Shown here piece by piece: positions 1 through 64,000 of a DNA stretch of 64,000 nucleotides. The stretch covers positions 677,716 through 741,715 of the forward strand of contig NZ_CP044205.1 in NCBI RefSeq assembly GCF_009498235.1, given 5' to 3'. The stretch comes from Candidatus Methylospira mobilis. GTDB lineage: Bacteria; Pseudomonadota; Gammaproteobacteria; Methylococcales; Methylococcaceae. Position numbers and translations under genes: made by a program. Below the pieces are notes generated by a model. That model saw nothing but the letters and a program-made list of their open reading frames with translations, was not told the DNA's origin and ran no database searches. How positions within the stretch are numbered: position 1 is the first letter of the stretch; the number at the start of each line of letters is the position of its first letter.

Positions 1-168
1 TAGAGGTTTAGCGGGCTCTTCCGGTCCGCTGACATGCAGTAAAGCGCGGGAAACACTGATTGTACGTTTTTCCCGACAACTATGATAAACAAGTTGTTGT
101 TTTGTTCGGATTTACATGGGTAAGTTCGAGTAAATCAGAGCTTCTCCAGGTTCACGGTATTTTTGTTG

Positions 169-966
169 ATGGAAAAATTGCAGTTACACGGTTTCAATAA
201 CTTAACCAAGTCGTTAAGTTTCAATATCTACGATATTTGCTATGCAAAGTCGGAGGAGCAGCAGCGTCATTACATCGAGTACATCGACGAGGCGTATAAC
301 GCCGGACGTCTGACGCAGATATTGACCAGCGTGACCGATATAATCGGAGCCGAAATTCTGAACATCGCACGCCAGGATTACGAGCCGCAGGGCGCCAGCG
401 TAACGATGCTGATATCGGAAGGCGATTTCATGCCGAATGCGATCAGCAATGCCGAAGGCCCCGGGCCTTTGCCTGATGCAGTGGTCGCGCATCTTGATAA
501 AAGCCATATTACCGTCCATACCTACCCGGAAAGTCATCCGCACAACGGTATCAGCACCTTCCGCGCCGATATAGACGTTTCGACCTGCGGGCGTATCTCT
601 CCGCTTAAGGCGCTGAACTTCCTGATCAGGAGTTTCGATTCCGATATCGTTATCATGGACTACCGCGTGCGCGGCTTTACGCGGGATATCAGCGGGCAGA
701 AACATTACATCGATCACGAGATTACCTCTATCCAGAACTATATCGCGGACGTGACCGCCGATCGTTATCAGATGATCGATGTGAATGTGTACCAGGAAAA
801 TATCTTTCACACCAAGATGATACTGAAGGATTTCGATCTCGATAATTATCTGTTCGAGACCGCCAAGGATGCGCTGGACGCCGCCGAACGAATCGCCATT
901 CAGAAACGCCTCAAGCAGGAAATGGCGGAGATTTTCTACGGGCGCAACTACAAGCTCAGGCGCTGA
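169..966 (+). CDS. speD: S-adenosylmethionine decarboxylase proenzyme (SpeD)
   Basis: Decarboxylates S-adenosylmethionine to give the aminopropyl donor for spermidine synthesis; cytoplasmic, pyruvoyl-dependent. The 265-residue protein matches the Escherichia coli class 1A enzyme nearly end to end. The self-cleavage site [14 protein letters not shown] puts the pyruvoyl-forming serine at residue 112, and the acid-base cysteine of VSTCG is at 140, both at the E. coli positions. I start it at the ATG at 169 because the protein then begins [14 protein letters not shown] like its homologues; a TTG two codons upstream is also open. No strong Shine-Dalgarno is visible. No speE lies nearby. The stop overlaps the end of the convergent RFAP synthase gene by 11 bases. 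Identification is very secure. Confidence 0.97.
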
Positions 967-1942
967 CGGCTTGAGTAAATACAACCTCTGCGCCCTGATT
1001 CCGGGCAGTAGATAACATCAGCGAGAGCATCGGATAGCGGGCGCGGGCGCTATCCATCAGCTTCGTGGCGAGGGCGTTGTTTTCAACCAGACAAAAGCCG
1101 GTGGGGCCCCATGAGCTCTGGCCCAGGCCGGCAGCGCCTTGCCCTGCCAGCCAGTCCAGTGCGTCGCCTACTTCCGGGCTGGTGAATCTCCCTCCTTGAA
1201 CGGACGCGAAGTGATCGCCTACGCTTTTTTGCAGATCGGTGATTACCGCGCCGAAGCCGGGAAGATCCGCCTCCGCAATTGCCGGCAACGCCTGCATCAG
1301 CACGCGATGACAGAGCCGCGCGGTTTCGCCGGCCGGAAAAGGAGGCAGCTTCCGGAAGGCATCGATTTCCTGTGCGCCGTGCAGGCCTTGTCCACGAGCA
1401 TCGAACAACAGAATAATGCGCCATTCCTCCGGCACGTTGATCCGTGAGATCACCGGCGGCGTTTCGGTCAGCGAGCCTCGTCCGCCGTCTACGATGAATC
1501 CCCCCTGCTCGAAAACGGCAATGCCGATGCCGGAGCGCGCGCCTCGGCCTACCGCGCGCGCGATTTCGCGGACGCTTAGCTGCAGACCGAAATACGCCGC
1601 CAGTCCTGCGCCCACGGCGAGCGCGAGCTGGGTACCCGATCCCAGTCCGATATGTCCTGGGATGGCCTCTTCAATGCGTATGTGTACGTTATGGTCTGTA
1701 CCCAGCGCATCGCAAAACAGCCGCGCGCTTTTAAGCGCGCTGTTCGCCTGGGGGCCTTCGGCTTGCAGCCCGGAGTCAGAGCCGGAAATAAGCAGACGCG
1801 TAGCAAGCTCGTTGACGGCAACGCCGATACTGCCGAACCGTCGTCCAAGCGAACCGTTCAGGTCAAGAAATCCCATGTGCAGGCGTGCAGGAGCAGTGAC
1901 GCTGATCTGGCGGTGCGGGCTGGATAAATGGCTGGCGGACAT
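956..1942 (-). CDS. Beta-ribofuranosylaminobenzene 5'-phosphate synthase, GHMP kinase fold
   Basis: Condenses 4-hydroxybenzoate or 4-aminobenzoate with PRPP, the first committed step towards methanopterin; in methylotrophs the product leads to tetrahydromethanopterin, the C1 carrier of formaldehyde oxidation. The 328-residue protein opens with [16 protein letters not shown] and carries the GHMP phosphate-binding loop [15 protein letters not shown] near residues 96-110; the C-terminal [14 protein letters not shown] block is typical of this family. I start at 1942 because the family homology begins there; the frame stays open to 2185, but that 81-residue extension looks unconserved. Other methanopterin genes are not in the window, so it is detached from the usual cluster. 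Function is inferred from family motifs with good confidence. Confidence 0.88.
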
Positions 1943-2274
1943 TGAAAAGGTGACGGTGTGCTGGTGATTGATGACGTTGGCTGCGTATCCTATTGCATGC
2001 GTGCCGCTTTGTCGAATTGGATGGTTGTCTATCCGTTTTTTAAGTCCTGTCCGCTCCGGCAGATTTGCCGTTTCGTATAGCTGCGAATCGCTCATGCTGG
2101 TCGGCGCTTGCGCGCAAATCCATTTTTTGTACGGGGAAGGCAGCGCAGTGGATGACGGGTGCTTGTTTCCATACGCAAATTGCACTAATGTTGCAGCAAT
2201 CGACTGCTACCCAATGAGCTAAGCAGATCGGTCCGACGCAAATTGGAATATCGTCAAAACCATTAGGTGATCAA
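1943..2274. other. Divergent intergenic region between RFAP synthase gene and pfp
   Basis: 332 bases between two divergently transcribed genes. The left three quarters is an open N-terminal extension of the RFAP synthase frame, but the translated sequence shows no recognisable domain, so I treat it as a leader or promoter region. A Shine-Dalgarno-like AGGTGAT sits seven bases or so before the pfp ATG at 2275. I see no clear promoter pair. Confidence 0.4.
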
Positions 2275-3534
2275 ATGACACGGCGCAACATTTTTTATGC
2301 ACAGTCGGGAGGGGTGACGGCGGTAATTAATGCATCAGCCTGTGGTGTGATCGAAACGGCGCGGAGTTATCCCGAGTGTTTCGGGAAAATCTATGCCGGG
2401 CGTAACGGCATAGTCGGCGCATTGACGGAAAATTTGATTGACACCGGGCTGGAATCCGACGCATCCATAGCAGCATTGCGCCATACGCCGGGAGGTGCAT
2501 TCGGTTCATGCCGCTACAAGCTCAAGAGCATGGATGAGAATCGCACGCAGTTCGAGCGCTTGATGAGCGTGTTCAAAGCGCATGATATCGGCTACTTTTT
2601 CTATAATGGCGGCGGCGATTCCGCCGACACCTGCCTGAAGGTGGCGCGTCTGGCGGACAGTCTTGATTTTCCGATTCAGGCGATTCATGTGCCCAAGACC
2701 ATAGACAACGACTTGCCGCTGACCGATTGCTGCCCTGGTTTCGGATCGGTAGCGAAATATATTGCGATCGCCACGCGCGAGGCCAGTTTCGATGTCGCGT
2801 CGATGTGCGCGACATCGACGCAGATTTTCGTGCTGGAGGTGATGGGACGTCATGCCGGCTGGATAGCGGCGGCCGGCGGGCTGGCGGCGGATGACAGGCA
2901 TGATCTTCCCATCGTCATCCTGTTCCCCGAGATACCGTTCGATAGCGCCGCTTTCCTCGCTCGCGTCAGCGAAAAAGTAGCGCAATATGGTTATTGTTCC
3001 GTCGTGGTTTCCGAAGGCGTCAAATTACCGGATGGACGATTTCTTGCCGATGCCGGAACGCGCGATGTGTTCGGGCATGCCCAACTGGGCGGGGTTGCAC
3101 CGATGATAGCCGCTTTGATCAAGGATAAACTGGGTTACAAACATCATTGGGCGGTAGCGGATTATTTGCAGCGCGCCGGGCGGCATATCGCGTCTGCAAC
3201 CGATGTCGAACATGCCTATGCCGTGGGGCGCGCCGCAGTGGAACTGGCTTTGGAGGGCAGAAACGCGGTGATGCCGACCATCGTGCGCACAGCTTCCTCA
3301 CCGTATCAATGGGGGCTGGGCAGCGCCGTGCTGGAAGAGGTCGCCAATGTCGAAAAGAAAATGCCGCGCGATTTTATCAGTGTGGACGGGTTTGGCATTA
3401 CGCCGGTCTGCCGGGCTTATTTACAGCCGTTGATTCAAGGGGAGGATTACCCTCCGTTCGTGCAGGGCTTGCCCGATTATGTCCGGCTTAAAAATGTAGC
3501 GGTTACTAAAAAGCTGCCGGTATTCGAACTGTGA
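2275..3534 (+). CDS. pfp: Pyrophosphate-dependent 6-phosphofructokinase
   Basis: Reversibly phosphorylates fructose 6-phosphate (and in methanotrophs also sedoheptulose 7-phosphate or ribulose 5-phosphate) using PPi in place of ATP. The 419-residue protein has the PFK signatures GGGDSADT (112-119), PKTIDND (140-146, catalytic Asp144) and MGRHAGW (190-196). Asp115 and Lys141 stand where ATP-dependent enzymes have two glycines; this pair is the accepted marker of PPi use. A good ribosome-binding site precedes the ATG. The next gene, 37 bases downstream, is an H+-pyrophosphatase homologue, the same order reported for Methylococcus capsulatus, so the two are probably one transcript that handles cellular PPi. 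Note that the neighbouring pyrophosphatase here looks catalytically degenerate. Confidence 0.95.
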   Translation: MTRRNIFYAQSGGVTAVINASACGVIETARSYPECFGKIYAGRNGIVGALTENLIDTGLESDASIAALRHTPGGAFGSCRYKLKSMDENRTQFERLMSVFKAHDIGYFFYNGGGDSADTCLKVARLADSLDFPIQAIHVPKTIDNDLPLTDCCPGFGSVAKYIAIATREASFDVASMCATSTQIFVLEVMGRHAGWIAAAGGLAADDRHDLPIVILFPEIPFDSAAFLARVSEKVAQYGYCSVVVSEGVKLPDGRFLADAGTRDVFGHAQLGGVAPMIAALIKDKLGYKHHWAVADYLQRAGRHIASATDVEHAYAVGRAAVELALEGRNAVMPTIVRTASSPYQWGLGSAVLEEVANVEKKMPRDFISVDGFGITPVCRAYLQPLIQGEDYPPFVQGLPDYVRLKNVAVTKKLPVFEL

Positions 3535-3571
3535 GACTTACAACAATAATAAATAAAACAGAGGAACCACT

Positions 3572-5701
3572 ATGCCCCGCAAACTGTTGGATTCAACCCG
3601 GCAATGGATTGTTACAATTCTCAGTGATCGCCGTAACCGCAATCTGGCGGTTATCGGTCTGATAATAACCGTTATTATCGGTATCGAAGAAAGCTGGGGC
3701 AGCGCTTTTGCTTTTCTGTCCGCATTGCTGGCATTGCTGGAGTGCCTGAATACGCTGGATTGGCTGCACAGCCGGCCATCCGCGAACGGGTCATTGCAAG
3801 GCGCCGTTCAGGCGATTCAACAGGCGGCGGACGCCTGTTGGCGGCGTTTATACAAAACCCTGGCGGCTGTGGCCGCGTTGCTGCTGCTGCCGGTAGCCTG
3901 GCTGCTGGACTGGGATGTCGCAGGAGGCTTCGCCGCCGGTTCGATACTGTCCGCGCTGGCGGGATATCTGGGCCTTACGGTATCGATACGCAGTCATGGC
4001 CGCGCCGCCCAGGCTGCGCAGCAGGGCTTGCCGGCGGTTTTTGGCGTTGTGTTTAAAGGCGCTGCGGTAACCGGTTTGCTGGTGGCTGCGCTGGGTCTGC
4101 TGGGCGTCGCCGGCTGCTACGCAATTCTGACTCTGCTTGGCTCCGAGGAGCCACTGAGCGCATTGGTAGGTTTTGTCGCGGGCGCTTCGCTGGTTTCTAT
4201 TTTTGCACGTGTGTGCGGCGGCATCATCAGCAAGGCTGCGGATATTGCAGGCGATGTTTCCGGACAACCGACGACCGACTCCCCTGCGCTGGATTTGCGT
4301 AATCCAGCCTCAATCACTCAACGCTTGGGAGAGAGTATACGCGATGGCGTGGGTATGGCCGGGGACTTGTTCGAAACCTATACTGCGACCCTGATGGCGA
4401 CGATGCTGCTCGCAGCCATACTCACCGGGGGGCTGGAATCGGCGGTCGCTTTTCCGCTGTTGCTTGGCGGCGCCTCGCTGTTGGCAAGCGTCGTAGCGCT
4501 GGCATCGGTGCGTCTGGAAGAAGGGCACATACTCGCCGCCTTGTTACGCATCGTTCTGGTTGCGGCCGGACTGTCCTCGCTGACGTTTTATCCGCTGTGC
4601 CTGCTGACTTTTGGCGGAGGTATGCAGATGGGTTCGGAACATGTCTCCGCTCATGGCGTCTATTTCGCGGCGCTGACCGGTTTCGCGCTCAGCGCCGCGC
4701 TGGTGGCGCTGGCCGGGTATTACACCTCGGCCAGCTACGCTCCGTTACGTTCCGTGGCGGTTGCAGCGCGCGGCGGCATTGCAAATTTATTCACGGCGGG
4801 GCTGGTGCTCGCAATGAGGTCGACGCTATTGCCGATTCTGGCGGTTTGCACGGCAATCTGGGCGGCGCATGCTTTTGCCGGTTTGTTTGGCGTTGCGGTG
4901 GCCGCAACTGCAATGCTGTCGTTAACGGGGCTGGTGGCGGGGCTGGATGTTTTTAACCCGATCGCAGCCAATGCGGGCTATATCTCCGAATTGGCCGATA
5001 CGCCTGCCGCAGTACGACATGCGGCTCGGGAAATCGCGGCTGCCGGCCGCGCTCTGCAGGCATTGACGCGTGGCTATGCGCTGGGTGGCGCGGCGCTGGC
5101 CGCCGTGGTTATTTTTGCCGATTACACCGATTTTCTGGCCGAAACCGCAGGTTTCGTGCTGCTCGATTACCGGGTGGTCGTCGGTTTATTGCTGGGCGCG
5201 CTGATTCCCTATCTATTCGTTGCCTTGTTGATACCCGCAGTCAATCGGCCGGCGGCTGAACTGGTAAACGAGGTGCGCCGTCAATGGCGTACCCGCCCGG
5301 GTATTTTCGATCGAACCGATACGCCCGAGTATGCGCGCGCTGCGGATCAACTGACGCGTTTGTCGCTGCAGGAAACGGTATTGCCTGTGTTACTGCCCAT
5401 TTTGATTCCGATAGCCGCAGGATTTTTATTGGGAGCCGAAGTATTGGGTGGTTTGCTGCTCGGCGCATTGGTGACCGGGTTGTTGTTGGCAATAACGTTG
5501 AGTACTGCGGGCAGCGTTTGGGGCAATGCCAGAAAATATATCGAAGAAGGGCATTACGGCGGCCAGGATTCGGAGGCGGCCAAAGCAGCGTCGACTACCG
5601 ACGCCGTCGGTGCTCCTCTGAAGGATGTGGTCGGACCCGCGCTGGGCGTAATGATAAAAGCGGTCAGCATAGTCGGGTTGTTGATTGCTCCGTTGCTATA
5701 G
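3572..5701 (+). CDS. Membrane H+-translocating pyrophosphatase homologue with altered active site
   Basis: 709-residue multi-spanning membrane protein clearly related to HppA; the C-terminal stretch with KYIEEGHYGG and the GMAGDLFETY block align with classical enzymes. The PPi/metal site is nevertheless eroded. The hallmark DVGADLVGKVE reads DIAGDVSGQPT (224-234): Asp224 and Asp228 stay, but the Lys and Glu are Gln232 and Thr234. In the NVGDNVGDC block the first Asp is Glu254 and the second stays as Asp258. TDN of the third site is AAN (Ala466), WDNAKK is WGNARK (Gly651), and GDTVGDPxKD is TDAVGAPLKD (Asp677 and Asp685 stay, Ala681 replaces Asp). The frame is intact, so the protein is presumably made. 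It follows pfp by 37 bases. It may bind PPi without pumping, or act as a partner subunit; loss of activity is my inference. Confidence 0.85.
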   Translation: MPRKLLDSTRQWIVTILSDRRNRNLAVIGLIITVIIGIEESWGSAFAFLSALLALLECLNTLDWLHSRPSANGSLQGAVQAIQQAADACWRRLYKTLAAVAALLLLPVAWLLDWDVAGGFAAGSILSALAGYLGLTVSIRSHGRAAQAAQQGLPAVFGVVFKGAAVTGLLVAALGLLGVAGCYAILTLLGSEEPLSALVGFVAGASLVSIFARVCGGIISKAADIAGDVSGQPTTDSPALDLRNPASITQRLGESIRDGVGMAGDLFETYTATLMATMLLAAILTGGLESAVAFPLLLGGASLLASVVALASVRLEEGHILAALLRIVLVAAGLSSLTFYPLCLLTFGGGMQMGSEHVSAHGVYFAALTGFALSAALVALAGYYTSASYAPLRSVAVAARGGIANLFTAGLVLAMRSTLLPILAVCTAIWAAHAFAGLFGVAVAATAMLSLTGLVAGLDVFNPIAANAGYISELADTPAAVRHAAREIAAAGRALQALTRGYALGGAALAAVVIFADYTDFLAETAGFVLLDYRVVVGLLLGALIPYLFVALLIPAVNRPAAELVNEVRRQWRTRPGIFDRTDTPEYARAADQLTRLSLQETVLPVLLPILIPIAAGFLLGAEVLGGLLLGALVTGLLLAITLSTAGSVWGNARKYIEEGHYGGQDSEAAKAASTTDAVGAPLKDVVGPALGVMIKAVSIVGLLIAPLL

Positions 5702-6011
5702 CAGGCATGTATGTTTTTTTCAGAAATCCCTGTCTTTTTGATAAATTGCTTGAGATGCGCGAGGAGGCTGTCATACCCGCCGTGAAGCGGAGTTTCAGCG
5801 CCATGACGAGTGGATTCAAGACCGGATTACTCCGTCGCGCATCCCTGCGGTTTGGGCTGCGCTCCGCTCCGCACTACGTGCGTTTAAACTCGATCCGGTT
5901 GACTTTGTTCGGTCATCTCCCCGCTGAATGACAGCTATGACTATAGGATCGGGGGAATAATTTCGCTAATCAAGAATCACTAAAACCATTAAAAACTGAC
6001 AGGTGGTAACT
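5702..6011. other. Intergenic region before the vgrG island
   Basis: 310 bases separating the pyrophosphatase homologue from the first vgrG gene. An open frame here has no recognisable domain and is probably not coding. AGGTGG just before the ATG at 6012 is a plausible ribosome-binding site. I see no terminator hairpin with a T-run and no convincing promoter. Confidence 0.35.
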
Positions 6012-8375
6012 ATGGTAGAAAACGATGATTCGCTATTTTCCAACCGCCGCTACGCATTCAGCGTCGACGGGCTTTCCCCGCAGTCATTCGAAGTGGTGCG
6101 TTTTGACGGAGAAGAGGCTATGTCGACGCTGTACCGCTTCGATTTGCTGCTGGCGTCCACCGACAGCGATATCGACGAAGGCGCGCTGATAACCCAGACC
6201 GCGCAATTCAGCCTGAATGACGGCGTCGAAGGCGGGCATCCTACCGTTTATCGCGGCCTGGTGCAGTCGTTTATCTACCAGTACCAGATCAGCGGCTGGA
6301 CCTTTTATCGCGCCACGCTGACGCCTAAATTGTGGTTGCTGGATACATTCTACCTGTCCGAAATTTATCTGGAAAAGACGCGCCCGGAGATTTTCCTGAC
6401 CATCCTGAATAATGCCGGCTTCAGCTTCGATGATTTCGATGTGCGTTTCGTGGAAACGCCGGACCATCCCCAACGCGAATTTGTCTGCCAGTACCAGGAA
6501 AGTTACCTCACGTTTATTGCGCGCTGGCTGGAACGCGTGGGAATTTACTGGTGGTTCGAAGACATGGAAGGCAAGGAAAAAGTGGTATTCAGCAATACCC
6601 TCATGGGACATAAGGAAGAGGCTTTGCTGTTGCATTACCAGCCGCCGGGCGAGCTGGATGCGCTGATCGGCCGGCAGCGCCGTATCCAGAGTCTGGAACT
6701 GGAAGCGCGCAACCTGCCGAAAACCATCGTGATTCGCGATTACAACGAGCAGCGAGCCGGCATGGAAATTATGGGCGCGACGACGGTCGATCCGAACGGC
6801 AGCGGCGAAGTGCACATTTTTGGCGAGCATCTGCAAAACAACGACGAAGCCGCGAAATTTGTCGCATTGCGCGCCGAAGGTTTTCGCTGCCGCAAGCATA
6901 TCTATCGGGGCAGCAGCACGGCGACCGGTCTGCGCTGCGGCGAATTCATGGCGGTGCAGGGCCATCCTCGCAGCCGTTTCAACCAGCGTTACCTGGTGAC
7001 CGGCGTCAGGCATCGCGGTTCGCAGTCCGGCTTGTTGCTGGAAGGACTGAGTGTGCCTGTCGAGATCGATGCGAACCGCTCCGGCGATTTTTACCTGGCC
7101 GAGATCACCGCGATACCCGCCAATGTGCAGTTCCGTCCGGAAATCACCCATCCCTGGCCGAAAATCGAAGGCACGATGACCGGCTTCATTGACGCGGAAG
7201 GCAGCGGTAAATACGCCGAGCTGAATGAAAACGGCGAATACAAAGTGCAGCTGCCTTACGATATTACCGAGAAAAGCGCCAAGAAAGCCTCGGCATGGAT
7301 ACGCATGGCCAGCCCCTACGCCGGCGTGGATGACGGCGGTTCCGGCCATGGCATGCACTTCCCGCTGCATAAAGGCGCGGAGGTACTGCTGTCCTTCAGA
7401 AACGGCAATCCGGACAAACCGGTCATCATCGGCGCCGTGACCAACTCGATCACCCCGAACATGGTGACCAACGAAAACCAGACGCAATCGGTTATCCATA
7501 CAGCCGGCGGCAACAGCCTGGAGTTTCATGATGAGGAAGGTCAGCAGGGCATACATTTCTATTCGCCGACAGCCGATACCCATTTCCAGATAGGGGCATA
7601 TGAGTCGACTCCGAAGAGCGCCGGCGCTGCGGCTTCGGACGGGTTTGATGATACGGGTTCGAGCGGCACGGACGGCGGGAATCCTTCAGTGAATGCCGGC
7701 GAGGCTGGCGTTTCGCTCAAAACCACAGGCACTTTATCGGTAAACATAGGCGGCAAATCCAATACTTCCAATCAGTCCGACTGCGTAACCGAGACAACAG
7801 GAAACAGCGAGGCGGTTACTTTCGGGAATAGCTCGACAATAACGTGGGGATCAAGCAATTCAGTAACCGGTGGCGCAACCAACTCCGTGTGTCTGGCAAC
7901 CAATACGGCCGCATCGATAGGTATAACAACGGGGCTTAATCTGGGAGGGAGCCTGAGCATCGCTCTGGGGGGGAGTCTGAATATCGCCACGCCTTGGGTC
8001 TATCAAATAGGACCGGACGCAGTCACATTATTCGATAAGAAAACCGATGTGGCAACTGAGACCATTACAACTGAAGCTCCCGTAATTGCAAATAATGCAA
8101 CTACATCCATTACAAATATGACCCCTCAATTATCGAGTTTTGCGACAGATATTATTAATATTGCGGAGACTTCCATTTCAACTGAAGCTCCCGCTATAAA
8201 TATTACCGGGAAGCTTGGTATTGAGGGAGACACCACAATTACCGGCGCGGTTCAAGTCACCGGCGATACGGAAATGGCTGGGGCGCTCGAAGTGAATGGC
8301 GCTACCACGCTTAACGGCGATTTAATGGTGGATGGCGTATCCACATTCTCCGGGGTTGCCAGCTTTTTTGCCTGA
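6012..8375 (+). CDS. vgrG: VgrG1, type VI secretion spike protein with beta-repeat tail
   Basis: Trimeric spike that caps the T6SS tube and punctures target cells. The 787 residues fall into a gp27-like part (about 20-375), a gp5-like OB fold (about 380-480; HPWPKIEGTMTGF, GMHFPLHKGAEVLL, KPVIIGAV) and a long Thr/Ser/Gly-rich tail from about 520. The tail ends in repeated short units such as GALEVNGATTLNGDLMVDG, which look like a trimeric beta-helix of the phage tail-fibre type. The start at 6012 has AGGTGG upstream and gives MVENDDSLFSNRRYAF, matching the two paralogues. No toxin domain is evident in the tail, so it probably carries cargo through the adaptor and PAAR-like proteins encoded next. 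Most of the N-terminal two thirds is nearly identical to vgrG2. Confidence 0.95.
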   Translation: MVENDDSLFSNRRYAFSVDGLSPQSFEVVRFDGEEAMSTLYRFDLLLASTDSDIDEGALITQTAQFSLNDGVEGGHPTVYRGLVQSFIYQYQISGWTFYRATLTPKLWLLDTFYLSEIYLEKTRPEIFLTILNNAGFSFDDFDVRFVETPDHPQREFVCQYQESYLTFIARWLERVGIYWWFEDMEGKEKVVFSNTLMGHKEEALLLHYQPPGELDALIGRQRRIQSLELEARNLPKTIVIRDYNEQRAGMEIMGATTVDPNGSGEVHIFGEHLQNNDEAAKFVALRAEGFRCRKHIYRGSSTATGLRCGEFMAVQGHPRSRFNQRYLVTGVRHRGSQSGLLLEGLSVPVEIDANRSGDFYLAEITAIPANVQFRPEITHPWPKIEGTMTGFIDAEGSGKYAELNENGEYKVQLPYDITEKSAKKASAWIRMASPYAGVDDGGSGHGMHFPLHKGAEVLLSFRNGNPDKPVIIGAVTNSITPNMVTNENQTQSVIHTAGGNSLEFHDEEGQQGIHFYSPTADTHFQIGAYESTPKSAGAAASDGFDDTGSSGTDGGNPSVNAGEAGVSLKTTGTLSVNIGGKSNTSNQSDCVTETTGNSEAVTFGNSSTITWGSSNSVTGGATNSVCLATNTAASIGITTGLNLGGSLSIALGGSLNIATPWVYQIGPDAVTLFDKKTDVATETITTEAPVIANNATTSITNMTPQLSSFATDIINIAETSISTEAPAINITGKLGIEGDTTITGAVQVTGDTEMAGALEVNGATTLNGDLMVDGVSTFSGVASFFA

Positions 8376-8434
8376 TGTTTTGCGCCGGTCAGCATGTCTT
8401 CATGCCTCACCATTAAAATAAAACCCATAAGCTT

Positions 8435-11400
8435 ATGAAAACAATTAAGGAACTCGATCATATTGTGTTCAGGCGGCCCCTGGGGCTGAACAATGGCTTA
8501 TGGTTATCGGTCGCGGTGGGGAGCTTTTTTCACCTGGACGAACCCGAAAAAACCGGCACATCCATCGAGCTATGGAAGCTCGTCGCCGAGACGCTGGGCG
8601 AGGGCGCGATACTGGATGGTGCCAACCCCAAGCCGGTGGGCGAGTTTATGGTGTGCGGCGCCTGCTGGTCGGCATCGGGTGCGCCGACAGCCTCTTCCGA
8701 AGTTCAAGCCGGCGTCGGGAAAGTCTGCAAACGGCTTACCGTTTACGGCGACCGCGAATGGCTGCCGCCCGGCAGCGAATCCCCGTTGCGAATTTCGGAG
8801 CCCAAACCCTTTGTGAGCATGCCGGTCGACTGGGCGCATGCCTATGGCGGGGAAGGCTACGCGCTCAACCCGGCCGGCCTGGGCGTCAAACCTCAGCCGC
8901 CGTTTGCAAGCTGGCCGTTGCCCAACATCGAAAACGCCGCGACTCCCCGTTCTTCCGCAGATCAGACACCGCCTGCAGGCTTCGGCATGATCGACGCCAA
9001 GAACCCGCTTCGTCGCCGGAATATGGGTACTTACGACCCGGGCTGGCTGGAAAACCGCTGGCCTTACTATCCGGATGATTTCGATCGCAGCTACTTCAAT
9101 TGCGCGGCAGCGGATCAGCGCCTCGAAGCCGGTTTTTTCAATCCCGGCGATCCGATTGCGATCCACAACATGCATCCTGCTAAATCAGAGTTGCAGAGCC
9201 GATTGCCGCATCTGCGCCATCGGGCGTTTATCGTACAACAACAGGGCGGCAAGGAGGTTTTCCTCGAAGCGCCGTTGAGCATCGACACGGTATGGCTGTG
9301 GCCGGATCGCGAGCGCGGGCTGGTGCTGGCGCGCGGGATGTTTCCGATAGCCGATGACGAGGCCGATGATGTCAAGCTGCTGTTTACGGTGACCGAGCCG
9401 CTGTCCGACCCTCCGTTATCTGTTAACGAATGGTATGAAAAGCTCCAGTGCCGTCTGGCGCGCAAGGTGCCGTTCGATTTGCCGCCGCAGATTCCCGATA
9501 AGGATGAAGCGCTAAAAAATGCCGCCGCCAAGCTCGAATCGCTGCCGGACGAACTGCGCAAATTGAAGGCCGATAGCGATTCCTCATCAGCGCTGCCGGA
9601 CGTCAGCGCGGAAAAAATGGAACAGGAAATTCTGCAGGACGAAGCTAAAATTGCGGCATTGCTGGAAAATCCTGCTTATGGCACCGCCTTGCAGGTCAAC
9701 GCGTTGCGCAAGGCCATCAAATCGCGCCGCGCCGGGGCGCAGGGGTTCACCAGGCAGGAAGAGGTGGAGAAGCTGGTGGCCGTCCCTTTTGATATCGAAC
9801 TCCCGTTGACGCAGATGCGGGCTCAGTTGCAGTCGCTCAACACCGGCAACCCGCAAAAATACGCGGAACTGGCTGCCGGGCTGGATAGGGCCGAAGAACG
9901 AGTCAGAGGTTTAAAGGCGAAAGCGGCCGCCGCCCAACAGCGTGTACTGGACAACCCCGGCAAGAGCCCCGCCGAATTGCTGATCGAAACCGCGCAGGAT
10001 TTGCTGCAGCGGCGGGACCAATTGATCGAGGAGCTGAAGCAGTTGCGGGAATCGCTCAAAACCGATGGTTTCTCGATTCTGCAGCGTGAAATGGCGTCCG
10101 GCGAAGTGCAGCGGATAGAGCTCCGCTTGAAACAGGTCGGCCCGAAGCTGGAAGCTTTGACCCGCAACGCCGCACAAAACCAAGCGCAAAAAGATGAAGT
10201 ACTGAACCGTCTGGTCGAAATGAGCGAACGCGTGGCCAGGCGTCAGCCGTGGTTCGCTGAACAAACGGCTGAGTTGGACCTCGCCGCACTGATAAAGCAA
10301 ATCAGGCAGGAAAAGCTGGCCGAAACCCGGTCTTTGCTCGATGTGCAGATGCCTGCGGGGGTTAAAGCGCCCGACTTGGCGGCGGAGATCGAAAAGACCT
10401 TAAAAGCGCGGGAGGAAGCCGGGCCTGATCAGGCGCCGGATTTTTCCAGAATGCTGGATGAAATGCCGCCCGAGGCAATGGCGAAAATCCCTCCGGCAGA
10501 GCTTCAAAAACTGAAGGATCTCATGGCCGGCGCCAACAAACGCATGGCTGAGTTGAACGAGAAAAAACCCGACGGCAAACTGGATTTGGGAAAATATCAT
10601 CCGTCCCAGAAAGTAATGACGCGCGAAACTATTAGGCAAACGGTGGCGGAAGGCGGATCTTTGGCGGGGTGCGATTTTACCGATCTCGATTTGTCGGGGC
10701 TGGATCTTGCCGGCGGGTGCTTCGAGGACGCGCATTTCGTCAGAACCAATCTGCAGAGTGCGCGTTTCAACGGGGCTAAATTAAACGGCGCGAATTTCGA
10801 TGCCGTGGATGCGGGCGAAGCCGATTTCAGCGAGGCCAACCTGGAAAAAAGCCGGTGGCTGAATAAGTGCGTGGCGGACAAGGCGCGCTTCGATCAGGCT
10901 CGGGCGAGCGGGATGTATGTGCAGGGTTGCAGTTTCAAACAAAGCGATTTTTCCGGGGCGAATCTTGAATCGGCTGTTTTTATAAAATCGGAGCTGGATC
11001 AGGCCGGTTTCCATAAGGCGCAAATGAAGAAGGCGGTGCTGAGCGAAACCAGCGCTACGGCGTGCGATTTTTCCGCTTCAGCCTGGAGCAACGCGGTGAT
11101 CAAGCATTCCTGCATTGCATCTTCTTCGTTCGAAGACTGCCGTTCCCCGAAAATGCTGATTTGGAACAGCGACGCCAAAGAGCTCAAAGCCGGCAGGGCG
11201 ATGCTGGATCGCTTTACCGTCGGTGGAGCGGGAAGCCGTCTGGACGGCAGCTGTTTCGATGAAGCCACGCTGACGCACACCAGCCAGCTCAATATTTCGG
11301 CGCAACGGGTCAGCGCGCGCCGCGCCATTCTGGATCGCGGCTATTTTCTGAAAGTGGATATGTCCGGTTCCGACTATTACGGCGCGCGTGCGCCAGGCGC

Positions 11401-11641
11401 GCGGTTGACGCGCTGTATGCTCAGCGAGGTCAACATGGGCGCAATCAACCTGATGAGCGGATCTTTGCGCAAATCCGGGTTTGCAAAAACCGATCTTTCG
11501 GCGAGCTGCTTGTACGCCGCCGAGTTTTATCAGGCCAGGTTCGTGGAAACACGGCTGGATGGGGCTTACACTGCGGGTTCCGGGTTAACCGCGAAACAGC
11601 GTTTGGCGGCGGCGCGATCGCATGACGAGGAGAAAAATTAA
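8435..11641 (+). CDS. DUF2169 T6SS-associated protein with coiled coil and pentapeptide repeats
   Basis: 1068-residue protein. The N-terminal third (about 15-310) is a DUF2169 domain, a family found beside vgrG and PAAR genes and thought to act in loading T6SS effectors. Residues about 345-720 are rich in Ala, Glu, Lys, Leu and Gln with helical heptad character, so a long coiled coil is likely. From about 740 to 1050 there are pentapeptide repeats of the A(D/N)LxG type (LSGLDLAGGCF, FNGAKLNGANF, DFSGANLESA), which form a right-handed quadrilateral beta-helix. Two bases separate it from the PAAR-like gene, so translation is probably coupled. No enzymatic motif is visible. It may be an adaptor, or the pentapeptide part may be cargo; the sequence does not decide. 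Confidence 0.85.
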   Translation: MKTIKELDHIVFRRPLGLNNGLWLSVAVGSFFHLDEPEKTGTSIELWKLVAETLGEGAILDGANPKPVGEFMVCGACWSASGAPTASSEVQAGVGKVCKRLTVYGDREWLPPGSESPLRISEPKPFVSMPVDWAHAYGGEGYALNPAGLGVKPQPPFASWPLPNIENAATPRSSADQTPPAGFGMIDAKNPLRRRNMGTYDPGWLENRWPYYPDDFDRSYFNCAAADQRLEAGFFNPGDPIAIHNMHPAKSELQSRLPHLRHRAFIVQQQGGKEVFLEAPLSIDTVWLWPDRERGLVLARGMFPIADDEADDVKLLFTVTEPLSDPPLSVNEWYEKLQCRLARKVPFDLPPQIPDKDEALKNAAAKLESLPDELRKLKADSDSSSALPDVSAEKMEQEILQDEAKIAALLENPAYGTALQVNALRKAIKSRRAGAQGFTRQEEVEKLVAVPFDIELPLTQMRAQLQSLNTGNPQKYAELAAGLDRAEERVRGLKAKAAAAQQRVLDNPGKSPAELLIETAQDLLQRRDQLIEELKQLRESLKTDGFSILQREMASGEVQRIELRLKQVGPKLEALTRNAAQNQAQKDEVLNRLVEMSERVARRQPWFAEQTAELDLAALIKQIRQEKLAETRSLLDVQMPAGVKAPDLAAEIEKTLKAREEAGPDQAPDFSRMLDEMPPEAMAKIPPAELQKLKDLMAGANKRMAELNEKKPDGKLDLGKYHPSQKVMTRETIRQTVAEGGSLAGCDFTDLDLSGLDLAGGCFEDAHFVRTNLQSARFNGAKLNGANFDAVDAGEADFSEANLEKSRWLNKCVADKARFDQARASGMYVQGCSFKQSDFSGANLESAVFIKSELDQAGFHKAQMKKAVLSETSATACDFSASAWSNAVIKHSCIASSSFEDCRSPKMLIWNSDAKELKAGRAMLDRFTVGGAGSRLDGSCFDEATLTHTSQLNISAQRVSARRAILDRGYFLKVDMSGSDYYGARAPGARLTRCMLSEVNMGAINLMSGSLRKSGFAKTDLSASCLYAAEFYQARFVETRLDGAYTAGSGLTAKQRLAAARSHDEEKN

Positions 11642-11643
11642 CC

Positions 11644-12051
11644 ATGTTTTTGAACAGCATTGAAGGCGGCATGAATATGTGCGATCTGGATGTTTGCAAT
11701 ACCACGATGGGTCCCGTAGTCGTCCCGATTCCCTACCCCAATACCTCGACCAACGATGCCGCCGATCCGGCGACGACCGGGATGTGCGTTCTTTTCGACG
11801 GCATGCCCTCGGTGACCGTTATGACATCCCTGACGTTCAGCATGGATGACGAGACGGGCGATATGCTCGGTCTGGTGTCTCATATGATCATGGGCGAAAC
11901 CACATTTCTGGAACCGGTGCCTAACGTGCTGATCGATGGCATGCCTGCGACCTGCATCATGGGCATGACCGGGCAGAATTGCCTGGAGGTGGTTCTAAAT
12001 GGTCCCGGCAGCACCTTGGCGCCGTCGCAGACCATCGTAATGGCCGCTTGA
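11644..12051 (+). CDS. DUF4150 PAAR-like T6SS spike-tip protein
   Basis: 135-residue Met- and Cys-rich protein of the DUF4150 (PAAR-like) family, which folds into a small cone that sits on the VgrG tip and links effectors to it. Features seen: MNMCDLDVCNTT near the start, a central PIPYPNTS segment, and the repeated GMPATCIMGMTGQNCLE/VLNGP block. There is no C-terminal toxin extension, so cargo must be recruited in trans. GAGGAG lies about twelve bases before the ATG. The upstream DUF2169 gene stops two bases earlier and the pentapeptide gene begins 11 bases downstream, which indicates one operon. VgrG, DUF2169 and DUF4150 together are the standard tip-loading set. Confidence 0.87.
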   Translation: MFLNSIEGGMNMCDLDVCNTTMGPVVVPIPYPNTSTNDAADPATTGMCVLFDGMPSVTVMTSLTFSMDDETGDMLGLVSHMIMGETTFLEPVPNVLIDGMPATCIMGMTGQNCLEVVLNGPGSTLAPSQTIVMAA

Positions 12052-12062
12052 ACGGAGCGCAT

Positions 12063-13172
12063 ATGACCGTAGACGAAATACTGGCCGCCGCAGAACAAGG
12101 CGATATCATCGAACAGGCCGATTTGGCCGGGATGGATTTTTCCGGACGGGATCTATCGGCGGTTATATTTTCGAAATGCAATCTGGGCGGCGCCAATTTT
12201 TCAGGAGCAAAAGTGATCGGCACCGCGTTTCAGGATTGCGATCTGAGCGGCGCGAATTTTAACGACTGCAACTTGTTCAAGTCGATCTGGTCGGGTTTCA
12301 AGGCATCCTGTGCCAGTTTCCGGCGCGCGAACATGGGGCAGTTTGCGGCAAGCGATACCGATGTGTCGGGCGCAGATTTCAGCGGCGCGGATTTAAGCGG
12401 CAGCACCTGGACGAAGTGCCGGGTTGAGCGGGCCGATTTCAGCGGCAGCCGTTTGACTCGGGCCGCTTTTACCTCGTCCAACCTGAAGGGCGTTAACTGG
12501 GCGGGTTTGCATCTGGAGCGTATCATGGCGATCGAATGCGCAATGGAAGGCGCCACTCTTGCGCAAGCCAATCTCGAAAGAGCCACGTTCATGAAATGCG
12601 GCATGGCCGGCGTCACGCTAAATAAGGCGCGTTTACACCGCACGCTGATTCGCGATTCCTGCTTAACGAATCAGGATTTTTCAGGTAGCGAGTTTTATGG
12701 CGTGCAGGCTGGAGGCAGCGATTTTTCCGGGTGCAACTTCGAAAATGCGGCGCTCGGGCTTTCCTGTTTTTCTGGCGCCAATCTCGGCAACGCCAACCTG
12801 AGAGGCGCAACGGGCAGAAGCACTGCGTTTCTGGATGCCAATCTTGCCGGAGCCGATTTGAGTCACGCCCGGTTTGTACACGCATCATTCAGCAATGCCG
12901 ATCTGAGCGATGCCAATTTGTCGAACATGTCCTGCCAGCATTCCTGCTTTGAAAAAGCGAAGGCGGTGCGAACCATTTTTAAAAATGCCGATCTGAGTGA
13001 TTGTAATCTGGCCCATATGCTGGTCGAAAAGGCGGATTTTACCGGCGCATACCTGTTTCGCACCAAGCTGCATGGAATTAAAAACAAAGACGTCATTACC
13101 GATGTGGCCAGGATCGCGTCTTATAGCGGCGACAATGAAGACCGTTTGAAAGCTGAAAGCTGGCTCGCGTAG
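12063..13172 (+). CDS. Pentapeptide-repeat protein of the T6SS island
   Basis: 369-residue protein made almost wholly of pentapeptide repeats from about residue 20 to 345 (DLAGMDFSGRDLSAVIF, ADFSGADLSGSTW, ANLGNANLRGA), so a solenoid-like right-handed beta-helix is expected. I start at the ATG at 12063 (MTVDEILAAAEQ), preceded by GGAGCGC; an earlier in-frame start at 11979 would overlap the DUF4150 gene. The short N-terminal helix DEILAAAEQGDIIEQ resembles the opening of the repeat part of the upstream DUF2169 protein (RETIRQTVAEGGSL), so the two may derive from one another. A role as cargo, immunity factor or structural partner is possible; nothing visible favours one strongly. No signal peptide or membrane segment. 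Confidence 0.85.
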   Translation: MTVDEILAAAEQGDIIEQADLAGMDFSGRDLSAVIFSKCNLGGANFSGAKVIGTAFQDCDLSGANFNDCNLFKSIWSGFKASCASFRRANMGQFAASDTDVSGADFSGADLSGSTWTKCRVERADFSGSRLTRAAFTSSNLKGVNWAGLHLERIMAIECAMEGATLAQANLERATFMKCGMAGVTLNKARLHRTLIRDSCLTNQDFSGSEFYGVQAGGSDFSGCNFENAALGLSCFSGANLGNANLRGATGRSTAFLDANLAGADLSHARFVHASFSNADLSDANLSNMSCQHSCFEKAKAVRTIFKNADLSDCNLAHMLVEKADFTGAYLFRTKLHGIKNKDVITDVARIASYSGDNEDRLKAESWLA

Positions 13173-13379
13173 CCGTAACAGCATGCGCTGGTTTCTCATT
13201 TATTGGGCATAAAAGCATTGCCGGGAACTGATGCGGCTGCCGGAGGAGCCTGCTTTCCGGTTGTACAAAGCGGGTCCCGGAACACTAAATACATATTTGC
13301 GGCAGATTGTAACGAATATCAGTGCGTCCGCCACTGCTTTTCAAATCTCTAATACAGACACAATAACGGATGGTAAGCA

Positions 13380-15617
13380 ATGCCAGAAAACAACGATTCG
13401 CTATTTTCCAACCGCCGCTACGCATTCAGCGTCGACGGGCTTTCCCCGCAGTCATTCGAAGTGGTGCGTTTTGACGGAGAAGAGGCTATGTCGACGCTGT
13501 ACCGCTTCGATTTGCTGCTGGCGTCCACCGACAGCGATATCGACGAAGGCGCGCTGATAACCCAGACCGCGCAATTCAGCCTGAATGACGGCGTCGAAGG
13601 CGGGCATCCTACCGTTTATCGCGGCCTGGTGCAGTCGTTTATCTACCAGTACCAGATCAGCGGCTGGACCTTTTATCGCGCCACGCTGACGCCTAAATTG
13701 TGGTTGCTGGATACATTCTACCTGTCCGAAATTTATCTGGAAAAGACGCGTCCGGAGATTTTCCTGACCATCATGAGCAATGCGGGTTTTACTTTCGACG
13801 ATGTCGATGTGCGCTTCCTGGAAATCCCGGATCATCCGCGGCGCGAGTTTATCTGTCAGTACCAGGAAAGCTACCTCACGTTTATCGCGCGCTGGACAGA
13901 GCGCGTGGGGATTTACTGGTGGTTCGAAGACGTTGACGGCAAGGAAAAAGTGGTATTCTGCAACAACCGCATGGGGCATAGGGAGGAGGCTTTGCTGTTG
14001 CATTACCGGCCGCCGGGCGAACTGGATGCGCTGATCGGCAAGCAGCGCCGTATCCAGAGTCTGGAACTGGAAGCGCGCAACCTGCCGAAAACCATCGTGA
14101 TTCGCGATTACAACGAGCAGCGCGCCGGTATGGCCATCATGGGAACGACGACGGTCGACCCGAACGGCAGCGGCGAAGTGCATATTTTCGGCGAACACCT
14201 GCAAAACAACGACGAAGCCGCGCAGTTTGTCGCATTGCGCGCCGAAGGCTTTCGCTGCCGCAAGCACATTTACCGGGGCAGCAGCACGGCGACCGGTCTG
14301 CGCTGCGGCGAGTTCATGACGGTGCAGGGCCATCCGCGCAGCCGTTTCAACCAGCGTTACCTGGTGACCGGCGTCAGGCATCGCGGTTCGCAGTCCGGCT
14401 TGTTGCTGGAAGGACTGAGTGTGCCTGTCGAGATCGATGCGAACCGCTCCGGCGATTTTTACCTGGCCGAGATCACCGCGATACCCGCCAATGTGCAGTT
14501 CCGTCCGGAAATCACCCATCCCTGGCCGAAAATCGAAGGCACGATGACCGGCTTCATTGACGCGGAAGGCAGCGGTAAATACGCCGAACTGAATGAAAAC
14601 GGCGAATACAAAGTGCAGCTGCCTTACGATATTACCGAGAAAAGCGCCAAGAAAGCCTCGGCATGGATACGCATGGCCAGCCCCTACGCCGGCGTGGATG
14701 ACGGCGGTTCCGGCCATGGCATGCACTTCCCGCTGCATAAAGGCGCGGAGGTACTGCTGTCCTTCAGAAACGGCAATCCGGACAAACCGGTCATCATCGG
14801 CGCCGTGACCAACTCGATCACCCCGAACATGGTGACCAACGAAAACCAGACGCAATCGGTTATCCATACAGCCGGCGGCAACAGCCTGGAGTTTCATGAC
14901 GAGGAAGGGCGGCAGGGCATACATTTCTTTTCCCCGGTTGCCGATACCCAATTCAGTTTGGGCGCGCCATTGTTAAGCGCCGGCAGTGTGAGCGCGGCGG
15001 CTTCAAGCAACTCAACAACGACCGAGGGTATTCATTTTGAGACCGATGGCAGTTTTACCATTGCTGCGATGGATGTATTGAGCAATGTCGGAGGATCTTC
15101 GACCATCAATGTAGCGGGAGCGGCCACAACCTTAACCGAAGGAGCTTTTACATTAGCCACGCTGGGACTGACCACCAATGCGGCCATAGGCGGCAACATT
15201 AACTTCAGCCTGGCTTATAACTTCATTCAAAATATCGGGCCCGCATACGAATACAACGCGACGGCAAAATACAGGATTGCGCCAGTCGCAGTCAACGCCA
15301 CAGTATCCCAGATCGACGCTGTAACTACCAAGCTGAAGAATACGGTGACCGATGTCAATACCGCGCTCAATACGATAAACTCGAACGTCAACAAAGTCGT
15401 TACCGATGTTACAAACGTGAACAACGCCGTTACCAAAATGCAGGATACGGCTACATCTGTCAAAAACGAAGGTACGGGCATAACTTCCTGTTTAAGCAGG
15501 ATTTTTACTTCCGCCACCCATGTCGCCAATAGCGCTGCCAAAGTATCGGTCACGGCATCCGAAGTAAAAACAAACGTAGTATCGAGTACCAGCGGCGTGC
15601 AAATATTCATGCCATAA
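13380..15617 (+). CDS. vgrG: VgrG2, type VI secretion spike protein with coiled-coil tail
   Basis: 745 residues. The gp27-like and gp5-like parts (to about residue 500) follow VgrG1 closely: the DNA of 13395-13750 appears identical to 6027-6382, and that of about 14340-14895 nearly so, while the stretch between is clearly diverged. The tail is unrelated to that of VgrG1: after a Ser/Thr-rich section it contains a polar heptad-like stretch (about 645-720) with repeated VTDVN/NTINSNVNKV elements, likely a trimeric coiled coil, and ends SGVQIFMP. It starts at 13380, with GGATGG upstream. No enzymatic domain is recognisable. It is preceded by 207 non-coding bases, so it could have its own promoter. 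Confidence 0.95.
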   Translation: MPENNDSLFSNRRYAFSVDGLSPQSFEVVRFDGEEAMSTLYRFDLLLASTDSDIDEGALITQTAQFSLNDGVEGGHPTVYRGLVQSFIYQYQISGWTFYRATLTPKLWLLDTFYLSEIYLEKTRPEIFLTIMSNAGFTFDDVDVRFLEIPDHPRREFICQYQESYLTFIARWTERVGIYWWFEDVDGKEKVVFCNNRMGHREEALLLHYRPPGELDALIGKQRRIQSLELEARNLPKTIVIRDYNEQRAGMAIMGTTTVDPNGSGEVHIFGEHLQNNDEAAQFVALRAEGFRCRKHIYRGSSTATGLRCGEFMTVQGHPRSRFNQRYLVTGVRHRGSQSGLLLEGLSVPVEIDANRSGDFYLAEITAIPANVQFRPEITHPWPKIEGTMTGFIDAEGSGKYAELNENGEYKVQLPYDITEKSAKKASAWIRMASPYAGVDDGGSGHGMHFPLHKGAEVLLSFRNGNPDKPVIIGAVTNSITPNMVTNENQTQSVIHTAGGNSLEFHDEEGRQGIHFFSPVADTQFSLGAPLLSAGSVSAAASSNSTTTEGIHFETDGSFTIAAMDVLSNVGGSSTINVAGAATTLTEGAFTLATLGLTTNAAIGGNINFSLAYNFIQNIGPAYEYNATAKYRIAPVAVNATVSQIDAVTTKLKNTVTDVNTALNTINSNVNKVVTDVTNVNNAVTKMQDTATSVKNEGTGITSCLSRIFTSATHVANSAAKVSVTASEVKTNVVSSTSGVQIFMP

Positions 15618-15800
15618 TTGAAGGAACCGAAACGCGTGAACAACAAGCTCGGCGTCTATTGTCCGTATGGAGGATGGAATCGCCGTTTCGATACCAATCA
15701 GCCGTGGGTAGAGCCATTGCAGGCTTGCCTGCTCAGGCCTGCGGTAATTGGAACTTGATTTTCTAGCGCATGTCTATTGCTTCAAGCCGGGACAACAACA

Positions 15801-15848
15801 GAGAGTCAGTATGACAGAAAACAAGAGAGTCAGTATGACAGAAAACAA
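15801..15848 (+). repeat. 24-bp tandem duplication spanning the vgrG3 start codon
   Basis: Units 15801-15824 and 15825-15848 are identical and each contains a weak ribosome-binding site followed by ATGACAGAAAACAA. The repeat is a multiple of three, so both ATGs (15811 and 15835) are in frame, and slippage would add or remove eight residues or a start site without breaking the gene. Confidence 0.9.
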
Positions 15849-18204
15849 AGGTTCGCTCTTTTCCGATCGCCGCTATGCATTCAGCGCCGGCGGGCTTGCT
15901 CCGGATACGTTCGAAGTAGTGCGTTTTGAAGGAGAAGAAGCCCTGTCAGCGTTATACCGCTTCGATTTGCTGCTGGCGTCCAGGGACAGCGATATCGACG
16001 AACGCGTTCTTCTCGGACAGCTTGCGCAATTCAGCCTGAACGACGGCGTCGAGGGCGGGCGGCCTACCGTCTATCGCGGTTTGCTGCGCTCGTTCGCCTA
16101 TCAATATCAGATCAGCGGCTGGACGTTTTACCGCGCGACGCTGGCTCCGAAAATGTGGCTGCTCGATACGTTTTACCTGTCGGAAGTTTATCTGGATATG
16201 GACCGCCACGAGATATTTACCACAGTCATGCAGAATGCGGGATTTCTCTTCGATGATTTTGATTTGCGTTTTCAAAAAGGGAGCGCCGCTTATTCGAAGA
16301 GAGACTATATCTGCCAGTACCGGGAAAGTTATCTCAGCTTTATTGCGCGCTGGGCCGAACGACTGGGTATTTACTGGTGGTACGAAGAGAGTGACGGCAG
16401 GGAAAAAATCATCTTCAGCGACACCCGTATGGCGCATAAGGACGAGGGTCTACTGCTGAACTATCAGGATGCGGGCGAATTGGATGCCGCCATGGGCCGA
16501 AAACGCCGATTGCAAAGCCTGGAGTTGGAAGCCTGTAATTTGCCGAAAAAAATTGTGGTCAGGGACTACAGCGCCCAGCGCGCCAGCATGGAAATCATGG
16601 GTACGGCGGCAGTCGACCCGCACGGTAACGGCGAGGAACACATCTTCGGCGAACATCTGAAAAGCAATGGAGAAGCCGCCCATATAGCAAAATTGCGTGC
16701 CGAAGGCGTACTGGCGCGAGGCAATATATACCGGGGCGGCACCACGGCGACCGGTGCGCGTTGCGGCGGGTTCATCGAAGTGCAGGGGCATCCGCGCAAG
16801 CGTTTCGACCGGCGTTATCTGGTGGTCAGCGTCAAACACCGTGGCTCGCAGGCAGGACTCTTGCTGGAAGGGCTGAAAATTCCTGCCAGGGGCGAGACCG
16901 GCGGCTCCGCCGATTTTTATCAGGCGGAAATTTCAGCGATCCCGTCCGAAGTGCAGTTCCGTCCGGAAATCACTCACCTTTGGCCGAAAATCGAAGGCAC
17001 GCTGAACGGCTTTGTCGACGCCGAAGGCAGCGGACAGTACGCGGAACTGAATGAGAAGGGCGAGTACAAGATACAGGTGCCGTTCGATGTGACGCATAAA
17101 AACGCGCAACGCGGTTCCGCCTGGATACGCATGGCGACGCCGTATGCGGGCAGCGACCACGGCATGCATTTTCCGTTGCACAAGGGTACGGAAGTGGTGT
17201 TGTCGTTTATCAATGGCGATCCGGACCAGCCGATAATACTCGGCGCAATCCCCAATTCGATAAACCCCAATGTGGTACGCAACGAAAATCAAATGCAGTC
17301 GCGTATCCGCACCGCTGGAGGTAATGAAATAGTTATGCACGACGAGGCAGGTAAGCAGCATCTGGAGCTCAGTTCGCCGATAGGTAATACCTCTATTCGT
17401 ATCGGTTCTGCCAGCGGATCGTCTTCTGTCTCGGGAGCGGGTTCCTACGCGCAACAGCAAGCGGCATTATTGCCAACGGCACGGATACAACGGCACAAAA
17501 CAAAGCAAATGTGGCAGGGCGCTTTGCAATGGAATCAGCTGTCAGGGTCCCAGCAAATGCAGCAAGGATGGCTTGACAGCGTCTGGAGCAATTTAAGCAG
17601 CTTTCAGCCGTCGTCAGGAGATGGTGGGGTAACGATAAATACTGCGGGAAGCGCGAAAATCACATGTTTGGATTACGCAAACATAGTAGGTGGCGAATAT
17701 CTCAGCCTGATTGTCGGAAATAAAAACGAAGCAGTACTTGGCCCTGTAGAGAGTTTTTATGTATATAAATATGAATATGTATTTTTTAAAACAGATGTTT
17801 GGAGTGGTTCCAAAACCGAGACAGGAGCCGGGGCGAAGTCTGAAGTCCTTGTTGGAACCAAAAATGAATTGGTTACTGGAGCCAAGACTGAAACAATCAT
17901 TGGCGACAAGACAGAGTCGGTCGCTGGAATAAAAACGTCTAAAGTCTTAGTCAAGAATGATATTGTCACATTCGCAAAACTGAGCGAATACGACACAGCG
18001 GTAAATAACATAAAAACCAAGCTTAGTGAAAGTGACCTCGCGCTGGAGAACTTAACGACGAACTTTATGAATGGTGATGTAACAATAGAAAACACTCAGA
18101 CTTATGTTGCAAAGCGCGAAGCCTATATTGCGGAAAAACAAGCTTACATACAAAAATGCAGCGCATTTGCTTCCTTTGGCACTTCTATTTACATGCCCGA
18201 GTAG
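15835..18204 (+). CDS. vgrG: VgrG3, type VI secretion spike protein
   Basis: 789 residues from the ATG at 15835, which aligns with the starts of VgrG1 and VgrG2 (MTENKGSLFSDRRYAF); an in-frame ATG 24 bases upstream at 15811 is equally possible because of a tandem duplication. The gp27/gp5-like core is recognisably paralogous but much more diverged at DNA level than vgrG1 is from vgrG2. The tail, from about residue 530, begins with a Gln-rich segment, continues with short degenerate repeats (SKTETGAGAK, GTKNELVTGAK, GDKTESVAGIK) suggestive of a beta-helix, and closes with a helical stretch ending FGTSIYMPE. The IYMP end recalls IFMP of VgrG2 and may be a docking peptide. No toxin motif is evident. 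Confidence 0.94.
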   Translation: MTENKGSLFSDRRYAFSAGGLAPDTFEVVRFEGEEALSALYRFDLLLASRDSDIDERVLLGQLAQFSLNDGVEGGRPTVYRGLLRSFAYQYQISGWTFYRATLAPKMWLLDTFYLSEVYLDMDRHEIFTTVMQNAGFLFDDFDLRFQKGSAAYSKRDYICQYRESYLSFIARWAERLGIYWWYEESDGREKIIFSDTRMAHKDEGLLLNYQDAGELDAAMGRKRRLQSLELEACNLPKKIVVRDYSAQRASMEIMGTAAVDPHGNGEEHIFGEHLKSNGEAAHIAKLRAEGVLARGNIYRGGTTATGARCGGFIEVQGHPRKRFDRRYLVVSVKHRGSQAGLLLEGLKIPARGETGGSADFYQAEISAIPSEVQFRPEITHLWPKIEGTLNGFVDAEGSGQYAELNEKGEYKIQVPFDVTHKNAQRGSAWIRMATPYAGSDHGMHFPLHKGTEVVLSFINGDPDQPIILGAIPNSINPNVVRNENQMQSRIRTAGGNEIVMHDEAGKQHLELSSPIGNTSIRIGSASGSSSVSGAGSYAQQQAALLPTARIQRHKTKQMWQGALQWNQLSGSQQMQQGWLDSVWSNLSSFQPSSGDGGVTINTAGSAKITCLDYANIVGGEYLSLIVGNKNEAVLGPVESFYVYKYEYVFFKTDVWSGSKTETGAGAKSEVLVGTKNELVTGAKTETIIGDKTESVAGIKTSKVLVKNDIVTFAKLSEYDTAVNNIKTKLSESDLALENLTTNFMNGDVTIENTQTYVAKREAYIAEKQAYIQKCSAFASFGTSIYMPE

Positions 18205-18574
18205 TAGTGTCTTGCGTCTGGTTTTTTCGAATCTTTGGCAGACCTTTGTTGAGGACTTTATTCTGTTGCCACGCGGAAAAAAGTGTACGCGTATCAAGAA
18301 AATTAGTGCGAATCTGGCTAGTATCAGAGCGAAAGTAGAGGATAACGAAGCCCACGTACAGTAAAGCGAAACATCTCTTGTTGATAACACTATGGGGATC
18401 TCAACGTATGATGCGATGGTTGGAAATAAATAAACCGCATGCTGATCCGGTATTTATATTTTATATATAACTTGCAGGAATTGCTTTACACAAAGTTTTC
18501 GTGGGTTTCTTGCGCATCACCGCAAAATAAGCGGTTATCGGACGCGGCAATATATACAGGGTGGATTATAACTA
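18205..18574. other. Intergenic region with a possible VgrG-tail remnant
   Basis: 370 bases between vgrG3 and the Uma2 gene. On the plus strand about 18283-18433 reads as a helical peptide (KKISANLASIRAKVEDNEAH), an in-frame TAA at 18362, then another open stretch to a TAA at 18431. The heptad pattern resembles VgrG C-terminal tails, so this may be the remains of a lost tail or gene; the call is weak. The rest is AT-rich and carries no gene that I can support. Confidence 0.25.
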
Positions 18575-19165
18575 ATGCAACACACCAAAATCGTTTACTG
18601 GTCTGAACGGGATTACTTGCAAGCCGAACGCGATGGCGCGCTGCGTCATGAGTATATCGCCGGGTATATCTACGCCCACGCCGGTGCAGGCAAGCTGCAC
18701 AATATCATCGCGTTGAATATCGCCAGCCTGTTGCGTACCCATCTTCGGGGTTCGCCGTCCCATACTTTTATTTCCGATATGAAAGTACGGGTGAAAAGCG
18801 CCAAGGCCTATTACTATCCCGATATCGTGGTCAGCGGCAGCCCTTTGGATATAGCGAACGACAGCCCCGGGGATTTTCTGGTAGCGCCCAGCCTGATCGT
18901 CGAGATTTTATCGGAAAGCTCTGAAGTCATAGACCGGCGAGAGAAAATGCGGGCCTATTTTCAGTTGGATAGCCTGCTGGAGTATGTGCTGGTCGACAGC
19001 CGCCGTTTAAAGGTTGAGGTTTTTCGCCGTGGAGATGACGGCGAATATAATGTCGATATAGCCGGCGGTGCGGATACGGTCATGCTGCAATCGCTGGACC
19101 TTAAGATTGATATGCGCGCTATCTACGAAGATGTGGCGTTTCTGGATAACGAAGCCGCCGAATGA
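18575..19165 (+). CDS. Uma2 family (DUF820) PD-(D/E)XK nuclease-like protein
   Basis: 196-residue protein with the Uma2 pattern: a conserved RHEYIAG near residue 25, YYPDIVV around Asp83, and PSLIVEILSESS with Glu110, followed by KMRAYFQL and EYVLVD. These give the Asp/Glu pair of a restriction-endonuclease-like fold. Family members are common in cyanobacteria and methanotrophs, often in many copies; their substrate is unknown. The last four bases, ATGA, contain both its stop and the hypE start, so the two are translated together although no functional link is known. It could be a mobile passenger that inserted upstream of hypE. Confidence 0.87.
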   Translation: MQHTKIVYWSERDYLQAERDGALRHEYIAGYIYAHAGAGKLHNIIALNIASLLRTHLRGSPSHTFISDMKVRVKSAKAYYYPDIVVSGSPLDIANDSPGDFLVAPSLIVEILSESSEVIDRREKMRAYFQLDSLLEYVLVDSRRLKVEVFRRGDDGEYNVDIAGGADTVMLQSLDLKIDMRAIYEDVAFLDNEAAE

Positions 19166-20217
19166 CTACCGAGCAGGCGTTTAACCTGAACTGCCCGCTG
19201 CCCATCGGCCAGTACGAACACGCGACCCTGGCGCATGGCGGCGGCGGACGTTTGATGCAGCAGTTGCTGGAGCGTTTGATCCGTCCGGCGTTCGACAACC
19301 GGTGGCTGGATCAGCGCCACGACAGTACGGTGCTGGATATCGGCGGCAGCCGGCTGGCGTTTACCACCGACGGTTATGTCGTCAAACCGCTGTTTTTCCC
19401 CGGCGGCGATATCGGCAAACTGGCGGTTTGCGGCACGCTGAACGATCTGGCGATGAGCGGCGCCAAGCCGTTGTTTCTAAGCGCATCCCTGATCATAGAA
19501 GAAGGGTTTCCATTCGCGGATTTGCAGCGCATATTGCACAGCATGGGCGAGACCGCGCGCGCCGCAGGCGTGGCCATCGTCACCGGCGATACCAAGGTGG
19601 TGGAAAACGGCAAGGGCGACGGGCTTTACATCGTCACCAGCGGCATAGGTTCGATCGAACATCGCATGACGATAGGCCCGAGCAGTATCGCTGCGGGCGA
19701 CGATATTCTGGTGACCGGCGACATTGGCCGTCACGGCGTCGCGATCATCTCGGAACGCGAAGGGCTGCGTTTCGAAACCAGCATAGCCAGCGACTGCGCC
19801 GATCTATCCGGGCTGGTGGCCGAATTGCTCGCTGCCGGTTGCGAGCTGCACTGTTTGCGGGATCTGACACGCGGCGGTTTGGCTAGCGCGGTGCTGGAGC
19901 TGGCGCGCGACGCGCAGCTGTCGATTGAACTCGATGAGGCCGCAATACCTGTGCTTCCTCAAGTCAGCGCCGCCTGTGAGATGCTGGGTTTCGATCCGCT
20001 CTATGTCGCCAACGAGGGCCAGATGACGCTGTTCGTGCCGCCTCCGGAAACCGAGCGTGTGTTGGCGTTATTGCATCAGCATTCGCTGGGGCGTCGGGCC
20101 GCCAAAATCGGCTCGGTCACCTCGCATGGCGAAGCCAGGGTCGAATTACGCAATGCTTTCGGCATCAAGCGCGTGCTGGATCTGTTGAGCGGAGAACAGT
20201 TGCCGAGAATTTGCTGA
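19162..20217 (+). CDS. hypE: Hydrogenase maturation factor HypE
   Basis: HypE dehydrates a carbamoyl group on its own C-terminal cysteine to a thiocyanate, giving the CN ligands of the NiFe-hydrogenase iron. The 351-residue protein has the AIR-synthase-like fold: AHGGGGRLMQQLL near the start, a DSTVLDIGG ATP-site segment, FTTDGYVVKPLFFPGGDIG, GDTKVVENGKGDG, and the obligatory C-terminal PRIC with Cys351 last. Length is normal. Usually hypE closes a hypABFCDE operon; here no other hyp or hydrogenase gene is in the window, so the rest must lie elsewhere or the gene is left over. It overlaps the Uma2 gene by ATGA and is followed by a strong hairpin. Confidence 0.96.
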   Translation: MTTEQAFNLNCPLPIGQYEHATLAHGGGGRLMQQLLERLIRPAFDNRWLDQRHDSTVLDIGGSRLAFTTDGYVVKPLFFPGGDIGKLAVCGTLNDLAMSGAKPLFLSASLIIEEGFPFADLQRILHSMGETARAAGVAIVTGDTKVVENGKGDGLYIVTSGIGSIEHRMTIGPSSIAAGDDILVTGDIGRHGVAIISEREGLRFETSIASDCADLSGLVAELLAAGCELHCLRDLTRGGLASAVLELARDAQLSIELDEAAIPVLPQVSAACEMLGFDPLYVANEGQMTLFVPPPETERVLALLHQHSLGRRAAKIGSVTSHGEARVELRNAFGIKRVLDLLSGEQLPRIC

Positions 20218-20241
20218 AGCTATCCGGTTAGTGCCTGATAT

Positions 20242-20307
20242 CCCTGTAGGAGCGAGCTTTAGCCCGCGAAAGACGTCGATCGCGGGCTAAAGCCCGCTCC
20301 TACAGGG
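20242..20307. repeat. Long palindromic hairpin (REP-like)
   Basis: A near-perfect inverted repeat of the type CCCTGTAGGAGCGAG...CTCCTACAGGG, with arms of roughly 26 bases rich in GGGCTAAAGCCCG and a short loop around GACGTCGAT. The core TAGGAGCGRGCTTTAGCCCGC is the pattern of repetitive extragenic palindromes seen in many gammaproteobacteria. Lying 25 bases after hypE, it may stabilise or end that transcript. Only one copy is in this window. Confidence 0.75.
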
Positions 20308-20382
20308 TATTATTGGAAATTGCATTGTTGAACCTTTTTGAGGGTGCTTTCTTTGGGGTACATACTATAGATACGGATTTTT

Positions 20383-21408
20383 ATGCATAGTGCTCAAAAC
20401 CGGATAGTGCAATACGATATGCTGCGCGGCCTCGCGATCAGCCTGATGTTGATGGCGAACAGCGCGGCATCGGTTTTGATCGCGGATGCGCCTCATCCGT
20501 TTTTGATGCGATTGGCAGGGTCGTTTGCCGCTCCGATATTCATGCTGCTGGCGGGCATGATGCTGGCGCTTGCCAAGCGACCCAAGCCGTCCCGCGGGCT
20601 GTTCATAATGATCGTGGGCGGCCTGATCGATATGGCGGTATGGCAATCGTTGCCGTTCCTGACTTTCGATGTGCTTTATACCATAGGATTGGCCATTATC
20701 GTTACCGCCTATCCGGCGCGTTATTTTTCGGCAACAGCGCTTGCGCTGACCGGCTTTGCTTTGCTGTTATGCGGTCAGTTGCTGCAATGGGGCGGCCTGT
20801 ATCATTTCGAGCTGTTTTCGGTCGGTTTGAATTTCGACCAGCCGCTGCCGCCAGTGCGGGAAATACTGCCTCATATACCCCAGCAATTATTCATCGACGG
20901 TTGGTTTCCGGTTTTTCCGTGGCTGGGTTTTGTCTGGCTGGGCGCCGCGCTGCAGCGCAGCCTGCCGTCATTTGCGCCGGAAGTCCAGGGAGCCGGCGTT
21001 TCGTGGCGCTGGGGTCGGTATTCGACGCTGCTGCTGTTGGCGTCTTCCGGCTATTGGGCGATGACTTTTAATCTTCCGGCCATGCGCGACGGATACAGCG
21101 AGTTATTTTATCCGCCCGGTTTGGGATATTGCCTGACAGCGATAAGCGCATTTTGCGTACTGCTGTTCGTAATGCAATGGCTGATGCGCCATCCGCGCAT
21201 TCTCATCCTGTTATCGCCGCTGGTCTGGATGGGGCGGCGATCGCTGTGGGTATATGTTTTTCATGTTGCGCTGATCCGTTATTGGCTCAGCAAATGTTGT
21301 GTTACGCCCGACCCGGTAAAGTTTTTATGGGTTGTATTGATGCTATGGACCCTGTCCGCATGGAGCGCGCGTTATTTACCCGCATTTTCTTTTCCGTCCA
21401 GACGTTGA
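20383..21408 (+). CDS. Heparan-alpha-glucosaminide N-acetyltransferase-like membrane protein (DUF1624)
   Basis: 341-residue protein with about nine or ten hydrophobic segments. It begins with IVQYDMLRGLAISLMLMAN, the conserved opening of the DUF1624/YeiB-type membrane acyltransferases (R-D/G-x-D-x-LRG-like), followed by HPFLMRLAGSFAAPIFMLLAGMMLAL. Relatives transfer acyl groups across the inner membrane; the acceptor here is unknown. Towards the C-terminus LVWMGRRSLWVYVFHVALIRY resembles the conserved G(R/Q)-x-S-L-x-x-Y-x-x-H segment. It has no clear operon partner. Family assignment is fair; the specific substrate is not inferable. Confidence 0.75.
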   Translation: MHSAQNRIVQYDMLRGLAISLMLMANSAASVLIADAPHPFLMRLAGSFAAPIFMLLAGMMLALAKRPKPSRGLFIMIVGGLIDMAVWQSLPFLTFDVLYTIGLAIIVTAYPARYFSATALALTGFALLLCGQLLQWGGLYHFELFSVGLNFDQPLPPVREILPHIPQQLFIDGWFPVFPWLGFVWLGAALQRSLPSFAPEVQGAGVSWRWGRYSTLLLLASSGYWAMTFNLPAMRDGYSELFYPPGLGYCLTAISAFCVLLFVMQWLMRHPRILILLSPLVWMGRRSLWVYVFHVALIRYWLSKCCVTPDPVKFLWVVLMLWTLSAWSARYLPAFSFPSRR

Positions 21409-21622
21409 ATAAACACGAATCTTCGCGCGGCGCACCAAGTCCGCTTCACTGAGCACTACGGCCACCCTCCTGTTATTATCGGCTGCGGGTAACGCGCCGA
21501 TGCCATGCTTGACGAGGAGTTTTATTGCGTCGGCAATGTCATTGTCCGGCTTCAGGTTATGACATCATGAACCATCGCATCTTTTCCGCCCATGCAATCA
21601 CACTTATTATCCGGATTCGGCG

Positions 21623-21868
21623 TTATGTCCCCTCTTCAATCGTGCGATTCGCCGCATTTTTCAATGCCTGCGCTATTCGTTCGGCATCTTCAATAGCGAC
21701 GGCTAAGAGAGACCGCAGACTTACGCCGGATTCTGATACTTCGAAATGCAGCTCTCTCTCAAGTTTTAACGCGTAGCCGTCTGTATGCGCGAGCCAATCA
21801 GTCGGCAAACTGATCGTCTGTGCGACTTGATTGCATTTGTCGGCAGCATAGGTGATGTACGTATTCAA
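21623..21868 (-). CDS. Small hypothetical protein, 81 residues, TTG start
   Basis: Read from a TTG at 21868, which has AAGGAGG four bases upstream, the best ribosome-binding site in this stretch; the open frame extends to 21952, but no better start is seen. The product begins MNTYITYAADKCNQVAQTI and is mostly polar, with a helix-like C-terminal half (SLRSLLAVAIEDAERIAQALKNAA). It has the size and look of a type II antitoxin or a small regulatory protein, but no toxin gene adjoins and I do not recognise the family. Coding status rests on the ribosome-binding site and amino-acid composition. Confidence 0.5.
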   Translation of the reverse strand: MNTYITYAADKCNQVAQTISLPTDWLAHTDGYALKLERELHFEVSESGVSLRSLLAVAIEDAERIAQALKNAANRTIEEGT

Positions 21869-22000
21869 TGTACCTCCTTCTCTGCGGCTGATAGGCGTAT
21901 TACCAAAGGTAAATGCTGCATTTTTACGATCTCCTGTTACATTAACGAACAAATTGAAAAACCGGTTGGTCAGCGCCTCTAAACGGGGTGGTATCAGAAT

Positions 22001-22153
22001 CTAAGATAAGCAGGCGTAACACCAAATGCCAATGTAGGACATAAGTTTTTGGTAAAGCGTCATCAGTCCCCACGGGAACATCAGTATCACCAGTGTGATT
22101 AATAGGCGCATGACCAGAGGTAGATGCCGCAATTTGGAAAATGTAAGTTTCAT
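22001..22153 (-). CDS. Small single-span membrane protein, 50 residues
   Basis: A short frame starting with an ATG at 22153, five bases after GGAGAA, and ending with TAG at 22001. The peptide starts MKLTFSKLRHLPLVMR and has one hydrophobic span, LLITLVILMFPWGLMTL, followed by a short tail with two cysteines (WCYACLS). Positive residues before the span predict a cytoplasmic N-terminus. It is divergent from arsR and lies within 81 bases of it. Function is unknown. It could be chance, but the combination of ribosome-binding site, start and amphipathic profile supports a real gene. Confidence 0.5.
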   Translation of the reverse strand: MKLTFSKLRHLPLVMRLLITLVILMFPWGLMTLYQKLMSYIGIWCYACLS

Positions 22154-22198
22154 CGTGCTTCTCCAGCGCTGACTCAAACCGGTTTTTTTAGATAGTAG

Positions 22199-22227
22199 TT
22201 TACAAATGCAAATATTTCAATAATAAT
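22199..22227 (+). promoter_or_regulatory. Likely arsR promoter and operator
   Basis: TTTACA at 22199-22204 and AATAAT at 22222-22227 are separated by 17 bases, each one mismatch from the sigma70 consensus. The expected transcription start falls at or next to the arsR ATG at 22234, and no Shine-Dalgarno is present, so a leaderless mRNA is likely. The spacer holds AT-rich TGCAAATATTTCAA, a plausible ArsR operator for autorepression. Confidence 0.5.
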
Positions 22228-22233
22228 AGAACT

Positions 22234-22575
22234 ATGGAAACAAAAAATATGATTACCGCGCTGGCGGCGCTCGCCCAGGAGTCCCGTCTCGCCATCTTTC
22301 GATTGCTGGTTCAAACCGGCCCAGAAGGCTTGTCCGCCGGCAAGATCGGCGAGGCGCTGGCGATTCCGCCGTCTTCGCTGTCTTTTCATCTGAAGGAAAT
22401 GACGCATGCCAATCTGGTGACGTGCAGGCAGCAGGGGCGTTTCGTGATCTGTTCAGCCAACTTCGATACGATGAACAGCCTCATCGCTTTTTTGACCGAG
22501 AACTGCTGCGGCGGCAATCCCTGTATCTCCATACCTTCACCTGTTTGTTCAACTACCGGGAAAACCAAGTCATGA
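22234..22575 (+). CDS. arsR: Arsenite-responsive repressor ArsR
   Basis: 113-residue winged-helix repressor that leaves DNA when arsenite binds. The recognition helix segment PPSSLSFHLKEMTHANLV (about 45-62) is typical. Unlike the E. coli protein, which uses ELCVC in the DNA-binding helix, this one has a C-terminal ENCCGGNPC with Cys91, Cys92 and Cys97; that matches the arrangement of the Acidithiobacillus-type ArsR, whose three sulfur ligands lie near the C-terminus. It heads the ars operon; its TGA overlaps the ATG of the truncated arsC copy (ATGA), so the cluster was once translationally coupled. Lack of a ribosome-binding site and a promoter ending at the ATG suggest a leaderless message. 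Confidence 0.93.
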   Translation: METKNMITALAALAQESRLAIFRLLVQTGPEGLSAGKIGEALAIPPSSLSFHLKEMTHANLVTCRQQGRFVICSANFDTMNSLIAFLTENCCGGNPCISIPSPVCSTTGKTKS

Positions 22576-22637
22576 GCGACAAAGTCTATAACGTCCTGTT
22601 TCTTTGTACCGGTAACTCCAGTCGCTATATTTATTAA
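22572..22637 (+). pseudogene. Truncated arsenate reductase (5' fragment of arsC)
   Basis: Twenty-one codons, MSDKVYNVLFLCTGNSSR plus three residues, then TAA. This is the N-terminus and phosphate-binding loop start (CTGNS) of a thioredoxin-type arsenate reductase, like the intact arsC at 25005, but everything after the loop is missing. It starts inside the arsR stop codon (ATGA overlap), as a genuine arsR-arsC pair would. The fragment was probably cut off when arsDA was inserted or by a deletion. The peptide has no reason to be functional. Confidence 0.8.
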
Positions 22638-22653
22638 TTCTTGGGTAAACCAA

Positions 22654-23019
22654 ATGAAAAAGCTCGAAATTTACGAACCGGCCATGTGCTGTTCCACCGG
22701 TGTTTGCGGCGTCGATGTCGATACCGTGCTTGTGCAGTTTGCTGCCGATTTGCAATGGTTGGCCGAACAGGGTGTTGAAGTGGCGCGTTACAACCTTTCC
22801 CAGCAACCCCAGGTTTTCGCCGCGAATCAGGATGTAGTCAAGGAAATGGATGCCGGTATGGATCGCTTGCCTATCGTCGTGGTGGACGGTCACATCGTTT
22901 CCACCGGCGTCTATCTGTCGCGTCCGCAATTGATGCAAAAACTGGCTTTGACGCCGGAAACGACCGCTCAAACGGCTGCTATTCCCGGCTGCTGCACACC
23001 GAAAAGCGGCTGCTGTTGA
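22654..23019 (+). CDS. arsD: Arsenite metallochaperone ArsD
   Basis: Hands trivalent arsenic (as a glutathione complex) to ArsA and raises the affinity of the pump. The 121-residue protein shows the thioredoxin-like ArsD pattern: MKKLEIYEPAMCCSTGVCG with Cys12, Cys13 and Cys18, the three residues needed for transfer, and the vicinal pairs near the C-terminus (GCC and GCC at the very end), which are dispensable in E. coli ArsD. It lies 31 bases before arsA, the usual order. Confidence 0.96.
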   Translation: MKKLEIYEPAMCCSTGVCGVDVDTVLVQFAADLQWLAEQGVEVARYNLSQQPQVFAANQDVVKEMDAGMDRLPIVVVDGHIVSTGVYLSRPQLMQKLALTPETTAQTAAIPGCCTPKSGCC

Positions 23020-23050
23020 GCCTTATCGAGGCATTAAAGGAAAAAATGTA

Positions 23051-24805
23051 ATGGGCCTTCCAACGCTTGATACCCGCTATCTGTTTTTTACAGGAAAAGG
23101 CGGTGTCGGTAAGACATCCTTGTCCTGCGCAACCGGCATCGCTTTGGCCGAAAGCGGAAAGCGCGTGCTCGTTGTCAGCACCGATCCGGCTTCGAATCTC
23201 GACGAGGTATTGGGCGTAGCGCTAAGCTCGACGCCGACGCCGATACCGGAGGTAGCCGGACTGTTTGCGCTAAACATCGACTCTGAAGTATCCGCGCGCG
23301 ATTACCGCGAGCGCATGGTGTCGCCTTATCGCGGGATTTTGCCTCCGGCTGCGATTCAAAGCATGGAAGAACAGTTTTCCGGCGCGTGTGCGGTGGAAAT
23401 CGCCGCATTCGACGAGTTTTCCGCATTGATCGGTCATCCAGAGAAGACCCAGGATTTCGATCATGTGATTTTCGACACCGCGCCTACCGGCCATACCCTG
23501 CGACTGCTGTCCTTGCCTTCGGCCTGGAACGGCTACATCGAATCCTCAACCAGTGGCGCGTCTTGCCTTGGCCCATTGGCCGGGCTGGAAAAACAGCGGG
23601 CGTTGTATGCCGCAACCGTGGCGCAACTCGCCGATGCCCGGCAAACCAGCGTCGTATTGGTGAGCCGCGCCGATCTTTCCGCTTTGCATGAAGCGGAACG
23701 GGCCAGCCGTGAATTGGGCGAGCTGGGCATTTTGAATCAGGTGCTGGTGATCAACGGACTGTTTCAGGCCGCAACATCGGCGGACGCGATAGCCAACGCG
23801 ATGACGCGCCGCATGAATGCAGCGTTGGCGGCCATGCAGGAAAGGCTCGCGGCGCTGCCGCGTTTTGAAACACCCTTTATGCCCAAGAGCATGGTCGGTA
23901 TCGCCGCGTTGCGCGCCCTCTCCCAGCCGGAAGCTGACACTTCGCTACCAAGCGCCATATCCGCGCGCCCCGATCTGCCCAGCTTTAACAGCTTGGTAAA
24001 CGATCTGGAAAAAGCCGGGCATGGCGTCATCATGACCATGGGGAAAGGTGGCGTCGGCAAAACCACTATCGCCGCCGCTATCGCCACGGAATTGGCGCAA
24101 CGCGGCCACAGCGTCGTGCTATCGACCACCGATCCGGCTGCGCACGTTGCGGCCGCTATCGAAAATCCGGTGAAAGGCCTGTCTGTCAGCCGGATCGACC
24201 CGGAAGCGGAAGTAGAGAAGTACCGGCAAGAGGTATTGGAAAAAACCGCCAATAACCTTGATGCCAATGTCAGGGAGATGCTGGAAGAGGATCTACGTTC
24301 GCCCTGCACCGAAGAAATCGCGGTCTTCCGGGCTTTCGCTAAAACGGTGGATGCCGGTAAAAATGCGTTCGTGGTATTGGACACCGCGCCGACTGGCCAT
24401 ACCATTTTGCTGCTCGACGCCGCCGAAGCCTATCACCGTGAAGTCATGCGCATGCAGGGCGACATGCCGGAAGCGGTGCGCCAACTGTTGCCGCGTTTGC
24501 GCGATCCGGACTTCACGCGGGTCATTATCGCCACGCTGGCGGAGGCTACCCCGGTTCACGAAGCCGAACGCCTGCAAAACGATCTGGTTCGCGCCGGTAT
24601 TCAGCCTTACGCCTGGGTCATCAATCAAAGCCTGTTGGCGAGCGGCACGCGCGATCCGTTGCTGGCCGAACGCGGCCGGTATGAAATCCCTTTTGTGCTG
24701 AAGGTAGCCAGGGAACTGTCGTCGCGTTGCGTGCTGATTCCCTGGCTGGCGAAACCGCCCATCGGCAGCAAAGGACTTGCGCAGATCACTGATTCCGTAA
24801 CCTGA
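23051..24805 (+). CDS. arsA: Arsenite-stimulated ATPase ArsA
   Basis: Energises arsenite extrusion by binding the membrane carrier. The 584-residue protein is the typical tandem of two homologous halves, with P-loops GKGGVGKTS (about 15-23) and GKGGVGKTT (about 331-339), each followed by a DTAPTGHT signal segment. The arsenic-binding cysteines Cys113 and Cys172 are at exactly the R773 positions, and a third, Cys419 in RSPCTEE, corresponds to Cys422. It sits after arsD and before arsC and acr3. The operon pairs ArsA with an Acr3 carrier rather than ArsB, which is also known in other bacteria. Confidence 0.97.
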   Translation: MGLPTLDTRYLFFTGKGGVGKTSLSCATGIALAESGKRVLVVSTDPASNLDEVLGVALSSTPTPIPEVAGLFALNIDSEVSARDYRERMVSPYRGILPPAAIQSMEEQFSGACAVEIAAFDEFSALIGHPEKTQDFDHVIFDTAPTGHTLRLLSLPSAWNGYIESSTSGASCLGPLAGLEKQRALYAATVAQLADARQTSVVLVSRADLSALHEAERASRELGELGILNQVLVINGLFQAATSADAIANAMTRRMNAALAAMQERLAALPRFETPFMPKSMVGIAALRALSQPEADTSLPSAISARPDLPSFNSLVNDLEKAGHGVIMTMGKGGVGKTTIAAAIATELAQRGHSVVLSTTDPAAHVAAAIENPVKGLSVSRIDPEAEVEKYRQEVLEKTANNLDANVREMLEEDLRSPCTEEIAVFRAFAKTVDAGKNAFVVLDTAPTGHTILLLDAAEAYHREVMRMQGDMPEAVRQLLPRLRDPDFTRVIIATLAEATPVHEAERLQNDLVRAGIQPYAWVINQSLLASGTRDPLLAERGRYEIPFVLKVARELSSRCVLIPWLAKPPIGSKGLAQITDSVT

Positions 24806-24842
24806 CAGTGCGAAACGAGGTGATTTCCTTGAAAGATTATCC

Positions 24843-24948
24843 CTGGTACGAAACCGTCCATGGCGCCCGGATTCCGGCATTCCCTGCCGGAATGACGAGA
24901 TAAAGAAGCGAGCTGGAACTCTGGTATGTTTATTCATGGAAATAGCCT
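24843..24948. repeat. Dispersed palindromic repeat, copy A
   Basis: About 106 bases lying between arsA and arsC. The core ATTCCGGCA...TGCCGGAAT (24871-24893) is a palindrome; flanks include CCATGGCGCCCGG and AAGAAGCGAGCTGGAACTCTGG. The same unit occurs inverted at 31500-31545 plus 32824-32883, where an IS3 element splits it. Copies agree over almost the full length, so this is a MITE- or REP-like element of this genome. It separates arsA from arsC without breaking either gene. Confidence 0.85.
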
Positions 24949-25004
24949 TAGGCTCATTATCGTCGGCAATCGTTTATCAACCATCGAACAGAAGGACTTT
25001 ATCC

Positions 25005-25496
25005 ATGACTCAAAAACCATTGACTGTTTTAGTTCTTTGTACCGGCAACTCCTGCCGCAGTATTATCGGCGAAGCGCTGGTCAATCACCTGGGTGCGGGC
25101 CGAGTGCGGGCTTTCAGCGCCGGCAGTCACCCCGTCGGTAAGGTTAACGAAAACGCGCTGGCGACTCTGGCGCGGCATGGACTGCCAACAAAAGGCTACT
25201 CCAGTAAATCCTGGGATGACCTGGAAAACGAGAACATCGATATCGTGATTACCGTCTGCGATAACGCAGCCGGCGAAGTCTGCCCGGCTTATTTGGGTTC
25301 GGTGGTGCGCGCGCATTGGGGCTTGCCTGATCCGGCTCATGTCAGCGGAACTCCGGAAGTCATCGCGGCGGCTTTTGAGGAAACTTATGCCGTGATGGAA
25401 AAGCGTATCCAAATGTTTTTGGCGCTGCCGCTGGAAGACCTGTCCCGGCAGGAACTCAGCGAGAAACTGAACCAAATCGGCTCCGACGGGGAGTGA
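25005..25496 (+). CDS. arsC: Arsenate reductase ArsC, low-molecular-weight phosphatase type
   Basis: Reduces arsenate to arsenite using thioredoxin. The 163-residue protein has the phosphatase-like loop CTGNSCRS (Cys12 to Ser19), and HWGLPDPA near residue 105 contributes the catalytic Asp. The vicinal redox cysteines of the thioredoxin class correspond to DNAAGEVCP, where only Cys90 or so is visible nearby, so the exact cysteine relay is unsure. Start at 25005 is supported by GAAGGA upstream and by alignment (MTQKPLTVLVLCTGN); the frame is open earlier. It precedes acr3 by 29 bases. The truncated copy after arsR is a separate, broken paralogue. Confidence 0.93.
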   Translation: MTQKPLTVLVLCTGNSCRSIIGEALVNHLGAGRVRAFSAGSHPVGKVNENALATLARHGLPTKGYSSKSWDDLENENIDIVITVCDNAAGEVCPAYLGSVVRAHWGLPDPAHVSGTPEVIAAAFEETYAVMEKRIQMFLALPLEDLSRQELSEKLNQIGSDGE

Positions 25497-25525
25497 GGAA
25501 CCAAACATGTCAGGAGCATAACGCG

Positions 25526-26614
25526 ATGACCAGAAAACACTCTCACAACAGCAAGACAACACCCTCAACTAAAACGGATTCCGCCAGCCCTCTGAACTTG
25601 TTCGAGCGTTATTTAACGCTGTGGGTCGCTCTGTGCATTATCGCCGGTATTGCGCTGGGCCACTGGTTTCCTGCTGCGTTCCAGCTCATAGGCAAGCAGG
25701 AAATCGCCAGGGTCAATATTCCGGTTGGCCTGTTGATCTGGGTCATGATCGTGCCGATGCTGCTCAAGATCGACTTCGGCGCATTACATCAGGTCAAGGA
25801 ACACTGGAAAGGCATGGGCGTTACGCTGTTCATCAACTGGGCGGTCAAGCCGTTTTCGATGGCGCTGCTGGCGTGGATATTTATCCGGCAAGTCTTTGCT
25901 CCGCTGCTTCCCGCTGATCAGATCGACAGTTATATCGGCGGATTGATCCTGCTTGCTGCGGCCCCTTGTACCGCCATGGTGTTTGTGTGGAGCCAGCTGA
26001 CCAAGGGTGATCCGTATTTCACGCTGTCGCAAGTCGCGCTCAACGACCTGATCATGGTGTTCGCATTTGCGCCGATAGTCGCGCTGCTGCTCGGTTTGTC
26101 TTCAATTACGGTGCCGTGGGATACGCTGCTGACTTCCGTGGCGCTGTACATCGTCATTCCGGTTATACTCGCGCAGATTTGGCGCAAGCTGTTGCTGGTC
26201 AAAGGCGAGGCTTATTTTCAAAAAGTGTTGCACGCTGTCGGACCGTTCTCGATAGCCGCGCTGCTGGCTACCCTGATCCTGTTGTTCGCGTTTCAGGGAG
26301 GCGCCATTATTCGCCAGCCGCAGGTGATCGCAATTTTGTCGGTGCCGATTTTGATACAGGTGTTCTTCAATTCCGGTCTGGCTTATCTGCTGAACCGGCA
26401 GCTTGGCGTTGCGCATTGCGTCGCCGCGCCGTCCAGTCTTATTGGGGCAAGCAACTTTTTCGAGCTGGCGGTAGCAACCGCCATCAGCCTGTTCGGTTTC
26501 GAATCCGGTGCGGCTCTGGCCACTGTGGTCGGCGTGTTGATCGAGGTGCCGGTAATGCTGCTGGTCGTTGAAGTCGTCAATCGTTCACGGCCCTGGTATG
26601 AGCGGCGCGTTTAG
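25526..26614 (+). CDS. acr3: Arsenite efflux permease of the Acr3 family
   Basis: Expels arsenite across the inner membrane. The 362-residue protein has ten hydrophobic spans and the family signatures AAAPCTAMVFVWS with the essential Cys148 and SNFFELAVA with the essential Glu. A 25-residue polar, Lys/Ser/Thr-rich N-terminus precedes the first span. I start at the ATG at 25526, which has CAGGAG upstream. It closes the ars operon; ArsA upstream can convert such a carrier into an ATP-driven pump. Often labelled arsB in annotation, but the sequence is Acr3, not ArsB. Confidence 0.95.
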   Translation: MTRKHSHNSKTTPSTKTDSASPLNLFERYLTLWVALCIIAGIALGHWFPAAFQLIGKQEIARVNIPVGLLIWVMIVPMLLKIDFGALHQVKEHWKGMGVTLFINWAVKPFSMALLAWIFIRQVFAPLLPADQIDSYIGGLILLAAAPCTAMVFVWSQLTKGDPYFTLSQVALNDLIMVFAFAPIVALLLGLSSITVPWDTLLTSVALYIVIPVILAQIWRKLLLVKGEAYFQKVLHAVGPFSIAALLATLILLFAFQGGAIIRQPQVIAILSVPILIQVFFNSGLAYLLNRQLGVAHCVAAPSSLIGASNFFELAVATAISLFGFESGAALATVVGVLIEVPVMLLVVEVVNRSRPWYERRV

Positions 26615-26666
26615 TCTCAACCCGCAGCTTCCTGTCCCGACTCAAAAGCACTTGTTGAATTGTGGG

Positions 26667-26743
26667 GTAACTATTCAGCTACCCCTTTGCCTATAAATTT
26701 TTCCGCCGTAAGCTCGCGCAGGTTCAGCTGGCTGAATAGTTAC
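26667..26743. repeat. Inverted repeat after acr3
   Basis: GTAACTATTCAGC (26667-26679) and its exact complement GCTGAATAGTTAC (26731-26743), 51 bases apart; each arm is also bordered by AATTGTGG in direct orientation. It lies in the convergent gap between acr3 and the methyltransferase gene. It could be a short mobile relic or a bidirectional terminator of long-loop form; no T-run is seen. Confidence 0.6.
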
Positions 26744-26753
26744 AATTGTGGCT

Positions 26754-27416
26754 TCATTGCTTTATGACCAGCCCAAGCCCGTCGGCAACCGGAAGCAGGC
26801 TGTTGATGACCCGGGCATCATGATGGATTTTTTCGTTAAGTGCGCGTATCGCCAGCGTGTCCTTATCGGTTGCGCCGGGATCGGCCACCTTACCGCCCCA
26901 TAACAGATTGTCCAGCAACAACAATCCGCCTGTGCGCAGTAGCTGTAGCGTGCGTTCGTAATAGCCGTCGTAATTTTCCTTGTCGGCGTCTATGAAGGCC
27001 ATATCGTATAGTCCGGAATGGCCGTCCGCAATCAGCTCATCCAGCGTAGTCAGGGCCGGTCCCAGTTGCAGGCTTATCTTGCCGCTTACGCCGGCCAACT
27101 CCCAATAGCGGCGCGCGACGCCGGTCCATTCCTCGCTGACATCGCAGGCCGTAATGCGCCCGTCCTCCGGCAAGGCCAGCGCTACGGCCAGGGAGCTGTA
27201 ACCGGTGAACACGCCGATTTCGAGTACGCGTTTTGCCTGTATCAGTTTTGCCAGCAATGCCATGAACTGGCCTTGCTCCGGCGTAATCTGCATTCCGGCC
27301 AGGGGCAGTTGCGCAGTTTCTTCCCTGAGCCGGCGCTGCACCGCGGATTCGCGCGACGATACCGACAGCAGGTAATCATAAAGCGTATCGCTTAAGCCAA
27401 GATTCTTGTTTGACAT
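26754..27416 (-). CDS. Class I SAM-dependent O-methyltransferase (caffeoyl-CoA OMT-like)
   Basis: 220-residue soluble methyltransferase of the AdoMet_MTase family 3. The SAM loop VLEIGVFTGYSSLAVALALP is at about 60-79, the acidic residue of ACDVSEEW follows, and the metal-site segment FIDADKENYDGYYERTL and LLLDNLLWGGKV are present, so a divalent-metal-dependent enzyme acting on a catechol-like or other hydroxyl group is expected. Start at 27416 gives MSNKNLGLSDTLYDYLLSV, typical of the family; the frame is open 68 codons further upstream but without homology. It is monocistronic and convergent with acr3. The true substrate is unknown. Confidence 0.9.
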   Translation of the reverse strand: MSNKNLGLSDTLYDYLLSVSSRESAVQRRLREETAQLPLAGMQITPEQGQFMALLAKLIQAKRVLEIGVFTGYSSLAVALALPEDGRITACDVSEEWTGVARRYWELAGVSGKISLQLGPALTTLDELIADGHSGLYDMAFIDADKENYDGYYERTLQLLRTGGLLLLDNLLWGGKVADPGATDKDTLAIRALNEKIHHDARVINSLLPVADGLGLVIKQ

Positions 27417-27514
27417 GGCGGCTCCAATATGTGGGGGGGGTACTTTTGAGTCATAAACGAAGCGTCCGGGTTGAGGCAAACCAGCCGGGACACGCAGAAG
27501 CGTGTCGGGGGAGA

Positions 27515-28075
27515 TTAACCACGGGGGGGCGAAGTCCACATCCGCTGAGGCTGGGCAAAAGGAGTTACGCTCACGCCGGCGGGATGAAAGTACTCCAGCA
27601 GCTTTGCGTTGCGCAGCCAACCGCGCACATTGCGTTCAAGAGTTTGCTCCTGGTACTCGCGAGTTACAAAATTACGCTCGACGTAATGGGTGTAAAGCTC
27701 CTGCAATTTGGTTTGGACATCCTCGGCCAAAACGATGCGCGACTCACTGAAGCGCAGCATGGTTTCACGCGGCTTGACGATTTCGCGCCACAGCGCCAGC
27801 GCACCGGCGCGATCCAGATGCAAATCTCCGCCCTTCGGTTTGAGCATGTCGTCGATACGTTGCAATTCTTCGCGTAAAGTGCGCATGCACGCGCGAAAAA
27901 CAGCGGAATCCATGTGTTCGAAAAAGCGAGTCACTCGCGCATAGCGGTGCATCAATAGTTTGAAACCAAAAAAACGGGCATTGGGCGCAAACACGACCAC
28001 GCCGACATTGGCGAACTCGCCTGTTTCGACGAAAGGCATGAAACGGACAATACTATAGTGACAAGCGGTATTCAT
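27515..28075 (-). CDS. DUF3037 family protein
   Basis: 186-residue protein beginning MNTACHYSIVRFMPFVETGEFANVGVVVFAP, which is the conserved opening of DUF3037 proteins (a short beta-rich domain, about 120 residues). The rest is helical (RACMRTLREELQRIDDML and later). Elsewhere this family is usually encoded next to a HipA-like kinase, suggesting a toxin-antitoxin or regulatory pair; no such kinase is present here. The gene ends shortly after a run of seven C residues on its own strand, a place where a frameshift could easily change the C-terminus. Function unknown. Confidence 0.75.
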   Translation of the reverse strand: MNTACHYSIVRFMPFVETGEFANVGVVVFAPNARFFGFKLLMHRYARVTRFFEHMDSAVFRACMRTLREELQRIDDMLKPKGGDLHLDRAGALALWREIVKPRETMLRFSESRIVLAEDVQTKLQELYTHYVERNFVTREYQEQTLERNVRGWLRNAKLLEYFHPAGVSVTPFAQPQRMWTSPPRG

Positions 28076-28112
28076 GACGGCAACAACCAAAAAACATCAG
28101 TGAGCCAAAACA

Positions 28113-28295
28113 TCAGTGAGCCTTATCCAGCAACTTCCTGGCTTCGACGAAAGGAAATTCAACCGGAATCGTCCGTTCCGTATCAATGAACATCCAGAAC
28201 TCGGGGAGATTATGGCAGCTTGCTTCCCGGATACCCAGTGCCTGCGTGTATCGTTGCGTATAGTCATTCCTCCGGGTTATTAAGTCGCTGAACAT
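28113..28295 (-). CDS. Small hypothetical protein, 60 residues
   Basis: Begins MFSDLITRRNDYTQRYTQ and ends FPFVEARKLLDKAH. No family is recognised and the ribosome-binding site is poor. It lies 37 bases upstream of the DUF3037 gene on the same strand and downstream of the restriction locus. It may be a fragment of a lost partner of DUF3037 or not a gene at all. Confidence 0.3.
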   Translation of the reverse strand: MFSDLITRRNDYTQRYTQALGIREASCHNLPEFWMFIDTERTIPVEFPFVEARKLLDKAH

Positions 28296-28389
28296 TGAAG
28301 GTATATCGTCAGAGAAAACATGTAGTTTGACGAAGTCCTTGCCCGAAAACCTTTGGCAAAGATCTGTCCCCGGTTATTCTATTGACTCG

Positions 28390-29031
28390 TTAAGTACCGT
28401 TAAGCAAAGTTGTAAGAAAAGGAAATTCATGGCAGCAAATGGCATCTATCTGTTGTCGGATATAGTCATCACCGCTGTCGTGCCTGGCTAAGCAGAGATA
28501 GTGATTTTTTCCTTCATGTTGTGCATAAATAATCCACTCACCAGATAGTGCTTCTGCATTGGCTAACCGCTTCCAGTTTCCACTCACGACATCATTCGCA
28601 AGTGGCTTGATGTCTTCTATGGTGACATAGCGTTCTTCGCCCGCTTCCTGCGCTTCACGCATACATTGCTGGAACAATGGTATACCATATAGATCGAGTC
28701 CTTTTTTTACATTGAGGGCCAATGCACGCAGCCCATCCTCAAGGTAGTGCTTATGCCATAGCCCTTTCAGCGGTGACTTTGGGCGATTGAACTGACTAGG
28801 CGGCTTTAGCTGGCTTGGTGTTCCTATGCCTTCCAAAGCTTGTATCTCGTGGATGACCTTTGCCGGATTTAATGCTCCTGATTTAAAACCACCAAATAGC
28901 CCCAGTAATAAAAGCATGCTGTATCGGCCTGGCGCAATGGCTTCAAGGCCAATGAAGTTGGCGAAGTAGGTTAACTCCGCAGACATGTCGTCGCCATTGG
29001 CAGCTGTCGCAGTAAATTTTTTATCCGTCAT
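28390..29031 (-). CDS. Hypothetical protein coupled to hsdS
   Basis: 213-residue protein of unknown family. Its ATG overlaps the hsdS stop as TAATG, so it is almost certainly co-translated with hsdS and belongs to the restriction locus. It is soluble by appearance, with a hydrophobic segment YSMLLLLGLFGGFKSGAL (about 37-54), an HKHYLEDGLRALALNVKKGL helix and a C-terminal half that reads WIIYAQHEGKNHYLCLARH. No catalytic motif of known nucleases or methylases is seen. It may be an accessory or immunity-type protein of the type I system. Confidence 0.7.
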   Translation of the reverse strand: MTDKKFTATAANGDDMSAELTYFANFIGLEAIAPGRYSMLLLLGLFGGFKSGALNPAKVIHEIQALEGIGTPSQLKPPSQFNRPKSPLKGLWHKHYLEDGLRALALNVKKGLDLYGIPLFQQCMREAQEAGEERYVTIEDIKPLANDVVSGNWKRLANAEALSGEWIIYAQHEGKNHYLCLARHDSGDDYIRQQIDAICCHEFPFLTTLLNGT

Positions 29032-30704
29032 TACGCGGCAAGCCTCATAGTCGGAGATAAAGCTGCGTGCAGCGCAGCAGCCAATAGGCGGCGGCTGTCG
29101 GTTTCAGTAGTGGTTAGCTGCGTATCCAGTTGGTCGCATAGCGTCATCAGTTCATCGATCTTGGCGACGATGCGTTGTTGCTCAGTGATAGGTGGGAGAG
29201 GGAATACAAACGAAGCGAGTCCTTTGCCTGTGAAATGTTTTATTCCAACTCCGGTGAAATAAGATGAAAGCCTCCCGCAGTCTGAGCTTTCGCGGAGTAC
29301 ATTGACGAAAAACTCTGGATTAACATTACCGGAAAACCGCACACGATGAATGGCTTTTTGGAAATAGATGCTACTTTCTCGCTCATCCCATACAGCTGCG
29401 CGTCCAGGTTCACCACCTTCACAAATCAGAACATCACCATGACGTAACGCGAATTGATCAAGTTCTTCATCTTCAAATGGCATTTCGTACAAATCTGATA
29501 AATTGAAGTCGAACCAACGTACATTGATATTTCGAAGGTAGCGACGAGGCGAGCCCTTATTTTTTGCCTTATCCAGCATTTTTCCCAGTCGGTTTTCTCC
29601 GGTTTGCTCTACTGTCGTCCACTGCCAGGAATCAGGGATTTGAAATGGCGCAATGTTGTTGGTTGGTATTGCTCCGCTACGCTTGGGTAGAGTGGCGGCA
29701 GGTTCATCATTCGGGTCTTGAGGAACCAGCCGCCCACGCACAGCCAGATTGAGTATAGTTTGACGTAGCTGTTTGATGTGCTCGGGACGGGTAGAAAGAC
29801 GCGGCAGGTTATCCAGGTGAAAGCGGGCGGCTTCCCTGGCTTCTTCCGGTTCTGAAACGCAAATGCGTTGCAGGCTGGCTTTAACCAATCGGTCGCGCCG
29901 TGTTTCGCGCTTGTTTTTCGCTGCCTCCAACTGGACGCATAGGGTCATTAGTTCATCGACTTTGGCGACGATGCGGTGTTGTTCGGCGAGAGGAGGGAGT
30001 GGCACGACGAAGTTCTGGATATCTTCCAAAGAAACGTTATTCATAGCACCGCCCCTTGACTTATCTAGAACATCTTGAGCAACAGACGACTGAATACAGA
30101 TAAGAAGGAACGATGGGATATAAATAAGCTTGGTACCACGAATAATAGCTAGTGCCTGATTAGTATTCGCGGGGAGTATTTCCTTTGTCACAACCGCACA
30201 GGTACCAATTGAGCCCGCGATTGAAAACAGAATGTCACCATCATCTAATCTGGAGCGGGCCAAGAAGTTATGCGTTGCTTCTGAAATATAGCTTGTTACA
30301 TTGGCAGGAAAAAGGCGTCCTTTTTTTATTGCTTCTACCTTGATGAAGTTAACTCCTGTTTCTGTGAACGAATGACCGTAGGAAGTCGGCGTACTTCCTT
30401 TTGTTATTAAAGTTGATAAAGCTCCAAGACGCTCCCATTTCCAGTTGACTGGACTGATATTAGGCACCTCATCTTTATCAACTGTTCGAAGCTGCTTTTG
30501 TCTCCGAAGCGTTCCTTCCCGCACTAACCGTACCTTCTCCGCCTGAATCCGCTTCAACAACTCCGCAGCCGGTTCATCATGCGGGTCTTGCTCCACCAGC
30601 TTGCCGCGCACCGCCAGATCGAAGATAAAGCGGCGCAGGCGCGGTATCGCGTCCGGCACCTCGCTGATGCGGTCGAAGTGTTGCAGCAGAAGTTCGGCGT
30701 TCAT
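29031..30704 (-). CDS. hsdS: Type I restriction-modification specificity subunit HsdS
   Basis: Directs the methylase and nuclease subunits to a bipartite DNA target. The 557-residue protein has two target-recognition domains (about 85-240 and 340-510), each followed by the conserved helical spacer: LPPLAEQHRIVAKVDELM after the first and LPPITEQQRIVAKIDELM after the second. Start at 30704 (MNAELLLQHFDRISEVPD) lies one base after the hepT stop, so its translation is probably coupled to the toxin gene. Both recognition domains look full length. The spacer repeats would allow domain shuffling. Target sequence cannot be predicted by eye. Confidence 0.94.
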   Translation of the reverse strand: MNAELLLQHFDRISEVPDAIPRLRRFIFDLAVRGKLVEQDPHDEPAAELLKRIQAEKVRLVREGTLRRQKQLRTVDKDEVPNISPVNWKWERLGALSTLITKGSTPTSYGHSFTETGVNFIKVEAIKKGRLFPANVTSYISEATHNFLARSRLDDGDILFSIAGSIGTCAVVTKEILPANTNQALAIIRGTKLIYIPSFLLICIQSSVAQDVLDKSRGGAMNNVSLEDIQNFVVPLPPLAEQHRIVAKVDELMTLCVQLEAAKNKRETRRDRLVKASLQRICVSEPEEAREAARFHLDNLPRLSTRPEHIKQLRQTILNLAVRGRLVPQDPNDEPAATLPKRSGAIPTNNIAPFQIPDSWQWTTVEQTGENRLGKMLDKAKNKGSPRRYLRNINVRWFDFNLSDLYEMPFEDEELDQFALRHGDVLICEGGEPGRAAVWDERESSIYFQKAIHRVRFSGNVNPEFFVNVLRESSDCGRLSSYFTGVGIKHFTGKGLASFVFPLPPITEQQRIVAKIDELMTLCDQLDTQLTTTETDSRRLLAAALHAALSPTMRLAA

Positions 30705-30705
30705 C

Positions 30706-31056
30706 TTAAGGATCGCCCGCCTTATCAAGCAGCTCGGTCACGGTGCTATGGAGCTCCGGCAGGGATTCCTGAATGGTGCGCCAGACCGTAAGGTCATTAA
30801 CCGCAGCATAACCATGGATCAGTAGATTGCGAAACGCCACGATTTGTGGAACATCGGGAATCCGGTCAGCCCATTGCGGATCAATTTTGCATAACTGGTT
30901 AAGCGCCTCGCCGATGATTTCGAACTGTCGCTCGACAGCGGAACTCAACATCCGGTCACTGATGTAATCATCAAAGGTCTTGTCCACGACAAATTCAAGT
31001 ATCGCCTCGGCAGCCTCCCGTACATCCCATAGGTAGGCGCGGGGATCACGCTCCAT
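30706..31056 (-). CDS. hepT: HepT-like HEPN toxin (DUF86)
   Basis: HEPN-domain toxin of the MntA-HepT type VII toxin-antitoxin systems, an RNase neutralised when MntA AMPylates it. The 116-residue helical protein carries the RX4HXY motif as RNLLIHGY (Arg76, His81, Tyr83), preceded by the IIGEALNQL helix usual for the family. It overlaps mntA by 11 bases at its start and ends one base before the hsdS start. Its place inside a restriction operon suggests a back-up abortive function or stabilisation of the locus, which is my inference. Confidence 0.9.
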   Translation of the reverse strand: MERDPRAYLWDVREAAEAILEFVVDKTFDDYISDRMLSSAVERQFEIIGEALNQLCKIDPQWADRIPDVPQIVAFRNLLIHGYAAVNDLTVWRTIQESLPELHSTVTELLDKAGDP

Positions 31057-31357
31057 AGATTATCTCGCGGGTTTGGTTGATGCTTGCCTGAACATAAGGG
31101 TTACGAATGGCGGAGGCTTCCGCCAGATCGACTTTTCGACCAAGAATACGGGACAGGCCGGTTTGTAAATCGAAAAAGGTTTTGAGCGAAGGACTGCCGG
31201 AAGCCGTTGAGAACTCGACAAGAAAGTCCGCATCGCTGGTTTCAGGATTGAAATCGGTGCCGCGCGCGGCAGAACCGAAAATCTCAAGGCGCTGGACACG
31301 ATAGCGGCGGCAAAGCTCTGCGATGGGTTCCTTTCTGTCATGGATTAGAGGGTGCAT
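31046..31357 (-). CDS. mntA: MntA-like nucleotidyltransferase antitoxin
   Basis: Minimal nucleotidyltransferase that inactivates HepT by attaching AMP to its tyrosine. The 103-residue protein shows the catalytic loop as FGSAARGTDFNPETSDADF (Gly28-Ser29 and Asp42, Asp44), two residues longer than the usual GSX10DXD spacing. It starts the small operon mntA-hepT-hsdS-ORF213. The IS3 element ends 188 bases upstream, so transcription must now come from this short gap or from the IS. Confidence 0.88.
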   Translation of the reverse strand: MHPLIHDRKEPIAELCRRYRVQRLEIFGSAARGTDFNPETSDADFLVEFSTASGSPSLKTFFDLQTGLSRILGRKVDLAEASAIRNPYVQASINQTREIIYGA

Positions 31358-31575
31358 GCCGGTTTACCCTGGATGTCGGTTAATCGAACGGGACAATCAG
31401 TGAATATCCGCTTTGCGGCTGCTTCATTTTGAGCGCAGTTTATCACCGTTGCAGCAAGCCTTGATGCAGTGGGTTTGTCTCACCAGCGGTGAGACTTTCA
31501 GGCTATTTCCATGAAAACATACCAGAGTTCCAGTTCGCTTCTTTATGTAATGGTCAACAAAAACCGGACACCTGT

Positions 31576-32403
31576 TCAGGCAGCGTTTCTATAAAATTCC
31601 CGCTCGAATTCGAGTGGGGACTGGTAGCCCAATGTTGAGTGTGGTCGAAGGCCATTATAAAAAGCCAAATAATCGATCACACTCAGTTTTGCCGCCGCTT
31701 GGGTCTTGAATTTTTCGTAGTTGAGCTGCTCATGCTTCAAGCTGCGAAAAAAACGTTCGGTCGGCGAGTTGTCCCAGCAGTTCCCTTTGCGGCTCATACT
31801 CTGTTCCATCTTCATCACGTCTAAATGCCGGCGATATTCCCTGCTCGCATACTGGCTGCCACGATCCGAGTGATGCAACAGACCGGGTGGCGGTTTGCGG
31901 CGCCAGAAGGCCATTTGCAAGGCCTTGACGCACAGCGAGGCCCGCATGTGATCATCAATCGCCCAGCCCACGACTTGCCGGGAAAACAGATCGATGACCA
32001 CCGCGACATAAAGCCAGCCTTCTAGGGTCCACACGTAGGTGATATCTGTCGTCCATACTTGATTGGGCTTGCCAACCTGGAATTGCCGGTCCAAGCGGTT
32101 GGGCGAAATGGCCTCGTTATGGTTGCTATCGGTAGTGACTTTAATTCGCCTGGGATAGCGCACCTTCAAGTTTAAATCTCGCATGATGCGCCGCGTTTTA
32201 AAACGCCCAACGACAAAACCTTGTTTTTGCAGTCGATCCGCTAAACGACGCGAACCAAAGCACTGTTTATTGTCGATGAAAATCTGCCTCGCTTTCTCGG
32301 CAAGCTTTTGATCTTGTTGATCCTTATCACTGTCCTGCGGGGCTTTTAACCACTCATAATATGCACTGCTACTCACCTGCATCACTCGGCAGAGCACGGT
32401 CAC
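31576..32403 (-). CDS. IS3-family transposase OrfB (DDE integrase part)
   Basis: Catalytic half of the transposase, 275 residues from a GTG at 32403, but the same frame is open upstream to the slippery site, so the natural product is an OrfAB fusion made by -1 frameshifting. The HTH_21-like front (MQVSSSAYYEWL) is followed by the rve core with the DDE residues in WTTDITYV, HHSDRGSQYAS and SPTERFFRSLK, and the usual LRPHSTLGYQSP ending. No internal stop or gap is seen. Confidence 0.93.
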   Translation of the reverse strand: MTVLCRVMQVSSSAYYEWLKAPQDSDKDQQDQKLAEKARQIFIDNKQCFGSRRLADRLQKQGFVVGRFKTRRIMRDLNLKVRYPRRIKVTTDSNHNEAISPNRLDRQFQVGKPNQVWTTDITYVWTLEGWLYVAVVIDLFSRQVVGWAIDDHMRASLCVKALQMAFWRRKPPPGLLHHSDRGSQYASREYRRHLDVMKMEQSMSRKGNCWDNSPTERFFRSLKHEQLNYEKFKTQAAAKLSVIDYLAFYNGLRPHSTLGYQSPLEFEREFYRNAA

Positions 32404-32441
32404 TGGATACGTCTTCTGTTGCGCCTGAATAAACCCGTACT

Positions 32442-32765
32442 TTATTCGGCTTCTTTCGCAAAGAAGACTGCGGCCTTTTTTAAGATTTCACGCTCCATGC
32501 GTAATTGTTCAATTTCCTTGCGCAAACGAATCAATTCATCGTGATCCCCCAGATTCAAGCCTGGCTTTTTCGTCGCAGACTCATTGCCGGAAGGCTTGCG
32601 TTCCGCCCGCACCCAGCGTCCCAGGGCACTTAATGATATGCCCAAATGATCGGCAGCCTGGTTCAGGCTGTAGCCTTTTTCAAGAACCAGCTGGGCGGCA
32701 TCTTGCTTAAATTCCAGACTGTATTTGGGGCGCTTGTGTTTTTTCTCGTTTGTCTTCATGCTCAC
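32442..32765 (-). CDS. IS3-family transposase OrfA (DNA-binding part)
   Basis: 107-residue helix-turn-helix protein (YSLEFKQDAAQLVLEKGYSL, then QAADHLGISLSALGRWVR) with a C-terminal leucine-zipper-like stretch (LIRLRKEIEQLRMEREIL), which joins OrfAB multimers. The A6G heptamer at 32475-32481 (read on the minus strand) lies in LKKAAVFFAKEAE; slipping back one base enters the OrfB frame as GRSLLCERSRIKYGFIQAQ. Confidence 0.92.
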   Translation of the reverse strand: MSMKTNEKKHKRPKYSLEFKQDAAQLVLEKGYSLNQAADHLGISLSALGRWVRAERKPSGNESATKKPGLNLGDHDELIRLRKEIEQLRMEREILKKAAVFFAKEAE

Positions 32766-32893
32766 CTCTGCTGACAGTATAAATTCTGCCTTTGGAAGTG
32801 TCCGGGTTCATTAAACCATTACATTATCTCGTCATTCCGGCAGGGAATGTCGGAATCCAGACGCCATGGATGGTTTCGTACCCTGAAAAAGCA

Positions 32894-32930
32894 ACCCCCC
32901 TGGTGCGCATCGTTGAGAGGCGTGGGGGGT
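32894..32930. terminator. GC-rich hairpin downstream of hsdM
   Basis: ACCCCCC (32894-32900) pairs with GGGGGGT (32924-32930), with further pairing GTGCGC/GGCGTG inside. It lies about 100 bases after the hsdM stop on the transcribed strand and could end the hsdRM message before the repeat and IS3. No long T-run follows, so it may not be a classical terminator. Confidence 0.4.
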
Positions 32931-33027
32931 ATTGTTGCGCCTATCTTCGCAGCCGCCTGCATCGCCGTCAAGCAACAATTGATTGAATAAGTTCTGGTAT
33001 TTTTAACCTTTGACAAAGGATAGTCTA

Positions 33028-34485
33028 TTATCGCAGCAACGCATCGGCCAGTATTGCTTTCAACCGGTCGCGCAGTTCGGCGGTCTCTTGTTCGTCCTGT
33101 TCCAGTTTCGCCAGCAGTTCCTGCGGGTCGCCGTGGTCGTCGGCGACGACATGCGGATTTTTGTAGTCGAGGTTGTAATTTCTGGCCTTGATGTCGTCGA
33201 TGCCGACTTTCCAGGCCTGTTCGGTTTTCTGCCGGTCTTGGCGCGCTGCGCCGCCCCACCAGTCGATGCAGCTTTTGAAGTGCTCGATTCGGATCGGGCG
33301 GGTCATCGAGTAGGCTTTCTGGGTTTCCGGTACGCGGTGTTCGTAAAACCAGATGTCCTGCGTCGGTTCGCCTTTTTCGAAGAACAGCAGATTGGTGCCG
33401 ATGCTGGCGTAAGGTTTGAACACGCTGTTCGGCAGACGCACGATGGTGTGCAGGTTACACTCTTCCAGCAGGTGTTCCTTAAGCCGGGTTTTGACGCCTT
33501 CGCCGAACAGGCTGCCGTCCGGCAATACGATAGCCGCGCGCCCACCCGGTTTCAGCAGGCGGATGAACAGCGCCAGAAACAGGTCGGCGGTTTCCCTGGT
33601 GCGGAAATGCGCAGGGAAGTTGGATTCGATGCCATCTTCTTCCTTGCCGCCAAACGGCGGGTTGGTGAGGATGATGTCCACCCGGTCGGATAGCTCGTAG
33701 CTGATATAGGGTCTTGCCAGCGTGTTGTCGTGACGCACGAAACTGGGGTCTTCGATGCCGTGCAGCAGCATGTTGGTTATGCACAGCATGTGTGGAAGCT
33801 GTTTCTTTTCCACCGCGCGCAGGCTGGCCTGCATGGCCTGTTCGTCTTCGACCTTTTTGACGTAGCGCTCGCGCATGTGGCGTAGCGCGCAGGTTAAAAA
33901 ACCGCCGGTGCCGCAGGACGGGTCGAACAGGATTTCACCGGGCTTGGGGTCGATGCGGTCCACCATGAAGGCGGTGACGGCGCGCGGGGTGTAATACTCG
34001 CCGGCATTGCCCGCGCTTTGCAGATCGTTGAGCAATTGTTCGTAGATGTCGCCGAAGTGTTTACGTTCGGCGAGGTTGTTGAAGTCAACATGGTTAATCT
34101 TGTTGACGACCTGCCGCATGAGCTGGCCGGATTTCATGTAGTTGTAGGCGTCCTCGAACACTGCGCGCACCACGCGGCGGCGGTTGGCGTTCTTGCCGGT
34201 TACGGCCAGTTCCTTGAGGCTGGGGAACAGGTCGCCGTTGATGAACAGCAGCAGTTCGTCGCCGGTCATGCCTTCCGGGTTGGCGGCCCAGGCGCGCCAT
34301 TGCAGGCGTTGCGGGATCGGCGACTGGTAATTGTCCTGCATCATCTCCAGTTGCTGATCCTGATCGTCGATGATCTTCAGAAAGAACATCCAGCAAAGCT
34401 GGGACAGACGCTGGGCATCGCCATCGACGCCGACATCCTGGCGCATGATGTCCTGTATGGATTTAACGGTATTTCGGGCGGACAT
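33028..34485 (-). CDS. hsdM: Type I restriction-modification DNA methylase subunit HsdM
   Basis: N6-adenine methyltransferase of the type I complex. The 485-residue protein has a helical N-terminal domain, the SAM loop FDPSCGTGGF (187-196) and the catalytic NPPF (275-278), then LPDGSLFGEG and the C-terminal helical region that contacts HsdS. It starts three bases after the hsdR stop, so the two genes are coupled. The locus order hsdR-hsdM-(IS3)-mntA-hepT-hsdS is unusual because the specificity gene is 1.7 kb away from hsdM. Confidence 0.96.
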   Translation of the reverse strand: MSARNTVKSIQDIMRQDVGVDGDAQRLSQLCWMFFLKIIDDQDQQLEMMQDNYQSPIPQRLQWRAWAANPEGMTGDELLLFINGDLFPSLKELAVTGKNANRRRVVRAVFEDAYNYMKSGQLMRQVVNKINHVDFNNLAERKHFGDIYEQLLNDLQSAGNAGEYYTPRAVTAFMVDRIDPKPGEILFDPSCGTGGFLTCALRHMRERYVKKVEDEQAMQASLRAVEKKQLPHMLCITNMLLHGIEDPSFVRHDNTLARPYISYELSDRVDIILTNPPFGGKEEDGIESNFPAHFRTRETADLFLALFIRLLKPGGRAAIVLPDGSLFGEGVKTRLKEHLLEECNLHTIVRLPNSVFKPYASIGTNLLFFEKGEPTQDIWFYEHRVPETQKAYSMTRPIRIEHFKSCIDWWGGAARQDRQKTEQAWKVGIDDIKARNYNLDYKNPHVVADDHGDPQELLAKLEQDEQETAELRDRLKAILADALLR

Positions 34486-34488
34486 GAA

Positions 34489-36945
34489 TTAAGCGACTTC
34501 CTGATAGAGCGCGGATTGCAGTTCATGCACCGCGTTTTCGAAGCCGGCTTTGGAGCCGAACTCCTTGATGAGTTGAAATGGCGTACCCATGGAATTAAAG
34601 GGCGCTATTTCCAGTATTCGGATGTTGTCTAATCCGCCGACGAGGCCTTCGTCCTGGTATTTGGCGAGCAGCGCTTCGAGCACCGCGCTGGCTTGCGGGC
34701 CGTACTGGGTGAAAACATCGCGTTTGCGCACGTTGTTGGCGCGCTCTTTGCGCGTCAGCGGCGGCTGGTCGAAGGCGATATGACAAATCAGGTCGAACGG
34801 ATCGAGGTCTTTGCCGACTTCTTCCAGGAGCGGTTCGAGCAGTAGCCCTTCCTCCGCCAGTTCTTCGATAATCGCTTCCTTGCGCTCGGCGGATTTCCAG
34901 CGGCGCAGGAATTGATCGAGGCTGGCGTAATGTTGACGGATGGTTTTGCGACTGTAGTCGCGCAACGACTCGGTGACCAGCTTGCCGTTTTCATCCATAT
35001 ATTCCACGCGCTCGGTCAGCACCCTGACCGGCTGGCCGTTGACGTAATATTTTGCGGGCCGCTCGCCGATACCATCGCCGGGCGGTAGATGGATGTCGGG
35101 CGGTTCATCGACGGCAGTTTCGTCCGCGCCGGGTTGTGGCGGTATCGGGTCTTCATCGGTCGATAACGGCGCATCGTCTGGCGGCGTGACCGGATCGTCT
35201 TCGCCTGGTTCGTAAATCTGCACCGGTTCGCCGTCGAATGCGGGATCGGCAAAGTGATTCGTCGCTTTGCGGAAGTCGATCAGTGTGAAGTAGTATTTTT
35301 TGGTGCCTTCGTGGACGCGGGTGCCGCGTCCGACAATCTGCTTGAATTCGGTCATCGAGCCGATCTCGCGGTCGAGCACGATCACTCGGCAGGTTTGCGC
35401 ATCGACGCCGGTGGAAAGCAGGCGCGAGGTGGCGACGATCACCGGGTATTTGGCTTCCGGGTCGATAAAGTTGCCGATTTGCGCGGTGCCTTCATTATCG
35501 TTGCCGGTGATGCGCATCACATAGCGAGGATTCTGTTGATACAGGTCCTGGTTTTCGTTGATGAAGGCCTGACGCATCCGGTTCGCGTGTTCGGTATCGA
35601 CGCAAAACACGATGGTCTTCTGGAAGCGGTCGCCGCTTTGTTTAAGGTAATCGGAAACCCACTTGGCGACGCGCCGGGTGCGTTCGTCGATCACCAGATT
35701 TTTGTCGAAATCGCGTTGGTTATAGATGCGGTCTTCGATTTCGTGACCGTAGCGGTCGGTTTCACCCTGGCGGGGGCGGTAGCCTTCCACATCGACATCC
35801 AGATGCACCTTGATGACTTTATACGGTGCGAGAAAACCGTCGCGTATGCCTTGTTTCAGCGAGTAGGAATAAACCGGCGCGCCGAAGTAATGGATGTTGG
35901 AGGCGTATTCGGTTTCTTTCGGCGTGGCGGTGAGGCCGATCTGCGTCGCGCCGGTAAAGTATTCGAGGATTTCGCGCCAGGCTGAATCTTCGGCGGCGCT
36001 GCCCCGGTGGCATTCATCAATCACAATCAGATCGAAGAAACCGGGCGAAAACTCGCGGAACAGTTTTTGCCGTTCTTCCGGGCCGGTGATGGCCTGATAC
36101 AGCCCGAGATAGATTTCGTAGGCGGTATCGATGCGGCGGGATTTGTCGAGGGCAAGAGTAAGGTCTTCCTCGGTGCCGTCGGCGCGTTCGATGGTTTTGG
36201 CCTGGGTGCTGAGTTTCGCCATCGCGGGGCCGAAAGGGCGGAAGTCGTTGACCATGGTTTGATCGACCAGGATATTGCGGTCGGCCAGGAACAGGATGCG
36301 CTTCTTTTGTTTGGCCTTCCACAGCCGCCAGATGATCTGAAACGCGGTATAGGTTTTGCCGGTGCCGGTCGCCATGACCAGCAGGATGCGGTTTTGTCCC
36401 TTGCTGATCGCTTCGATGGCGGCATTGATCGCGTTGCGCTGGTAGTAGCGCGGTTCTTTGCCGCTGCCATCGTCGTAATAGGGTTGCAGGACGATCTTTT
36501 CCTGTTCCGGGGCCAGTCCTTTCCACGCGCAGTATTGCGCCCAGAGCGCGCCGGGATTGGGGAACTGGTGCAAGGCCAGATTGGTTTCGATGGTTGCGCT
36601 CAGGCCTGTGCGGTCGTGGAACACGAAGCCGTCGCCGTTGGAGGCGAAAACGAACGGAATATCCAGCGTGACCGCGTAATCAAGGCCTTGCTGCATGCCG
36701 TCGCCTATGGCGCAGTTGTTGTCCTTGGCTTCGATCAGGGCAATGGGGAAGTGATGGTAATAAAGGACGTAATCGGCGCGTTTGGCCTTGCCGCGCGTGA
36801 CCAGTCTGCCGCGAACGATAATCCGGCCTTTGGTGAAAAAAACTTCGCGGCGAATCTGGGTGGCCTCATCCCATCCGGCCTGAATCACGGCGGGGGTGAT
36901 GTATTTGGCGCAGATGTCGGCTTCGCTTAAGGTCTTTTTGCTCAT
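34489..36945 (-). CDS. hsdR: Type I restriction-modification nuclease/translocase subunit HsdR
   Basis: ATP-driven DNA translocase and nuclease. In the 818-residue protein the nuclease core is near the N-terminus (ADYVLYYHHFPIALIEAK, with Asp58, Glu72 and Lys74), the Walker A motif is MATGTGKT (191-198), the DEAD-type box reads DECHRGSA, motif III follows as GLTATP, and GRGTRVHEG is motif VI. The acidic Pro/Glu-rich linker before the C-terminal domain is normal for the EcoEI-like branch. It is first in the operon, with 94 bases to the start of the divergent-facing DUF3240 gene. All motifs are intact, so restriction should be functional. Confidence 0.96.
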   Translation of the reverse strand: MSKKTLSEADICAKYITPAVIQAGWDEATQIRREVFFTKGRIIVRGRLVTRGKAKRADYVLYYHHFPIALIEAKDNNCAIGDGMQQGLDYAVTLDIPFVFASNGDGFVFHDRTGLSATIETNLALHQFPNPGALWAQYCAWKGLAPEQEKIVLQPYYDDGSGKEPRYYQRNAINAAIEAISKGQNRILLVMATGTGKTYTAFQIIWRLWKAKQKKRILFLADRNILVDQTMVNDFRPFGPAMAKLSTQAKTIERADGTEEDLTLALDKSRRIDTAYEIYLGLYQAITGPEERQKLFREFSPGFFDLIVIDECHRGSAAEDSAWREILEYFTGATQIGLTATPKETEYASNIHYFGAPVYSYSLKQGIRDGFLAPYKVIKVHLDVDVEGYRPRQGETDRYGHEIEDRIYNQRDFDKNLVIDERTRRVAKWVSDYLKQSGDRFQKTIVFCVDTEHANRMRQAFINENQDLYQQNPRYVMRITGNDNEGTAQIGNFIDPEAKYPVIVATSRLLSTGVDAQTCRVIVLDREIGSMTEFKQIVGRGTRVHEGTKKYYFTLIDFRKATNHFADPAFDGEPVQIYEPGEDDPVTPPDDAPLSTDEDPIPPQPGADETAVDEPPDIHLPPGDGIGERPAKYYVNGQPVRVLTERVEYMDENGKLVTESLRDYSRKTIRQHYASLDQFLRRWKSAERKEAIIEELAEEGLLLEPLLEEVGKDLDPFDLICHIAFDQPPLTRKERANNVRKRDVFTQYGPQASAVLEALLAKYQDEGLVGGLDNIRILEIAPFNSMGTPFQLIKEFGSKAGFENAVHELQSALYQEVA

Positions 36946-37039
36946 CGTTCCTTGGGTTGACGGTGGGATCGCATCAGTCGCGCATCGATTTCGGTTGTGA
37001 AAACCGGCCTGATTGATTTAGCCGACAGGTAAGGAAGTA

Positions 37040-37345
37040 TTAAAACACGCCCTGCCCAACCAGCGGAACAAGCTGATACCGGATAGCCGTACCCGCAAAA
37101 GCGCTTTGTATGTGTTCCAGCAGCGCCGGGCATTGCGCTGTGGGCGCTGTTACGGAAAAGCAAACCTGGCGTTTGCGCCCGCTTACCTGTTCAATGATGC
37201 TCAGCCCCTCCGCCTCGCCGGTATGAGCGGCGACGGCGGCGCTGGTAAAGGTCAGGCCGGGATGGTTTTGCAGCAGCCAGTCGATAACGGCGTCTTCCTG
37301 CGTAGGCGGTACAAATAACAATAACAGGCAGTAGTCGGATGTCAT
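37040..37345 (-). CDS. DUF3240 family protein of the czc operon
   Basis: 101-residue protein beginning MTSDYCLLLLFVPPTQEDAVIDWLL, with a ferredoxin-like alpha/beta pattern; DUF3240 genes are regularly the last gene of CzcCBA-type operons. Its ATG overlaps the czcA stop (ATGA), so it is co-translated. The fold and two cysteines (VCFSVT and AQCPAL) suggest a small metal-sensing or regulatory role, analogous to PII-like or CutA-like proteins found beside metal pumps; this is inference. Confidence 0.85.
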   Translation of the reverse strand: MTSDYCLLLLFVPPTQEDAVIDWLLQNHPGLTFTSAAVAAHTGEAEGLSIIEQVSGRKRQVCFSVTAPTAQCPALLEHIQSAFAGTAIRYQLVPLVGQGVF

Positions 37346-40300
37346 GCGGATTTCGCTTCGCCGAAACGGCGGTACAGTATGGGCAGCAGGATCAGCGTCA
37401 ACAGCGTCGAAGTGACCAGGCCGCCGACGCCGACGATAGCCAGCGGGCGCTGTATTTCCGATCCCGGGCCGCTGGCAAATAATAAGGGTATCAGGCCGAA
37501 GGCGGCGATGCTGGCGGTCATCAACACCGGGCGCAGACGGCGCATCGCGCCGGTCATGACCACGTCGTCCATCGCCAGCCCTTGCGCGCGCAGTTGATTG
37601 AAATAGGTCACCATCACCACGCCGTTCAGCACCGCGATGCCGAGCAGCGAAATGAAACCGACCGACGCCGATACCGACAGATATTCGCCCGACAGCCACA
37701 GGCTGGTGACGCCGCCGACCAGCGAGAACGGCACATTGGTCAGCACCAGCACCGCCAGCCGCACTGAGCCGAAGGTGGTGAACAGCAGCATGAAGATCAG
37801 GCCGATGGAAATGGGTATCACGATGGCAAGGCGTTTGGCGGCGCGTTGCTGGTTCTCGAACTGTCCTCCCCAGGTCAGATAATAGCCGCTGGGCAAGGCG
37901 ACCCGTTCGGCTACGGCTTTGCGCGCGTCCTCGACGAAACCGACCAGATCGCGGCCTTCGACATTGGAGCGTACGACAGCGTAGCGCTGTCCGCGTTCGC
38001 GGTTGATAGCGACCACGCCTTCGGTGCGCTCGATATGCGCAACCGCCGACAGCGGCACGCGGCGTCCGTCCGGCAGGCTGATCTGCAGCGTCGCCAGCTG
38101 TTCCGGGTCGCTGCTTGCGCGTAATAACAAGGGGGTGCGCTTGATGTCTTCCTGCACGATGCCCAGTTTCAGTCCTTCGATCTGCGCGCGCAGGGTACGT
38201 TCCAGCGCATCGCCGTCCAGCCCCATGCGCCCGATGGCGAGCCGGTCGATACGCACCTGCAGGTATTGCATGCCGGCATTGCGTATCGTGAACACATCCG
38301 ATGCGCCGTTGACTGTGCGCATCGCGTTGGCGATGGCTTCGGCCTCCTCGTTCAGCACGGCAAGATCCGGTCCGTAAAGCTTTACTGCGACGTCGCCGCG
38401 CACGCCGGTCAGCATTTCGGTAACGCGCATCTGGATAGGCTGGGTAAAGCCGAAGTCGATACCGGGTATGCTTTCCATAACCCTGCGTATTTCATCAAGC
38501 AGCTGTTCCTTGGTTTTACCTCCCCACTGATCTTCCGGTTTCAGCACCAGAAAGTTGTCGGTTTCGTTGAGGCCCATCGGGTCGAGCCCTATTTCATCGG
38601 AGCCTACGCGCGAAACGACGCGTGCGACTGCCGGAACATGTCGGAACAGCGCTTTTTGTATCTGCTCGTCCAGGCGCACCGATTGTTCCAGATTAATTGA
38701 GGGCAGCTTTTCCACCTGTATGATGACGGTGCCTTCGTCCAGCGTCGGCATGAAGGTTTTGCCGATGCGCGTGTAAATGACGGCTGTGGCCAACAGCAGC
38801 AACGCGGCAACAATGATCACCTGGCGGGTGTGCGCCAGCGCCCACAGTAGTGCGGGTTTGTAGATTTCATGGAGTTTGCGCGCCAGCCACGGTTCTTCAT
38901 GCTTGACGTTGCGCATCAGCCAGGACGCAATCACCGGGATTACCAGCATGGACATGAACAAAGAGCCGGTCATCGCAAATACGTTGGTAAACGCGACCGG
39001 CCTGAACAATTTACCTTCCAGCCCTTCCAGGCTCAACAACGGAACGAACACGATGCCGATAATCAGCGCGCCGGAAACGACCGGCGCTGTGACTTCGCGC
39101 ATCGCGCGGTAGATCAGGTGCAGCCGCGGCAGCTTGCCTTGCATTTTGGGATCGGCCAGGTGCGTGGTGATGTTTTCCACTACAACAACGGCGGGGTCAA
39201 CCAGTTTGCCGATCGCGATCGCAAGACCTCCCAGACTCATCAGGTTGGCGGTAATCCCGAACTGGTGCATCAGCAGAAAGGTAAACAGCGCGGATAGCGG
39301 CAGTATGCCGGCCACGGTCAGAGCCGCGCGCAGGTCGCCGAGGAACAGCACCAGCAGTATCAACACCAGGACAATGGCTTCCACCAGCGCTCTGACCACG
39401 GTATGTATCGCGCGGTTGACCAGTTCGCTACGGTTGTAAAAGACGCTGAGCTTGACGCCTTCCGGCAGCGCTGTTTGGATTTCATCGAGCTTTTTTTCCA
39501 CGCCTACGACGACTTGCCGGGCATTCGATCCTCTGAGACCCAGCACCAATCCCTCGACGGCTTCGCCTTCGCCGTTCTGACTGACCGCGCCGTAGCGCGT
39601 CAGCTCACCGATACGCACTTCGGCCACGTCGCCGACTGTTATCGCCACGCCGTTCTGATTGGCGACAACTATGGCTTTGACGTCGTCCAGATCGCGGATC
39701 TGCCCTTCGGCGCGCACCAGCAAGGATTCTTCGCCTTCGGCCAGACGTCCGGCGCCGTCGTTGCGATTATTGCTCTTCAATGCGGAAATCAAGGCTTCGG
39801 TGGTGATGCCTCGCGAGGACAGCGCGGCGTTGTTCGGTATTACTTCATAACTGCGTACGAGCCCGCCCAGCGTGTTGACGTCGGCAACCCCCGGCACCGT
39901 GCGCAATGCCGGGCGTATAACCCAATCCAGCAGGTTGCGCCGTTCCATCAAGGTAAGATCGCCGCCCTCGACGGTGAACATGAACATTTCGCCGAGCGGC
40001 GTGGTCATCGGCGCCATGCCGCCTTCGACGCCTTCCGGCAGAACACCCCACACCGCGTTGATGCGCTCGGCGATCTGCTGACGCGCCCAATAGATATCGG
40101 CGCCTTCTTCGAAGTCGATGGTGATGTCGGTCAGCGCGTATTTGGCAATCGAGCGCAGCATGGTCTGCTTGGGGATGCCCAGCAGTTCCAGCTCTATCGG
40201 CGCGGTAATGCGCGTTTCCACTTCTTCCGGCGTCATGCCGGGCGCTTTGACGATGATTTTGACCTGGGCCGGCGACACGTCTGGAAACGCGTCAATCGGG

Positions 40301-40398
40301 ATATTGACGGTCGCAACATAGCCCGCCCCGGCCAGCAGCAGGGTGAGTATCAGCACCAGCAGGCGTTGCGTGAGTGCGAACTGTATCAGCCCGCTCAT
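37342..40398 (-). CDS. czcA: Heavy-metal efflux RND permease, CzcA/CusA type
   Basis: Inner-membrane proton-driven pump that moves metal ions from periplasm or cytoplasm through the tripartite channel. The 1018-residue protein has the two-fold RND layout of twelve spans. The fourth span holds AIAIGKLVDPAVVVVEN (about 393-409), with Asp401 and Glu408: this AIG-x-LVD form lacks the DFG of the classical Co/Zn/Cd pumps and is closer to the HME3 or CusA-like groups, so the metal is not certain. No methionine-rich CusA triad is assessed. It overlaps czcB and the DUF3240 gene by ATGA at both ends. Confidence 0.94.
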   Translation of the reverse strand: MSGLIQFALTQRLLVLILTLLLAGAGYVATVNIPIDAFPDVSPAQVKIIVKAPGMTPEEVETRITAPIELELLGIPKQTMLRSIAKYALTDITIDFEEGADIYWARQQIAERINAVWGVLPEGVEGGMAPMTTPLGEMFMFTVEGGDLTLMERRNLLDWVIRPALRTVPGVADVNTLGGLVRSYEVIPNNAALSSRGITTEALISALKSNNRNDGAGRLAEGEESLLVRAEGQIRDLDDVKAIVVANQNGVAITVGDVAEVRIGELTRYGAVSQNGEGEAVEGLVLGLRGSNARQVVVGVEKKLDEIQTALPEGVKLSVFYNRSELVNRAIHTVVRALVEAIVLVLILLVLFLGDLRAALTVAGILPLSALFTFLLMHQFGITANLMSLGGLAIAIGKLVDPAVVVVENITTHLADPKMQGKLPRLHLIYRAMREVTAPVVSGALIIGIVFVPLLSLEGLEGKLFRPVAFTNVFAMTGSLFMSMLVIPVIASWLMRNVKHEEPWLARKLHEIYKPALLWALAHTRQVIIVAALLLLATAVIYTRIGKTFMPTLDEGTVIIQVEKLPSINLEQSVRLDEQIQKALFRHVPAVARVVSRVGSDEIGLDPMGLNETDNFLVLKPEDQWGGKTKEQLLDEIRRVMESIPGIDFGFTQPIQMRVTEMLTGVRGDVAVKLYGPDLAVLNEEAEAIANAMRTVNGASDVFTIRNAGMQYLQVRIDRLAIGRMGLDGDALERTLRAQIEGLKLGIVQEDIKRTPLLLRASSDPEQLATLQISLPDGRRVPLSAVAHIERTEGVVAINRERGQRYAVVRSNVEGRDLVGFVEDARKAVAERVALPSGYYLTWGGQFENQQRAAKRLAIVIPISIGLIFMLLFTTFGSVRLAVLVLTNVPFSLVGGVTSLWLSGEYLSVSASVGFISLLGIAVLNGVVMVTYFNQLRAQGLAMDDVVMTGAMRRLRPVLMTASIAAFGLIPLLFASGPGSEIQRPLAIVGVGGLVTSTLLTLILLPILYRRFGEAKSA

Positions 40399-41501
40399 TC
40401 CACGCTTCCGCCGAGCCCGGTCCAGGCGGCTTTCAGCGCCGCGACGCCTTGCACCGCCACGCGGTCCTGCTCGCTCAGGCCTTCGTGGATGACGGCCTGG
40501 TGTCCGTCGCTCGCCGCTACCCTGACTTCGCGCGCGGTAAAGCCGTCCCCTGTTTTTACGAAGACATATTGTTTGCCCTCTTCGGAAACGACCGCTGTCA
40601 GCGGTACGCGGCAGATGAAGTCGGTGCTGGCATGCATGATCTGCACATTGACGTTCTGGCCGGCGCGCACGTTTTCGTCATGTTCGTCAATGCGCGCGCG
40701 CACCAGCGCGCTCTGGCTGTCCATGCGCACGTTGCGGCTTACTTCGATGATGACGGCGCGTATCTGCGGCGCTTGCAGTTCGACCCGGTCATTCAGCCGC
40801 ACTTCCTTGAGGCGTTCCTGCGGCATGTCGATTTCCAGCCATAATTGATCGACATTGCCGACGCGAAACAGCGGGGCGAGCATGCCGACCCGCTGTCCGA
40901 CCGTGGCTAGCCGCTCCAGCAGCACGCCGTTGATCGGCGTGCGCAGCATCAAAGCGTTGCTGATTGCGCGCGACTGTTGCATTGCCTTGACTTCCTTGCG
41001 GCTCATGCCGCTGGAGACAAGAATCTGTTCGGATTCGCGCAGATTGATTTGGGCTTTATCGTAGATGCTGCGGGTTTCCTGTAAACGCAGATTGGATATG
41101 ATGCCTTCGTCCAGCAGCTTTTGATCGCGATTCAGCTTGGTTTGCGCCAGATTGTATTCCGTCATCGCATTGAGCAGTCCGCGCTGCAAGGTCAACATAT
41201 CCGGACTCTGCATTTCGGCGATGATCTGTCCCTGCGCGACATTGCTACCCAGTGCGACATTGATACGGCTGATAACTCCGGCCTGCGGCGCGCTGACGAT
41301 ATATTCGCGGTCGGGCGGGATCACCACCCGCGCCGGAGCCCAGCCCAGCGGCAGGGCGTCGACGATTTCCGGTTTTACGCTGCGCACATCGAGATGTTCC
41401 AGTTGCTCGGCGCTTAATTTGATCAGGGCGTCGCCGGCATGAACGGCAAGCGCCATTAAATATAGCGCGACGGTCGCAACGGCTGTAAAACCTGTTTTCA
41501 T
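40395..41501 (-). CDS. czcB: Efflux RND periplasmic adaptor CzcB
   Basis: Membrane-fusion protein that links pump and outer-membrane channel. The 368-residue protein has a Sec-type signal peptide (MKTGFTAVATVALYLMALAVHA), a lipoyl-like half motif APQAGVISRINVALGSNVAQGQ, the coiled-coil hairpin (about 115-185), and a second lipoyl half LRTPINGVLLERLATVGQRV. No N-terminal lipid cysteine. Its start and stop overlap czcC and czcA by ATGA, so the three are one translational unit. Confidence 0.95.
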   Translation of the reverse strand: MKTGFTAVATVALYLMALAVHAGDALIKLSAEQLEHLDVRSVKPEIVDALPLGWAPARVVIPPDREYIVSAPQAGVISRINVALGSNVAQGQIIAEMQSPDMLTLQRGLLNAMTEYNLAQTKLNRDQKLLDEGIISNLRLQETRSIYDKAQINLRESEQILVSSGMSRKEVKAMQQSRAISNALMLRTPINGVLLERLATVGQRVGMLAPLFRVGNVDQLWLEIDMPQERLKEVRLNDRVELQAPQIRAVIIEVSRNVRMDSQSALVRARIDEHDENVRAGQNVNVQIMHASTDFICRVPLTAVVSEEGKQYVFVKTGDGFTAREVRVAASDGHQAVIHEGLSEQDRVAVQGVAALKAAWTGLGGSVE

Positions 41502-42772
41502 GGCGTTACCCCGACTACCTGGTTGTAAAAGGCGATGTCGCGTTCGACCAGGATGGCCTTTTCATGGGCATCGCGTATCGCCGCCTGAGCGATAGTCAGT
41601 ATTTTGAGGTAATCGATCAACTGAATTTCTCCATTTTCGAAGGCCAGACGCCCCATGCCTATTTGCTTTTCCGCCAGTTGTTTACGCTGTTCGGCTATCG
41701 CCAGTGTTTTACGGTCGACAGCCAGCGTGTGTTCCGCCTCGTGCAGGGCTTTTTCCAATTGACGCAGCAACTGATTGCGCTCGGCCAGTTTCTGGTTAAG
41801 CAATAGATTGGCCTGGGCGACAAACGGGGCGTTGTAATCGTCGCCGCCGATAGGGATTTGCACGATCACATTCATTTCGTGAAACCATCCTCCGCTCAAT
41901 TGCGCCAGCTTTTCTTCCTGAGTGCCCAACGCTATCGTCGGCTGATTGCCTTGTTTGGAGGTGCGCTGGTAATCGACATGGGCCTGCTCTTTCTCGATCA
42001 TTGCATTGGCGGCGGCGACGGCGGGATGAATGTCGACAATCTCTTTTCTGTTGCTGAGGATTTCCGTGAAATTGGCGGGCATTTTCTCAAGCCGCGTCAA
42101 GTTGATATAGCTTCTGCGCGTATCCATTACCGCCGCTTCCGCCTGGGTCAGCAGCGATTGTTTTTCCAGCAAGTCGCTTTCGGCGAGCAATTGGTCTGAA
42201 AGCGCGAGATCGCCGAGTTCCACTCGGCGCTTGACAGATGTAAACAATTGTTCCGAAACAGTATAAACTTCGTCTGCCAGCATGCGGCGGTTTTCCACCA
42301 GACGCAAATTCCACAATGCCGTTCTGACCAGACCAGCCATTTCGTGACGAATCGCGCCTGCAAACAACAGTGCGCCTTTATCTGCGGTATCCGCCATGGC
42401 CTGGCTGGCGTCCCTCTGCCCCCACATCCAGATCGGGATCTGATACGCCGTTTGCGCATAGGTGGCATAGACGGAGCTGCTGGGGTTGAACGGCTTGCCG
42501 TCGATATATTGCAGGTAAATCATCGGATAACCGGCGATCAGGCTGTCCGAGCGTTGATGCAGCGCTGCCGCTTCATCGTGTAGCGCGGTTATCACGCTGC
42601 CTTGCGGGTGGTTTTCAAACGTCGCTTCCACCACGTCGCGCAAGCTCATCGACGGCGCGGTTTGCAGGTTGTCGACATGATCGATCTGCAGTTCCGATGC
42701 CAGGACGTAATCCGCATCCGTTACCGTCAGGATCGACATGCAGCAGAGCAATACCCGTATTTTGCTCTTCAT
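41498..42772 (-). CDS. czcC: Outer-membrane efflux channel CzcC (TolC family)
   Basis: TolC-like trimeric channel subunit, 424 residues from the ATG at 42772, where a signal peptide MKSKIRVLLCCMSILTV begins; ATGs at 42799 and 42844 are also in frame, but give an untypical start. The two OEP repeats are visible: a first with SDSLIAGYPMIYLQYIDG and long helices, and a second with GGWFHEMNVIVQIPIGGDD. ISEC-like acylation is absent. It is the first czc gene and overlaps czcB by ATGA. Confidence 0.93.
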   Translation of the reverse strand: MKSKIRVLLCCMSILTVTDADYVLASELQIDHVDNLQTAPSMSLRDVVEATFENHPQGSVITALHDEAAALHQRSDSLIAGYPMIYLQYIDGKPFNPSSSVYATYAQTAYQIPIWMWGQRDASQAMADTADKGALLFAGAIRHEMAGLVRTALWNLRLVENRRMLADEVYTVSEQLFTSVKRRVELGDLALSDQLLAESDLLEKQSLLTQAEAAVMDTRRSYINLTRLEKMPANFTEILSNRKEIVDIHPAVAAANAMIEKEQAHVDYQRTSKQGNQPTIALGTQEEKLAQLSGGWFHEMNVIVQIPIGGDDYNAPFVAQANLLLNQKLAERNQLLRQLEKALHEAEHTLAVDRKTLAIAEQRKQLAEKQIGMGRLAFENGEIQLIDYLKILTIAQAAIRDAHEKAILVERDIAFYNQVVGVTP

Positions 42773-43003
42773 TTCTTTTATTGGTTTAAAGGCGCGCATC
42801 GTGGTAAATATCCATGCCTGGATAGCCTTGGAATCGTCTGGCATCGGCCATTGGAAGCCCCGTAGTGACTATAATGTAAATCTTTTTTCGAGCGAATGAA
42901 GCAAGGTTGACGACCTTGTGCTGGAAACGGAAACGCGATGAACATCGCATGACTGTCGCCAGCTTTACTCTTCAGCTTTCTCGGCGGGGAGAGAGGAGAA
43001 GTA

Positions 43004-43396
43004 TCAGACGGGTGGTGCGCGCGTGGGAGGAATATGCCAGAGGCTGTCGTGAGTGACGGCTGGACACGGCGAGTCTGCCGACAATCGCCCGGTTAACGCG
43101 ATAAGCAGGATAGCGGGTGGATTATCCACAACCGCATTGTGTGAAGACGGAAATTCGATATCGTTATCGCACGGTTGACGCAGCCCTTCAGCTATACCGA
43201 CGACAATCCCGTCAACCTGCCCGGCATCAGTGGTTTGCGCTGTTTTTTTGCTGTGTGAGAGGTAAAAGGATTCGAGTCCCGGCACATGCAAGACGCCCTT
43301 GCCGTTGTTGCCCGATGTGTGCGCATGCAGCAGCGGCGCCAGTATCTGTACCAGCAACAACAAGATAAAAGCCAGACCAGTAAAAACCGAACGCAT
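43004..43396 (-). CDS. Small exported or anchored protein upstream of czcCBA
   Basis: 130 residues beginning MRSVFTGLAFILLLLVQILAPLLHAHTSG: a signal-like hydrophobic segment followed by an LLHAH motif and VLHVPGLESF. Short proteins with this LAPLLHAH...H(I/V)PGLE pattern are common beside Cus/Czc operons, and the histidines hint at periplasmic metal contact. It lies 232 bases upstream of czcC on the same strand, likely the same regulatory unit. An in-frame start at 43465 exists, but its extension (RLYTACRYVCFACLFKIM) is probably not coding. No family name is known to me. Confidence 0.65.
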   Translation of the reverse strand: MRSVFTGLAFILLLLVQILAPLLHAHTSGNNGKGVLHVPGLESFYLSHSKKTAQTTDAGQVDGIVVGIAEGLRQPCDNDIEFPSSHNAVVDNPPAILLIALTGRLSADSPCPAVTHDSLWHIPPTRAPPV

Positions 43397-43507
43397 TATT
43401 TTAAATAGGCAGGCGAAACAAACATAACGGCATGCAGTATATAACCGATGAGCGGTCTTTTCCAACTTAAAAGGAGGAGATTTATCTTGATCGGCATAGC
43501 TAAAAGC

Positions 43508-43536
43508 AGTAAACCCGTCGCAAGGACGGGTTTACT
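43508..43536 (-). terminator. Rho-independent-like terminator of the ompA-like gene
   Basis: A perfect 12-base stem, AGTAAACCCGTC / GACGGGTTTACT, with a five-base loop, located about 35 bases after the stop codon at 43571 and followed on the minus strand by GCTTTTAGC. This is the expected position for terminating the ompA-like transcript before the small czc-linked gene. Confidence 0.75.
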
Positions 43537-43570
43537 AAGCTTATTTACAAGAACCTATAGCAAGTTAGAA

Positions 43571-44761
43571 TTACTTGGTTTTGTAATCAGGCTCTCCTCT
43601 CCAGACCAATTGTACACGACGGTTTACCGTGCGGTCAGCTTCGTTACGCTCATGCGGTATCAACGGATGCGACTCGCCCATGCCTACTGCATGCAGCTTG
43701 TTTTTCACTCCTGCCCACTTGAGGTACTGAACAACCGATTCAGAGCGGCGTTCGGACAGCGCCTGGTTGTGCTTGACACTGGCTTCGGTGCTGGTGTGAC
43801 CCACCACTTCAATGTCCTTTTTCGTTGGGTATGCGATCAGTTGCTCTGCTACGCGATCCAGAATTCTCTTGGATTCAGGAAGCAATTCAGCCGAATCGAC
43901 CTTGAAGTTCACGCCTTTCAATTCTATGCTGAGCGGGCAACCAACTTCATCGACCTTGGCGCCTGCCATGGTGCCTGGGCATTTATCGTCGCAGTCATTG
44001 ACGCCGTCATGGTCGGTGTCGCGGGTAGCGCACTCGTTTTTCGCAGCGGCTACCGGAGCCGGAGCTGCAGCAAGCGCCGTCGGTTTCGGCTTGTCGCCGA
44101 AAGGAATAACAACGCCGAAGTTGATCAGCATATCGTTCAACACGCCGCTGCCGCTGTTGGAGTAGGTGACACCATTGGCGGTGGTATAGCTGTTGCCGCC
44201 GGTAGTGGGGGCGGTATTGATGCGATAGCGTATGTCCGCCCTCAGCAACAGGTTGTCGAGCACCTCGTAGGTTGCGCCGACGCCGGTTTCGAAAATGAAA
44301 GATGCGTTGCTGGCGCCGTTGGCAAGCTTGGTCCACGGCTGCGGACCGCTGGTGTTCATGCCGCCGATGGCGGCGACGACGTATGGCGAAAGCGTATCGC
44401 GGAAGAAATAGAACTGTCCGTCGATGGTGCCGCCGGTCAGATCGGTTTGACCGTTCCAGTTGCCTACTTTGCCTCTCCACTGGGTATTCACTGCGTTGGA
44501 TGTGCCTACCCCCGGGTTGACTCTGCTACTCTGGTAGTTCTCCCAGAACGCTCGTACTTCGACGTTGAAGTGTTCGTCGAGTATCTTACCGAAACCGGCG
44601 CCGGCGCCCCAGCCGCCGTAACCGTTGGTGTTTCCGCCCGGTTGCAGGTAAGTGCCAAACGGCGCTACGTAGAAGCGGTCGTCAAGAAATTCTTCAGCTT
44701 GAGCAACCGATCCCATGACAGCAATGCTTGCCAGTCCCATAGTCATTAAACGCTTTTTCAT
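43571..44761 (-). CDS. OmpA-family outer-membrane protein
   Basis: 396-residue porin-like and peptidoglycan-binding protein. A signal peptide (MKKRLMTMGLASIAVMGSVAQA) precedes a beta-barrel domain (about 25-235), then a Pro/Ala linker, a thrombospondin type 3 calcium repeat TRDTDHDGVNDCDDKCPGT, and the C-terminal OmpA domain (GVNFKVDSAELLPESK, GHTSTEASVKHNQALSERR) that grips the wall. The start at 44761 has GGGGATACG upstream; a longer frame has no coding character. Monocistronic, with a perfect terminator hairpin. Confidence 0.92.
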   Translation of the reverse strand: MKKRLMTMGLASIAVMGSVAQAEEFLDDRFYVAPFGTYLQPGGNTNGYGGWGAGAGFGKILDEHFNVEVRAFWENYQSSRVNPGVGTSNAVNTQWRGKVGNWNGQTDLTGGTIDGQFYFFRDTLSPYVVAAIGGMNTSGPQPWTKLANGASNASFIFETGVGATYEVLDNLLLRADIRYRINTAPTTGGNSYTTANGVTYSNSGSGVLNDMLINFGVVIPFGDKPKPTALAAAPAPVAAAKNECATRDTDHDGVNDCDDKCPGTMAGAKVDEVGCPLSIELKGVNFKVDSAELLPESKRILDRVAEQLIAYPTKKDIEVVGHTSTEASVKHNQALSERRSESVVQYLKWAGVKNKLHAVGMGESHPLIPHERNEADRTVNRRVQLVWRGEPDYKTK

Positions 44762-44921
44762 TCGTATCCCCTTGTTGTTTAGTGGCAACAGTATTTGGTA
44801 AAAGTAACGACAGGCTTGATAATAACAGAAAATTAAAGGAAGACAAGGGGGCGGACTGCTTTCGAAAACATTTTTCCTTTCGTTTATAAAGGTTGTAAAT
44901 ACCATGTATTTTTTTTGTTGA

Positions 44922-46196
44922 TCAATGCAAAAAATAGCAGCCGAAGCAGCTTCCCTCTCCCGGTTTGCTGCGTATTCTGAGTTCCGCATTATGGCGGCTC
45001 AGTACATGTTTGACTATGGCCAGTCCAAGACCCGTGCCGTCTTTATTACTGACGCCGCCGATTTCCACACGATAAAAACGCTCGGTGATTCTGGGTAAAT
45101 GCTCAACCGCGATGCCGGGTCCGTTATCTTCCACCTCCATGCGCAAGCCGATTTCGTCTTGCAGCCAGCGCACAGTAATCCGCCCCTGCGCCGGGGTGTA
45201 TTTAAGCGCGTTTACGATCAGATTGGAAAAGGCGCTGTACAATAAAGACTTGTCGCCGGTGATATGCGCTTGCGTAGCGATTTCAAGCGAAATGGGCGCG
45301 TGCTCTTCTTTCATCAGCGCGGTTTCGTCGCAAATTTCTCTTAATATATCGGGTACCGGTACATCTTCCGATCTGGGCTTGTGATCGGATTCAAGGCGCG
45401 TAAGCATCAGCAAGTCGTCAATCAGGTACTGCATGCGCCGCGTTTGCTCATTCATCCGCTTGAATATCTGAAAGTAGCGGCGGGGCATTTGTTCCTGCGC
45501 ATCTTCCAGCGTTTCGAGATAGCCTTTGAGCACCGTCAGCGGCGTACGCAGCTCATGGGAAACATTGGCTACGAAGTCGCTTCTGACCCGTTCCATGAAG
45601 CGCAATTGCGTCACGTCCTGCGCCACCAGCAGGCGCAGGCCTTCGCCATAGGGAACTATGCGCACCTGCAGGCGGGCATCCATCAGCACCGGAGACGCAA
45701 TGTCGACGCTGTCCAATTGCGTATGCGGCTGCGGCTGGCGCAGGAACTCAACAAACTGAGGGAAGCGCACCAGGTTGATAACCTGCTGACCCACATCGGA
45801 TTTTCTCAGGCCCAGCAGGGTAATGGCGGCATCGTTAAACCAGATGATCTCGTTCCTGACGCCCAGCACAACCGTGGCGTCGGGGAGCGCCGCCGTGGCG
45901 GTTTGAAAGCGCTCCAGCATGTGCAGTAAACGCTTTTTTCTGCGTTTGTTACGCCGCATCAGGCGGTAAAGTAAATAGTAAATTTCTTCCCACAGGCCGC
46001 TTCCCAGCGGCATTTTGCGTTTACCGCTCCGCAGCCAGGCCAGCAGACGGTACAGGTGGAGAATATGTCTTAATAGATAGAGCGCCAGCGCGCCGGTGAA
46101 GGCAGCCAGATAGGCGCCGGATACTTTTCCGGCCAGCAGTGCGACTAAAAGGAGACCGCTTATCCAGGAGGCTTCGAATTGCCAGAAACTCCGCAC
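44922..46196 (-). CDS. phoR: Phosphate-regulon sensor histidine kinase PhoR
   Basis: Membrane sensor that phosphorylates PhoB when phosphate is scarce. The 424-residue protein has two N-terminal spans (WISGLLLVALLAGKVSGAY and an adjacent one), the PhoR-type linker (GSGLWEEIYYLLYRLMRR), a PAS domain (about 100-195), the H-box FVANVSHELRTPLTVL with His214, and the N, G1, F and G2 ATP boxes (NALKYTPAQG, DNGPGIAVEHL, GTGLGLAIVKH). It follows phoB by five bases, the standard order. No pst genes are in the window. Confidence 0.95.
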   Translation of the reverse strand: MRSFWQFEASWISGLLLVALLAGKVSGAYLAAFTGALALYLLRHILHLYRLLAWLRSGKRKMPLGSGLWEEIYYLLYRLMRRNKRRKKRLLHMLERFQTATAALPDATVVLGVRNEIIWFNDAAITLLGLRKSDVGQQVINLVRFPQFVEFLRQPQPHTQLDSVDIASPVLMDARLQVRIVPYGEGLRLLVAQDVTQLRFMERVRSDFVANVSHELRTPLTVLKGYLETLEDAQEQMPRRYFQIFKRMNEQTRRMQYLIDDLLMLTRLESDHKPRSEDVPVPDILREICDETALMKEEHAPISLEIATQAHITGDKSLLYSAFSNLIVNALKYTPAQGRITVRWLQDEIGLRMEVEDNGPGIAVEHLPRITERFYRVEIGGVSNKDGTGLGLAIVKHVLSRHNAELRIRSKPGEGSCFGCYFLH

Positions 46197-46201
46197 GGGG
46201 A

Positions 46202-46897
46202 TTAAGTCGTTTGCTCGGAAAAGCGGTACCCGAATCCTCGCACGGTTTGTACGAGGTCCTCAAGTCCATGGTCGGCAAGAATTTTGCGCAGCCTGCGGAT
46301 ATGCACATCGACAGTGCGTTCTTCGATAAAGGTGCTGCGCCCCCATACCTGATCCAGTAGTTGGGAACGGCTATAGACCTTGCCGGGGTGGGTCAGGAAG
46401 AACTCCAGCAACCGGTATTCGGTCGGGCTCACTTCCAGCGACTTGCCGCCGACCGATACCCTGTGCTCGTTGTAATCCAGCGTGACGCCGGCGATTTCGA
46501 GCTTCCCATCCTTGCCGAGCCGGCCCGTCCGGCGCAGTATGGCTTTGATTCTCGCCTGCAATTCGCGCGGAGAAAACGGTTTGGTCAGGTAGTCGTCCAC
46601 GCCGACGTCGAAGCCCCTGACCTTATCTTCTTCCTCGCCTCTTGCGGTCAGCAGAATGATCGGAATATCCGCAAAAAGATCGTCCTTTTTGATGCGGCGC
46701 GCCCATTCCACGCCGCTCATGCCCGGTAACATCCAGTCCAGAATGATCAAGTCGGGTATGCGTTTGTCCAGTTCTTCGAGCGCCTGCTGGGTATCGGCGA
46801 CGGCGCGCACTTCCATCTCCGCAGTTTCCAGCACCATCACCAGCATTTCCCGTATTGCTTCCTCGTCTTCGACTACGAGTACATTGATCTCGGTCAT
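46202..46897 (-). CDS. phoB: Phosphate-regulon response regulator PhoB
   Basis: 231-residue OmpR/PhoB-type regulator. Receiver domain with VVEDEEAIREML, phosphoacceptor Asp54 in LIILDWMLPGMSG, and YLTKPFSPREL; DNA-binding winged helix with SPTEYRLLEFFLTHPGKVYSR and RTVDVHIRRLRKIL. It controls the pho regulon, including its own operon in enterics, but I do not see a convincing pho box upstream. The intergenic gap to phoR is five bases. Confidence 0.96.
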   Translation of the reverse strand: MTEINVLVVEDEEAIREMLVMVLETAEMEVRAVADTQQALEELDKRIPDLIILDWMLPGMSGVEWARRIKKDDLFADIPIILLTARGEEEDKVRGFDVGVDDYLTKPFSPRELQARIKAILRRTGRLGKDGKLEIAGVTLDYNEHRVSVGGKSLEVSPTEYRLLEFFLTHPGKVYSRSQLLDQVWGRSTFIEERTVDVHIRRLRKILADHGLEDLVQTVRGFGYRFSEQTT

Positions 46898-46976
46898 TTC
46901 AGGCTCTCAAAGAATGAATCTTCTCCATAGTAAGCCGTTAATATTACAGATATATGACGTAAAAGGTAAGCGTTTG

Positions 46977-49571
46977 TTATTTATGTTCATCCTTGGCGTT
47001 GGCGACAAAGCGCAAATGACCTTGATCGATATCGACCTGGATCAGCTCGCCGGGAGCGAACCTGCCCGCCAGAATATCCTGGGCCAGCGGGTTTTCCAGT
47101 TGCTGCTGGATCGCTCTCTTGAGCGGGCGGGCGCCGTAAACCGGATCGAATCCGGCTTCGCCTATGAAGTCCAGCGCTGCGTCGCTGACCTGTATATCGA
47201 GGTCGCGAGCTTGCAGGCGGACACGCAAGGATGCCAGCTGAATGTTGGCGATAGAACGGATTTGCTCCCTGCGCAACGGATGGAAGACCACCACTTCATC
47301 GATACGGTTGATGAATTCGGGCCGGAAATGCAGACCGACTATTTCCATGACCGCAGATTTCATGCGGCTGTAGTTTTCCTCGCCGGCCAGATCCTGGATA
47401 CGGTCGGAGCCGAGGTTTGAGGTCATGACCACAACGGTGTTGCGGAAGTCGACCGTTCTGCCGTGTCCGTCGGTCAATCGGCCGTCGTCCAGCACCTGCA
47501 GCAGGATGTTGAAAACATCGGGGTGCGCTTTTTCGACTTCGTCGAGCAGGATGACGGAGTAGGGTTTGCGGCGCACCAGTTCGGTCAGATAGCCGCCCTC
47601 CTCGTAACCGACATAGCCGGGAGGCGCGCCTATCAGCCGCGCGACCGAGTGTTTCTCCATGAATTCGGACATATCGACCCGCACCATGGCTTCATCTGTG
47701 TCGAACAGGAATTCGGCCAGCGCCTTGCACAATTCGGTCTTGCCGACGCCGGTCGGCCCGAGGAACAGGAAGGAGCCGTTGGGCCGGTTCGGATCGGCGA
47801 GGCCGGCGCGCGAACGCCGTATCGCGTCGCTTACGGCATGAATGGCTTCATCCTGACCGACAACGCGTTTATGCAGATTGCTTTCCATCTGCAGCAGCTT
47901 TTCGCGTTCGCCTTCCAGCATTTTAGAAACCGGTATTCCGGTCCATTTCGAGACGATTTCGGCGATTTCCTCGTCGGTAACCTTGTTGCGCAGTAAGCGG
48001 TTTTCGCTGGTGTCTACCTCTGATGCGCTTTCCAGCTCTTTTTCCAGTTTGGGAATTTCGCCGTACTGCAATTCGGACATGCGCGTCAGGTCGCCGGCGC
48101 GGTGCGCGGCTTCCAGATCGAGACGCGCTTTTTCCAGTCGCTCCTTGATGCTGGCGGTACCCTGCAGCGCGGCTTTCTCCGCTTTCCAGATTTCTTCCAG
48201 ATCGTTATATTCGCGCTCGGCTTTGTTGATTGCTTCCTGCAGGGTTTCCAGACGTTTGCGCGATGCTTCGTCGGATTCCTTTTTCAGCGCCTCGCGTTCG
48301 ATTTTGAGTTGAATCAGGCGGCGTTCCAGACGGTCCATCTCTTCCGGTTTCGAATCGATTTCCATGCGGATGCGGCTGGCGGACTCATCGATCAGGTCGA
48401 TGGCCTTGTCGGGCAGGTTGCGGTCGGTGATGTAGCGGTGCGACAGCACCGCAGCCGCGACGATGGCCGGGTCGGTAATGGTGACGCCGTGATGCACCTC
48501 GTACTTTTCCTTCAGCCCGCGCAGTATCGCGATAGTGTCTTCGATGCTCGGCTCTTCGACCAGCACCTTCTGGAAACGGCGTTCGAGCGCGGCATCCTTT
48601 TCGATGTACTGGCGATATTCGTTCAGCGTGGTCGCGCCGACGCAATGCAGTTCGCCGCGCGCCAGCGCCGGTTTGAGCATGTTGCCCGCATCCATCGCTC
48701 CCTCGGCCTTGCCTGCGCCGACCATGGTATGCAGTTCGTCGATAAACAGGATGACCTGGCCTTCGAGCTTGGACACTTCGTTGAGCACCGCTTTCAGGCG
48801 CTCTTCGAACTCGCCCCTGAACTTGGCGCCGGCAATCAGCGCCGCCATGTCCAGCGCCAGCAGGCGCTTGCCCTTGATGCCTTCCGGCACTTCGCCGTTG
48901 ACGATGCGCAATGCCAGACCTTCGACTATCGCGGTCTTGCCGACGCCGGGTTCGCCGATCAACACCGGGTTGTTCTTGGTTCGCCGCTGCAGCACCTGTA
49001 TGGTGCGGCGGATTTCGTCGTCGCGGCCGATAACCGGGTCGAGTTTGCCTTGTTCCGCACGTTCGGTCAGGTCCACGGTATATTTCTGCAAGGCCTGCCG
49101 CTGTTCTTCCACGTTGGCGTCGCCCGCGCTCTGGCCTCCGCGCAGGGCGGTGATGGCCTGCTCCAGGGCGGCTTTGTTCAGCCCCGCCTTTTTGAGTACA
49201 TCGCCGAGCGAGCCTTTGTCGTCCAAGGCCGCGACCAGAAACAGTTCGCTGGTAATGAAGCTGTCGCCGCGTTTTTGCGCCAGTTTGTCGGTTAAATTCA
49301 GCAGCCGCGACAGCTCATTGGAAATCTGCACGTCGCCGCCGGTGCCTTCCACGCTGGACATGCGCGACATGGTGTCGTTCAAAGCGTTTTTCAATTGCTG
49401 GAGGTTGCAGCCGGTTTTGGCCAGCAGCGGTCTGATGGTGCCGCCCTCCTGATCCAGCAATGCGCTCAGGACGTGTACCGGTTCGATAAACTGATGGTCG
49501 CGCCCCAGCGCCAGACTTTGTGCGTCCGCCAGCGCGGCTTGAAACTTGCTGGTCAGTTTGTCCATTCTCAT
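46977..49571 (-). CDS. clpB: ATP-dependent disaggregase ClpB
   Basis: Hexameric AAA+ chaperone that resolubilises protein aggregates with DnaK. The 864-residue protein starts [22 protein letters not shown], as in E. coli (I choose 49571 for this reason; two codons further upstream are open). It has the N-domain, NBD1 with GEPGVGKT and an intact Walker B, the coiled-coil middle domain (about 405-525), and NBD2 with GPTGVGKTE. Length is typical. A small internal start for ClpB-short is possible, but not evaluated. Confidence 0.97.
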
Positions 49572-49738
49572 CGTATTCAATGCCTCTTCAAGGGGTTTGT
49601 GTGCTTTCGAGATGAATATAAACTGGGGTAGCCGGTCAAGAATTTCAAGTCCGGGTTACGTGTCCCGCCACTCCACTGTTTTCACCGCTCAAACTCGCGG
49701 TATTCAGTTAACAAATCAGGTCAAGGCGGGGGGAGAGG

Positions 49739-50380
49739 CTATTCGGCAGGATTAACTTTCTCGACATCAACGGCAAGCGGCTTCGACTGGCTGGTCTGTT
49801 GTGGTAAGCTCATATTCAGCACAGGCGTTGTTGCTGTCGGATTGATATCCGTTGAAAGTGCTTTATTTCCTGAAACCGATGTTTCCTTTTCCGATGCCAC
49901 GGTTGCAACGGACTTCATTTGGACGGCAACGGTGTTCATTTGGACGGTAACGACGTGGCCGTTGGTTACAGTGCTTGATTGAATCAATGTCTCTAACCTG
50001 GAGGAAAGCTGTTTCCCTCCGACGTAATGCGCAATGGCGGTTACCAGTAGCTGATTCAAACTGCAGCCTTCCATTGCAGCAAGTTCAGCGGCTTGTCTAT
50101 GCAACATTCGCGGTATCCGCAATGCCAGCCTTCCGCTATATCCGTCAAAGTTGATCGGCTCCGGTATGTGGTGCCCGTTAGCCAGTGATACCGCTATCCA
50201 CGCTTCTGCCGCGTTCCCGAGGTTCTCAAGCGCTGACTCGGCTGTATCCCCTTCCGCAACGCAGCCCGGAAATTCAAGGATGGAAGCTACATATCCACCG
50301 GTTTCATCCGGCGCCAACCGTCGCACGTATCCTCTGTTAAGGATATCTTTCGCACGAGAATCATATTCGGTCGTCTTCAT
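49739..50380 (-). CDS. HicB-like antitoxin with extended tail
   Basis: 213 residues. The N-terminal part is a degenerate RNase-H-like HicB domain (YVRRLAPDETGGYVASILEFPGC, SALENLGNAAEAWIAVSLANGH), followed by a ribbon-helix-helix (SGRLALRIPRMLHRQAAELA, SLNQLLVTAIAHYVG). This fits an antitoxin that represses its own promoter. The last 75 residues are a low-complexity Ser/Thr/Val tail containing the seven-residue repeat VTVQMNT/VAVQMKS, encoded by two 21-base units. It overlaps the upstream HicA-like gene by 20 bases. Confidence 0.8.
   Translation of the reverse strand: MKTTEYDSRAKDILNRGYVRRLAPDETGGYVASILEFPGCVAEGDTAESALENLGNAAEAWIAVSLANGHHIPEPINFDGYSGRLALRIPRMLHRQAAELAAMEGCSLNQLLVTAIAHYVGGKQLSSRLETLIQSSTVTNGHVVTVQMNTVAVQMKSVATVASEKETSVSGNKALSTDINPTATTPVLNMSLPQQTSQSKPLAVDVEKVNPAE
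49914..49955. repeat. 21-bp tandem repeat inside the hicB-like gene
   Basis: Two units, 49914-49934 and 49935-49955, each TTCATTTGGACGG(C/T)AACG, encoding seven residues on the minus strand. In-frame expansion or contraction would only lengthen or shorten the tail of the antitoxin. Confidence 0.85.
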
Positions 50381-50675
50381 CTTCGTCTTCAGAATTTAAA
50401 AACTGCTCCCACTTGTCGGCATCATCTATAAGCGTAGTAATAATATTCTTGGTGGTGCAGGGCTTCAGCTCTTTCGAACCGTGCCGGGGTATCGAAAGCG
50501 GGGAGCCTAGGGCCGGTTCCCTTTCCCGCACATAGGTCGGCTCCTTGCCGCGACTGTCTTTTTCGCGTCCCATTCTTTTGGCAAGTGAAACCAATTCGTC
50601 AGGCTTCCGCCCTTGCGGCGATCTAAGTATGCGCCGGAGTTCCTGCTTTATTTTCTTGAGCGCTGCCGGAGTCAC
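50361..50675 (-). CDS. HicA-like mRNA interferase toxin
   Basis: 104-residue protein with a helical N-terminus (TPAALKKIKQELRRIL) and the region SIPRHGSKELKPCTT, whose His65 is where HicA toxins have their catalytic histidine. The protein is longer than classical HicA (about 60-80 residues) and ends in a strongly acidic run. Gene order toxin-antitoxin with a 20-base overlap is as expected for hicAB. The sequence is divergent, so the toxin call is moderate. Confidence 0.65.
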   Translation of the reverse strand: MTPAALKKIKQELRRILRSPQGRKPDELVSLAKRMGREKDSRGKEPTYVREREPALGSPLSIPRHGSKELKPCTTKNIITTLIDDADKWEQFLNSEDEDEDDRI

Positions 50676-50885
50676 GATATTAAATATGATACCAAGTTAA
50701 AGCCAAGTCAAGCTTGTGTTCGTTAGATCGAAATTAAAGTCATGCGTTCAGTATAACAACAACACCACCATCGATGCGGCTCAAAGAGCGTTATGCAGGG
50801 CGCGCACTTTGTACTCTGCGGAACTGGAAATCTGCCCGATGTGGATTACAATGCCACTCAATAGCAAGAAACGCCTCGCTGCTTT

Positions 50886-51563
50886 ATGACACGATTACCC
50901 ATATTTGCAAAACTGTTTACCAGCTTTTTTTCTGGGCTGAGTCCGCTCGGCGTTGCCGTGCCGCTAGAGCGCCCCCCGCTCGAGCATGGAGGTTTTCGTG
51001 CGCCGGAACTGGTGGAGCTGATTAACTTGGAGTCCGGCTTACGTCTTGATATCCGTTACGCGACCGCCAACAACTTCGTAGGTTATCCGGTGTACAGCGA
51101 AGCGCGCGCATTTCTGCAAAAACCGGCGGCTGAAGCGCTGATACGCGTGCATCGCAAACTGGGCGCGCAAGGATATGGTTTGATGATTTACGACGGCTAC
51201 CGTCCCTGGTCGGTTACCAAAATTTTCTGGGATGCGGTATCCGGCCCCAAACGGCAATTTGTCGCTGATCCGGCGCAGGGTTCGCGCCATAACCGCGGCT
51301 GCGCGGTGGATTTGACGCTCTATGAATTGATCACCGGGCAAGCGGTTGCGATGCCGACAGATTACGATGAAATGACTCAACGCGCCTACTTCGATTATCC
51401 CGGCGGCACGCCCGAGTCCATGGCGTTGCGCGAAATATTGAAGGCGGCAATGACCTCCGAAGGCTTTACCGTGCATCCACGCGAGTGGTGGCACTATGAT
51501 TATCAGGATTGGCAATCATACGGCATCCTGGATGTGCCGTTTTCGGCTGTGGCAGGACGGTAG
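50886..51563 (+). CDS. D-alanyl-D-alanine dipeptidase, VanX/DdpX family
   Basis: Zinc dipeptidase that releases D-alanine from D-Ala-D-Ala, used in peptidoglycan recycling in Gram-negatives, not necessarily in vancomycin resistance. The 225-residue protein has the family motifs DGYRP (Arg106), SRHNRGCAVDL (His135, Asp142) and EWWHYDY (Glu200, His203), i.e. the full zinc site and base. An N-terminal segment (LFTSFFSGLSPLGVAVP) could be a poor signal peptide, so location in the periplasm is possible. A classical signal cleavage site is unclear. Monocistronic. Confidence 0.92.
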   Translation: MTRLPIFAKLFTSFFSGLSPLGVAVPLERPPLEHGGFRAPELVELINLESGLRLDIRYATANNFVGYPVYSEARAFLQKPAAEALIRVHRKLGAQGYGLMIYDGYRPWSVTKIFWDAVSGPKRQFVADPAQGSRHNRGCAVDLTLYELITGQAVAMPTDYDEMTQRAYFDYPGGTPESMALREILKAAMTSEGFTVHPREWWHYDYQDWQSYGILDVPFSAVAGR

Positions 51564-52617
51564 CGGCCGGTTTTGTTTCGCCATGAGCCTTGCCGCGTGT
51601 GTTAGGGTTCGCAAGCTGAACAGCGACCAATTGCGAGCCAGCCACATGCCGTGCTGCATGGATGCAGCGAAACCATCGATATCACCGAAGCTGAAAGAGG
51701 ATTTTCAACGGTTGCAGACAGTGCTTTGAAGCCATTGAAAAACGATTTGCCGCTGCTCTGTCATCCAGCGAAGAAAAATTATCCGAAAATGGCTTGCACG
51801 CGTTGCCGTCGAGTACGCACCTTTTTCGGATAAAACAACTGACGATGAGCGATCCTATGCCTCTCGTTCGCAATTCTATTTCTGCCGGTAAACACCAGGT
51901 TACGTTTGCTGGTCTCGCTGCGCTTCGTAGAGAGAAAGGCGAACGCCGCAGAGTTTTACCGCAGATGGTTGATTTCCTGTTTTCTGCAAACATAGCCCCG
52001 GTGCGAGCGATGCGCATATCTTCAATCGTTTTAAGCGTTACCGGAAGACGAGCTCCGAGACTTAAACCGGACGCTTGCTTCCGGGTGACAATGTATTGGG
52101 ACTCGATATTTTTCAAAGGTAAATAAATATCGGTGATCGCTCACATTCCGGCACTTCTGGAAACAGATTAAGGTAGTGAAAAAACACGGAAAATCTCGCA
52201 TTATCAGAGGTCGACGGCAAGCGGTCCGAACAACAGGAAAAAGATGAGCAGAAATTGCGACATCATAAAATAATTGATATGAGCCCTGACAATATCCGAT
52301 CTTTGGACGATGTATCCGGCCGGCGCGCCTTGGGAAACAACATGGTGACGCGCAGAGCCCAGGCTAAAACCAGCGCAATGCACAACAAGATTCGGCAAAC
52401 GCGGGCTGAAAAGGCTTGCTCGTCTAAATTTTCCCGGTAACAACTTCGTTGTTTACCATAGCTGCCCACTTTAAAATATTGAGAAGCGGTTCCGGTCGGA
52501 CTCGATGTCTACGCCGGTTAACTACGCCAACTTCCCGTCCCCGTAATACCTTCGCATGATTGACTCCGGGACAGAGGAGTAGGCGGCTCGGTTCGACAAT
52601 GTTTGGGAGTTTAAATC
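51564..52617. other. About 1 kb without a supported gene
   Basis: Between the dipeptidase and the AraC regulator no frame reads like a real protein of decent length. Short open frames exist on both strands, including one at 52204-52469 on the minus strand with one hydrophobic segment (RILLCIALVLAWALRVTMLF) and, in another frame, a 20-residue hydrophobic end (MMSQFLLIFFLLFGPL). These look like fragments of a decayed small membrane protein. Codon use and lack of ribosome-binding sites make coding unlikely in the rest. Confidence 0.4.
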
Positions 52618-53424
52618 ATGATAAACGCACCTGGCTTGCATGAACGAGCTGAAACCAACGACGCCAAGTTTGACGCGTTATGGGATATGCGCGACGGAAA
52701 GACGTTTTTTACCGGACCGCTGTACTATAACGCCGGTCATCAACATGGCGCGCCGGTGTTTCTTGCCGGTATCTACGGAAGTTTTCGGCTGCGAATGCAC
52801 GGCGGCGATTGGTTGTCCTGCCGCACAGCGGTAATTCCGGCCGGGGTAATGCACGAGCTGGATGTATACGGCGACCCTCTCACCGTGTTGTATATCGAAC
52901 CGAATATAGCCGGAGTCCATGCATTAATGCCGCTTATCGGTAATACGCGCGAGGTTAACGGCGCATTGGTCGGAGGCAGCGGGGAGATTTCATTCATGCG
53001 CGAGTTGTACGAAGACCGTTACAATCCGCAATGGACTTCGGAACCTTTGGACGATCTGTTGAGCTTTTCCAAGCGGCGTTCAAACAATGAAGTCATCGAC
53101 CCCCGTATCTCGCAGGTAGTGGAATATTTACTCCAACACGGCGAGGACCTCAGCCCGATAACAACGCTGGCAGAAAACGCCGGTCTCTCTTCATCTCGTT
53201 TCCAGCATCTGTTCACCGAACAAATCGGCGTTCCTTTCCGCCGTTACCGCGGCTGGAACCGGATACGGACGGCAATACGTGAAATCATCAAAGGCAACAA
53301 TTTTACTACCGCAGCGCATATTGCGGGTTTTTCGGACTCGGCCCATTTCAGCCATGAATTTCGCAAAACTTTCGGCGCGCCGGCGACTATAGGATTGAAA
53401 AAACTGGCGCGGCTACAACCTTGA
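52618..53424 (+). CDS. AraC-family transcriptional regulator
   Basis: 268 residues. The N-terminal half is a cupin-like sensor (GHQHGAPVFLAGIYGSFRLRMHG, AVIPAGVMHELDVYG), and the C-terminal half a double helix-turn-helix: ISQVVEYLLQHGEDLS, LAENAGLSSSRFQHLFTEQIG, and the conserved second HTH TAAHIAGFSDSAHFSHEFRK. Such proteins respond to a small hydrophobic or cyclic ligand. It begins at the ATG at 52618 after TTGGGAG. No adjacent target gene is on the same strand, so the regulon is unknown. Confidence 0.9.
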   Translation: MINAPGLHERAETNDAKFDALWDMRDGKTFFTGPLYYNAGHQHGAPVFLAGIYGSFRLRMHGGDWLSCRTAVIPAGVMHELDVYGDPLTVLYIEPNIAGVHALMPLIGNTREVNGALVGGSGEISFMRELYEDRYNPQWTSEPLDDLLSFSKRRSNNEVIDPRISQVVEYLLQHGEDLSPITTLAENAGLSSSRFQHLFTEQIGVPFRRYRGWNRIRTAIREIIKGNNFTTAAHIAGFSDSAHFSHEFRKTFGAPATIGLKKLARLQP

Positions 53425-53692
53425 CCTGCCGAGATTAGCGGTAATCGTCCTGCCGTTTTCATGGTTTCATGGTTTCTCACACCGGTAAACCAGGACGAAT
53501 ACCTTCCGTTTTCAGCAGCGCAGTGTTGGCGAAATCACCTATTCTGGCCGCTTGCGCGCCGAAGAAACTGTGTTTCCAAATAACCGGCGTGTTTTGCAGA
53601 TCCCTCAATCGGGAGTGATGCGACAAAAAAACCTTTCAGATTCCCGGCGTGAGTGCATCCCTCACGCTGTCCGGGAAGCCGGCAGTGCGTAG

Positions 53693-55447
53693 TTAGTTGC
53701 TCCAGGTCCATTCTCCATGCGCATCGATTTTCAGTTCGGCGTCGAAAAACTCCTTGTCCTGCAAATCGTCGCGGCGTCTGCGGATAGCCTGTCCGATGAC
53801 GATGTAGGTGATGTTGTATTCGTTCAGCAAGCGTAGCGCGCTGGAAACTTCTTCAGTCGTCAGGTCGCTGGCGGGGTTTTCGATGAAGGCGAAGCAGGGT
53901 GACGCCAGTATCAGCCGGGCGAAGGCAAGCAGCTGTTGCTCTCCTTCCGACATAATACTCTCCCATTTGCAGCTTCCGTCCAGTCCGCCGATGCGCTGCA
54001 CGATCTCTTCGAATTTGAGTTTGCGCAGCACATCCATGATCTCGCTGTCTTTCAGGCGCGGTTCCAGGCCGCTACCTTCGAGCAGTTCGCGCAGGGTGCC
54101 GTTCGGCATGTATGGACGCTCGGGTAAAAAGAAAATATTCCTTTTTTCCGGACGTACGATATGCCCGTTTCCATGTTCCCATATACCTGCGGTTGCACGG
54201 AATAACGCATATTGCGTTAACTCCTCATCGCAACGGATGTTGGTGCGCGTGCCGCGCGCAATGCTCAGCGACAAGTCCTTGAGCAGAACACGCTCGTCCT
54301 GGCCGGAGAATAGCGTCAGGCGCTGGTAGTCGAGTATGCTGTCGTCTTCGCAGTAGATGATAGCGGATTCCGGGGCGGTATCGCTTTCCTCATCTGTTGA
54401 CGCCGGACATGCCGCTTCATGCGCGGAATACTTGATAGCCAGGTCCAATGCGCTCAACCGGGTGACCACGGCGGTGAAAGTTGAGAGCGACTGGAAATTG
54501 GTTACAATCAATGAAAAAGCGCCTACCAGCAGGGTAAAGGACATCGCGGCTTGCGCGATAATGCCGAAGTCGGCATTACCGCGGATGAATAGCGGCGCAA
54601 CGACCAGAACCGGAATAACCTGAATCAGGTAATTGTAGCCGGTGGTGAAAAAACCGAGATTTCGATTCAGTTCGATGATTTGCTTCATGTTGTCCACAAG
54701 GCGTTGCAGGCGAGTCAACAAATCGTTCTGCAAACGCGTTTCCCGGTGGAGCAGGGCGATGTGTTCCGCGTTCGTGCGAACATGGGTCAGGCCCGATCGG
54801 AAGTCGGCTTCACGATCGAACTGGTTGTAGTTCAGCCCGACCAGCGGCCGTCCGAGTTTTATCGCCAGCCAGGAGCCGCCGCCGGCATACAGCACCGCTA
54901 CGATGAACAGCAGCGGACTGATGGTCCACAGTACGCCCGAAAAAGCCAGTACCGTAAAGCTTGCGTTCATGAACATCAGGAAGAACGATAATGTCCCTGT
55001 GGTGAAGGCCTTGATATCGTCCGCTATGCGCTGATCCGGGTTTGCAACTTCATCGTTGCTGGTTAATCGATAGTAGGCGCGGTGGCTCAGATAACGTCTG
55101 AGGAATTGCTGGGTCAACCAGTCGCGCCAGAGCAGGCCCAGTCGTTCCTCGGAGAAGCGGAACAATACCGCTACACCGGTAATCAACAGGAAAATGCCGA
55201 TATAAAGCAAGGCCCATCCGATGAAGCCGTTCATGTTTCTTTGTTCGATCGCGGTCATGAAGTCGCGTCCGATGAAACTGTTCAGCACATTTAATGCATT
55301 CAGCGCCAGCATCAGCAGCAATAATGCCGCGAACAGCGCTTTTGCCTTGCCACCCACATCGGAGGAGGCAAAGCGACGGATTCCGGTAATCAGCCGGTCC
55401 AGCGTGAGTTGATCGAGGTGGGGTATGGGGCCTTTTGACGTATTCAT
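53693..55447 (-). CDS. SbmA/YddA-like ABC transporter with degenerate ATPase domain
   Basis: 584 residues: an N-terminal transmembrane part of the SbmA/BacA/YddA family (six spans; NDEVANPDQRIADDIKAFT, the family hallmark) fused to an ABC ATPase domain from about 365. The ATPase has lost key residues. The P-loop region reads NIRCDEELTQYALFRATAG (403-421), with no GxxGxGKS. The Q-loop is LPERPYMP with Glu443, the signature is MSEGEQQ, Walker B FAFIEN has Glu523 and Asn524 for Asp-Glu, and the switch His is Gln553. Yet the frame is undisturbed and the fold boundaries are kept. It probably works as a carrier not driven by ATP, or as a partner of another subunit; this is inference. Confidence 0.85.
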   Translation of the reverse strand: MNTSKGPIPHLDQLTLDRLITGIRRFASSDVGGKAKALFAALLLLMLALNALNVLNSFIGRDFMTAIEQRNMNGFIGWALLYIGIFLLITGVAVLFRFSEERLGLLWRDWLTQQFLRRYLSHRAYYRLTSNDEVANPDQRIADDIKAFTTGTLSFFLMFMNASFTVLAFSGVLWTISPLLFIVAVLYAGGGSWLAIKLGRPLVGLNYNQFDREADFRSGLTHVRTNAEHIALLHRETRLQNDLLTRLQRLVDNMKQIIELNRNLGFFTTGYNYLIQVIPVLVVAPLFIRGNADFGIIAQAAMSFTLLVGAFSLIVTNFQSLSTFTAVVTRLSALDLAIKYSAHEAACPASTDEESDTAPESAIIYCEDDSILDYQRLTLFSGQDERVLLKDLSLSIARGTRTNIRCDEELTQYALFRATAGIWEHGNGHIVRPEKRNIFFLPERPYMPNGTLRELLEGSGLEPRLKDSEIMDVLRKLKFEEIVQRIGGLDGSCKWESIMSEGEQQLLAFARLILASPCFAFIENPASDLTTEEVSSALRLLNEYNITYIVIGQAIRRRRDDLQDKEFFDAELKIDAHGEWTWSN

Positions 55448-55781
55448 GCGTGCTCCTCAACACGTTCTCAAAGAGAGGCGTGGCGTTATTGTTTTTTTCG
55501 TAACCATTCTACTGATTCCTCAGCCTCAGTGCTCTTCAGTTAATTCGTTCGTGGCGTGTGCTTACGACTACGCTCAGGAGAGCCCTGTCGAAGCATGAGC
55601 ATATAGATTGTCCGGACGAGGATACTCCATTCATCCTTCGACAGGCCTGAGCCTGTTCTGCGCGACTTGCCCCGAGCGTAGCCGTAAGGATCGAACGGAA
55701 AACCGGGAGAATAGTTACACCGATCCAAGCGTGACCGGCATATAATGACACTTTTGCGACTCAAAACCAAAACCCCGGCCC
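55448..55781. other. Divergent intergenic region with inverted repeat
   Basis: 334 bases between the ABC gene and the phosphomannomutase gene, which face away from each other. A long inverted repeat fills 55561-55688 (separate entry). The remaining bases show no promoter pair I can defend. An in-frame start for the mutase at 55782 has weak upstream signals (CGGCCC). Confidence 0.4.
55561..55688. repeat. Inverted repeat element
   Basis: CTTACGACTACGCTC and AGCCCTGTCGAAG on the left arm (55561-55593) face CTTCGACAGGCCTGAG and GAGCGTAGCCGTAAG on the right (55637-55688) as imperfect complements, with the sequence between the arms unpaired. The CTTCGACAGGCTCAG-type core is widespread as a dispersed repeat in proteobacteria, so this is likely a REP/MITE-like unit rather than a regulatory site. 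Confidence 0.65.
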
Positions 55782-57149
55782 ATGACAAATCCGTTAACCT
55801 GTTTTATGGCCTACGATATCCGTGGGCGGCTTGGCGATGAGCTCAACGAAGACATCGCTTATCGTATCGGCAGAGCGTTTGCGCAATTTCTGCAGGCTCG
55901 CTGCGTCGCTGTCGGCGGCGATGTTCGCGCCTCCAGCGCGTCGTTAAAGCAGGCGCTGGCACGCGGTTTGATGGATGCCGGATGCGATGTCGTCGATATC
56001 GGCATGACCGGCACCGAGGAAGTGTATTTTGCCGCGTTTCATCTGGATGTGGATGGCGGTATTGAGGTGACGGCCAGTCATAATCCGTTGGATTACAACG
56101 GCATGAAGCTGGTGCGGCGCGGCGCGCGTCCGATCAGCGGCGACAGCGGTTTGCGCGAAATTCAGCGTCTGGCCGAATGCGCTCAATTTGAGGAAAGCGC
56201 GCGCAAGGGGCAACTGTCGCAGCAATCCATACTCGAACCCTACGTCGAGCATATGCTTGGCTATATACAGGCGGATCGAATTTGTCCGCTGCGCCTGGTG
56301 GTGAATGCCGGCAACGGCGCCGCGGGTCATGTGATCGACGCGTTGGAACAGCGTTTCCAAGGGATGGGAGTTCCGCTGCAATTCATCAGGGTTCATCATG
56401 AACCTGACGCGGATTTTCCCAACGGCATCCCCAATCCGCTGTTGCCGGAGAACCGCTCCGCTACGATCGAAGCGGTTAAAGTGAATCGGGCCGATATGGG
56501 TATTGCCTGGGACGGCGATTTCGACCGTTGTTTCCTGTTCGATGAAACCGGCCGCTTTATCGAGGGCTATTACATAGTTGGTTTACTGGCGGCGGCTTTT
56601 CTTGCCAAGTATCCGGGCGAGAAAATCATCCACGATCCGCGCCTGACCTGGAATACCATCGACGTGGTTCACAGTAATCGGGGACAGGCGATACAAAGCA
56701 AGACCGGCCATGCCTTTATCAAGGAACGCATGCGCGCCGAGAACGCCGTTTATGGCGGCGAGATGAGCGCGCATCATTATTTCCGCGATTTCGCCTATTG
56801 CGACAGCGGCATGATTCCATGGCTGCTGATAGCCGAGCTGGTGAGCGCGGCGGGCAGGCCTCTGTCCGAACTGGTGAACGATCGCATGGCGGCTTACCCG
56901 TGCAGCGGTGAAATCAACTACCGGGTAACCGATGTCGGCGCGGTGCTGAATCGTGTGATAGAGTACTATCGGCATCTCGATCCGGTCATGGACCGTACCG
57001 ACGGCATCAGCATGGAGTTTGCGAACTGGCGGCTGAATCTGCGTAGTTCGAATACCGAGCCGCTGCTGCGGCTTAACGTCGAAACAAGGGCTAACCGGGA
57101 AGATTTGTCGGCGTTGTTGACGGAGATTGAGCGGCTTATTCTCGATTGA
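55782..57149 (+). CDS. manB: Phosphomannomutase (alpha-D-phosphohexomutase family, ManB/CpsG type)
   Basis: Converts mannose 6-phosphate to mannose 1-phosphate for GDP-mannose and polysaccharide synthesis; may also act on glucose phosphates. The 455-residue protein has the phosphoserine loop VTASHNP (Ser99), the Mg loop AWDGDFDRC, the sugar loop [10 protein letters not shown] and the phosphate loop [12 protein letters not shown]. All four domains are complete. No other sugar-nucleotide gene is nearby. Convergent with the RND gene, with only six bases between stop codons. Confidence 0.93.
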
Positions 57150-57155
57150 TACGAC

Positions 57156-60100
57156 TCAAACCGAATAGTCAGGTTTTTTTGCGCGGAACGCGCGCCGCAG
57201 CGCCGGTACCGTCTGTTTCAGCCGCTCCATGTAAAGGTAGATCACCGGGGTGCTGAACAGGGTAATCATCTGGCTCAGTATCAGTCCTCCGATAATGCTG
57301 ATCCCCAAGGGCTGGCGCAGTTCGTAGCCGGTGCCTCTGCCAAACGCCAGCGGAACCGCGCCCAGCAGCGCGGCGAGCGTGGTCATCATGATCGGGCGGA
57401 AGCGCAATACGCAGGCTCTGAAAATGGATTGCTCCGCCGTCATGCCTTCATTGCGTTCCAGGTGCAAGGCAAAATCGATCATCATGATCGCATTTTTTTT
57501 GACGATGCCGATCAGCAAAATTATTCCAATCATGCCGATGACGTTGAGTTCGATGTGAAACAGCATCAATGCCAGCAGCGCGCCGACGCCGGCAGACGGG
57601 ATGGTGGAGAGTATGGTCACCGGGTGCAGGTAGCTTTCATAGAGGATGCCGAGCACGATGTAGACGGCAAATATGGCGGCCAGAATCAGCAGAGTCTGGC
57701 TCTGCAGCGACCCCAGGAACGCTTGCGCCGCTCCCTGGAAGCGCCCTTGTATGCCGGTCGGCACCCCAATATCGCGTTGCGCCTGCTCTATTTGCTCTAT
57801 GGCCTCTCCCAGGGAAAATGCCGGGTTCAGATTGAACGAAATGGTGACCGACGGGAATTGGTCTGAGTGGTTGACGTTGAGCGGCGTATGTTCCGGGACG
57901 AAGCCGGCGATTTCACTGAGCGGTATCTGTTTGCCGCCCGCCGCGCCGATATAGATATTTTTCAACGTGTCCGGACTTTCCCATAACTCCGGCGCAACGT
58001 TCATTACCACATGGTTTTGATTTAGCGGATTATACATCGTGGAAACCTGCCGCTGGCCGAACGCATCGTACAGGGTATCGTCGATCGCTTGCGTCGAGAT
58101 TCCCAGCCGCATCGCATTTTCGCGGTTTATGTCGAGGGTGGCGCTGAGCCCACCATTTTGCTGATCCATATTGACGTCGGCAAGCGCCGGCAGATTGCGT
58201 AGCGCCTCCTGCAGGCGCGGCCCCCATTGCTGCAGTTCGTCCAGGCTGGTGCCGCGCACGGTATATTGCCATTGTGACGCGCTCATGCGTCCGCCGATGC
58301 GCAAATCCTGTGGCGACTGTAAAAACATTGATGCCCCCGGCACCGCGGCCAGTTTACCGCGCAGCCGCCCGATGATTTCATCGGAGCTGGCGCGCCGTTC
58401 GCCCAATGGTTTCAACGAAGCAAACAGCCGTGCCTGATTGCCGGGGTTTCCACCGCTGCTGCCGGCAAACGCCACCACAGTGTCGACCGCCGGATCGGTT
58501 TCGATGATGCGCAGGTAGTCCTTGATACGCGCCACCATGGATTGAAAGGACGCGCTCTGGTCGGCCATGGCCTGTCCCATCAGCCGTCCTGTATCCTGTT
58601 GCGGGAAAAACCCCTTGGGAACCACGGTATATAAATAGCCGGTTGCAATGATGGTCAGCAGGGTGATCGCAAGCATGAAGGGCTGATGCCGCAAAACCCA
58701 GCGCAGCGCGGTTTCGTAGGCGCTTTCTATCGAAGCAAGCTGCGCCAGCCAGCGGTTTTGCGCGCCGTGTTGCGGGACACCGGACGGTTTGAGCAGTACG
58801 CTGCACAGCATTGGCGTGGTGGTCAGGGAGATGACCATGGAAATCAATACCGCCGCCGTCAGCGTGATCGAAAATTCGCGAAACAGTCTTCCGATGATGC
58901 CTTCCATCATCAACAATGGAATAAAAACCGCTGTCAGCGACAGGCTAATGGACAGCACGGTAAAGCCGATTTCCTTTGCGCCTTTCAGCGCCGCCTCCCG
59001 GGCGTTGGCTCCCTGTTCGATATGGCGCGTAATGTTTTCAGTGACCACAATCGCGTCATCGACCACGAAGCCGGTGGCGATAGTGAGCGCCATCAGTGAC
59101 AGATTGTTCAGGCTGTAATCCAGCAGATACATGATGCCGTAGGTGCCGATCAACGATACCGGTATCGCTATGCTCGGAATCAGCGCGGTGCGCGCATTGC
59201 CCAGAAACAGGAACACCACGATGACCACCAGCGCGATGGACAGCATCAGGGTGAACTCTATGTCTTCCATGGAGGCGCGTATGGTGGTGGTGCGGTCCAG
59301 GACCGGTAATAAATCCATGCCCTGCGGAATCGATGCGGCCAGGTTGGGCAGCTCCGCGAGTATGCGGTCGACGGTTCCGATAATATTGGCGCCGGGTTGA
59401 CGGTTGATGAGCAGGACGATGCACGGTTTGTTGTTGTGGAAGCCGATTGCGCGCAGTTCCTCGGTGGCCTCGGTAACGCGAGCGACATCGCGCAGACGGA
59501 TGTTGCCGCGCGCGCCTCCGGCGACCAGCAGATTGCCAAAATCTTCCGCATTCCAGAGCTGGTCGGTGGTTTGAATAATCCAGCTGTTTTCCTCATTTTC
59601 GAGGATGCCCTTGGGGCTGTTGGCGTTGGCATTGGACAGCACCCGCCGTACATCTTCCAGTCCGAGGCCGTAGTTGTTCAGGTAGGCCGGGTTCAGCTCC
59701 ACTCTGACTGCCGGCAGCGCGCCGCCGCCTATGGTGACGGTGCCGACGCCGCGTATCTGGCTGAGTTTTTGCTGCAACACGGACGAAGCGGCTTCATAAA
59801 GCTGCGCGCGATTGTAAAGATCGGAAGTCATTGACATGATCAGTATCGGCGAATCCGCCGGGTTTACCTTGCGATAGGAGGGATTGGACGGCAGGTTGGC
59901 GGGGAGAGAGCTGCGCGCTGCGTTGATCGCCGACTCCACGTCGCGCGCCGCGCCATCGACGTCGCGATTGAGATCGAACTGCATCGTCACCGAGGTGCTG
60001 CCCAAAGTGCTGCTCGAACTCATTTCGGTGATGCCGGCGATGCGCCCGAACTGCCTTTCCAGCGGGGTGGCTACCGATGACGCCATGGTTTCCGGGCTGG

Positions 60101-60260
60101 CGCCGGGCAGGCTGGCGGAAACCTGGATGGTCGGAAATTCGATCTGAGGCAGCGGCGACACCGGCAGGTGGTACATGGCCAGAATGCCGAGAAAGGCGAT
60201 CGCCAGCGTCAACAAAGTCGTTGCGACCGGGCGTTGAATAAAAGGCGCCGATGGGTTCAT
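57156..60260 (-). CDS. RND multidrug efflux permease (HAE-1, MdtB/MdtC-like)
   Basis: Proton-driven pump of hydrophobic or anionic compounds. The 1034-residue protein has the AcrB layout: FIQRPVATTLLTLAIAFLG first span, large periplasmic loops, and the proton-relay TM4 GFVVDDAIVVTENITRHIE with the Asp-Asp pair. The sequence resembles MdtB/MdtC or MuxB/MuxC rather than AcrB. No adaptor (mdtA) or outer-membrane gene is adjacent, unlike the usual operon, so partners must come from elsewhere. Gene starts at the ATG at 60260. The convergent phosphomannomutase gene ends six bases away without a visible terminator. Confidence 0.93.
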   Translation of the reverse strand: MNPSAPFIQRPVATTLLTLAIAFLGILAMYHLPVSPLPQIEFPTIQVSASLPGASPETMASSVATPLERQFGRIAGITEMSSSSTLGSTSVTMQFDLNRDVDGAARDVESAINAARSSLPANLPSNPSYRKVNPADSPILIMSMTSDLYNRAQLYEAASSVLQQKLSQIRGVGTVTIGGGALPAVRVELNPAYLNNYGLGLEDVRRVLSNANANSPKGILENEENSWIIQTTDQLWNAEDFGNLLVAGGARGNIRLRDVARVTEATEELRAIGFHNNKPCIVLLINRQPGANIIGTVDRILAELPNLAASIPQGMDLLPVLDRTTTIRASMEDIEFTLMLSIALVVIVVFLFLGNARTALIPSIAIPVSLIGTYGIMYLLDYSLNNLSLMALTIATGFVVDDAIVVTENITRHIEQGANAREAALKGAKEIGFTVLSISLSLTAVFIPLLMMEGIIGRLFREFSITLTAAVLISMVISLTTTPMLCSVLLKPSGVPQHGAQNRWLAQLASIESAYETALRWVLRHQPFMLAITLLTIIATGYLYTVVPKGFFPQQDTGRLMGQAMADQSASFQSMVARIKDYLRIIETDPAVDTVVAFAGSSGGNPGNQARLFASLKPLGERRASSDEIIGRLRGKLAAVPGASMFLQSPQDLRIGGRMSASQWQYTVRGTSLDELQQWGPRLQEALRNLPALADVNMDQQNGGLSATLDINRENAMRLGISTQAIDDTLYDAFGQRQVSTMYNPLNQNHVVMNVAPELWESPDTLKNIYIGAAGGKQIPLSEIAGFVPEHTPLNVNHSDQFPSVTISFNLNPAFSLGEAIEQIEQAQRDIGVPTGIQGRFQGAAQAFLGSLQSQTLLILAAIFAVYIVLGILYESYLHPVTILSTIPSAGVGALLALMLFHIELNVIGMIGIILLIGIVKKNAIMMIDFALHLERNEGMTAEQSIFRACVLRFRPIMMTTLAALLGAVPLAFGRGTGYELRQPLGISIIGGLILSQMITLFSTPVIYLYMERLKQTVPALRRAFRAKKPDYSV

Positions 60261-60374
60261 GATGAAAACTATCCTTATGGTGGTTCTGGACGCGCGGGGG
60301 CGGCGTATCCTATTATCCTATCGCCGCAAACCGGCAAACTTTTATCATTATCATAAATCGCGAGGATGACACTC

Positions 60375-60620
60375 ATGGCTGACGAAGAGCCGGTAATAGC
60401 GCAAAAAGCCCCATACGCCGTGGCGGTCGAGACCGGGAAAAGTTATTGGTATTGTACCTGTGGAAAAACGGAATCCCAGCCTTTTTGCGACGGAGCGCAT
60501 AAAGGCACGGGTTTCAGGCCTGTCGAGTACAAGGCGGAACAGGATGAAGTCGTATATTTCTGCGGCTGCCGCCAAAGCGCCAACGGCGTGACCTGTGATG
60601 GGGCCCACGGCTCGCTTTAG
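60375..60620 (+). CDS. Double CDGSH iron-sulfur protein
   Basis: 81-residue small Fe-S protein. Two CDGSH-like sites: CTCGKTESQPFCDGAH and CGCRQSANGVTCDGAH; each can hold a 2Fe-2S cluster with three Cys and one His. In the second site the usual proline is replaced. The ATG at 60375 is nine bases after GAGG, whereas the in-frame ATG at 60366 directly abuts it, so the later start is preferred. Homologues are small bacterial MitoNEET-like proteins of unsure role in redox or iron handling. Followed by a hairpin at 60630-60664. Confidence 0.9.
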   Translation: MADEEPVIAQKAPYAVAVETGKSYWYCTCGKTESQPFCDGAHKGTGFRPVEYKAEQDEVVYFCGCRQSANGVTCDGAHGSL

Positions 60621-60629
60621 CGAAAGCTT

Positions 60630-60664
60630 CCCCACTCGCCCCGGACTTTGTCCGGAGGTGTGGG
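60630..60664 (+). terminator. Hairpin after the CDGSH gene
   Basis: Nested pairing CCCACTCGCC...GGTGTGGG around CCGGAC-TTT-GTCCGG. It lies ten bases after the stop codon and 26 bases before the next gene. No T-run follows, so it could be a processing or stability hairpin between two genes of one transcript. Confidence 0.45.
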
Positions 60665-60690
60665 AGCTGTCATGAATCCAGGATATTGAC

Positions 60691-61500
60691 ATGGATATGT
60701 ATTGGGTTTACGAGTTGCACAGCTGGCAGTTCGGTGTATTGACGGTCGGCCTTCTGGTTTCGGTTTCTTTAAGCGCCTTCGTACTCACCCGCAGCTGGAT
60801 ACGGAGCAGTTTCCGCCTGTCGGACGCGACCAACGAGCCGGTCAGCGGTTTTTTTTCCGGCGTCGGCGTTTTTTATGGGCTGCTGCTGGGACAGGTTGCC
60901 GTTACCGCGTGGCAAAATGTCGATAACGCGGACGCGCTCATATCGCGGGAAGCGACTGAGGCCGATACCTTCTATCGTAATATCAGCGTGATGCCGGAGC
61001 CGTATAAAACACGTCTTCAGGATGGCGTGCGTGATTATTTGCACTATATGGTGGAGGTGGTCTGGCCGGCGCATCAGCATGGCGACAGTTCAACGGAAGC
61101 TACCGTTATCATCACGCGCATGCACAAGGTATTGTCGTCGTTTGCGCCCGGCAACGAAGGTGAAAAGATCATTTTTGCCGCGGCTTACATGTCGTTTAAC
61201 AAATTTCTCGAGGCGCGGCATTTGCGCATCGATTCCGTCAGAGGCAGTTTGCCCACCGAATTATGGGTCGTGGTTATCCTGGGTGGGGTACTGAACATCG
61301 GCGTTACCTTTTTCTTCCACATGCGCGACAGAAAGGCCCATTATTTTCTCACCGGGGCGCTCGCGGTATTTGTCGGCCTGATGATTTTTCTGGTTGCCAC
61401 CATGGACGACCCGTTTCGCGGCCCTAACGGCGTGAGCCCCGAGTCGTATCAACGGGTGTTGTCCAATCTCGACAAGCTGGACCCTGCGTTTCTTAACTGA
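60691..61500 (+). CDS. DUF4239 (bestrophin-like) membrane protein
   Basis: 269-residue protein with two N-terminal and two C-terminal hydrophobic spans (WQFGVLTVGLLVSVSLSAF; GFFSGVGVFYGLLLGQVAVTAW; VVVILGGVLNIGVTFFF; LTGALAVFVGLMIFLVATM). The large middle loop contains the DNADALISREATEADTFYRN pattern characteristic of DUF4239. Function is unknown; a distant likeness to bestrophin channels is suspected for the family. It may be in one transcript with the CDGSH gene. Confidence 0.8.
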   Translation: MDMYWVYELHSWQFGVLTVGLLVSVSLSAFVLTRSWIRSSFRLSDATNEPVSGFFSGVGVFYGLLLGQVAVTAWQNVDNADALISREATEADTFYRNISVMPEPYKTRLQDGVRDYLHYMVEVVWPAHQHGDSSTEATVIITRMHKVLSSFAPGNEGEKIIFAAAYMSFNKFLEARHLRIDSVRGSLPTELWVVVILGGVLNIGVTFFFHMRDRKAHYFLTGALAVFVGLMIFLVATMDDPFRGPNGVSPESYQRVLSNLDKLDPAFLN

Positions 61501-61711
61501 GCTTTTAATTGTGTCATATGCCATAGCCGCTGTGTGATTTAACTCGGTAAGCGACCTGAGTTGGCTACGCGTATATTCTGTCCGGTTCGCTGCGGCCGCG
61601 AGTTTCATTGGTTGGCATCGTTTGTGTATAGGTCAGTGGGCCTCATCCTGTGTGTCTTGCCTCGCTTACACCGCAGAAGCTATACAACCTATCCAAAAAC
61701 GGAAGCCTTCG

Positions 61712-63154
61712 ATGATCAACTTCGTATTTATCAAGCCGCGCAGCGGAGGCGTAATCGGCCTTCTTGTTGTTGTATCACTCTTGGCGCTGTTTACCCCCCA
61801 AGGCGCGTGGGCAACTACGGCATTTGCGCGCCAGACAGGCGAGCCCTGTGCAGCTTGCCATATGCAGGGATATGGCCCGTGGCTGACACAGTATGGGCAA
61901 AAATTCAAGTTGGACGGTTATGTTGCTGGACATGCCAGCAAGCTGCCCGATGCGTTGAACCCATTCGCGCTCGAGCTGGTTGGTTCCGTTACCAATACCC
62001 AGCAGAATGTTCCGGGCGCCGCTTATTATTCCAACAACAAGGGGGAGTCATCGGCCAACAACAACGTTGTTAATGACTGGGACGCGCTTTACTACACCGG
62101 TCGAGTATGGGATAAGGTGGGTGCCTATCTGCAGCTCAATTTCAGTCCTCAGGTGGGCCGTTCGATCAGCCTGGCGATGGCCGATATCCGTTACGCCGAT
62201 CACTTAACTTTTGACGGCAATAATGTGACTTACGGCATCACGGCCAATAATTCGCCGACCATGTCAGACTTCTGGATGACCTCTTATGCATGGATGTACC
62301 CGTACACAACTTCGTCTGCGACGGTTAAATCAGCAGCTCAGCCCTGGCTGATGGCGCTGATGGGAGGCGCCAATACTGCCGGTTCGACCGCGTATGCCAT
62401 GATCAACAACCATATCTACCTGGAAGCCGGCGGCTATACCTCCCAGTCGCAGCAAATGGCTCAAGGTTTGGGAGTCTGGAATGGCGGATCCCAGGGGCAA
62501 GGGCCGCAAAGCGGGCTGATCAATGGTGGCGCGCCTTATTGGCGAGTGTTCCTGCAGCATAGCACCGGCCCGCATACGATGATGATCGGTACCTACGGTC
62601 TACAGGCTAACGTATCTCCGCTATACAACCAGTTAAACGGCACCAACTCTTACGTGGAGTACAACGTCGACGCCAACTACTCGTTTATGTTGGACGACGA
62701 CAACATGTTCATGGCGATGTTTAAATACACACGCGACAACATGAGCATGTCGGCGAGCCAGGCAGCTGGGTACTCTTCAAACTCCAGCAATCATCTCAAC
62801 AGCACGATGCTGATGGGCATGTGGACTTATAAGCAAACCTATAATTTAACGTTTGGCTGGAACTACATGAGCGGCAGCGCCGATATGATGCTTTATAACG
62901 GAAACGGAGGGGGCGTTAACCCCATTACCGGCACGGCAAACGGGTCGCCCAATACCAATTCCTTTCTGGTTGAGCTGGACTATATCCCGTTCGGCAAAGG
63001 TACGTTTGTCAGCGATCCTTATGTCAATCTGAGGTTGTCGCTGCAATACTGGGCCTATACACAGTTTAATGGCTCTTCCAATAACTATGATGGCAATGGG
63101 CGTAGTGCTGAAGCTAACAACACGCTTTACTTTGTCGGTAACCTGATGTTTTAG
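61712..63154 (+). CDS. Outer-membrane monoheme cytochrome-porin fusion (Cyc2-like)
   Basis: 480 residues. A Sec signal (VIGLLVVVSLLALFTPQGAWA) leads into AFARQTGEPCAACHMQGYG, one covalent c-type heme (CAACH), then YGQKFKLDGY and about 400 residues of alternating, Tyr/Asn/Ser-rich strands ending in NTLYFVGNLMF with a terminal Phe, as in an outer-membrane beta-barrel. The architecture, heme first and porin after, is that of Cyc2-type iron oxidases of Acidithiobacillus and Gallionellales, including the ARQTG-x-x-C-x-x-C-H start. It starts at 61712 after GGAAGCC. It is followed by two soluble or anchored cytochrome genes, which supports electron transfer across the envelope. Iron as electron donor is inference. 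Confidence 0.78.
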   Translation: MINFVFIKPRSGGVIGLLVVVSLLALFTPQGAWATTAFARQTGEPCAACHMQGYGPWLTQYGQKFKLDGYVAGHASKLPDALNPFALELVGSVTNTQQNVPGAAYYSNNKGESSANNNVVNDWDALYYTGRVWDKVGAYLQLNFSPQVGRSISLAMADIRYADHLTFDGNNVTYGITANNSPTMSDFWMTSYAWMYPYTTSSATVKSAAQPWLMALMGGANTAGSTAYAMINNHIYLEAGGYTSQSQQMAQGLGVWNGGSQGQGPQSGLINGGAPYWRVFLQHSTGPHTMMIGTYGLQANVSPLYNQLNGTNSYVEYNVDANYSFMLDDDNMFMAMFKYTRDNMSMSASQAAGYSSNSSNHLNSTMLMGMWTYKQTYNLTFGWNYMSGSADMMLYNGNGGGVNPITGTANGSPNTNSFLVELDYIPFGKGTFVSDPYVNLRLSLQYWAYTQFNGSSNNYDGNGRSAEANNTLYFVGNLMF

Positions 63155-63161
63155 ATGTAAT

Positions 63162-63590
63162 ATGACTAATAAGCACAAACTACCAAATTCAACAGTAAAG
63201 GTTGTCATATCGCTGATCTTCCTCTCGCTACCTGCTTTTTGCACGAGCGCTGGTGAGATGAGCGGAATGTCGGGGATGGATCATGAATCCATGGGGCTTT
63301 TCAATATGGATATGGGCATGGGCATGCATATGGAAGGAGATATTGCCCGTGGTGAGCATGTAGCCATTTCGACATGCGCAGCCTGTCATGGTAGATATGG
63401 CATCAGCTCCTCCGATACCATTCCTAACCTGGCGGGGCAGCAGGCCATGTACTTATACGGTGCATTGACGGCTTATCGCGACAAGGTACGTCATGTGCAG
63501 GTTATGACCGATGTTGCTTCGAAATTAAGCGAACGGGATATTGCCGATGTCACTGCATACTATGCCCATCTTCCAGACCGTAAATGGTAA
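63162..63590 (+). CDS. Periplasmic c-type cytochrome with methionine-rich lead
   Basis: 142 residues: signal peptide (VVISLIFLSLPAFCTSA), a stretch MSGMSGMDHESMG followed by NMDMGMGMHM (about 33-56; eleven Met), and a single cytochrome c domain with CAACHGRYG and the axial Met in VQVMTDVASK. The domain resembles one half of cytochrome c4 or c553. The Met-rich segment is unusual and might bind copper or act as a soft-metal buffer. It starts seven bases after the fusion-cytochrome gene and is in one operon with it. Confidence 0.88.
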   Translation: MTNKHKLPNSTVKVVISLIFLSLPAFCTSAGEMSGMSGMDHESMGLFNMDMGMGMHMEGDIARGEHVAISTCAACHGRYGISSSDTIPNLAGQQAMYLYGALTAYRDKVRHVQVMTDVASKLSERDIADVTAYYAHLPDRKW

Positions 63591-63612
63591 TTTGACAGCC
63601 GGGAAAAACGCC

Positions 63613-63957
63613 ATGACTCATGCTTTGATTGTTGTTGTATTAAATGTTTTTCTGGTCGGTTTATCAGGGTGTTCTGTGTTTGAAAAGCAAGCAGCGGCTG
63701 ACACGCCTGCTGCTGCTGTTGATAGAACAGCTTATTATCTTTGCGGCGGGTGTCATGGGCCAGAAAATATCCGGGTCGAAACCATGACCCCCAATCTCTT
63801 CGGCCAGAAAAAGGGGTATCTTGCCGCCAAACTTCGCGATTACCGGGATAAACAGCGCGTCAATCCGTTTATGAATGGCATCGCGGAAGGGTTGAGCGAT
63901 CATGATATTGATAATCTGGCTGCTTATTTTTCTAGTTCCGGTAGCACGTCAAAATAA
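63613..63957 (+). CDS. Lipoprotein c-type cytochrome
   Basis: 114 residues. The start is at 63613 after GGGAAAAACG; signal ALIVVVLNVFLVGLSGC ends in a lipobox (LSGC), so Cys is probably lipidated and the protein anchored. The single heme site is CGGCHGPE and the axial ligand probably the Met in NPFMNGIAEGL. Like its neighbour it has a cytochrome c553/c4-half fold (LAAKLRDYRDKQR, DHDIDNLAAYF). It lies 22 bases after the previous gene and ends 43 bases before the window end, so the operon may continue. Confidence 0.9.
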   Translation: MTHALIVVVLNVFLVGLSGCSVFEKQAAADTPAAAVDRTAYYLCGGCHGPENIRVETMTPNLFGQKKGYLAAKLRDYRDKQRVNPFMNGIAEGLSDHDIDNLAAYFSSSGSTSK

Positions 63958-64000
63958 TTTTTCCGAGTCTTTCTTTGATTCGTTGGTGAGGAGCGGCATG

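Follow-up and report, generated by a model that had tools for sequence, protein, structure and literature searches.

The question raised by this locus is whether the membrane pyrophosphatase (mPPase)-like gene lying beside pfp in the window, the whole 64-kb stretch of DNA analysed here, encodes a working PPi pump. The window has a G+C content of 54.9% and belongs to a genome of one contig (4,703,534 bases), in which profile searches found two PF03030 matches, one PF00719 soluble pyrophosphatase and one PF00365 match, the last being the pfp of the window. ORF translation showed that the mPPase-like frame at 3572-5701 on the plus strand has an ATG start and encodes 709 aa with no internal stop, and that it begins 37 bases past the end of pfp. 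Both the intact frame and the place directly after pfp had been described in an initial annotation of this DNA and were found again here. The features of this part of the locus are:

2275..3534, plus strand: pfp, PPi-dependent phosphofructokinase, the sole PF00365 match in the genome
3560..3565, plus strand: AGAGGA, a putative ribosome-binding-like sequence ahead of the mPPase start, from the sequence
3572..5701, plus strand: mPPase-like probable pseudoenzyme, 709 aa, from profile scores, alignment and predicted model

Downstream of the mPPase lies a VgrG-like ORF (6003-8375), which was named by eye and looks like a type VI secretion gene, followed by a 1068-aa ORF (8435-11641) that is type VI secretion-like as judged by eye only.

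The window protein matched Pfam PF03030 with 529.6 bits over profile positions 2-645 of 645 (cut-off 29.7), in agreement with its earlier description as a full-length mPPase. It also scored 548.6 against the NCBIfam equivalog NF001960 'sodium-translocating pyrophosphatase', above the cut-off of 546, and under the cut-offs of all the other 12 models listed; because of the NF001960 score, the pump name would be assigned despite the broken active site described below. A structure was predicted with an input alignment of 40 intact homologues, which biases the model toward the family fold, and it reached a pLDDT of 85.2 and a pTM of 0.87. When compared with the PDB, the model gave 36 matches at E <= 0.001, every one of them an mPPase chain, and its TM scores to PDB mPPases were 0.75-0.88 by query length. 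The 16-helix mPPase fold is thus predicted to be present, and it is by this predicted model that the fold can be called intact, as the initial annotation had it.

We then compared 32 scored positions of the active site, funnel and gate, with Vigna numbering counted from the alignment and helix numbers (e.g. 5.50) taken from an excerpt of a review (PMC6882861) and by counting, S5.43 being counted from R242 = 5.50. In the alignment with homologues, the window protein was altered at 14 of the 32, and the usual residue stood at those 14 positions in 80 of 80 genome_contigs homologues wherever covered, coverage being partial since rows L039 and L061 stop early. This bears out the statement that standard enzymes retain these residues. 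A first set of loci read from relatives, outside the window genome, also keeps the usual residues at the 14 where covered, L112 excepted. As to the expectation of a working pump beside pfp, it agrees with the 29 loci outside the window genome that have pfp on the fetched stretch, which keep the scored site where covered; the one exception in this set, L112, has Asp for N738 and Glu for K742, at the end of its match to the window protein. All six replacements reported initially were confirmed, namely Gln232 (Vigna K261), Thr234 (E263), Glu254 (D283), Ala466 (D507), Gly651 (D691) and Ala681 (D727). Eight further changes were found: Ala239 (E268), Leu240 (D269), Gln250 (D279), Arg493 (N534), Gln496 (12.46, Lys in the 80 homologues), Arg500 (K541), Arg654 (K694) and Gly692 (N738). 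They are distributed along the gene as follows:

4232..4345, plus strand: residues 221-258, loop 5-6 and start of helix 6, with K261Q, E263T, E268A, D269L, D279Q and D283E; K250, D253, D257, D270 and D287 kept, length like that of intact enzymes
4967..4969, plus strand: Ala466 replacing D507 of the metal site, from the alignment
5048..5071, plus strand: residues 493-500, helix 12, with N534R, K12.46Q and K541R (K12.50R)
5522..5536, plus strand: residues 651-655, with D691G and K694R; N692 and K695 kept
5600..5647, plus strand: residues 677-692, with D727A and N738G (16.46); D723, K730 and D731 kept

Complete conservation is ascribed to the active-site Asp, Asn and Lys in the available part of a solved-structure paper (PMC10897367), which also gives Lys at 12.46 with Thr at 12.49 as the mark of the K+-independent H+-PPase subclass. 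The window protein has Gln496 and Thr499 at these two positions, and so falls outside that definition. According to an excerpt of another report (PMC5150537), mutation of K12.50 in the Vigna enzyme abolished both hydrolysis and pumping. Retained in the window protein are R5.50, K5.58 (K250), D253, D257, D6.43 (D287), D6.50, E6.53, D11.50 (D500), D723, K16.38 (K730), D16.39 (D731) and K16.50, and the charged funnel residues listed in the excerpt of PMC6882861 are kept or conservatively replaced (D6.39 by Glu, K12.50 by Arg). As K250, D253, D257, D287, D723, K730 and D731 are still there, weak activity may persist. Judged from the aligned residues, the Mg/PPi cage is largely dismantled. The window protein is an mPPase by homology and fold but lacks the catalytic hallmark of a working pump; with 14 of 32 positions changed and the cage lost it is very unlikely to be a PPi pump, as the initial annotation had proposed.

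Sequencing error or misalignment was ruled out as the source of these changes, because the frame is intact, the changes span several motifs and far lower-scoring mPPases keep the site. Divergence alone was ruled out by nine long mPPases (812-877 aa) and because pfp next door evolves at an ordinary rate. The nine score only 243-268 bits to our profile and keep all scored catalytic residues except E263, where they have Ile, Phe or Val, and they have Ala at 12.49. The pfp product carries the motifs NGGGDS, PKTIDND and VMGRHAGW like its 11 orthologues, with small variation, and is 70-76% identical to them, compared with 73-83% between the orthologue L085 and the ten others, so that pfp is not fast-evolving. 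The window protein itself is 46-49% identical to the 14 pfp-clade orthologues of the family, although these share 76-97% identity among themselves (91 pairs), and the end branch of the window protein in the tree is 2.15 long, against a median of 0.13.

Our preferred reading is that the window gene probably encodes a pseudoenzyme with no useful PPi hydrolysis or PPi pumping, retained for its membrane core. By synteny it would be the orthologue of the pfp-linked H+-PPase, converted to a pseudoenzyme; PPi would not be hydrolysed at a useful rate, leaving no pumping on PPi, and the gene would be retained because the membrane core still does something.

Every one of the 38 family genomes examined had a match, and 11 of the 38, the window genome included, had an mPPase with a broken active site; 10 of these 11 also carry an mPPase with the full site. 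In the six genomes of genus g9 the second copies are altered (L126, L127, L128, L129, L137 and L138) and the pfp-clade copy is intact. G012 has the altered copy L136, and genus g7 has L139 and L140, a pair which the tree groups with the window gene and which has no pfp nearby. From R5.50 to D6.50 there are 53 residues in the window gene, in the intact L084 and in L001 and L128; the other g9 copies and L136 have 38-46, and g7 has 15. Loop 13-14 is reduced from 47 residues to 24 in five g9 copies, to 38 in L136 and to 12 in g7. The window gene is, by its sequence, the least eroded altered copy. In G032, a genome 70% complete, a 696-aa open frame (L143:1067-3154) is 27% identical to the window protein; it is without the catalytic and most gate residues (R5.50, E6.53 and K16.50 are gone), and its frame is still open. 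L148 of G034 was rejected as an extra altered copy, being the C-terminal portion of a gene of the L128 kind (96% over 80 residues).

The order-wide survey covered at least the matches listed for 311 genomes; 38 chosen genomes were re-searched, and 18 stretches outside the family were read. Short fragments aside, these 18 stretches have the scored site intact apart from E263, which is changed in the nine long mPPases and is Asp in L162, and K16.50, which is replaced by Asn in L164 and L165. In a phylum sample of 249 genomes, checked by score only, the matches listed were all at least 809 bits, and the two copies of the window genome were lower; nine phylum genomes with lower or unlisted matches had high-scoring copies or partial matches, again by score check only. 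Within the family, the altered states need 3 changes on the tree and well-supported branches force at least 2, which contradicts one loss for all altered copies. The window gene and the g7 pair join with support of 95/91 at a mutual identity of 37%, and this grouping may be long-branch attraction.

Selection on the altered copies was examined by pairwise NG86 dN/dS over 566-600 codons. The altered g9 copies had a dN/dS of 0.125-0.242 in 15 of 15 pairs, the L128 pairs being near saturation (dS 1.18-1.42), and the altered g7 pair had 0.215. The values for intact copies were 0.034-0.075 in g9, 0.038-0.067 in g15 and 0.029 for the intact g7 pair, and the neighbouring cytochrome of five g9 genomes gave 0.052-0.163 over 458 codons. 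The altered copies of g9 and g7 are thus under purifying selection as measured on their codons, with a constraint weaker than that on intact copies by about 3x in g9 and about 7x in the single g7 pair. This test covers the relatives' copies alone, because the nearest relative found for the window gene is only 49% identical. When the window gene was mutated at random in simulation to 75% identity, 6.9 stops arose on average, and 3 of 300 runs were stop-free.

These data bear on a decaying gene as the alternative, in which the soluble pyrophosphatase and PFP together left the pump unneeded and its open frame no longer serves any purpose. The long end branch given above fits such decay, as do the soluble pyrophosphatase encoded in the genome, the remnant of a relative that is split into two frames (L144), and the cytochrome clusters without an mPPase in the G005 and G016 stretches. 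However, the window gene has 709 stop-free codons with the charges of funnel and gate retained, the altered copies of g9 and g7 show dN/dS far under 1, and altered copies also occur where the genome has no PF00719 match. We consider decay unlikely. Nor is the soluble pyrophosphatase supported as a simple cause of loss, since altered copies are present both where the genome has a PF00719 match (the window genome and six g9 genomes) and where it has none (G012, G006, G016 and G032). As relatives have similar altered and maintained copies, it would be wrong to take such genes for working pumps.

What the presumed pseudoenzyme has kept was determined by comparing invariant columns. The gate comprises S5.43, D6.50, E6.53, S/T6.54, N/D16.46 and K16.50, five of which are kept in the window protein, with N16.46 replaced by Gly. 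Together with R5.50, the relevant residues are:

4187..4189, plus strand: Ser206 = S5.43, gate, kept (invariant-column comparison; number counted)
4208..4210, plus strand: Arg213 = R5.50 (Vigna R242), kept (alignment, invariant-column comparison)
4364..4366, plus strand: Asp265 = D6.50 (Vigna D294), gate, kept (alignment, invariant-column comparison)
4373..4375, plus strand: Glu268 = E6.53, gate glutamate, kept (alignment, invariant-column comparison)
5657..5659, plus strand: Lys696 = K16.50 (Vigna K742), gate, kept (alignment, invariant-column comparison)

Among 133 intact mPPases, 91 columns were at least 98% invariant; the window gene retains 62 of them, L001 75, g9 52, L136 41 and g7 31. 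Seventeen of the 91 are common to all four altered lineages (window gene, g9, L136 and g7; the remote copy L143 and the split copy L144 were excluded from this count), and these are ten glycines, Ser206, Arg213, Asp265, Glu268, Trp650, Ala653 and Lys696. Charged residues occupy 30 of the columns, and all four lineages share just R5.50, D6.50, E6.53 and K16.50 among them; of the remaining 26, 14 are retained in the window gene, 9 each in g9 and L136, and 4 in g7. If retention were random among the 30, the chance of exactly that charged set would be 1 in 27,405, a pattern noticed post hoc in lineages which may share losses on the tree and are not necessarily independent. The result was not built in, because the sorting into intact and altered used the active site and not the gate. 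N16.46 is absent in three of the four lineages. Column by column, the PPi/Mg cage is lost and most of the ion gate retained across the altered lineages.

For the pseudoenzyme, two roles would be the likeliest and are our best guess: it may bind or pass ions as a gate no longer coupled to PPi, or it may be a subunit that partners or regulates some other membrane protein. The data do not favour one over the other. A serious rival, somewhat unlikely in our view, is that the protein is a scaffold only, a structural or partner subunit whose gate charges are paired within the membrane and say nothing of ion passage. That the other columns kept in all lineages are mostly Gly, Trp or Ala would suit a scaffold, but the intact L164 and L165 have Asn at K16.50 and L143 has lost the pair, so the fold seems tolerant of losing the gate charges. 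The first two (from G108 and G106) carry the full catalytic set. The partner and scaffold readings are both forms of the pseudoenzyme reading, and their probabilities overlap with it.

The initial annotation had suggested a PPi-sensing, PPi-gated or structural membrane protein. A structural role is a possible one, whereas PPi sensing or gating is not specifically supported, because it is the Mg-PPi ligands that are gone, and the stretches fetched around the relatives' altered copies (L171-L179) showed no pfp. A protein that still binds PPi, as a sensor or as a slow enzyme with fewer metals serving the adjoining PFP, would accord with the gene's place directly after pfp and with the retained nucleophile-activating pair D6.43/D16.39 (D287, D731) and several lysines, and the lost acids may leave a more positive pocket that could suit the bare anion. 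Most cage ligands are absent, however, and pfp is missing beside the relatives' altered copies in the stretches read, which makes this reading improbable.

The initial annotation had also proposed looking for a canonical hppA elsewhere in the genome. A second mPPase is indeed present, L001 (L145:5338-7491; G000:C1, about 2820338-2822491), and it is near-canonical rather than canonical, with D269N, D500G, N534K, K695Q and N738A. Neither mPPase of the window genome thus has a fully canonical scored site, going by the alignment. This bears on a heterodimer, in which the altered protein would modulate a live mPPase of the same cell. The excerpt of PMC10897367 describes mPPases as homodimers with subunit communication, and a full-site mPPase accompanies the altered copy in 10 of 11 genomes, but the only other copy in the window genome shares 37% identity with the window protein and has changes of its own at five of the scored positions. 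We regard a heterodimer partner as quite unlikely.

The second mPPase lies divergent from a three-gene cluster in L145, in G012 (L175) and in five g9 stretches (L171, L172, L176, L177 and L178), and its active site is broken in the g9 genomes and G012. The cluster encodes two membrane proteins, one of about 450 aa that has a CxxCH motif close to its C-terminus and one of about 400 aa, and a cytochrome c that shows two matched stretches in the window genome's copy. Of the 38 family genomes, 11 match the first cytochrome gene strongly and a twelfth does so marginally. An mPPase gene or remnant adjoins this gene in 9 of the 11. In G006 (L144 / L179) a remnant split into frames of 452 and 236 aa stands next to the cluster; the G005 and G016 stretches that were read showed no mPPase there. 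Stretches L145, L171, L172, L175, L178 and L179 contain a dynamin-family GTPase gene; none was found in L176 or L177. According to the available part of PMC4831470, MCA1185-MCA1207 belong, with sMMO, to copper-responding cluster 2; MCA1187, proposed to be a copper-independent 'cbd' oxidase, was up 28.3-fold in sMMO-producing cells, and the pyrophosphatase of cluster 2 was suggested to aid gradient maintenance during sMMO growth. We took g9 to be Methylococcus because of MCA1187-like neighbours and an mmoX-like gene, the latter present in L171, L172 and L178, and the cluster 2 pyrophosphatase appears, from its neighbours, to be the altered second copy.

A wider reading, which we hold to be very doubtful, is that Methylococcaceae-type methanotrophs repeatedly made PPi pumps into PPi-independent ion handlers by dropping the site and keeping the gate, the second copies going with a bd-like cytochrome c oxidase. 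The second-copy protein would then be the ion path of the divergently encoded oxidase, and the pfp-linked copy of the window genome would have gone the same way.

The probable pseudoenzyme matters for annotation, as name-giving models would call the window gene a pump, against the description of a completely conserved active site. Metabolic models crediting each annotated hppA with converting PPi into a proton gradient would need checking, and the gradient model of M. capsulatus, as given in the part of PMC4831470 available, is touched because its pyrophosphatase appears to be an altered copy. Maintained mPPases with a gate and no fuel site would be natural proteins for studying the gate alone, which bears on the debate on hydrolysis-pumping coupling. 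The open-access literature searched held no description of an active-site-less or inactive mPPase, and looking there specifically for mutagenesis data yielded nothing of use. We call the window protein a probable pseudo-mPPase.

Among known systems, the pfp-linked K+-independent H+-PPases of the family (L085, L086 and L095) resemble the window gene in pfp adjacency, length, N-terminus, predicted fold and most gate residues, but they keep the full scored site, at which the window protein, 46-49% identical to them, has 14 changes. The predicted fold matches the solved mPPases of Vigna radiata, Thermotoga maritima and Pyrobaculum aerophilum (TM 0.75-0.88), which bind Mg-PPi and pump, whereas the window protein is without most of the cage ligands. 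The cluster 2 pyrophosphatase of Methylococcus capsulatus (near MCA1187; apparently the g9 second copy) has, like the window protein, a broken site and a mostly kept gate; unlike the window gene, the g9 second copy belongs to a second paralogue group and lies beside cytochromes instead of pfp, with loops shortened in 5 of 6 copies. With its catalytic residues gone and its fold kept, the window protein resembles pseudoenzymes such as pseudokinases.
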